From: a virus
IMG/VR virus record: IMGVR_UViG_3300020428_000111
Coordinates: 1 to 21,637 of that record
Reading direction: 5' to 3' (one strand)
DNA: 21,637 bases
Shown here in pieces: positions 1-21,637 of the stretch. Both the position numbers and the translations under genes were made by a program. Position 1 is the first letter of the stretch, and each line of letters opens with the position of its first letter. The notes beneath the pieces are model-generated. The model saw only the letters and a list, made by a program, of their open reading frames with translations, was not told where the DNA came from and ran no database searches.

Positions 1-1
1 T

Positions 2-412
2 GAAGGAACAAAAGAAGTACCACAAGTAGTATCAGAAGAACAAATTAAAAGAGAACAAGGTGCAATGAAAACCCTATTGGGTGGCACACCAAATGAAACT
101 ATCAGTCAAACTCCTCAACAAAGTATGATGAATACTATCATACCAAATGAAACTATCAGTCAAACTGGTGGACAAAGTTTTGAACAAGCAGAAGGTAGAG
201 TTCAAACTTTACAAAAACAATTAGATGAAAAAATAAAAAGAGTAGATGAGATAAGTAAAAACGCTATCGATAGACTGGTTACTCAAGGTCAACCAATTCT
301 TACTAACCTTGTTAACAATGCACAAAACACAGCTAATAACATAACTGAAACTGTTGTTAAAAGTGTTAGAAATAACGACCCACTTATTAATTTAACAAGA
401 AATTATAGATAG
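2..412 (+). CDS. C-terminal part of an unknown protein with a duplicated PNETISQT motif (5' truncated)
   Basis: The frame is open from base 2 with no stop, so the gene enters from the left edge; the first ATG at 65 is probably internal. It is the only convincing + strand gene. Two copies of the residues PNETISQT lie 18 residues apart, encoded by an exact 25-nt direct repeat at 88-112 and 142-166. The middle (about 190-290) is rich in Glu, Lys and Gln and looks like a short coiled coil; the C-terminal part is rich in Asn and ends in NLTRNYR. There are no Cys residues, membrane segment or catalytic motif. It runs convergently into gp32 and is separated from it by a hairpin terminator. I do not recognise the family; a virion or internal protein is possible but only a guess. 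Confidence 0.75.
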   Translation, partial: EGTKEVPQVVSEEQIKREQGAMKTLLGGTPNETISQTPQQSMMNTIIPNETISQTGGQSFEQAEGRVQTLQKQLDEKIKRVDEISKNAIDRLVTQGQPILTNLVNNAQNTANNITETVVKSVRNNDPLINLTRNYR

Positions 413-434
413 GGAAATCCCGAAGGATTCCCCT
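411..434. terminator. Bidirectional hairpin between convergent genes
   Basis: GGGAAATCC and GGATTCCC pair across a CGAA tetraloop with one bulged A. The stem begins at the stop codon of the + strand gene and ends 9 nt before the gp32 stop. The flanking T tracts are short, so termination efficiency is uncertain, but the position between convergent genes fits a shared terminator. Confidence 0.7.
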
Positions 435-442
435 GTTAAGAA

Positions 443-1309
443 TTACTCTTGTGCGAGTTTTTCAAAGTATGACATACTGTCATCATTTGTTGATTCTTCA
501 GTATCAACAGACTGTTCAACTGGCGCAGGTTCTGTATCAGTTAAGTCTGCGACATTACCTACAGTTTTACTACCAGCGATTACTCTATCAAATCTCTCTT
601 TGAGTTCATCATATGATTTAAAATTAGTTGCGGAAGTAAATTCTGCGAGTGAGAATTCTTGTTTCCAAAGGGATTCTAATTTTGGGTCATCTCCATCAAA
701 GAGTGCGTTTGGTTTGTCAAACTCTGATTTATCGTAGTTCCAGTAACCATCAACTTTTCTTATTTTAAGTTTAAAGTCAGCGCCACTCCAAAAATCAAAT
801 GGATTTAATGGTTTTTCATCTTCAAACTCTGGATTCATCGCTTCCATAAGTTTATCAAATATCTTTTTACCATATTTAAATAATTTGATTTTACCTTCGT
901 TCTCTGGATGTTTTGGGTCACTTACTACTAAGACATTTGAATAGTAATTAAGTTTCCTTTTTCTTTTTCTTGCGAGTTCTTTATCTGCCTCGTTTCCTGT
1001 GTTCCAAAGAACTGTATTGGCTTCTGATACTGGGTCTTTTTGGTTTAATGTTGTAAGTGAGTTTTCAATATACCATTGTCCAGTTGGGCCTTGAAATGCG
1101 TGACTCCAAACTTTAGCCCAAGGTAAGTCCTCACCATCTGGTGCAGGTAAAAACCTCAAAACAGCATAACCATTTCCAGTTTTGTCTAATTCTGGTTTCC
1201 AGAATCTTTCATCGACATAACTCTGTTTCTCAACAGGTGCGGTGTCTTTTTGTACCGCCGTTAGTAGTTTATCTAAACCACTATTTCGTTTTAATGTATC
1301 TAATGACAT
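443..1309 (-). CDS. 32: gp32-like single-stranded DNA-binding protein
   Basis: T4 gp32 family: binds ssDNA cooperatively and organises replication, recombination and repair complexes. Length 288 aa compares with 301 in T4. Visible hallmarks are the N-terminal basic segment (MSLDTLKRNSGLDKLL), the core with FQGPTGQWYIENSL at about 72-85, a basic stretch RKRKRKLNYYSNVLVV at about 114-129 matching the T4 region before the OB-fold core, PFDFWSGADFKLKI at about 170-183, and a Ser/Asp/Glu-rich acidic C-terminal tail ending DDSMSYFEKLAQE, the usual protein-interaction tail. The protein has no cysteine at all, so the Cys ligands of the T4 zinc site are absent. Start is supported by AAGGAG 9 nt upstream. 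It is the last gene of the gp33-gp59-gp32 block and has its own early/late promoter. Confidence 0.95.
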   Translation of the reverse strand: MSLDTLKRNSGLDKLLTAVQKDTAPVEKQSYVDERFWKPELDKTGNGYAVLRFLPAPDGEDLPWAKVWSHAFQGPTGQWYIENSLTTLNQKDPVSEANTVLWNTGNEADKELARKRKRKLNYYSNVLVVSDPKHPENEGKIKLFKYGKKIFDKLMEAMNPEFEDEKPLNPFDFWSGADFKLKIRKVDGYWNYDKSEFDKPNALFDGDDPKLESLWKQEFSLAEFTSATNFKSYDELKERFDRVIAGSKTVGNVADLTDTEPAPVEQSVDTEESTNDDSMSYFEKLAQE

Positions 1310-1372
1310 CGTGTGTTCTCCTTATGTGTACATATATTTGTTTTATCCACTTTGTACATAATATAATGTTAG

Positions 1373-1406
1373 TATTTATAATACCCTATTTGGTATCTTT
1401 TGTCAA
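1373..1406 (-). promoter_or_regulatory. Overlapping sigma70-type and T4 late-type promoter for gp32
   Basis: On the - strand TTGACA (1406-1401), a 17-nt spacer and TATTAT (1383-1378) form a near-consensus sigma70 promoter. TATAAATA (1380-1373), the T4 late promoter octamer, overlaps the -10 box by three bases. The -35 lies inside the end of the 53-aa gene. The gp32 start codon is about 60 nt downstream with a normal ribosome-binding site. Expression both early and late is inferred. Confidence 0.75.
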
Positions 1407-1547
1407 GTTTTTATTTTCTTCTTGTTTGAAAAACCATTGTTCCGCTTGATTAAGTTCATTTGAAAGTTTAAGTTTAACTTGTTTTTGTCTTCTTCCATAC
1501 ATATACTTTATCAACCATTCTTTGTCGTTAACTTGTTTCGCTGCCAT
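1386..1547 (-). CDS. 53-aa basic small protein between gp59 and gp32
   Basis: Encodes MAAKQVNDKEWLIKYMYGRR followed by a Lys/Gln/Glu-rich helix and ends ...NKNLTKDTK with TAG. It has a strong ribosome-binding site (AGGGAGAA) a few bases before ATG and sits 12 nt after the gp59 stop, so it is very probably translated in the gp33-gp59-gp32 operon. The single WLIKYMYG patch is the only hydrophobic feature; the rest is charged and likely helical. I do not recognise the family. Its 3' end carries the -35 and spacer of the gp32 promoter, which constrains its codons. Confidence 0.75.
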   Translation of the reverse strand: MAAKQVNDKEWLIKYMYGRRQKQVKLKLSNELNQAEQWFFKQEENKNLTKDTK

Positions 1548-1559
1548 ATTTTTTCTCCC

Positions 1560-2183
1560 TTACTTTAAATTATCTTGTATTAATTTCTTCAGAGTGAATT
1601 TATATTTGGTTTTATCAAAATCAAGAAATCTTCTATACTTATCTAAGAAGATTTTTTCTTCTTCCCATACTATATCATCACTCAACTTTTTATTCCATTG
1701 TTTAAAAAAGTTTAAAATGTCATCTAGTATAATTAAAGTTTCTGGTGTGATTTTCTTCGCAAGATACTTTTTAAGTAAAAATGGATGTGTATCTTCCTCA
1801 CACTCGAACATATAATTAAATTTATTTATATTATTATCTAAATTCTTAACTAAAACTTCATTTATTAAATATAAAATATTTTGGGAGAAAGTATATGACA
1901 TACTTTCCATTCTTTTTTTCCAATCTGTATAGTTTTGTTCAGAGAATTCACCTATCCATTTGGAGTGTGCGACAAAGTTCGCGATGTAATAATTCTTTAA
2001 GTCTTCTGGGTCGGAATGTTTTTTAGACATTGAATAGAATACTTTTCTATCATTTCTTTTAAAAAAAGATTCTTTTGTAGTTTTTGTTTTACCACCATAT
2101 TTAACAAAATCATAGTTCCCTTTATCAAAGTGTGCCTTGATACCAAGATACATTTTATATGCGTCAAACGAATCCATTATCAT
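1560..2183 (-). CDS. 59: gp59-like loader of the replicative helicase
   Basis: T4 gp59 family: an all-helical protein that binds fork DNA, gp32 and the gp41 helicase and loads the helicase. Length 207 aa versus 217 in T4. The N-terminal part aligns with T4 by eye: DAYKMYLGIKAHFDKGNYDFVKY resembles the T4 YKLYLMIKQHMNGKYDVIKY segment, and KRNDRKVFYSMSKKH plus the IANFVAHSKWIGEFS segment match KRRDKYFFQKLSEKY and ISNLVANQDAWIGDIS. The C-terminal half contains ILDDILNFF and a basic end. The ATG overlaps the gp33 stop in an ATGA arrangement (4 nt), implying translational coupling. Position next to gp33 and gp32 is the T4 gene order. Confidence 0.93.
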   Translation of the reverse strand: MIMDSFDAYKMYLGIKAHFDKGNYDFVKYGGKTKTTKESFFKRNDRKVFYSMSKKHSDPEDLKNYYIANFVAHSKWIGEFSEQNYTDWKKRMESMSYTFSQNILYLINEVLVKNLDNNINKFNYMFECEEDTHPFLLKKYLAKKITPETLIILDDILNFFKQWNKKLSDDIVWEEEKIFLDKYRRFLDFDKTKYKFTLKKLIQDNLK

Positions 2184-2440
2184 TCTATTGGTAACTTTCC
2201 TCTCTTTGGTAAGAAATTTAAGTCCCGTGCGTTTGCTTCTATTTTTTCCTTTAGTGGTTTTGATATTAATTTTGTTATAGAAGATGGGTCTACATCATTT
2301 TTCTCACAATAATAGAGTACAGCCTGCATATGTGTCATACTGTATTTCTTTACTATTTCTTCAATTTCTACTGCGAATAACTTTTGTGTTTTAAATGACA
2401 TTGTTTCCTCTATTACTGGTAGTACATAACCTAAACTCAT
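2180..2440 (-). CDS. 33: gp33-like late transcription co-activator
   Basis: T4 gp33 family: links the host RNA polymerase beta flap to the sliding clamp and activates late promoters together with the gp55 sigma. The 86-aa protein (112 in T4) matches the conserved middle: IEEIVKKYSMTHMQAVLYYCEKNDVD resembles T4 IEKMVEEFGMSYLEATTAFLEENSI. There are two possible starts. The ATG at 2440 has GAGG 7 nt upstream but begins only about 15 nt after the tmRNA 3' hairpin. Met14 (ATG at 2401) has AGAGGAAACA directly upstream and begins nearer the conserved domain. Either could be used. The stop overlaps the gp59 start. Presence of gp33 fits the TATAAATA-like late promoters elsewhere in the window. Confidence 0.88.
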   Translation of the reverse strand: MSLGYVLPVIEETMSFKTQKLFAVEIEEIVKKYSMTHMQAVLYYCEKNDVDPSSITKLISKPLKEKIEANARDLNFLPKRGKLPIE

Positions 2441-2454
2441 AATATATCCTCAAA

Positions 2455-2659
2455 GGTGGGATTCTGTTGCCAAGTTCCCACCAAACTCCCGCCACTTTTA
2501 TTTAAGCGGCCATTTGATAATCATAGTTATCGTTTGTTTTATAATGTATCTCAGACAACATAATCGAATCCAGTACGCCCCCTCAATGTATTAAAGTAAT
2601 TCTGGTGGAGGCGAGGCGAATCGAACGCCTGTCTTATATTACCCTTCGTGAAACACATT
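2455..2659 (-). ncRNA. ssrA: Two-piece (circularly permuted) tmRNA
   Basis: Rescues stalled ribosomes and tags the nascent peptide. Gene order is permuted: acceptor piece first, then coding piece. The acceptor piece has a T arm with stem AGGCG/CGCCT and loop TTCGATT (2630-2614), the 3' acceptor strand CGCCTCC (2613-2607), discriminator A and encoded CCA (2605-2603). A 20-nt intervening segment (2602-2583) follows. The coding piece opens with GGGGGCG (2582-2576), pairing in 7 bp with CGCCTCC and leaving G3-U70, the alanine identity pair, then the tmRNA D-arm consensus CTGGATTCGA. GTCT (2556-2553) pairs with AGAC (2634-2631) to join the pieces. A tag frame lies at 2537-2502 and a 7-bp GGTGGGA/TCCCACC hairpin at 2482-2455. 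The ends are estimates. Two-piece tmRNAs are typical of alphaproteobacteria and some cyanobacteria. Confidence 0.92.
2502..2537 (-). other. tmRNA tag reading frame (T-N-D-N-Y-D-Y-Q-M-A-A, stop)
   Basis: The codons ACA AAC GAT AAC TAT GAT TAT CAA ATG GCC GCT TAA follow the D arm and joining helix. The tag resembles bacterial tags: an N-D-x-N-Y start and a hydrophobic residue followed by Ala-Ala at the end, the usual ClpXP degron. By alignment to E. coli (GCA AAC GAC GAA AAC), the resume codon would be ACA (Thr) in place of GCA (Ala). The exact resume codon cannot be proved from sequence alone. Confidence 0.82.
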
Positions 2660-2665
2660 GATATT

Positions 2666-2694
2666 ATTATATATAAAAAATTCATGTTTGTCAA
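2666..2694 (-). promoter_or_regulatory. Perfect-consensus sigma70 promoter for the tmRNA/gp33 operon
   Basis: TTGACA (2694-2689), a 17-nt spacer and TATAAT (2671-2666) give both consensus hexamers at optimal spacing. The predicted start near 2659 falls just before the acceptor piece of the tmRNA. I see no T-tailed terminator between the tmRNA and gp33, so gp33, gp59 and the 53-aa gene are probably co-transcribed with it. Confidence 0.88.
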
Positions 2695-2707
2695 GTATTA
2701 ATTTGCT

Positions 2708-2780
2708 TGAAGGGACTGGGACTCGAACCCAGAATTTTTGTGTGCGACACAAATGGTTTCCCAAATTAGCCTATCCCCTC
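2708..2780 (-). tRNA. tRNA-Ala-like (anticodon CGC)
   Basis: A cloverleaf can be drawn: acceptor GAGGGGA/TCCCTTC, D arm beginning GGCT with GGG in the loop, anticodon stem TTTGT/ACAAA with loop GTCGCAC (U33, anticodon CGC at 2746-2744), a 4-nt variable loop, and T arm CTGGG/CCCAG with loop TTCGAGT. The third acceptor pair is G3-U70 and the discriminator is A73, both alanine identity elements that agree with the CGC anticodon. CCA is not encoded. One D-stem pair is mismatched (C-A). The gene begins immediately after the stop codon of the exonuclease gene and ends 14 nt before the tmRNA -35 box, so it is likely processed from the exonuclease mRNA. Confidence 0.83.
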
Positions 2781-3482
2781 TTATGAAGCCAACCTATTCT
2801 GGTGAAACTCATTTAACGCTTCTTCTAATTCTTTTTGGTAATCTTGTTTATTTTTAACAAATTCTTGGACACTACCATCTTCAGTTACAACTAATATGAC
2901 TACTTGATTAATCTCAATACCTGTTCTTTCTTCAAACATTTGACAATAAGCGGTCGCCTGTGTATAGTAGTTCAAGTTCCAAGCATCATTTCTTTCACTT
3001 CTAGAGGTCTTAAAATCGATTACAGAGGGTGTTCCTTCATAATCTGCGATACAATCTACTCTACCTGCGACCATAAGTTCATCTGACCACAATGCGGTTT
3101 CTTGCGCATAGATATTATCAATGTTATGTAACGCCCTTTTCCTTAACTGATTAAAAAGACAATATGGTAAAAAGGTTTTCACCTCATGCATTCTAAATTC
3201 TTCTGGAGAATAAATGTGTTTATTACACAAATAATCTTCACAAATTTTATGTACTACACTACCACGATTTGCTGATGTTCGTGCGATATAATTCGCAACA
3301 TCTTCACCAACTCTTTTTCTCCATTCAAATAGTCCCTCTTTGTGTCGTGTTGATAAAACAGTAGTTATAGATGGATATGTATTGTTTGTTGGTGTCACAT
3401 AATGTCTCTTTCTCTCTACATTTACTGTTTTAATTGTTGGAACAAATTGAATGTTCCTTTTAAATTCGTATAATTCTTCCAT
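2781..3482 (-). CDS. PD-(D/E)XK exonuclease, MGME1/RecB/Cas4-like
   Basis: The 233-aa protein shows the ordered motifs of the MGME1/RecB nuclease superfamily: YPSITTVLS and WRKRVGEDVANYIA (about 36-68), RGSVVHKICEDYL (73-85), then the metal-binding core AGRVD (Asp143), VIDFKTS (Asp156, Lys158) and the QATAY motif (175-179) typical of RecB nucleases. Such enzymes degrade single-stranded DNA ends; in T4-like marine phages the role is probably recombination or end processing, inferred from family and neighbours. It starts 3 nt after the lysozyme stop without a clear Shine-Dalgarno, so translational coupling is likely. Its stop abuts the tRNA. Confidence 0.85.
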   Translation of the reverse strand: MEELYEFKRNIQFVPTIKTVNVERKRHYVTPTNNTYPSITTVLSTRHKEGLFEWRKRVGEDVANYIARTSANRGSVVHKICEDYLCNKHIYSPEEFRMHEVKTFLPYCLFNQLRKRALHNIDNIYAQETALWSDELMVAGRVDCIADYEGTPSVIDFKTSRSERNDAWNLNYYTQATAYCQMFEERTGIEINQVVILVVTEDGSVQEFVKNKQDYQKELEEALNEFHQNRLAS

Positions 3483-3485
3483 AAT

Positions 3486-3962
3486 CTAACTACAACAACC
3501 ATCATCACACATATATGCGACAGATTCTACTCTTGAAATTAATCGTTTCGCTCTATTGGTAACTTGTCGATACCATTTCGAATCTTTCATTTCAATCGCT
3601 GTCTGTGTCCAATCCCTGTTGTCAACCGCCCTTTTCATATTTTTAAATTTACTTAATCTAGGATAACCCAAATTAAACATCATGTTCGCAATCACTAACT
3701 GTATTTCTTCTGGTAGTCCATCAAAGTCTGAATATAATTTTTTACATTCGATTAAAGTTACACCAATATCTCTTTTGAAGAGTTCATCTACTCGTTCTTC
3801 AGTTATCTTTGCGCCAATTGGTAAATCAAATTCTTTATCATCTTTAAGAATTAAATGTCCAATACCAACTGTTTTATAACCTAAGTGGTCATGATAAACA
3901 TCAAGTTTTTTTCCTTCATCTCTAATTAAGTCTTCTTTTAATTTTTCTATAAAGTTTTTCAT
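3486..3962 (-). CDS. e: T4-type lysozyme (endolysin, GH24)
   Basis: Cleaves the beta-1,4 bond between MurNAc and GlcNAc in peptidoglycan. The N-terminal catalytic triad of T4 lysozyme (Glu11, Asp20, Thr26) is present as Glu16 (RDEG), Asp25 (VYHDHLG) and Thr31 (YKTVGIGH). The C-terminal lobe has the family pattern NMMFNLGYPRLSKFKNM and a W-R-A-type segment near KWYRQVTNRAKR. Length 158 aa compares with 164 in T4. There is no signal peptide, so release would need a holin, not identified here. The C-terminus DDGCCS is unusual. The ATG lies only 6 nt downstream of a -10 box with no Shine-Dalgarno, so the mRNA is predicted leaderless. Confidence 0.95.
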   Translation of the reverse strand: MKNFIEKLKEDLIRDEGKKLDVYHDHLGYKTVGIGHLILKDDKEFDLPIGAKITEERVDELFKRDIGVTLIECKKLYSDFDGLPEEIQLVIANMMFNLGYPRLSKFKNMKRAVDNRDWTQTAIEMKDSKWYRQVTNRAKRLISRVESVAYMCDDGCCS

Positions 3963-3968
3963 TTAGAT

Positions 3969-3997
3969 ATAATACACTAAAAGATATAACTTGTCAA
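3969..3997 (-). promoter_or_regulatory. Sigma70-type promoter abutting the lysozyme start codon
   Basis: TTGACA (3997-3992), 17-nt spacer, TATTAT (3974-3969), then 6 nt to the ATG at 3962. The expected transcription start coincides with the start codon. Confidence 0.78.
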
Positions 3998-4002
3998 GTA
4001 TT

Positions 4003-4704
4003 TTATAGGCCTAATTTTATTTTATTAATCAGATATTCTCTAACGAATCCACTTCTTACTATATCACCGATGTTGTATTCAATGAGTTCAAATGACTCCA
4101 TCTTATCTAAAATTCTTGTAAATTCTAAAATACCATTTTTTTCAGATGTCTTGATTAAGTCTGTTTGGTCTACATCTCCACAAAACATAATTTTAGAATC
4201 TTGTCCTACTCTTGTAATAATAGTATCTAACTCATGAAAGTTTAAATTCTGACATTCATCTACAATGATGATTGAGTTATCAAAAGTTATACCTCTTAAA
4301 AAAGAAGTCGATAGAAAGTGTAAAGTTTCTTGTTGTTGTAGATTTTGATACAACATACTAAACGCTAGTTCATTTGGCATTTTAAACATAAACTGAACCA
4401 TGTTCTGATATATGACTTGATACAATGCGCTTTTATCATCGTGGTCGCCCGGCAGGAATCCTATGTCACGAGTTGGTATTAGTGACCTCACAATACAAAC
4501 TCTATGGTATGGTGTTTTCAAATCTAACACATCTTGTAATGCGAGATATAATGATAAGAAAGTTTTACCAGTTCCAGCCGCACCATATTGAAAAAGATTT
4601 TTACCATCTTTATATGCCTTCACAGCAATCTTTTGATTATCTGTAATTGGTTTGATTTTTATTAGATGTTCTTCAGTTATTTCTTTGTTCTTTTTAGTTG
4701 CCAT
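4003..4704 (-). CDS. phoH: PhoH-like ATPase
   Basis: PhoH family P-loop ATPase, common in marine T4-like phages; related to the helicase domain of superfamily 1, with the phage role unresolved. Walker A is GAAGTGKT (residues 41-48), Walker B is IIIVDECQNL in the middle, and the sensor-like segment KIMFCGDVDQTDL follows. The 233-aa length fits phage PhoH proteins. The start ATG follows GGGATAGATT, a weak ribosome-binding site. A hairpin terminator and a late-type octamer lie upstream. The name does not by itself mean phosphate regulation; I see no pho box. Confidence 0.93.
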   Translation of the reverse strand: MATKKNKEITEEHLIKIKPITDNQKIAVKAYKDGKNLFQYGAAGTGKTFLSLYLALQDVLDLKTPYHRVCIVRSLIPTRDIGFLPGDHDDKSALYQVIYQNMVQFMFKMPNELAFSMLYQNLQQQETLHFLSTSFLRGITFDNSIIIVDECQNLNFHELDTIITRVGQDSKIMFCGDVDQTDLIKTSEKNGILEFTRILDKMESFELIEYNIGDIVRSGFVREYLINKIKLGL

Positions 4705-4720
4705 AATCTATCCCATAGTG

Positions 4721-4747
4721 AAAAGGGTTCTCGAAAGAACCCCTTTT
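4721..4747. terminator. Strong hairpin with A/T flanks upstream of phoH
   Basis: AAAAGGGTTCT and AGAACCCCTTTT pair around a CGAA loop with one extra C, giving an 11-bp stem whose outer end is a T tract on either strand. It probably ends the mRNA from the 4842-5698 gene pair just before phoH. The 137-nt gap to the upstream gene otherwise holds only a late-type octamer and a 9-codon frame that I did not accept. Confidence 0.75.
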
Positions 4748-4838
4748 GATACATTAGTTGATTGACTTCATCAGCTTGCACATCTTTTTATATGGTATAT
4801 TTCCAGATGGTGCTGAAGTATCTAACTAGTATCACTAT

Positions 4839-4846
4839 TATTTATA
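4839..4846 (-). promoter_or_regulatory. T4 late-type promoter octamer TATAAATA before phoH
   Basis: Exact TATAAATA on the - strand, overlapping the stop codon of the FmdB-like gene, 135 nt before phoH. The hairpin at 4721-4747 lies between it and phoH, so its transcript may be short. AT-richness makes chance matches possible. Confidence 0.45.
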
Positions 4847-5147
4847 TTTTGTTTTTCCTATGTTTATTAACTATTTCTCTTGATTTCTTTCTTGAAACTT
4901 TTTCATTATTACCATATCTGTCAGCAAGTGGTGAGGTTGGATGTTTCTCTGCAATCTTTTGAAAAACTTCTTTCATACCAGTATCAATTTTACTATCGGT
5001 CTCTCCAACTCCACCAACAATCGCTGGCGCCGCTGGCATTAAACTGATGTGTTTATTATCCTTCAAGTATTTTTCCATTTCTGAAATCATCATGAACTCT
5101 TCGGTTACTTCACCTGTGTTATCATCTAAAAATAAATATGTTGGCAT
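4842..5147 (-). CDS. FmdB-like small protein of T4-like marine phages
   Basis: The N-terminus MPTYLFLDDNTGEVTEEFM followed by a Met/Glu/Lys helix resembles the first half of FmdB/zinc-ribbon regulatory proteins (beta-hairpin, TGE, then helix), but the CxxC ribbon is missing; the protein has no Cys. The middle is PAAPAIVGGVGETDSKIDTG and the C-terminus holds HPTSPLADRYGNNE and a very basic tail SRKKSREIVNKHRKNKI. I recall similar proteins in T4-like cyanophages with no established function. Its ATG overlaps the upstream stop by one base (TAATG), indicating coupling. Confidence 0.75.
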   Translation of the reverse strand: MPTYLFLDDNTGEVTEEFMMISEMEKYLKDNKHISLMPAAPAIVGGVGETDSKIDTGMKEVFQKIAEKHPTSPLADRYGNNEKVSRKKSREIVNKHRKNKI

Positions 5148-5698
5148 TACATCGCTTCCTTATACCATTGTGGTATTTGAGTTTTGTTCCATGTCGCAAA
5201 ACCTCTTTTGTAATATATATAATAATTTCTATAAGCCTGAATACTATTACCATTTACCTTTACATCTTCTGGCATCGCTTGTGGTGGTTCAGTTAACATA
5301 CCATCTGGCATATTCTTAGGTGTAAATCTTAAAAAAGATTTTAATTGTGTTAAACTCGAATGTTCTTTACCACTATATCTTTTCTTAAATTCATCGCCTA
5401 AATGAATCCACATTGTATATAACCAATTATAGTTTCTTTTAGATTCTCTTACCCATTGACCACAAGGATGATTGATATGACTTGCGAGATATAAAGTATC
5501 ATCAAAAATTTTATTAGATAGTTTGTATCTTTTCGCCTTTCTACCAGTTTTAGTTTTACCATAATATTCAGTACCATCAAGTACTCTATGTGCGGTACTT
5601 AACAACTGAGCATACTCAATACACATCTTTGAAGCGTGTTTATCTAAATGCATCTCAGCACAAATCTTTGGGTTTTCATGTAAATAAAATATATTCAT
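5147..5698 (-). CDS. Conserved marine-phage protein of unknown function (183 aa)
   Basis: Begins MNIFYLHENPKICAEMHLDKH and contains YAQLLSTAHRVLDG, HPCGQWVRESKRNYNWLY, a PPQAMP segment and a C-terminal YRNYYIYYKRGFATW. I recall this pattern (FYL...CA..H.DKH, AQLLSTAHR, PPQAMP, YRNYY) from T4-like cyanophages, where it is annotated as hypothetical. The conserved His, Asp, Lys and Arg could form a nucleic-acid enzyme site, but that is speculation. It has its own sigma70-type promoter inside the 3' end of the metallopeptidase gene, with 11 nt from the -10 box to ATG and no Shine-Dalgarno. Confidence 0.82.
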   Translation of the reverse strand: MNIFYLHENPKICAEMHLDKHASKMCIEYAQLLSTAHRVLDGTEYYGKTKTGRKAKRYKLSNKIFDDTLYLASHINHPCGQWVRESKRNYNWLYTMWIHLGDEFKKRYSGKEHSSLTQLKSFLRFTPKNMPDGMLTEPPQAMPEDVKVNGNSIQAYRNYYIYYKRGFATWNKTQIPQWYKEAM

Positions 5699-5709
5699 AA
5701 TTCTTAAAT

Positions 5710-5738
5710 AGTATAACTCATTCTATATTAGTTGTCAA
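5710..5738 (-). promoter_or_regulatory. Sigma70-type promoter for the 183-aa gene
   Basis: TTGACA (5738-5733), 17-nt spacer, TATACT (5715-5710). The ATG follows after 11 nt, predicting a leader of only about 4-5 nt. It overlaps the end of the metallopeptidase gene. Confidence 0.72.
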
Positions 5739-6293
5739 GGGGTTAATAATATTACCATTCTCATCATACTTCTTTTCATATCTTTTGAGTATTTTAACAA
5801 GTGTAGACATATCTTTTTCCTGTGTCCATTCCTCTTTTCCCCACTTATAGTGTTCGCACATTCTGATGAACATTCCTAATTCTCTACCATGTGATTCAAC
5901 TTCCCAAGGCAGTTCATAATAATGTTTCTTTCTTGTATCTATTGTATTACCTCTCCATCTGTATAAATGAGGTTTTCTGACATACTCGTACATTTCACCA
6001 GTCGCCCATTGTTTTAAGTGTACCATTTCGTGTGCGAGTGCCAGTAGTTTTTGTCTAAGTGTAAGTTTATCATCAATGTGAATTATAAAGTTTTTAGGTC
6101 GTGGAGTTTCTATATCTTCATTCCAAATACATTCTGCGTCTACCTTTTCTTTTATCGCAAGTCCTCTTTGAAGGTGAATGTATATTTTTAATTTTTCTCT
6201 GGTTCTTTTTTGAAGCAAATGTTTTAGATACCATTCACTGGCAAGTCTAATTTTTTCTCTAATACGATTGTCACAACCAGTGATTCTAATCAT
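5718..6293 (-). CDS. SprT-like HExxH metallopeptidase
   Basis: A zinc metallopeptidase by motif: LALAHEMVHLKQW contains His88-Glu89-x-x-His92, and WEVESHGRELG (130-140) offers the downstream Glu/His ligands expected in SprT/gluzincin-type enzymes. The N-terminal half is basic and predicted mixed helix/strand, with IIHIDDKLTLRQKL leading into the active-site helix. Length is 191 aa. SprT/SPRTN relatives act on DNA-bound proteins; a phage target cannot be inferred here. The ATG lies exactly 5 nt after a late-type octamer and has no Shine-Dalgarno, so a leaderless late transcript is predicted. Confidence 0.83.
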   Translation of the reverse strand: MIRITGCDNRIREKIRLASEWYLKHLLQKRTREKLKIYIHLQRGLAIKEKVDAECIWNEDIETPRPKNFIIHIDDKLTLRQKLLALAHEMVHLKQWATGEMYEYVRKPHLYRWRGNTIDTRKKHYYELPWEVESHGRELGMFIRMCEHYKWGKEEWTQEKDMSTLVKILKRYEKKYDENGNIINPLTTNIE

Positions 6294-6298
6294 GTGAT

Positions 6299-6306
6299 TA
6301 TTTATT
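6299..6306 (-). promoter_or_regulatory. Late-type promoter AATAAATA, 5 nt before an ATG
   Basis: AATAAATA on the - strand, then ATCAC and the ATG of the metallopeptidase. In T4 late promoters transcription starts a few bases after the octamer, so the start would fall at the ATG. The same spacing recurs at 17082-17089 and 19202-19209. Confidence 0.6.
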
Positions 6307-6529
6307 AGGCATTTGGTTGAGGATTTATGTGTTTATAGACCAGTTCGGCGAGTTGTTTGAAGTATGTTTCATCTGTTAACTGAATATTTCTATCTGCTGT
6401 GAAATGTGCGTCATGATATGCGGCCACAGCAATTTTTAATTTATTCAGATTTGGATTTTTAAGTACTACTTCAAAAGAATTTACATAATCATATATCTCT
6501 TGAAAAGATAAATGTTCTAATGTTTTCAT
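6305..6529 (-). CDS. Hypothetical 74-aa protein
   Basis: Begins MKTLEHLSFQEIYDYVNSFE and ends INPQPNA; mostly helical and soluble, with no Cys and no recognisable motif. Its ATG overlaps the stop of the upstream 49-aa membrane protein in an ATGA arrangement, so the two are translationally coupled. Its stop codon lies in the late-type promoter of the metallopeptidase gene. Coding is supported by this tight packing; function is unknown. Confidence 0.7.
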   Translation of the reverse strand: MKTLEHLSFQEIYDYVNSFEVVLKNPNLNKLKIAVAAYHDAHFTADRNIQLTDETYFKQLAELVYKHINPQPNA

Positions 6530-6675
6530 ATACCCATCACCAATATTGTTAATAAAATTAGTCCTATTAACATATAATAAAACATTCCTGTTTTAAGTGC
6601 TGGTAGTCCACTTTTCATATTCTGGTCGTATTTTTTTAAGTATTCTTTTTTTGAACTTTGTATTTGTCTTTTCAT
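6526..6675 (-). CDS. 49-aa single-pass membrane protein
   Basis: Encodes MKRQIQSSKKEYLKKYDQNM, then GLPALKTGMFYY and a C-terminal hydrophobic segment MLIGLILLTILVMGI (about 35-49). The cytoplasmic part is strongly basic, so the topology is probably N-in with a C-terminal anchor. Start is supported by GAGG 7 nt before ATG. It is coupled by a 4-nt overlap to the 74-aa gene. A small phage membrane protein could be a holin or antiholin, but no family is recognised, and it is not next to the lysozyme. Confidence 0.72.
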   Translation of the reverse strand: MKRQIQSSKKEYLKKYDQNMKSGLPALKTGMFYYMLIGLILLTILVMGI

Positions 6676-6704
6676 AATATAACCTCTTAAATAAAAAGTT
6701 TAGA

Positions 6705-6736
6705 GGGGGTACTGTAGACCCCCACTATCGATAGTG
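6705..6736 (-). terminator. Terminator with adjoining perfect palindrome
   Basis: On the - strand, the 14-nt perfect palindrome CACTATCGATAGTG (6736-6723) is followed by GGGGGT, a 7-nt loop and ACCCCC (6723-6705), then CTCTAAACTTTTT. The G/C hairpin with a downstream T tract is a credible intrinsic terminator for the HTH-like gene, whose stop is 6 nt upstream. The palindrome shares one base with the hairpin and may be a second stem or a protein-binding site. Confidence 0.78.
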
Positions 6737-6741
6737 TCAGT

Positions 6742-6987
6742 TTATAATGCGTAAACTGAAGCGAGTCCTGCTTTTACAATGTCAGCACTTGGAGTACCTA
6801 TTCTATAATAAGTTCCATCTGCTTTTTTGTTTGCGTAAACACAAAACCCTCTTTTTCTAAAACCATCTACGACAGTTCTAGGTGATTTGAATCCATAAGT
6901 TTTTTGAACGGCTGTCCAAGAAACAGATTCTCCTCTTAGAAGTGCATTCAAGAATTTTTGTGTTCTTGTCATAGCTTTTCTTCCCAT
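6742..6987 (-). CDS. Small winged-helix/HTH-like DNA-binding protein
   Basis: 81 aa: MGRKAMTRTQKFLNALLRGE, then SVSWTAVQKTYGFKSPRTVVDGFRKRG reads as a helix-turn-helix (residues about 22-47), followed by a beta-wing-like FCVYANKKADGTYYRIGTPS. I recall near relatives (RTQK.L..L..G.SV.W, SPR..VD..R..G, Y.IG.PS) as very common small proteins of marine T4-like phages. Regulation of phage or host genes is inferred. Start is supported by AGGAG 9 nt upstream. It is followed by a strong terminator and preceded by an inverted repeat, so it may be autoregulated. Confidence 0.82.
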   Translation of the reverse strand: MGRKAMTRTQKFLNALLRGESVSWTAVQKTYGFKSPRTVVDGFRKRGFCVYANKKADGTYYRIGTPSADIVKAGLASVYAL

Positions 6988-7028
6988 AATGTAATCTCCT
7001 GCGACTTCAATATATTTTGTTTTATACT

Positions 7029-7066
7029 AAACTAATGTTTTGTCGCTTAAACATTCAGCCTAGTTT
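7029..7066. repeat. Interrupted inverted repeat upstream of the HTH-like gene
   Basis: AAACTA-ATGTTT, an 8-nt loop, AAACAT, then TCAGCC and TAGTTT: two nested stems of 6 bp separated by a 6-nt bulge. It lies between the stop of the 154-aa gene and the start of the HTH-like gene. It could be a weak terminator or an operator; there is no T tract directly after it on the - strand. Confidence 0.5.
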
Positions 7067-7068
7067 AA

Positions 7069-7533
7069 TTATTTTATTAACATAAAGTTGTCATCCCATC
7101 TGAACGCCTCTTTGGCGACATTGACTGACATACCTTTATAAATCTTCGCAAGATTTCTATCCTTACAAGCAATTATGAGTTCTGCTTCTCCAACACTTAA
7201 TCCTTCAAGTAATTGAATGAATAATGTTTCCCTACGATTCTGATTTAAGTCTGGTTTCGCAGGTACACCATTAACTGAAATATAATTGTCAAGAGTTCTA
7301 TATTCTCTCGCTAATCTTGTGTGTTCTGTTCCATCTGGGGCGTCATTTGCAATAAATGGTGGTTTACCTTGTGGTAATAACCATTTAACCGCTGGGTCAA
7401 GACCCGAACGAAGTACCCATCTTAATCCATCACTATTGTATTGTGATAGTACACGAACCTTATCTGATTTTGTTTTTACCTTATGTACCATGTCTAATAT
7501 TTCATGAAACATTGGGGTATATGTATTTTCCAT
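7069..7533 (-). CDS. DUF6433-like conserved phage protein
   Basis: 154 aa. The signature segments LRWVLRSGLDPAVKWLLPQGKPPF, NDAPDGTEHTRLAREYRTL, RRETLFIQLLEGLSVGEAELI and the C-terminal KEAFRWDDNFM fit a family I recall as DUF6433, widespread in T4-like phages of marine bacteria; the role is not established. The repeated LLEGLS..EA..I.A.KD pattern is conserved in relatives. It begins 2 nt after the RNase H stop, with AGGAG inside the last RNase H codons, so the two are co-translated. The inverted repeat follows it. Confidence 0.8.
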   Translation of the reverse strand: MENTYTPMFHEILDMVHKVKTKSDKVRVLSQYNSDGLRWVLRSGLDPAVKWLLPQGKPPFIANDAPDGTEHTRLAREYRTLDNYISVNGVPAKPDLNQNRRETLFIQLLEGLSVGEAELIIACKDRNLAKIYKGMSVNVAKEAFRWDDNFMLIK

Positions 7534-7535
7534 TT

Positions 7536-8390
7536 TTAAAAATCTCCTAAATTATCAACAAGTTCCTTTAATTTATTATTTATAAAATAATTTATAAGGT
7601 TTGTTCTATCACCTTTTGGTGTAGTATTATTCCATTTGTTCATAATATCTTCTTTAATTATAACAGGTATTTTAGAAAAGTCAACTAAAGTTTGATTTCT
7701 CTGATAATTTCTTTTTACTTCTTCATTAGGCGCCACATCTAAAAAGTCATGTTCTAACCATGTTTGAAGTTTTTTCTTAGTCAATGGTTTTTGTCTAAAT
7801 CCATTCTCAAAGGTATCATCTTTAGATAATACATTTGGAATACCATCTCCCCTATCACCCTTTAATATATGTTCTTTTAAATAAAGGGCGGGGTCAATAC
7901 CATTTAAAAACTTCTTCGTAGATGGACTCCATTGTTTTACTTTTTTATATTTTTGTAATTGAATGAAGTCTTTATCTCCCGATACAATCATAATATTTTC
8001 TGAATCATTAAACTTCTCACAAAGTGTTGCGATAATATCATCTGCCTCTGCGCCAGTTACTTCTAACACTTTATAAGGAAAGTTCTCTATCAATTCTTCT
8101 TTGATTTGATTTAATGCGTTGAAAATACTGTTCCAATCAAAACCACTTGATTCTCTACTCTTTTTCCTATGTTGTTTGTATTGAGGAAAAAACTTTTTTC
8201 TCCAGTAGTTTCTACTATCATAACAAAGTACAAGTTCTCCATTTTCTTCAGAAAATTTTGAACGATATGAACGAAGTGAATTAAGTATAATATGTCTTAC
8301 TAAATCTATACTTACTTCTTTATCTTTACTATTTCCAATTTGTATCATTAGTGAAGATAAACTCACTTGATTCATATCAACTAAAATCAT
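7536..8390 (-). CDS. rnh: T4-type RNase H (5'-3' FEN nuclease)
   Basis: Removes RNA primers and flaps from lagging-strand fragments. The 284-aa protein (305 in T4) carries the FEN/5'-3' exonuclease acidic set in order: MILVDMNQ (Asp5), CYDSRNYWRKKFFPQYK (Asp58), TGAEADDIIATL (Glu115, Asp117, Asp118), IVSGDKDFIQL (Asp139, Asp141) and KGDRGDGIPN (Asp179, Asp182), the helix-hairpin-helix type metal site. In T4, rnh lies near 59-33-32; here it is about 5 kb away. The ATG is 6 nt after a -10 box and lacks a Shine-Dalgarno, predicting a leaderless mRNA. Confidence 0.95.
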   Translation of the reverse strand: MILVDMNQVSLSSLMIQIGNSKDKEVSIDLVRHIILNSLRSYRSKFSEENGELVLCYDSRNYWRKKFFPQYKQHRKKSRESSGFDWNSIFNALNQIKEELIENFPYKVLEVTGAEADDIIATLCEKFNDSENIMIVSGDKDFIQLQKYKKVKQWSPSTKKFLNGIDPALYLKEHILKGDRGDGIPNVLSKDDTFENGFRQKPLTKKKLQTWLEHDFLDVAPNEEVKRNYQRNQTLVDFSKIPVIIKEDIMNKWNNTTPKGDRTNLINYFINNKLKELVDNLGDF

Positions 8391-8396
8391 ATATAA

Positions 8397-8424
8397 AATA
8401 TACCATAAAACTTAACAATGTCAA
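8397..8424 (-). promoter_or_regulatory. Sigma70-type promoter abutting the RNase H start codon
   Basis: TTGACA (8424-8419), 16-nt spacer, TATATT (8402-8397), then 6 nt to ATG at 8390. The -35 lies immediately after the bS21 stop codon. Confidence 0.74.
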
Positions 8425-8427
8425 GTT

Positions 8428-8667
8428 TTACTTTTTCGCACCCTTTGAAATAACTCTTTTATTTTGTTTCTTACGATTTCTCGCAATCGCAGCGGCTTTC
8501 TTTTGTCTGCGCTGTTCACTTGGTTTAGTATAGAATTCTTTCTTTCTTAGTTCAAAAAGAATTCCATCCTTTTGTATTTTCTTCTTTAATATTCTTAGAG
8601 CACCATCTACATTTCCGTTTCTCACAAAAATTGTAAATGCGTCTGGTTGCATTTTATTATTTTTCAT
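8428..8667 (-). CDS. rpsU: Phage-encoded ribosomal protein bS21
   Basis: bS21 sits on the 30S platform beside the 3' end of 16S rRNA, where mRNA leaders are recognised. The 79-aa protein has the family core: VRNGNVDGALRILKKKIQKD (15-34), GILFELRKKEFYTKPSEQRR and the basic KKAAAIARNRKK tail, compared with bacterial ALRRFKRK, LRRREFYEKPS and RKKAAA. Length is usual. A phage copy could replace the host protein on ribosomes during infection (inference). Met1 lies 7 nt after a -10 box and has no Shine-Dalgarno; Met6 is an alternative start, also without one. The gene stands alone between two promoters, ahead of RNase H. Confidence 0.93.
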   Translation of the reverse strand: MKNNKMQPDAFTIFVRNGNVDGALRILKKKIQKDGILFELRKKEFYTKPSEQRRQKKAAAIARNRKKQNKRVISKGAKK

Positions 8668-8674
8668 ATATAAT

Positions 8675-8702
8675 ATATTACACTATTTGAAAAGAATGTC
8701 AA
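8675..8702 (-). promoter_or_regulatory. Sigma70-type promoter abutting the bS21 start codon
   Basis: TTGACA (8702-8697), 16-nt spacer, TAATAT (8680-8675), then 7 nt to ATG at 8667. The predicted transcription start is at or next to the first codon. The surrounding AT-rich bases allow other -10 registers. Confidence 0.66.
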
Positions 8703-8713
8703 TAGCCAATTTT

Positions 8714-8731
8714 GCCCAGTGTTTACCGGGC
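8714..8731. terminator. Possible weak terminator before bS21
   Basis: GCCC...GGGC with an inner GT/AC pair and one mismatch, followed on the - strand by AAAATT, lies 2 nt after the stop of the 179-aa gene and 11 nt before the bS21 -35 box. No T tract follows on the - strand, so it is only a candidate. Confidence 0.4.
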
Positions 8732-8733
8732 GT

Positions 8734-9273
8734 TTAATGTCTATCGAAATCTTCTTCTTCTCTTTCCAAATCTTGTTTTTGTCTTTCTTTTATCCTTACC
8801 CAATAATAATGTTCGGATAAATCTTCTATACGCATTAATATATTTGTTAATGCTGCCCTCATTTCACTATCATCTTTGTACTTATTATAAATGTACATAT
8901 TTAATTTTTGAAAACTGTCTAGTATAGTATGAAAAGTGCGTTCGATGTGTTGTTCTTCTTGAGTGGTATTGATATTTAATTTTTTTAAATTTTTCAATTT
9001 TTTAATATCAGATAATATACCATCTTCAAAAGGTCTTTTGTATCCAATTAGTATTCCAATAATATGTTTGTCTTTCTCAAAATTAGTTCTCACATACTCT
9101 TCCAGTGTATTAGACTGGTCAAGTAAATCTGTAAAACAGGCCAGCAAGTTCTTATCATCCATTGCTGACTTTTCTCCTCTTTGATATTTTCTAGCGGAAA
9201 TCTTATCTAAAATTTCAAGGAGTATCTTTTCGACCGCAGTTGCATCCATTTTCTTGATGTCCTGTTCGTACAT
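8734..9273 (-). CDS. Hypothetical helical protein (179 aa)
   Basis: Starts MYEQDIKKMDATAVEKILLE and is rich in Leu, Lys and Glu throughout, with heptad-like stretches (LSDIKKLKNLKKLNIN and the C-terminal WVRIKERQKQDLEREEEDFD), suggesting a mostly helical, partly coiled-coil soluble protein. No catalytic motif is seen, and the family is not recognised. AAGGAG lies about 9 nt before ATG, inside the overlapping upstream frame. The gene is the last of a small operon starting at 9672. Confidence 0.75.
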   Translation of the reverse strand: MYEQDIKKMDATAVEKILLEILDKISARKYQRGEKSAMDDKNLLACFTDLLDQSNTLEEYVRTNFEKDKHIIGILIGYKRPFEDGILSDIKKLKNLKKLNINTTQEEQHIERTFHTILDSFQKLNMYIYNKYKDDSEMRAALTNILMRIEDLSEHYYWVRIKERQKQDLEREEEDFDRH

Positions 9274-9415
9274 TTGTTTTCTCCTTCATTTGCACCCATA
9301 TATTATCACTAGGTGTTTTGTGTAAGTAGGGATTATCCCACGGCAAAGGTATTCTTATCTTTGATGGTAGACCACCTAACATAAAAATTGTAAATATTAG
9401 TATTAAAGGTTTCAT
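9215..9415 (-). CDS. Possible 66-aa protein with hydrophobic N-terminus
   Basis: MKPLILIFTIFMLGGLPSKI looks like a short signal or anchor; IPLPWDNPYLHKTPSDNIWVQ follows and reads like real protein. The ATG is coupled to the upstream stop (TAATG). The last 19 codons overlap the 179-aa gene by 59 nt in another frame and include its ribosome-binding site, which is more overlap than usual here. The C-terminus CNCGRKDTP may therefore be incidental. I favour a real gene, moderately. Confidence 0.5.
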   Translation of the reverse strand: MKPLILIFTIFMLGGLPSKIRIPLPWDNPYLHKTPSDNIWVQMKEKTNVRTGHQENGCNCGRKDTP

Positions 9416-9672
9416 TAAGAATCGAGTCTAAACATCCCTATTTTATAAACAGGTTGTTTCTCAGAATCAGTTCCTGCCTGATAATAAGATTTACCGCCTG
9501 GCACAAGTTCAGATTTTTCTAACATATCTGCGATTGTTTGTGCGTGTTTCTCGGTATTATCAGTATCATCTGGGATAATTAGTTCTTGTTCTTCATAGTC
9601 CCACTCTGCGTCAATCTCGTGTGTATGTAAATACCCTTCGATTAGTTCTTCGACTTCTAAGTGTATGCTCAT
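9415..9672 (-). CDS. Hypothetical acidic protein (85 aa)
   Basis: MSIHLEVEELIEGYLHTHEI, then DAEWDYEEQELIIPDDTDN, a helical HAQTIADMLEKSE and a C-terminal YYQAGTDSEKQPVYKIGMF strand region. Strongly acidic; no Cys and no known motif. Unlike the leaderless genes it has a proper leader: AAGGAG about 8 nt before ATG and a sigma70-type promoter upstream. Function unknown; small acidic early phage proteins often bind host factors, but nothing here shows that. Confidence 0.75.
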   Translation of the reverse strand: MSIHLEVEELIEGYLHTHEIDAEWDYEEQELIIPDDTDNTEKHAQTIADMLEKSELVPGGKSYYQAGTDSEKQPVYKIGMFRLDS

Positions 9673-9700
9673 AGTCTTCTCCTTTTAACCTTACTATAAT

Positions 9701-9729
9701 ATAATAACACATAGTAATGTTTTTGTCAA
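9701..9729 (-). promoter_or_regulatory. Sigma70-type promoter for the 85-aa gene operon
   Basis: TTGACA (9729-9724), 17-nt spacer, TATTAT (9706-9701). The ATG is 28 nt further with AAGGAG between, so this unit has a conventional leader and contrasts with the promoters at 3969 and 8397. Confidence 0.76.
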
Positions 9730-9812
9730 GGTTTATGCTATCGTAATAGTATTTATGTTAAAAAAGTGTTTAGACGCACGAAAAATGGCGCATTTTGCAC
9801 TGTTTTATAAGA

Positions 9813-10079
9813 TTAACCACCTAAAGGATTGTTTACAACAAGTTTAAGTTCGGTCATCTGTGCGTTGATAACCTCAATGGTTTTATTCAACACTTTATTC
9901 TGTCCTTCTAATTCGGCCACTCTGGCTTCAAGTTTTTCAACTGCATCACTGCCTGAACTTTTTTCTAACTGTGCGATTCTGTTTTCAAATACACCATATG
10001 CGTAAAAACCACCACCAAGTGTAGTTACTAGTCCTATAACCATAGCGTATTTTTTAAACATCTCTATAATGTTATCCAT
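9813..10079 (-). CDS. Membrane-anchored coiled-coil protein (88 aa)
   Basis: N-terminal MDNIIEMFKK is followed by a transmembrane helix (about 12-30, YAMVIGLVTTLGGGFYAYG) and then a heptad-rich coiled coil (about 32-78, with AVEKLEARVAELEGQNKVL). AGGAG lies before ATG, and the gene starts 2 nt after the 610-aa gene, so it belongs to the same unit. Function not recognised; the architecture recalls small phage proteins acting at the inner membrane, including i-spanins, but a spanin partner is already found at 18708. Confidence 0.78.
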   Translation of the reverse strand: MDNIIEMFKKYAMVIGLVTTLGGGFYAYGVFENRIAQLEKSSGSDAVEKLEARVAELEGQNKVLNKTIEVINAQMTELKLVVNNPLGG

Positions 10080-10081
10080 TA

Positions 10082-11914
10082 TTATCTCCTACTCTGTGAA
10101 TTTTTTAATATCCACAATTCTCGTTCGAGTTTCTTTCTTGTATTTATGGCGTTGTTTAAGTCAGTCTGAAATTTCAATACTGGGTCATCACCATTAATTT
10201 GTATCATTTTTTCTTGTTGGTTTTCATATATACTAAACGCATATTGATTTAACATTTCGTTATCTTCTTTATAAAACTCTTGTTTGTTTTTGTAAATCTC
10301 TCTTGTATCAAACATTTGTTTATTCACACTACCATACTGTTTTGATATATCAACTTGGGATTGAACCATAATTTGTGAAAGAATAATATTTGTACCCTCT
10401 AATTGTTTTCCTATATCTTTTGTAACTTGTTTAACCTTTTCTTCAATTTTAGAAGCGTCTACCTTTATAGTTTTTGTTCCACTATCCTCATCTTCGACTT
10501 TAGTATCTGAATCTTCAGTTTTAGCGGTTATCTCTTCACTTCCTTCTTCTTCAATTGTTTCTTCTTCTGATGGTGTTTCTTCTTCACTTGGTTCTTCTTT
10601 TGCGACTATAGTACTTGATTCTTCTTCAGGCGTTGACATTGTCTCCATAGTCTCTGTTTCTGGACTAGGGCCTTCCTCTGGTTCGTTTTCTTTTGCGACT
10701 ATTGTAGATTCATCTTTTGATTCCTCTCCCATAGGTGGAGTATCATTTGATGATTCCATTGTCGTAGATTCACTTTTTGGTTCTTCTTCTATAGTTTGAG
10801 GTTTATCATCTTCCATAGCGACTTGAGTACTGTCTGATTCTTCCATCATATCAGTTGACATTTCTTCAAACTGTTGTGTTTCTTCTTCCATCACAGGTTT
10901 ATCATTAAATTCTTCTTCCATTGATATATCACTATTTGATGTTTTAAGTCCAAGAAAATCACCTACACCAGTATCAACTCCTGCGAATGTATCATCAATA
11001 TCCTTTTCAGTTTGAACATCTGATTCTGTAAAAAACATTGTCTCTTCTTCTTTATAAACACTTTCATATACAACCATTTCATCAACATAACTGTTTTCTT
11101 CTTTTAAGTTATTTTCCACATAATCATCAAAGGTTTGATTTGAATCTTTTTTATCTTTGTCAATATCAACAGAGTCTTCTATATTTTGAAAAGTGTCATC
11201 ATCAACTGGACAAGTACTTGGTACTCTCTCAAAACAATATGTTGTTGAAACTGAAGTTGAACTTTCAATCTGACTATAATCAATAATTAAACTTGGATTT
11301 CTCAAGTCTGCTGCATAATGTGCTGTAGTGTTACTAGACTCGTTAAACTCAAACCTAGCTGTTATTTCGTAGTCTTGCTGACTGTTACCATTAACAATAA
11401 TAGTGTCGGTATAGTTACTATAATCACAGCCATTAAAAGTAGTACAGCTTCCGTCAATTTGTCTTTGTTGAGTTATAGTATTGTTATTATCATCTACTAA
11501 TGTTTGTTTCATTATAACATTTTGTGTATTGCTATTCCAAAACCAGATATCAGCTCCAAGTGTAGAACTGAATCCATTGTTAATTTCTTCTTTTGTTAAA
11601 TTAGCGTCTTGTTGTAAAGATACTGTACTTTCAACATACCCACCATCAAAACCTGCAATAACTTCGTTGCCATGTCTAAGGTCTACATTTGTTCCTGTCC
11701 AAGAACCATCTGTAAAGTTCGGACTTAGTAAGTTACTTGTTGTTTGTGAAGTAGTAGTTGTCGTTGTAGTTGTACAAGTTAAATCACCTTGTTGAGGTGA
11801 ATTTTCGACACAAACTGTTTCCGCTCTTGTATTAAAAGCAATTAGTAAACTAAGAAAACAAAATAATATTGTAAGTCCTATAAACTTACCAATAGTTTTA
11901 AATAATTCACGCAT
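10082..11914 (-). CDS. Secreted 610-aa protein with poly-Thr, beta-rich and acidic repeat regions
   Basis: The N-terminus has a signal sequence (hydrophobic 12-27; likely cleavage after NTRA). A Thr-rich linker (about 47-59) follows, then a beta-rich region (about 60-225) with NLLSPNFTDGSWTG, typical of jelly-roll carbohydrate-binding or adhesin modules, and several Cys (CTTFNGC, CFERVPSTC) suited to extracytoplasmic disulfides. Residues about 240-480 are low-complexity Glu/Ser/Thr with a repeated STIVAKE unit. The C-terminal 120 residues are helical (VKQVTKDIGKQLEG... ILKNSQSRR). A secreted or virion-surface protein is inferred; the family is not firmly recognised. No strong Shine-Dalgarno precedes ATG; the upstream gene ends 30 nt before. 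Confidence 0.85.
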   Translation of the reverse strand: MRELFKTIGKFIGLTILFCFLSLLIAFNTRAETVCVENSPQQGDLTCTTTTTTTTSQTTSNLLSPNFTDGSWTGTNVDLRHGNEVIAGFDGGYVESTVSLQQDANLTKEEINNGFSSTLGADIWFWNSNTQNVIMKQTLVDDNNNTITQQRQIDGSCTTFNGCDYSNYTDTIIVNGNSQQDYEITARFEFNESSNTTAHYAADLRNPSLIIDYSQIESSTSVSTTYCFERVPSTCPVDDDTFQNIEDSVDIDKDKKDSNQTFDDYVENNLKEENSYVDEMVVYESVYKEEETMFFTESDVQTEKDIDDTFAGVDTGVGDFLGLKTSNSDISMEEEFNDKPVMEEETQQFEEMSTDMMEESDSTQVAMEDDKPQTIEEEPKSESTTMESSNDTPPMGEESKDESTIVAKENEPEEGPSPETETMETMSTPEEESSTIVAKEEPSEEETPSEEETIEEEGSEEITAKTEDSDTKVEDEDSGTKTIKVDASKIEEKVKQVTKDIGKQLEGTNIILSQIMVQSQVDISKQYGSVNKQMFDTREIYKNKQEFYKEDNEMLNQYAFSIYENQQEKMIQINGDDPVLKFQTDLNNAINTRKKLERELWILKNSQSRR

Positions 11915-11944
11915 TGACTACTACCAGTTCGCCAGTGATTACTG

Positions 11945-12793
11945 TCATTCTGAAGGAAAAGAAGTGCCCTCATCGGCCCAATCTTTATCTTCTTCCCAAC
12001 TTCCTTTAAGAACATCTGGATTTGATTCACGATGTTCTATTCCAAGAAACCTCATAAAGAAGTTACCTTTCTTTGATTTACTTTTTTTCTTATCTTTATT
12101 TTGTAATTCTTCAAGTTCTTTCATTTTTCTTTTTGTTTCTTCAATCGCTTTTAATTGTTGTTCTTTCTTGAGTTTCTCTACTCTTTTTCTTTCTTCTTCA
12201 GAAAGTTGTAAATCAATTTGCGCTCTCACTTTTAACTTAGAAGTGTATTGGTCATAATCTGGTCTTTCTTTATCATATTTTTTCCATTGTTGTTTAGCAT
12301 CCTTACCAATCTTGCCTTCAAAAGGACAAGGAGTTCCAGCATTTTCCATCGCACTAAAAACTCTGTCATCTTGACAAAGTATCGCAACTGCCGCCACTCT
12401 CATTTGATAATCATACAGTAGTTTAGAAAGTTTCATTCTTTCACAATTCTGGTCAGTAAAGTATGAACCGCCAGATACACCTAAACCTAATGTTTGAACA
12501 CCAAAACCAACACCAACTGTACAAAGGTCTTGTGAGTAACTACTCATACTTGGTGCAGAGGCAGTTCCTACTGGAATCTTTGATTGTTCAGTACTATTGG
12601 TCGTTGTATTAGTAGTAGTATTTGTTTGGCCGCCACTATATGTATTTGATGTAGTACTTGTGTAACCACCTGTAATTGTAGTATTCGAACCACTAGTATT
12701 ATTTTGTGTTGTGTTATTTGTATCAGTACCCCACACAACATAAGGTGAAAAGGTCAGTATAAAGACAGTGAAATAAATGATGAAATGTCGCAA
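11945..12793 (-). CDS. Secreted conserved marine-phage protein (282 aa), TTG start
   Basis: A signal peptide (FIIYFTVFILTFSPYVVWG) leads to an Asn/Thr/Gly-rich linker (about 24-70) and a conserved domain (about 80-170): PSMSSYSQDLC, LGLGVSGGSYFTDQNCERMKL, LLYDYQMRVAAVAILCQDDR and NAGTPCPFEGKIG. I recall this Cys-containing domain in T4-like cyanophages with no assigned role. The C-terminal third is a charged coiled coil (about 190-245) rich in Lys and Glu. The start codon is TTG, chosen because AGGAG lies 7 nt upstream, the signal peptide begins there and no nearby ATG would keep it. Tandem late-type promoters lie upstream. Probably periplasmic or virion-associated (inference). Confidence 0.83.
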   Translation of the reverse strand: MRHFIIYFTVFILTFSPYVVWGTDTNNTTQNNTSGSNTTITGGYTSTTSNTYSGGQTNTTTNTTTNSTEQSKIPVGTASAPSMSSYSQDLCTVGVGFGVQTLGLGVSGGSYFTDQNCERMKLSKLLYDYQMRVAAVAILCQDDRVFSAMENAGTPCPFEGKIGKDAKQQWKKYDKERPDYDQYTSKLKVRAQIDLQLSEEERKRVEKLKKEQQLKAIEETKRKMKELEELQNKDKKKSKSKKGNFFMRFLGIEHRESNPDVLKGSWEEDKDWADEGTSFPSE

Positions 12794-12885
12794 ATCTTTT
12801 TCTCCTAAGAATATATAATAAATGTTTAATATATCATAGTAAAAGTAGATTCGGTCTCAGTTCAAGGTTACTTGCCAGTAACTAC

Positions 12886-12929
12886 AACTATTTATAACAT
12901 TCAAATAGTGAACTATTTATCATAACATT
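12886..12929 (-). promoter_or_regulatory. Tandem late-type promoters in an imperfect direct repeat
   Basis: Forward-strand AACTATTTATAACATT (12886-12901) and AACTATTTATCATAACATT (12911-12929) are copies differing by a 3-nt insertion, 25 nt apart. Each contains a late-type octamer on the - strand: TATAAATA (12896-12889) and GATAAATA (12921-12914). They precede the two secreted-protein genes by about 100 nt. The copies also create a small AAATAGT/ACTATTT hairpin between them. Confidence 0.6.
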
Positions 12930-12932
12930 AAA

Positions 12933-13175
12933 TTAATCAATATTATGTGTCCTATCAATGTCTCTTAATGTAAAATCTATAAGTTCCTGTTGTTGTCTAC
13001 GACCTCTTTCCTCTAAAGCCTGTCCTTTCCACTCAAATATCACAGAACCTATATCATTATCAATAAGGTCTTGTAAATCTTCTTCAGATAGGTCGCTAAA
13101 CACACTCTCTACCTCATTTTCAAGGGTGCTAACGAGTTTATTTAATTTAACCAGTATAAAGTTCTCATTGTCCAT
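12933..13175 (-). CDS. Hypothetical acidic protein (80 aa)
   Basis: MDNENFILVKLNKLVSTLEN, then an acidic helical stretch (EVESVFSDLSEEDLQDLIDND), IGSVIFEWKG and a Gln/Arg-rich helix (LEERGRRQQQELIDF). The ATG overlaps the upstream nuclease gene by 11 nt, so translation is coupled. It is the last gene of the primase-RNR-nuclease unit. No recognised family; a protein-interaction role is only a guess. Confidence 0.72.
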   Translation of the reverse strand: MDNENFILVKLNKLVSTLENEVESVFSDLSEEDLQDLIDNDIGSVIFEWKGQALEERGRRQQQELIDFTLRDIDRTHNID

Positions 13176-13503
13176 TTTTGATTAGTTTAACGAAAGATTC
13201 TGCGTCTATTAGTACTAAAGGTTTATGGTTATTTCTTTTCAATACAACCAAAGGTTCATAATCCCCAGAATTTTCACTCGCCTGTTTATAGGCCTCCCAA
13301 ACATTTAATTTTTCTTGATTCTTCGCCTCAATTGAAAAGGGAAACTTTTCTCTTGCGGCTCTCGCCATGATTAAATCTTCCCCGCCTGCGCCCATAGACC
13401 TTGATTCAACATCTTCTGGGTGTATGTCCAACTTTTCTATAAGAAGGTCACGAAACCATTGTTGTAACCTTCTACCTTTCGCTTTCGCACTTTGTGTTTT
13501 CAT
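13165..13503 (-). CDS. Small PD-(D/E)XK nuclease-like protein
   Basis: 112 aa: the basic N-terminal helix KAKGRRLQQWFRDLL, then SRSMGAGGEDLIMARAAREK, with FPFSIEAKNQEKLNVWEAY giving the GED...E-x-K pattern of PD-(D/E)XK endonucleases, and a final beta-strand region PLVVLKRNNHKPLVLIDAE. I recall this compact family in T4-like cyanophages as a putative nuclease, possibly resolvase-like; the substrate is not known. It starts 8 nt after the RNR stop and overlaps the next gene. Its active-site residues appear intact. Confidence 0.75.
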   Translation of the reverse strand: MKTQSAKAKGRRLQQWFRDLLIEKLDIHPEDVESRSMGAGGEDLIMARAAREKFPFSIEAKNQEKLNVWEAYKQASENSGDYEPLVVLKRNNHKPLVLIDAESFVKLIKNGQ

Positions 13504-13505
13504 AT

Positions 13506-15437
13506 TTAATTACTTGCTGTCAAATCAACAACTTCACAACCACTCGCACTACATGCCAGAGTTTGTGTTCCTGCTGTCATATCCATGTCCTCATACTCTG
13601 ATAGTTTAGACCAATCAACATTCTTTGGCATACTATTAAGTAAATCTTTGTATTCTTTTTCTGAACAATCTTGATATGGCGCCTGTTTGTAAACATGGTC
13701 TGTAAATGGTAAGAATGATACACCACTCATAAAATCAAAGTTTGAGTAAACCCATGCGCCTACTTCTAACCATTCATGTTCCTTAACTGAAACAGTAACA
13801 CTTGGTTTATGTTCACACCAATGTTCTTGATATGTTTTCCATATTTCTAATTGTTCTATCGCAGTCATATCTGTTCTAAAGACCGCCTTTTTACTACACG
13901 CCTGTGGAAATGAAAAAACAACATTATGTTGATTCATGTAATCTTCTTCATTTGGAAATCCAGCGTCTTTCATCATTTTAGAAAGTGGGTCTTTAACATC
14001 ACCTCTTACAGTTCTAATATAATATGGATTATGTCTTGCGTGAATACCAGACGCAGAATCTACTAATTGTGAAACTGTTCCAGATGGTTTAACACAAGTA
14101 ATCGCCACAGATTGATTTATACCAATATCTTTTGCGAGTTTCTTATTTGTATCAACTGCGATTTGTTTTAGTTCTTCTAGTCTTTCTTTTAGTCCACTTT
14201 GTTTTCCATTTGTTAAAACAGAATCCATAATCCCTGTCATAGAAACACCAAGTAGTCTTTCCTCTTGACAATTCTTTTTCCAATCTTTTTGTACATACTT
14301 AAAATTTGTAAGTGTTGATTGAAATGTTCCAAGTATTGTCGCAAGTCTAACTTTTGATTTAAGAGAATCCATAGTATCTTCTGGTCTAACAACTATTTCT
14401 GATAAATTACAAAACTCTCTTGAACGAAGAATAATCTCTGAACAAGGATTAGTTCCAAAATCATGACCTTCAGTTTCTCTTCTACCATTTTTCTTTGATA
14501 TCATATTCGCAGATTCACGATTAAATATTCCTCTTTCACCAGATTTAGAATCATATAGTGATTTCCATTCTTCCATGAATATACCCATATCTGGTTTCTC
14601 TGTATAAATCGCAGAATTATTTGCGAGTGCTCTTTGTGGTTCTGTTTCCCACCATCTTCCTGTTTTCGCACTTCTCATTCTATCATCAGATAAATTAGAT
14701 AAAGATATCAACGCACTTCTACGAACACCACCGACAACTACAATCTCTGCGATTTTACATACGATATCGTGACACTCAATCGAAGTAAGTTTTCTACCTT
14801 CGGCAGCAGAAAATACTTTTACACAAAAATTAAATAAATCATCAAGTGGGTCTGGGCCAGATGCACGACCACCAAAAGTTTTCAGTGGTGCGCCCGCAGG
14901 TCTAATTTTTGATAAATCCCATTTAGGTACTTGACCATGATATAACATCGCAATCAATTCTTTGAATGCTTTCGCCCAACCTAATTTTGAATCTGCTACT
15001 ACAATAGTAGTATCAGTTTCATGAAACTCATCTGCGACTGTTGGTAATTCTCTAATCGCTTGTCTATCTACTGAAAAACCAACTCCTGTTCCATTCATTA
15101 AAATATATAATATTTCATCAAACGCCTGTGGTCTATCAACCGCAACATAAGAACAATTATATCCTGCGATATTCTCTTTCTTCAAAGCTTCTCCTGCGGT
15201 CATTAGACATCTCATCGATGGCATTACTTTTAAATCTAAAACTGCATTTTCTAATTCTTCCCTCATTTTTTTTGATATTGAATAGTTATGCATTTCTTGT
15301 AAGTGTGTTTCAAAAAAATCAAAATATCTTTTGACTGTTTCACTCCATGTTTCTCTTCTACTTTCATTAGGTAACCATCTTGAGTACCTTGATAAGTGAA
15401 TAAATTGTTGATATTGTGTGGGAAGGTTCTTTTCCAT
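13506..15437 (-). CDS. nrdJ: Class II (B12-dependent) ribonucleotide reductase, monomeric NrdJ/RTPR type
   Basis: Reduces ribonucleotides to deoxyribonucleotides with adenosylcobalamin as radical source. The 643-aa protein resembles the Lactobacillus RTPR type: GYNCSYVAV (Cys95) and EFCNLSE (Cys343) would be the redox pair, NPCSEI holds the thiyl Cys332 and Glu334, and the C-terminal CSASGC (Cys629, Cys634) is the re-reducing CX4C pair. GTGVGFSV, GGVRRSALISL and CVKPSGTVSQLVDSASGIHARH are further family motifs. Nothing is truncated. Start is supported by AAGGAG upstream. T4 and T4-like cyanophages usually carry class Ia NrdA/NrdB, so this is a different choice. It lies between primase and nuclease genes and supplies dNTPs. 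Confidence 0.93.
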   Translation of the reverse strand: MEKNLPTQYQQFIHLSRYSRWLPNESRRETWSETVKRYFDFFETHLQEMHNYSISKKMREELENAVLDLKVMPSMRCLMTAGEALKKENIAGYNCSYVAVDRPQAFDEILYILMNGTGVGFSVDRQAIRELPTVADEFHETDTTIVVADSKLGWAKAFKELIAMLYHGQVPKWDLSKIRPAGAPLKTFGGRASGPDPLDDLFNFCVKVFSAAEGRKLTSIECHDIVCKIAEIVVVGGVRRSALISLSNLSDDRMRSAKTGRWWETEPQRALANNSAIYTEKPDMGIFMEEWKSLYDSKSGERGIFNRESANMISKKNGRRETEGHDFGTNPCSEIILRSREFCNLSEIVVRPEDTMDSLKSKVRLATILGTFQSTLTNFKYVQKDWKKNCQEERLLGVSMTGIMDSVLTNGKQSGLKERLEELKQIAVDTNKKLAKDIGINQSVAITCVKPSGTVSQLVDSASGIHARHNPYYIRTVRGDVKDPLSKMMKDAGFPNEEDYMNQHNVVFSFPQACSKKAVFRTDMTAIEQLEIWKTYQEHWCEHKPSVTVSVKEHEWLEVGAWVYSNFDFMSGVSFLPFTDHVYKQAPYQDCSEKEYKDLLNSMPKNVDWSKLSEYEDMDMTAGTQTLACSASGCEVVDLTASN

Positions 15438-15449
15438 TTGTATTACTCC

Positions 15450-16445
15450 TTAAATTTTTTTCCAGTCTATAAGTCGAGTCTTCGCATGAAGATTCGAAAA
15501 GGTATTATTACTTATAATTTTATGAATTTCATCTACTGACATTCCATTGACAATCATATCATTAATATCTTTTTCTTTAATTGAGTCAGGCCAAATGACA
15601 ATTTGTTTTCCTTTGTCTATTGTATCTGACATTTTTTTTATAATTTCTAGGTTTCTTGGTTCATTGTCAAATATGATAGTACTATCTTTTATGTCTAGTA
15701 TCATATCTGAACCTGCCATCGCAAGACAATTATCTATGAATAAACTATCTAATGGGCCCTCTACTATATAAACTTTTTCTTTTAGATTAATTCTGTCCAA
15801 ACCAAAGACTTTTGGTTTGTCTTCTAACATAATCGTAATATATTTAGGTTTTTCTGAACCGAACGAACGACCTTGTAAACCAAACATCTTTTTATTTTCA
15901 TCAAAGAAAGGAATTACTAATCGAGGATGGTCACCAGTTATAGTTGGAAACTTATTTGGAATTAATGTATTAACATATTCAAAGAATCCATCTGTAAAAT
16001 ATAAGTCATTGTAAAATTGAGTAGGTAACATTCTTTTCTGTAACAGTTGTGTCGCAGGATGTTCTTCACCTAACTCAACAAAATTTTTAAGAAATTTTAG
16101 TGGCTCAGTATTTGTTTTAAAAACTGGTTTCTTAAATTCAAACTTTGGTTTTTCATTATTATTAGGTGTGTTCGCTTTATATCTTTCCATGATATATTCT
16201 TTATGTAGATTTGGGTCAACATGCTTAATAAGATTTCCTAAAGTCATACCAACACCACAGTTGTGACATTTATAGAATAAATCATTTTTCTTTTGAAAGA
16301 CATATCCTCTTGCCTTTACTTTACTTTTCTGACTATCACCACAACAAGGACAACGAAAATTCCACACCTTGTTTCCTTTCTCTTTAAATAATCCTAATTG
16401 TGAACCTAATAATCTTATGTATTGTGTATCAATGTTATGTGTCAT
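15450..16445 (-). CDS. 61: gp61-like DNA primase
   Basis: T4 gp61 family: makes RNA primers with the gp41 helicase. The 331-aa protein (342 in T4) has an N-terminal zinc ribbon, CPCC (Cys32/Cys35) and CHNC (Cys60/Cys63), and a TOPRIM core with YIVEGPLDSLF (Glu229, Asp233) and TIIFDNEPRN (Asp260, Glu262), plus LVIPFFDENKKMFGLQGRSF before it. All metal and catalytic residues are visible. The ATG is 18 nt after a -10 box and has no Shine-Dalgarno. RNR follows 12 nt downstream in the same unit. Confidence 0.94.
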   Translation of the reverse strand: MTHNIDTQYIRLLGSQLGLFKEKGNKVWNFRCPCCGDSQKSKVKARGYVFQKKNDLFYKCHNCGVGMTLGNLIKHVDPNLHKEYIMERYKANTPNNNEKPKFEFKKPVFKTNTEPLKFLKNFVELGEEHPATQLLQKRMLPTQFYNDLYFTDGFFEYVNTLIPNKFPTITGDHPRLVIPFFDENKKMFGLQGRSFGSEKPKYITIMLEDKPKVFGLDRINLKEKVYIVEGPLDSLFIDNCLAMAGSDMILDIKDSTIIFDNEPRNLEIIKKMSDTIDKGKQIVIWPDSIKEKDINDMIVNGMSVDEIHKIISNNTFSNLHAKTRLIDWKKI

Positions 16446-16463
16446 AATATTATATTGTCTATA

Positions 16464-16491
16464 ATAGTATCATATATTATTAATTTGTCAA
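16464..16491 (-). promoter_or_regulatory. Sigma70-type promoter for the primase-RNR unit
   Basis: TTGACA (16491-16486), 16-nt spacer, TACTAT (16469-16464). Predicted leader about 11 nt with no Shine-Dalgarno. Confidence 0.68.
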
Positions 16492-16495
16492 TAGG

Positions 16496-16603
16496 TTATA
16501 TTAAGTCTTTAATAAAGGCCTTTGATAACTGAATTGTTTTGATTAAGTAAAATCTTTTGAGTATAAGTAAATTCACAAAACAAATAATTAAAATCTTTTT
16601 CAT
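16496..16603 (-). CDS. Possible 35-aa hydrophobic-basic peptide
   Basis: MKKILIICFVNLLILKRFYL then IKTIQLSKAFIKDLI, ending at TAA. The ATG follows 2 nt after the stop of the 156-aa gene, so coupled translation is possible. It fills a gap between two genes that are otherwise tightly packed. The N-terminus looks like a membrane segment or signal. No independent ribosome-binding site exists, so coding is uncertain. Confidence 0.4.
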   Translation of the reverse strand: MKKILIICFVNLLILKRFYLIKTIQLSKAFIKDLI

Positions 16604-16605
16604 AA

Positions 16606-17076
16606 TTACATAAATTTATCTATCATAAAACCTGCGACTATTGAACCGCCAATAATAACCCATCTCCATTTCTCTAATACACCAACTCTATTCGTTAAGT
16701 CTTGTCGTAATTCGTTTATGTGAGAAGCGTTTTTTGCAATAATTGTTCGTTCTGTTTCTAACATTTTATCAGTTAGTTCTCTGTTGTTTGTAGTAATACG
16801 ACTGTGTAGGTCTTTAATATCTTCTAATAATTCTTTTCTTCTTCTATCGATATTCTGTTCATTATCGTAAATAGCGTCTTCTTGTCTGGATATTTTTTCT
16901 TCGTGGACTGCCAACATGGCGTGAATACTATTGGAAACATCTGTAATCTTATCAATTGCCTTATCTAATCGAATATGTATTTGTTTCATATCCGATACTT
17001 CTCTTTTTAGAAGTTCAACTTCAGTCTGTAAATTCAAAAATGGTGTTGTCATGTTGGCTGAGTCCTCTTTCTCCAT
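16606..17076 (-). CDS. Tail-anchored coiled-coil protein (156 aa)
   Basis: Long helical coiled coil (about 14-135, VELLKREVSDMKQI through LRQDLTNRVGVLEKW), then a C-terminal membrane helix WVIIGGSIVAGFMIDKFM (about 138-156). The KW-R-W-x-I-x-G-G-x-x-x-A-G-F end is a pattern I recall in small proteins of T4-like cyanophages, function unknown. The first ATG (17076) is exactly 5 nt after a late-type octamer, as in two other genes, supporting this start; Met9 has a distant GAGGA as an alternative. Confidence 0.75.
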   Translation of the reverse strand: MEKEDSANMTTPFLNLQTEVELLKREVSDMKQIHIRLDKAIDKITDVSNSIHAMLAVHEEKISRQEDAIYDNEQNIDRRRKELLEDIKDLHSRITTNNRELTDKMLETERTIIAKNASHINELRQDLTNRVGVLEKWRWVIIGGSIVAGFMIDKFM

Positions 17077-17081
17077 ATGTA

Positions 17082-17089
17082 TATTTATG
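17082..17089 (-). promoter_or_regulatory. Late-type promoter CATAAATA, 5 nt before an ATG
   Basis: CATAAATA on the - strand, TACAT, then ATG at 17076. It overlaps the 3' edge of the intergenic gap after the 54-aa gene. Same geometry as 6299-6306 and 19202-19209. Confidence 0.58.
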
Positions 17090-17091
17090 GA

Positions 17092-17256
17092 TTAATTTTC
17101 TTTAGTGATGACTGTCCATAAACCATAAATTAACGCACCATAAGCGCATAATTTGGCAAGTGGAGTCATGAATAAAACAACTAGACCGAACACTATTAAA
17201 GTTGTTCCATCCCAAGTTGTTCTTTCACTAAATCTGTCTTTTAACCATTTAAACAT
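17092..17256 (-). CDS. 54-aa two-helix membrane protein
   Basis: MFKWLKDRFSERTTWDGTTL, then two hydrophobic stretches (LIVFGLVVLFM and KLCAYGALIYGLWTVI) around a short PLAKL turn. The frame is open further upstream to an ATG at 17328, but I chose 17256 because AAGGAG lies directly before it and the family as I recall it begins MFKWL. The start overlaps the previous stop by 8 nt. The N-terminal SERTTWDG pattern is seen in many phage and marine proteins; role unknown. Confidence 0.78.
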   Translation of the reverse strand: MFKWLKDRFSERTTWDGTTLIVFGLVVLFMTPLAKLCAYGALIYGLWTVITKEN

Positions 17257-17533
17257 CTTTTTCTCCTTTTTTGACTTCAAACAACCTATTCTTTGGTTGT
17301 AGGTCAGATATTTGTTTCTCCAATTCATCTATCCTTCTTGCAATGTTAGGATATTTTTTCTTCCATTGTTCTTCTACTTCGAGAATCTTTAAATCATATC
17401 TTTTTGCTGCCCAGTTGTACAACTGTGACATCTTTGCGTAAAACCAGATTCCTACTGCGGTAGTTTCAAACCACTTGGCGGTCGCACTACCCAATATTGA
17501 CCCAACAATACTCTTAACTATAAAAAACCACAT
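17249..17533 (-). CDS. 94-aa membrane-associated protein
   Basis: MWFFIVKSIVGSILGSATAK gives an N-terminal hydrophobic helix, then AVGIWFYAKMSQLYNWAAKRYDLKILEVEEQWKKKYP with the pattern RYDLK.LE.EE.WK..YP that I recall in T4-like cyanophages, and a final helix RIDELEKQISDLQ. AGGAG precedes ATG. It starts 9 nt after the lipase gene and overlaps the next gene by 8 nt. Unknown role; co-occurrence with the 54-aa and 156-aa membrane proteins suggests one membrane complex or virion-entry function (inference). Confidence 0.75.
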   Translation of the reverse strand: MWFFIVKSIVGSILGSATAKWFETTAVGIWFYAKMSQLYNWAAKRYDLKILEVEEQWKKKYPNIARRIDELEKQISDLQPKNRLFEVKKGEKDV

Positions 17534-17542
17534 AATTTTCTC

Positions 17543-18331
17543 CTAAAGTGAATCCTTATAAACTTTTTTAAGTTTATCAGCATACAGACCAATTGAATGG
17601 TCAACCAATCCATCAAAGAATTGTTTCTTTTTCATCGCCGCCCATCTTCCTCTGAATTTATCTTTGAATCTTTGCCAGTAAGTCATCTTTCTTATATTAC
17701 CATAATGATTGATATAAACAAGACTACCATGATGAGCATATCCCATTATCCATAATGGAAAACCAGGTACTAAATCATTATTATTTACAAATCTATGATG
17801 TTCTACTTTTAATCCTCTAACAAACCAACTACCACCAACTCTTGGTGAACCATAAGTGTAAAGTGTTGGATTTAAATGTTCTAAACGAGAAGCACAAACA
17901 GTTGCCATCGCACCACCTAATGAGTGACCAGTAATATAGATTTTTTTATTTGTTTGTTTTGGAATACATTGTAACACAGTTGGAAATAGTTTATCAACCT
18001 CTCCTTGAAATCCACTATGAACCCAACCTTCACCACCAAGTTTTGCTTTTCTTTTTCCAAACTTTACATCTGCGTATAAATCATTTATTTCTTTAGGTTC
18101 TGTACCTCTAAATGAAATTATAATATTCTTGTTGTTCGCAGCGATATGTCCTTGCGCTCCAGCTATATTTAAATAAAAATGCGTTTTATATCCAATATTC
18201 GCATACTGTTCTTTTGCGAATATTTCTCCTCTGTATGCGAGTGCAGACACATCTGCAAAAAAATAATTGTTCTGTAATTGATTTTTTTCAAAGTCTATTT
18301 TGTAACAATCTTCGAAGTAGTTTCTATTCAT
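17543..18331 (-). CDS. Class 3 lipase-like alpha/beta hydrolase
   Basis: 262 aa, Lipase_3 family: hydrolyses acyl esters, possibly phospholipids. Motifs in order are SALAYRGE, IISFRGTEP (about 71-79, oxyanion strand), GWVHSGFQGEV, TGHSLGGAMA with nucleophile Ser137, YGSPRVG (160-166), NNNDLVPGFP (Asp186) and YAHHGSLVYI (His200 or His201): a complete Ser-Asp-His triad. There is no signal peptide. The frame continues to a TTG at 18370 without a ribosome-binding site; the ATG at 18331 has AAGGAG upstream and overlaps the lipoprotein stop by 8 nt. Location after a spanin-like pair suggests membrane lysis, but a virion or phospholipid-scavenging role is possible. Confidence 0.88.
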   Translation of the reverse strand: MNRNYFEDCYKIDFEKNQLQNNYFFADVSALAYRGEIFAKEQYANIGYKTHFYLNIAGAQGHIAANNKNIIISFRGTEPKEINDLYADVKFGKRKAKLGGEGWVHSGFQGEVDKLFPTVLQCIPKQTNKKIYITGHSLGGAMATVCASRLEHLNPTLYTYGSPRVGGSWFVRGLKVEHHRFVNNNDLVPGFPLWIMGYAHHGSLVYINHYGNIRKMTYWQRFKDKFRGRWAAMKKKQFFDGLVDHSIGLYADKLKKVYKDSL

Positions 18332-18707
18332 TTGTTGGTTTCTCCTTTGTGTTCTTTGTACCTTCTGCAACTACCTCATAGTATATAATAATTTCTTTTT
18401 GTTGTTTAATGTATCTTTTTACATCTTGAACATTAATTGCAAGGTTTTCATAATCTTTTACTGACATCGCAACAAATACAAAATCTTTATTTTTAGACAT
18501 GAATCTTTCTTTAAATTCTTCATAATTGTTTTCTGTTACAACATATAAATTTATACCAGCCATATTTACTGGTTTAGGCCATGGCTGGATTGGAATGTTT
18601 CTATCAACTCTAACTGTTTTGATATTAACATCTTTTTCTCCAACTCCAAATATTGAAGAACAACCTGTCACTCCAAATAAAACTGATAACAATAATAATA
18701 TTTTCAT
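18324..18707 (-). CDS. Lipoprotein, putative outer-membrane spanin subunit
   Basis: A lipobox (LFGVTGC, Cys16) ends a short signal sequence (MKILLLLSVLFGVTGC), so the protein is probably lipid-anchored. The mature part runs VNIKTVRVDRNIPIQPWPKP, INLYVVTENNYEEF, FVFVAMSVKDYENLAINVQDV and RYIKQQKEIIIYYE, a pattern I recall next to i-spanin-like genes in T4-like marine phages. The gene starts right after the upstream membrane gene (TAA then ATG). Spanin function is inferred from the lipoprotein/coiled-coil pair; the mature part is longer than usual for a simple o-spanin. Confidence 0.72.
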   Translation of the reverse strand: MKILLLLSVLFGVTGCSSIFGVGEKDVNIKTVRVDRNIPIQPWPKPVNMAGINLYVVTENNYEEFKERFMSKNKDFVFVAMSVKDYENLAINVQDVKRYIKQQKEIIIYYEVVAEGTKNTKEKPTNE

Positions 18708-19100
18708 TTAGTTCACCTCTGGTCTTTTTGTAATATCTTCTAAATCTTTAAATTCTTTTTGTGTACCTTTATTAAAAATCTTTTCCATTAGACCTGGTTT
18801 TCTTATCGCCTTTCTTGTTAGGTCATGTCTTTGTAATTTTTTATAAAGTTCATCTTTATCTTTTTCTGCATCATCCAACTTTATTCTTAACTTAGAATTT
18901 AGTTCTGCAAATTTCTTTGCGTCTGATTGTAAAACATCTATTGTTTGAGATTGAGTTTGAACTGCAGTTTCAAGTTTCGCATTGTTTTCTTGGAGAACTT
19001 TAAGTCTGTTCTGTGTGTCTTTATAATACAAAACAAAACCACCTACGAGTCCCGCAATCAATACCCCAAAAATAAGGGTTAATTTTAAACTACCAAACAT
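18708..19100 (-). CDS. Rz-like inner-membrane spanin subunit
   Basis: 130 aa with an N-terminal membrane helix (LKLTLIFGVLIAGLVGGFVLYY), a long periplasmic coiled coil (about 30-90, LKVLQENNAKLETAV to KDELYKKL) and a C-terminal region LQRHDLTRKAIRKPGLMEKIFNKGT, a signature I recall from phage i-spanins or Rz-like proteins. With the lipoprotein it would form a two-component spanin bridging inner and outer membranes. AAGGAG precedes ATG. The alternative is a structural membrane coiled coil unrelated to lysis. Confidence 0.75.
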   Translation of the reverse strand: MFGSLKLTLIFGVLIAGLVGGFVLYYKDTQNRLKVLQENNAKLETAVQTQSQTIDVLQSDAKKFAELNSKLRIKLDDAEKDKDELYKKLQRHDLTRKAIRKPGLMEKIFNKGTQKEFKDLEDITKRPEVN

Positions 19101-19115
19101 AATTTATTTCTCCTT

Positions 19116-19196
19116 TTATCCTTGTTTAATATACCATAATATTAAAACTATACATATAATTAAAGAATAACTTGCTAATACAATATCAGTGTTCAT
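19116..19196 (-). CDS. 26-aa membrane peptide
   Basis: MNTDIVLASYSLIICIVLIL then WYIKQG: one transmembrane helix with almost no soluble part. The ATG lies exactly 5 nt after a late-type octamer; its stop is immediately before the ribosome-binding site of the spanin-like gene. Its size and place at the head of the lysis-like cassette allow a pinholin-type role, but nothing proves it. Confidence 0.55.
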   Translation of the reverse strand: MNTDIVLASYSLIICIVLILWYIKQG

Positions 19197-19201
19197 GTAT
19201 G

Positions 19202-19209
19202 TATTTATT
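19202..19209 (-). promoter_or_regulatory. Late-type promoter AATAAATA, 5 nt before an ATG
   Basis: AATAAATA on the - strand, CATAC, then ATG at 19196. It sits over the stop codon of the 171-aa gene and would drive the spanin-lipase cassette late. Confidence 0.58.
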
Positions 19210-19720
19210 TGACTTTTAGAATAGGGTCAGATGATTTAAAGTCTTTTTTCCTCATAATTGTTTTTGCAACCATATCTAATTCATTATTTTTCTTGTCTAC
19301 CACTAGTACAAATGGTAAATTTATATCATTTTCCAAATCTTTTAACACGGCTTCTGATTCTGGTTTCAAGTTTTTAATCTTTGTACCATATTCTTGTCGT
19401 GTTCTTTTAAACAAATCTATGAGTTCATTAGTAGTAATTTGTTCTTTATTTCTTGCGTCATTTAATCTTTGTAAAAAATGTTTAGTAAATTCTACATCAA
19501 TATCAAGTGAACGAAATATTTTATCTGCGTATTTCTCTACTTGGTCTAGTTGAGATTTAGTTATAAGTTTTCTTTTTGAACCAGTTACCATAGGTTTAAA
19601 AGTATCTAATCCATGACTAACTGAACCATATGGTTCTATTGTTCCCGCAGTTAAATCAACTGTTGGTCTATAAGAATCAATTGGTGTATATGGGAATGTA
19701 TATTCCTTAAAGGTTTTCAT
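19205..19720 (-). CDS. Conserved phage protein of unknown function (171 aa)
   Basis: N-terminus MKTFKEYTFPYTPIDSYRPT is followed by a disordered linker and a compact domain (about 70-171): DVEFTKHFLQRLNDARNKEQ, ITTNELIDLFKRTRQEYG, LPFVLVVDKKNNELDMVAK and TIMRKKDFKSSDP. I recall this domain (F..HF..R.N..RN...I, then K.LELVAKT.MRK..F) as widespread in T4-like phage genomes without known function; the Phe/His/Arg-rich first helix and final MRK..F strand resemble small RNA- or toxin-like folds, which is speculative. The ATG directly follows the upstream stop (TAGATG). Confidence 0.8.
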   Translation of the reverse strand: MKTFKEYTFPYTPIDSYRPTVDLTAGTIEPYGSVSHGLDTFKPMVTGSKRKLITKSQLDQVEKYADKIFRSLDIDVEFTKHFLQRLNDARNKEQITTNELIDLFKRTRQEYGTKIKNLKPESEAVLKDLENDINLPFVLVVDKKNNELDMVAKTIMRKKDFKSSDPILKVK

Positions 19721-20449
19721 CTATTTAAATATAACATTAAGGAATTTCATAACTTGCGCTCGATTACCTGTGTTTAATATTTGTTCCATTTTCTTTTTAG
19801 TTTCTGGTTTAACTTTATCAAGTGCTGCGGTAATCGCTGATGCGGTAAACAAATCTATTTTTAATTTACCATCTCTCAACTTAATGTCTTTATTTCCTTT
19901 AGTTTTAACAATGTTTTTGATTATATCGATGTTCGCTTCGTTTACCATTAAAGTTTCCTCTTTCTTATTCTTTTTTCCTTTCGCTTCATATCCACGAGCG
20001 AATGCTGCTCTTCTCTGTGCATCAGATGCGAATCCTTCATCCTTTGCCATTTTGGTGAGAGTCGCATAGTATACAGATTCACCTTCATCTCCGTATCTAT
20101 CTATGAAATCTTTTTTTGGAACTTTCTTTTCGAGGTCTTTTAATTTTTTCTTTTCATCTGGTGTTAAAGTTCTTTCTTGAACACTAAGTTTTTTCTGTTC
20201 TCTTTTTTGTCTCGAACTTAAAATCTTTTCAATAAACTTTCTGGCTTCTTTAGTTCTACCATCCATTTGAATGAATTGTTTATCTTTTTTCTTTTTCTTT
20301 TTTGGGTCAATACCAGGTTCATGAGTTGGTGGAAGTGCGACATTTGCGCCTGTACCAACAGAGTTAGTAGGTGCATCCTCATTCTTTATACCTAATCTTT
20401 TATCCTCATAATATCTTTTCATGATTTGATTAAATGAATCTTTATGCAT
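19721..20449 (-). CDS. Lys-rich conserved phage protein (242 aa)
   Basis: Starts MHKDSFNQIMKRYYEDKRLG, then NSVGTGANVALPPTHEPG, a Lys cluster (PKKKKKKDK), QMDGRTKEARKFIEKILSSRQKRE, a long charged helix, and DEGFASDAQRRAAFARGYEA. The C-terminal domain (about 170-242) reads NIDIIKNIVKTKGNKDIKL and SAITAALDKVKPETKKKMEQ. The MDGRTKE/RQKR segment is familiar from T4-like marine phages; role unknown. FASDAQRRAAFARGY resembles a short motif shared with phage structural or DNA-associated proteins. GAGGAT lies upstream and the start overlaps the previous stop by 8 nt. Confidence 0.78.
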   Translation of the reverse strand: MHKDSFNQIMKRYYEDKRLGIKNEDAPTNSVGTGANVALPPTHEPGIDPKKKKKKDKQFIQMDGRTKEARKFIEKILSSRQKREQKKLSVQERTLTPDEKKKLKDLEKKVPKKDFIDRYGDEGESVYYATLTKMAKDEGFASDAQRRAAFARGYEAKGKKNKKEETLMVNEANIDIIKNIVKTKGNKDIKLRDGKLKIDLFTASAITAALDKVKPETKKKMEQILNTGNRAQVMKFLNVIFK

Positions 20450-21059
20450 CTTTGATATCCTCTAAACTTATATATATGGTTTCTTTTGTGTTATCATGAA
20501 TAACTGGGAAAATTTCTAGTCCTAAAACTGTATCAATGGGTGCGGTATCTTGAGTAACAAAAACTTTATCACCTTTTCTTGCGACTAAATCCATTTCTTC
20601 AGATTCTTTTCCAGATATATCGTTAATTAAAACATACTCACCTTTTGGTAAAAGTTCACCAAAACCAACTACTTGTTCATCGATTGTATTTTCAATCTCA
20701 TAGTTTTCATGTAAATATTTAAGGAATTCTTTTTCTAACATTTTAGGGTCTTGTAAATTTTCTTTTAAAGTATCTTTTAATAAAAATAATGCTGCTGCGT
20801 ATGTTCCTAACTTAGTTCTAAGGCCTGGAACTTTTGCAAATATTTTTTTAATATTGAAAACTAATTTATGTAAAATAGTATATGAATTTTTTAGTTCAGA
20901 TGTAGTTAATTCAACTTCTGGTTTTGAAGAAAGTTTCTTTTTAATTCTATTACCATTCTTATCAATAATACCAAACTTATATGCGTCTGTTTTTTCAAAA
21001 GGTGTGGTAAGAAGTCTAAGAAATCTATAAGTTACAAATAAATCTATCGCAGAACCCAT
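20442..21059 (-). CDS. Conserved T4-like phage protein (205 aa)
   Basis: MGSAIDLFVTYRFLRLLTTP then FEKTDAYKFGIIDKNGNRIKKKLSS, YTILHKLVFNIKKIFAKVPG and LGTYAAALFLLKDTL: a pattern I recall from T4-like cyanophages and pelagiphages, never assigned. The first 110 residues are helical with a hydrophobic patch near LGTYAAALFLL that could contact membrane or another protein; the C-terminal part (about 135-205) is beta-rich and acidic (GEYVLINDISGKESEEMDLV). AAAGGA precedes ATG. It is co-translated with the following gene. Confidence 0.8.
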   Translation of the reverse strand: MGSAIDLFVTYRFLRLLTTPFEKTDAYKFGIIDKNGNRIKKKLSSKPEVELTTSELKNSYTILHKLVFNIKKIFAKVPGLRTKLGTYAAALFLLKDTLKENLQDPKMLEKEFLKYLHENYEIENTIDEQVVGFGELLPKGEYVLINDISGKESEEMDLVARKGDKVFVTQDTAPIDTVLGLEIFPVIHDNTKETIYISLEDIKDA

Positions 21060-21061
21060 TT

Positions 21062-21637
21062 TTATTTTCCTTTAATTAATATGTTTGGTTTAAATCCTTT
21101 TACAACAACATATTCAACACTTTCGGGGTCTCTTTTATTCGCTTGATTCATTCTCTTAACAAATAAATCTAAAATTTCTTTTGGTGCGCTTCCATTTTCT
21201 GTAATCATTTCATCAGCGGGTAGTCTGTTGAAGTATGGTTTTCTTGGCGCTGTGTCCTTAAATCTACCATAAATTGAATGGTCATATTTGAATGGGTCTT
21301 TTGTTTCTTGTATAAGTTGTTTTGTTTCTTCTAAAAGTTCTTCAAATATTTTTTCATCTTCTTCTGTGCGTGTTTTTAATTTTTTGATTACATCTTTTAA
21401 TTGTTTAAGTGATTTCTCTATCGCACTTTCGTTTGCAGATATTGGTAGATATACATACGCCTCTATTTTTTTTATAAGTTCTGACTGAGCCTTTTTGACT
21501 TCTGGTTTATATCTTATATTCGCTTGAATAATTTCATCAAGTGACTTGAGTTCAGCTTCTTCCCACATACGAAGAGGATATCCAAAAAGTTTGTCTGCTT
21601 TTTTAGCACCGACAGGTCTTTTTAATTTAACAATCTT
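21062..21637 (-). CDS. Unknown helical protein, 5' end beyond the window
   Basis: The frame is open to the right edge: KIVKLKRPVGAKKADKLFGY precedes the ATG at 21568 without a stop, so the gene most likely begins outside the window. It is charged and helical (ELKSLDEIIQANIRYKPEVK, then a Lys/Glu coiled coil about 70-110), followed by FKYDHSIYGRFKDTAPRKPY and a C-terminal strand region YVVVKGFKPNILIKGK. No family recognised. It heads the three-gene group of conserved unknowns. Confidence 0.75.
   Translation of the reverse strand, partial: KIVKLKRPVGAKKADKLFGYPLRMWEEAELKSLDEIIQANIRYKPEVKKAQSELIKKIEAYVYLPISANESAIEKSLKQLKDVIKKLKTRTEEDEKIFEELLEETKQLIQETKDPFKYDHSIYGRFKDTAPRKPYFNRLPADEMITENGSAPKEILDLFVKRMNQANKRDPESVEYVVVKGFKPNILIKGK

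Follow-up and report, generated by a model that had tools for sequence, protein, structure and literature searches.

A gene lying on the minus strand (2659-2455) of a marine virus record, between an exonuclease and a gp33-type coactivator, raises the question of whether a two-piece (permuted) tmRNA can work when it has no room for pseudoknot 1 (PK1) and when its resume codon stands out of register with the A usually found at position -4. The record, IMG/VR virus record IMGVR_UViG_3300020428_000111, was analysed over its whole length of 21.6 kb, hereafter the window. It carries a T4-like marine phage gene set (gp32-type single-strand binding protein, helicase loader, gp33-type coactivator, exonuclease, PhoH, ribonucleotide reductase and primase), and by its single-strand binding protein the nearest isolates are Pelagibacter phage HTVC008M (61%) and Methylophilales phage Melnitz (59%). 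A direct DNA similarity search against isolated phages returned short tRNA-like or chance matches only. Also encoded in the window (10082-11914, minus strand) is a 610-aa protein with a hydrophobic, signal-like N-terminus and a low-complexity middle rich in Glu, Ser and Thr. An earlier note had placed a permuted tmRNA, carried by the phage and equipped with its own tag, at 2455-2659. These coordinates proved exact; the note mentioned neither the strand nor the lack of PK1 space, the sigma-70 promoter, the stop-codon hairpin and the position of the resume codon off the -4 A register.

Searches with cmscan matched Rfam RF04321 (tmRNA_permuted) to positions 2657-2502 at 65.3 bits (E = 8.5e-11), exceeding the gathering score of 47 and covering model positions 1-213 of 213. 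The beta_tmRNA model (RF01850) matched 2708-2440 at 57.6 bits, under its gathering score of 84. No gathering-level match was obtained for the alphaproteobacterial model (RF01849), whose clan members were masked at lower scores by the overlapping sub-threshold beta_tmRNA match, and ARAGORN run on the window missed the gene. Upon inspection, every part that the note had listed could be located (Table 1). The permuted acceptor strands, CGCCTCC and GGGGGCG, form 7/7 pairs including G3-U70 and are accompanied by an encoded CCA and the 20-nt segment; the T arm (stem AGGCG/CGCCT, 5 bp) and a D-loop occur without an anticodon arm, the named D-arm consensus being found as CTGGATTCGA; and the joining helix, P2, is long and bulged (10 + 11 bp). 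The tag frame is complete, with 11 codons running from a threonine codon, ACA, to an Ala-Ala proteolysis ending and a stop (TNDNYDYQMAA*), as had been read from the alignment. Around that stop, the H5-like hairpin has 7 bp in the consensus fold and is invariant within the clade. A 3' hairpin of RF01849 type with GGCAACAGAA is present, bearing the alphaproteobacterial 3'-end signature CUUGGCAACAGAA; the alpha_tmRNA consensus 3' end is ACCuGGCAACAGAA, with which Melnitz and Mosig agree at this point, and an A-U to G-U change in the hairpin keeps the pair. The RF01849-type PK1 between P2 and tag is absent from the window gene. Over its 205 nt, the fold beats shuffled sequences (z = -2.8).

Table 1. 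Features of the tmRNA locus and its neighbours (window positions).
Feature	Position	Strand	Description
Exonuclease	2781..3482	-	PHROG 298, E = 5.9e-64; upstream; synteny marker
tRNA-Ala (CGC)	2708..2780	-	ARAGORN and Rfam RF00005, 50.5 bits; upstream of tmRNA promoter
Sigma-70 promoter	2666..2694	-	TTGACA (2694-2689), 17-nt spacer, TATAAT (2671-2666); perfect, 12/12
Acceptor piece, 5' end	2631..2659	-	P2 5' strand and GAC
P2 5' strand	2659-2634	-	outer 10 nt 2659-2650, variable 5-nt bulge 2649-2645, inner 11 nt 2644-2634; pairs with 2563-2543
T arm	2614..2630	-	AGGCG-TTCGATT-CGCCT; 5-bp stem, 7-nt loop; covariance-model match
3' acceptor strand	2603..2613	-	CGCCTCC (2613-2607), ACCA (2606-2603); end of acceptor piece
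Intervening segment	2583..2602	-	20 nt of precursor, from CCA to 5' acceptor strand; excision expected
5' acceptor strand with D-loop	2564..2582	-	GGGGGCG (2582-2576); coding piece begins; covariance-model match
D-loop	2575-2564	-	TACTGGATTCGA; covariance-model match
P2 3' strand	2543..2563	-	TTATGTTGTCTGAGATACATT; pairs with 2659-2634
Linker, P2 to tag	2538..2542	-	ATAAA, 5 nt; AUAA tetramer at 2542-2539
Tag frame	2502..2537	-	ACA AAC GAT AAC TAT GAT TAT CAA ATG GCC GCT TAA; by homology
H5-like hairpin	2491..2510	-	GCCGCUU (2510-2504) / AAGUGGC (2497-2491); around UAA stop
3' hairpin	2455..2482	-	GGUGGGA (2482-2476) / UCCCACC (2461-2455), loop ACUUGGCAACAGAA
gp33-like late-transcription coactivator	2180..2440	-	PHROG 254, E = 1.1e-20; directly downstream of tmRNA

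The promoter is the only exact TTGACA-N17-TATAAT match in the window, with none found in 100 shuffles, and it ends 6 nt ahead of the first P2 base; from this position, transcription would be expected to begin near 2659, where P2 itself opens. The gp33 gene is likely cotranscribed with the tmRNA gene upstream of it. Both candidate intrinsic terminators turned out to be T-arm hairpins read on the opposite strand and were discarded. The gene order around the tmRNA is the same in the window, Melnitz and Mosig. Just upstream of the tmRNA, a tRNA-Ala occurs in the window and in all 5 relatives checked (e.g. L004 4634-4706, L131 213-285 and L134 59-131), represented by one of two unrelated-looking genes, the first divergent (CGC, but TGC in L006) and the second a canonical tRNA-Ala(TGC). 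Between relatives the tRNA gene has been swapped while its amino acid, Ala, the same as that of the tmRNA, was kept.

Retention of the tmRNA was observed in 8 contigs including the window, corresponding to 6 distinct sequences, across which 88 columns of the T arm, acceptor strands, D-loop, linker and tag are invariant. None of the 36 tag columns varies, nor does any column of the 5' acceptor strand and D-loop, and both promoter hexamers are unchanged. Variable columns are instead found in the promoter spacer (9/17), P2 and its bulge (7/29) and the intervening segment (3/20), and 14 of 123 third positions vary in gp33. By our own arithmetic, chance would leave the tag alone invariant with a probability of about 1%, and all 88 columns with one of about 2e-5. 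Within the clade, P2 shows 2 pairs with compensatory changes, and one genome (L134) breaks two pairs; covariation at this level is weak, with 65/500 shuffles scoring as well, and was set aside as proof of structure. Paired changes of the kind whose absence from related phages would, by the note, have counted against it are present: in a set of 42 distinct related phage genes, both the acceptor stem and the T stem covary, with acceptor pairs such as GGGGGCG/CGCCTCC, GGGGATG/CATCTCC and GGGCTAG/CTAGTCC, a signal somewhat inflated by the detector having selected genes for pairing. TCCACCA and most of the acceptor pairs are themselves search requirements of this detector, so its G3-U70 count cannot serve as separate evidence; many of its phage genes are recovered independently by Rfam. 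These patterns bear on whether the locus is a decaying, non-functional remnant of an inherited ssrA, kept mainly as a leader of the gp33 operon. Such decay could account for a score far under those of related phage genes (65 versus 90-160 bits), the indel ahead of the tag and the lost PK1 segment, but across six distinct genomes the functional segments stay invariant and the spacers do not, the perfect promoter is retained and pairing is largely preserved by compensating changes, leaving this explanation very improbable.

The gene is reduced between the D-loop and the tag. Its resume codon follows 26 nt after the end of the D-loop, and with 21 of these taken up by P2 no space is left for PK1; at this point 63 alphaproteobacterial two-piece genes have 63-70 nt, and other gp33-locus phages mostly 61-88 nt. 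Pattern scans of IMG/VR identified further compact genes, 47 distinct ones with 28-30 nt and 35 with 36-45 nt, at least some of them at other loci; the compact form is thus not confined to this clade but occurs more widely among phages. Those at 28-30 nt (e.g. L138, L150, L395 and L407) share with the window gene the lack of PK1 space and their invisibility to ARAGORN, but differ from it in their GCA resume codon (found in all of the roughly 80 other compact phage genes), A at -4 and tags of the form ANDNFAPS..ALAA; in three compact contigs inspected, the tmRNA also occupies a different locus. ARAGORN found 0/16 compact genes at 28-30 nt and 2/7 at 36-45 nt, whereas Rfam recognised 10/10 checked. 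Since surveys used ARAGORN, which misses this class, the number and range of phage tmRNAs have been underestimated; it missed compact genes in L138, L140, L150 and L162 as well as in roughly 40 more IMG/VR contigs. Among these, the tmRNA lies near nrdA/nrdB (ribonucleotide reductase) in L150 and L162, and a purine-type permease gene lies directly downstream of it in L140 and L162 (names assigned by eye). L392, L420 and L445 carry compact tmRNAs with an exceptionally long 31-codon tag, ANDNVAQPKFMKKRNTFARKVGFTKG(M/T)ALAA.

The E. coli tmRNA still tags when PK1 is exchanged for single-stranded RNA or a hairpin (PMC4236655, PMC3968760), and missing PK1 thus does not imply lost function. One cyanobacterial two-piece gene, read by eye, has a short segment of about 53 nt holding a small hairpin only, and hence offers a precedent for reduction. 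Natural tmRNAs without PK1 space would bear out the E. coli mutant evidence that PK1 is dispensable. Missing PK1 and a displaced frame signal might also be expected of a non-tagging, tRNA-like decoy which, charged or bound to SmpB, interferes with trans-translation in the host, and there is a parallel in mycobacteriophage DS6A, whose molecule consists of the tRNA-like domain (TLD) only: a DS6A-like TLD-only molecule strongly inhibits tmRNA (PMC4131195; PMC11915505). The DS6A molecule has no coding part, however, whereas the window gene retains a complete, invariant tag frame, the stop hairpin and the 3' hairpin, and many other compact phage genes carry normal A-N-D tags; we regard such a decoy as quite unlikely.

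The resume codon presents a separate difficulty. Relative to related phages, which read ...UAAAUGCAAACGAUAA, a single base is missing immediately ahead of the tag in the window clade (...UAAAACAAACGAUAA), such that the codon identified by alignment is ACA (Thr) rather than Ala, with U at -4 and A at -5. The -4 A rule, a rule of function and not a criterion of Rfam family membership, is therefore broken in this frame. At -4, 61 of 63 bacterial genes have A and two have G; phage genes all have A there except a few judged to have been mis-framed by the detector; some automatic tag calls (TNEVNANDN..., TSDILVI and ANDGYALAA), with their -4 exceptions, were likewise judged to be detector artefacts. 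The AUAA tetramer stands in register with CAA at 2536 and out of register with ACA at 2537. AUAG and AUAA tetramers are preferred ahead of the resume codon (PMC4236655), and in E. coli A86 is the main frame determinant, with A86U resulting either in no measurable activity or in +1 reading (PMC2481249). A functional tmRNA might accordingly resume one base later, at CAA, and add Ala-QTITMIIKWPLK, a peptide that is no degradation tag of the SsrA type; ribosomes would then be freed and the protein left unmarked for the usual proteases. The +1 frame from 2536 (QTITMIIKWPLK*) is open for 12 codons and satisfies the -5 U/-4 A rule, the one-base deletion sits just before the tag, and changes at A86 shift the frame to +1 in E. 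coli (PMC2481249). On the other hand, the -1 frame (NKR*) satisfies the rule too, so that the rule alone selects no single frame, and the aligned frame, TNDNYDYQMAA, keeps NDNY and a C-terminal MAA as in ANDNYYAMAA of related phages, where decay would be expected had it gone unread. Homology and the intact NDNY...MAA favour the aligned frame and the -4 rule the shifted ones; substitutions cannot decide between them because the tag is invariant in every relative found. We consider it unlikely that the frame signal has slipped by one base, with ribosomes being rescued and the non-degradation tag added, or that the frame is set without A at -4. A slipped frame, if real, would let the phage free ribosomes while sparing the proteins, and the clade in any case offers a natural experiment on resume-codon choice by the ribosome, with a conserved signal and a conserved tag set one base apart.

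In tmRNAs generally, AlaRS recognises G3-U70, SmpB fills the place of the missing anticodon arm and the tag leads to proteolysis. The reading that we find most likely is of a functional, reduced tmRNA using host SmpB. No SmpB was found in the 11 phage records searched, which included isolates of 141-147 kb. The host RNA polymerase would transcribe the gene early from the consensus sigma-70 promoter, with gp33 behind it, and host tRNA-processing enzymes would excise the 20-nt segment; the acceptor stem and P2 would then join the two products, an acceptor piece and a coding piece. Charged by host AlaRS through G3-U70, the RNA would be delivered by host SmpB to stalled ribosomes, where translation would switch to the coding piece, append Ala-TNDNYDYQMAA as an SsrA-like proteolysis tag and stop in the H5-like hairpin. 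Such activity might provide extra ribosome-rescue capacity in infection, when host mRNA is destroyed and truncated mRNAs are to be expected; by sequence, this role is indistinguishable from the two others raised in the note, replacement of the host RNA and a different tag. Several lines of evidence argue for a working tmRNA: the full-length covariance-model match, stem covariation in 42 genes and 88 invariant columns; the perfect promoter, the gene order shared with annotated isolates and the recurrence of compact forms with normal tags; and the dispensability of PK1 in E. coli (PMC4236655, PMC3968760). Arguing against it are the ACA resume codon with U at -4, A86U being harmful in E. coli (PMC2481249), together with the weak covariation of the clade and the beta_tmRNA score below its cut-off. 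Taken together, we judge it probable that this marine T4-like phage carries a working two-piece tmRNA, compact and without PK1, that depends on host SmpB and would add rescue capacity.

The note had called a two-piece form unusual in a T4-like phage, a view that known systems contradict. A 2022 survey by ARAGORN counted 53 two-piece tmRNAs in phages, all but three of these phages being marine or aquatic (50), showed a tree with phage and host ssrA lineages, and described the Melnitz two-piece ssrA as adjoining the late-transcription coactivator gene (PMC9004378). Melnitz and Mosig have an annotated tmRNA between the exonuclease and the gp33 coactivator, and an unannotated two-piece tmRNA was identified at the same site in HTVC008M. 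Of the gp33-homologue loci drawn from IMG/VR, 58/78 carry a two-piece tmRNA, as do 43/50 records in one batch collected via the exonuclease and 11/30 in the next; together with the isolates, these gp33- and exonuclease-selected counts show that the two-piece tmRNA is ordinary in this phage group. At one gp33 locus (L254, ~560-850) the usual GCAAACGA tag start is missing and a short DFALAA ending is left. A manA RNA motif (RF01745, 64 bits) was also seen in Mosig (L083, 4264-4471), upstream of an annotated rubrerythrin gene.

The genes of Melnitz, Mosig and HTVC008M resemble the window gene in their permuted order, exonuclease-gp33 locus, alpha-type 3' hairpin and G3-U70 acceptor stem, but have a longer segment from D-loop to tag (63 nt in Melnitz), are found by ARAGORN, and resume at Ala or Gly codons with the tags ANDNYVPVDYALAA, GEDNFALAA and ANFNEYALAA. 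Melnitz further differs in a glutamine riboswitch at the 3' end of its tmRNA gene; none was detected at gathering score in the window or, at E up to 1, in 2150-3000. The alphaproteobacterial two-piece tmRNA (RF01849), reportedly described from Caulobacter by Keiler and colleagues in 2000, likewise shares with the window gene its permuted order, T arm, acceptor, D-loop, P2, NDN in the tag and the 3' GGCAACAGAA hairpin, although 63/63 of these bacterial genes have 63-70 nt from D-loop to an Ala resume codon, against 26 nt and Thr here. When a bacterial source was sought, a strict pattern matched 0 genomes, and a looser one, demanding a GGNTTCGA D-loop, gave 55 genome matches, none of which combined a good acceptor stem with a T arm. 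Mycobacteriophage DS6A offers another phage-borne, reduced tmRNA, but one that is one-piece and has no tag (PMC4131195), whereas the window gene retains a full tag. The presence of two-piece tmRNAs in phages is therefore known, and the new part is the stripped-down variant with a displaced frame signal.
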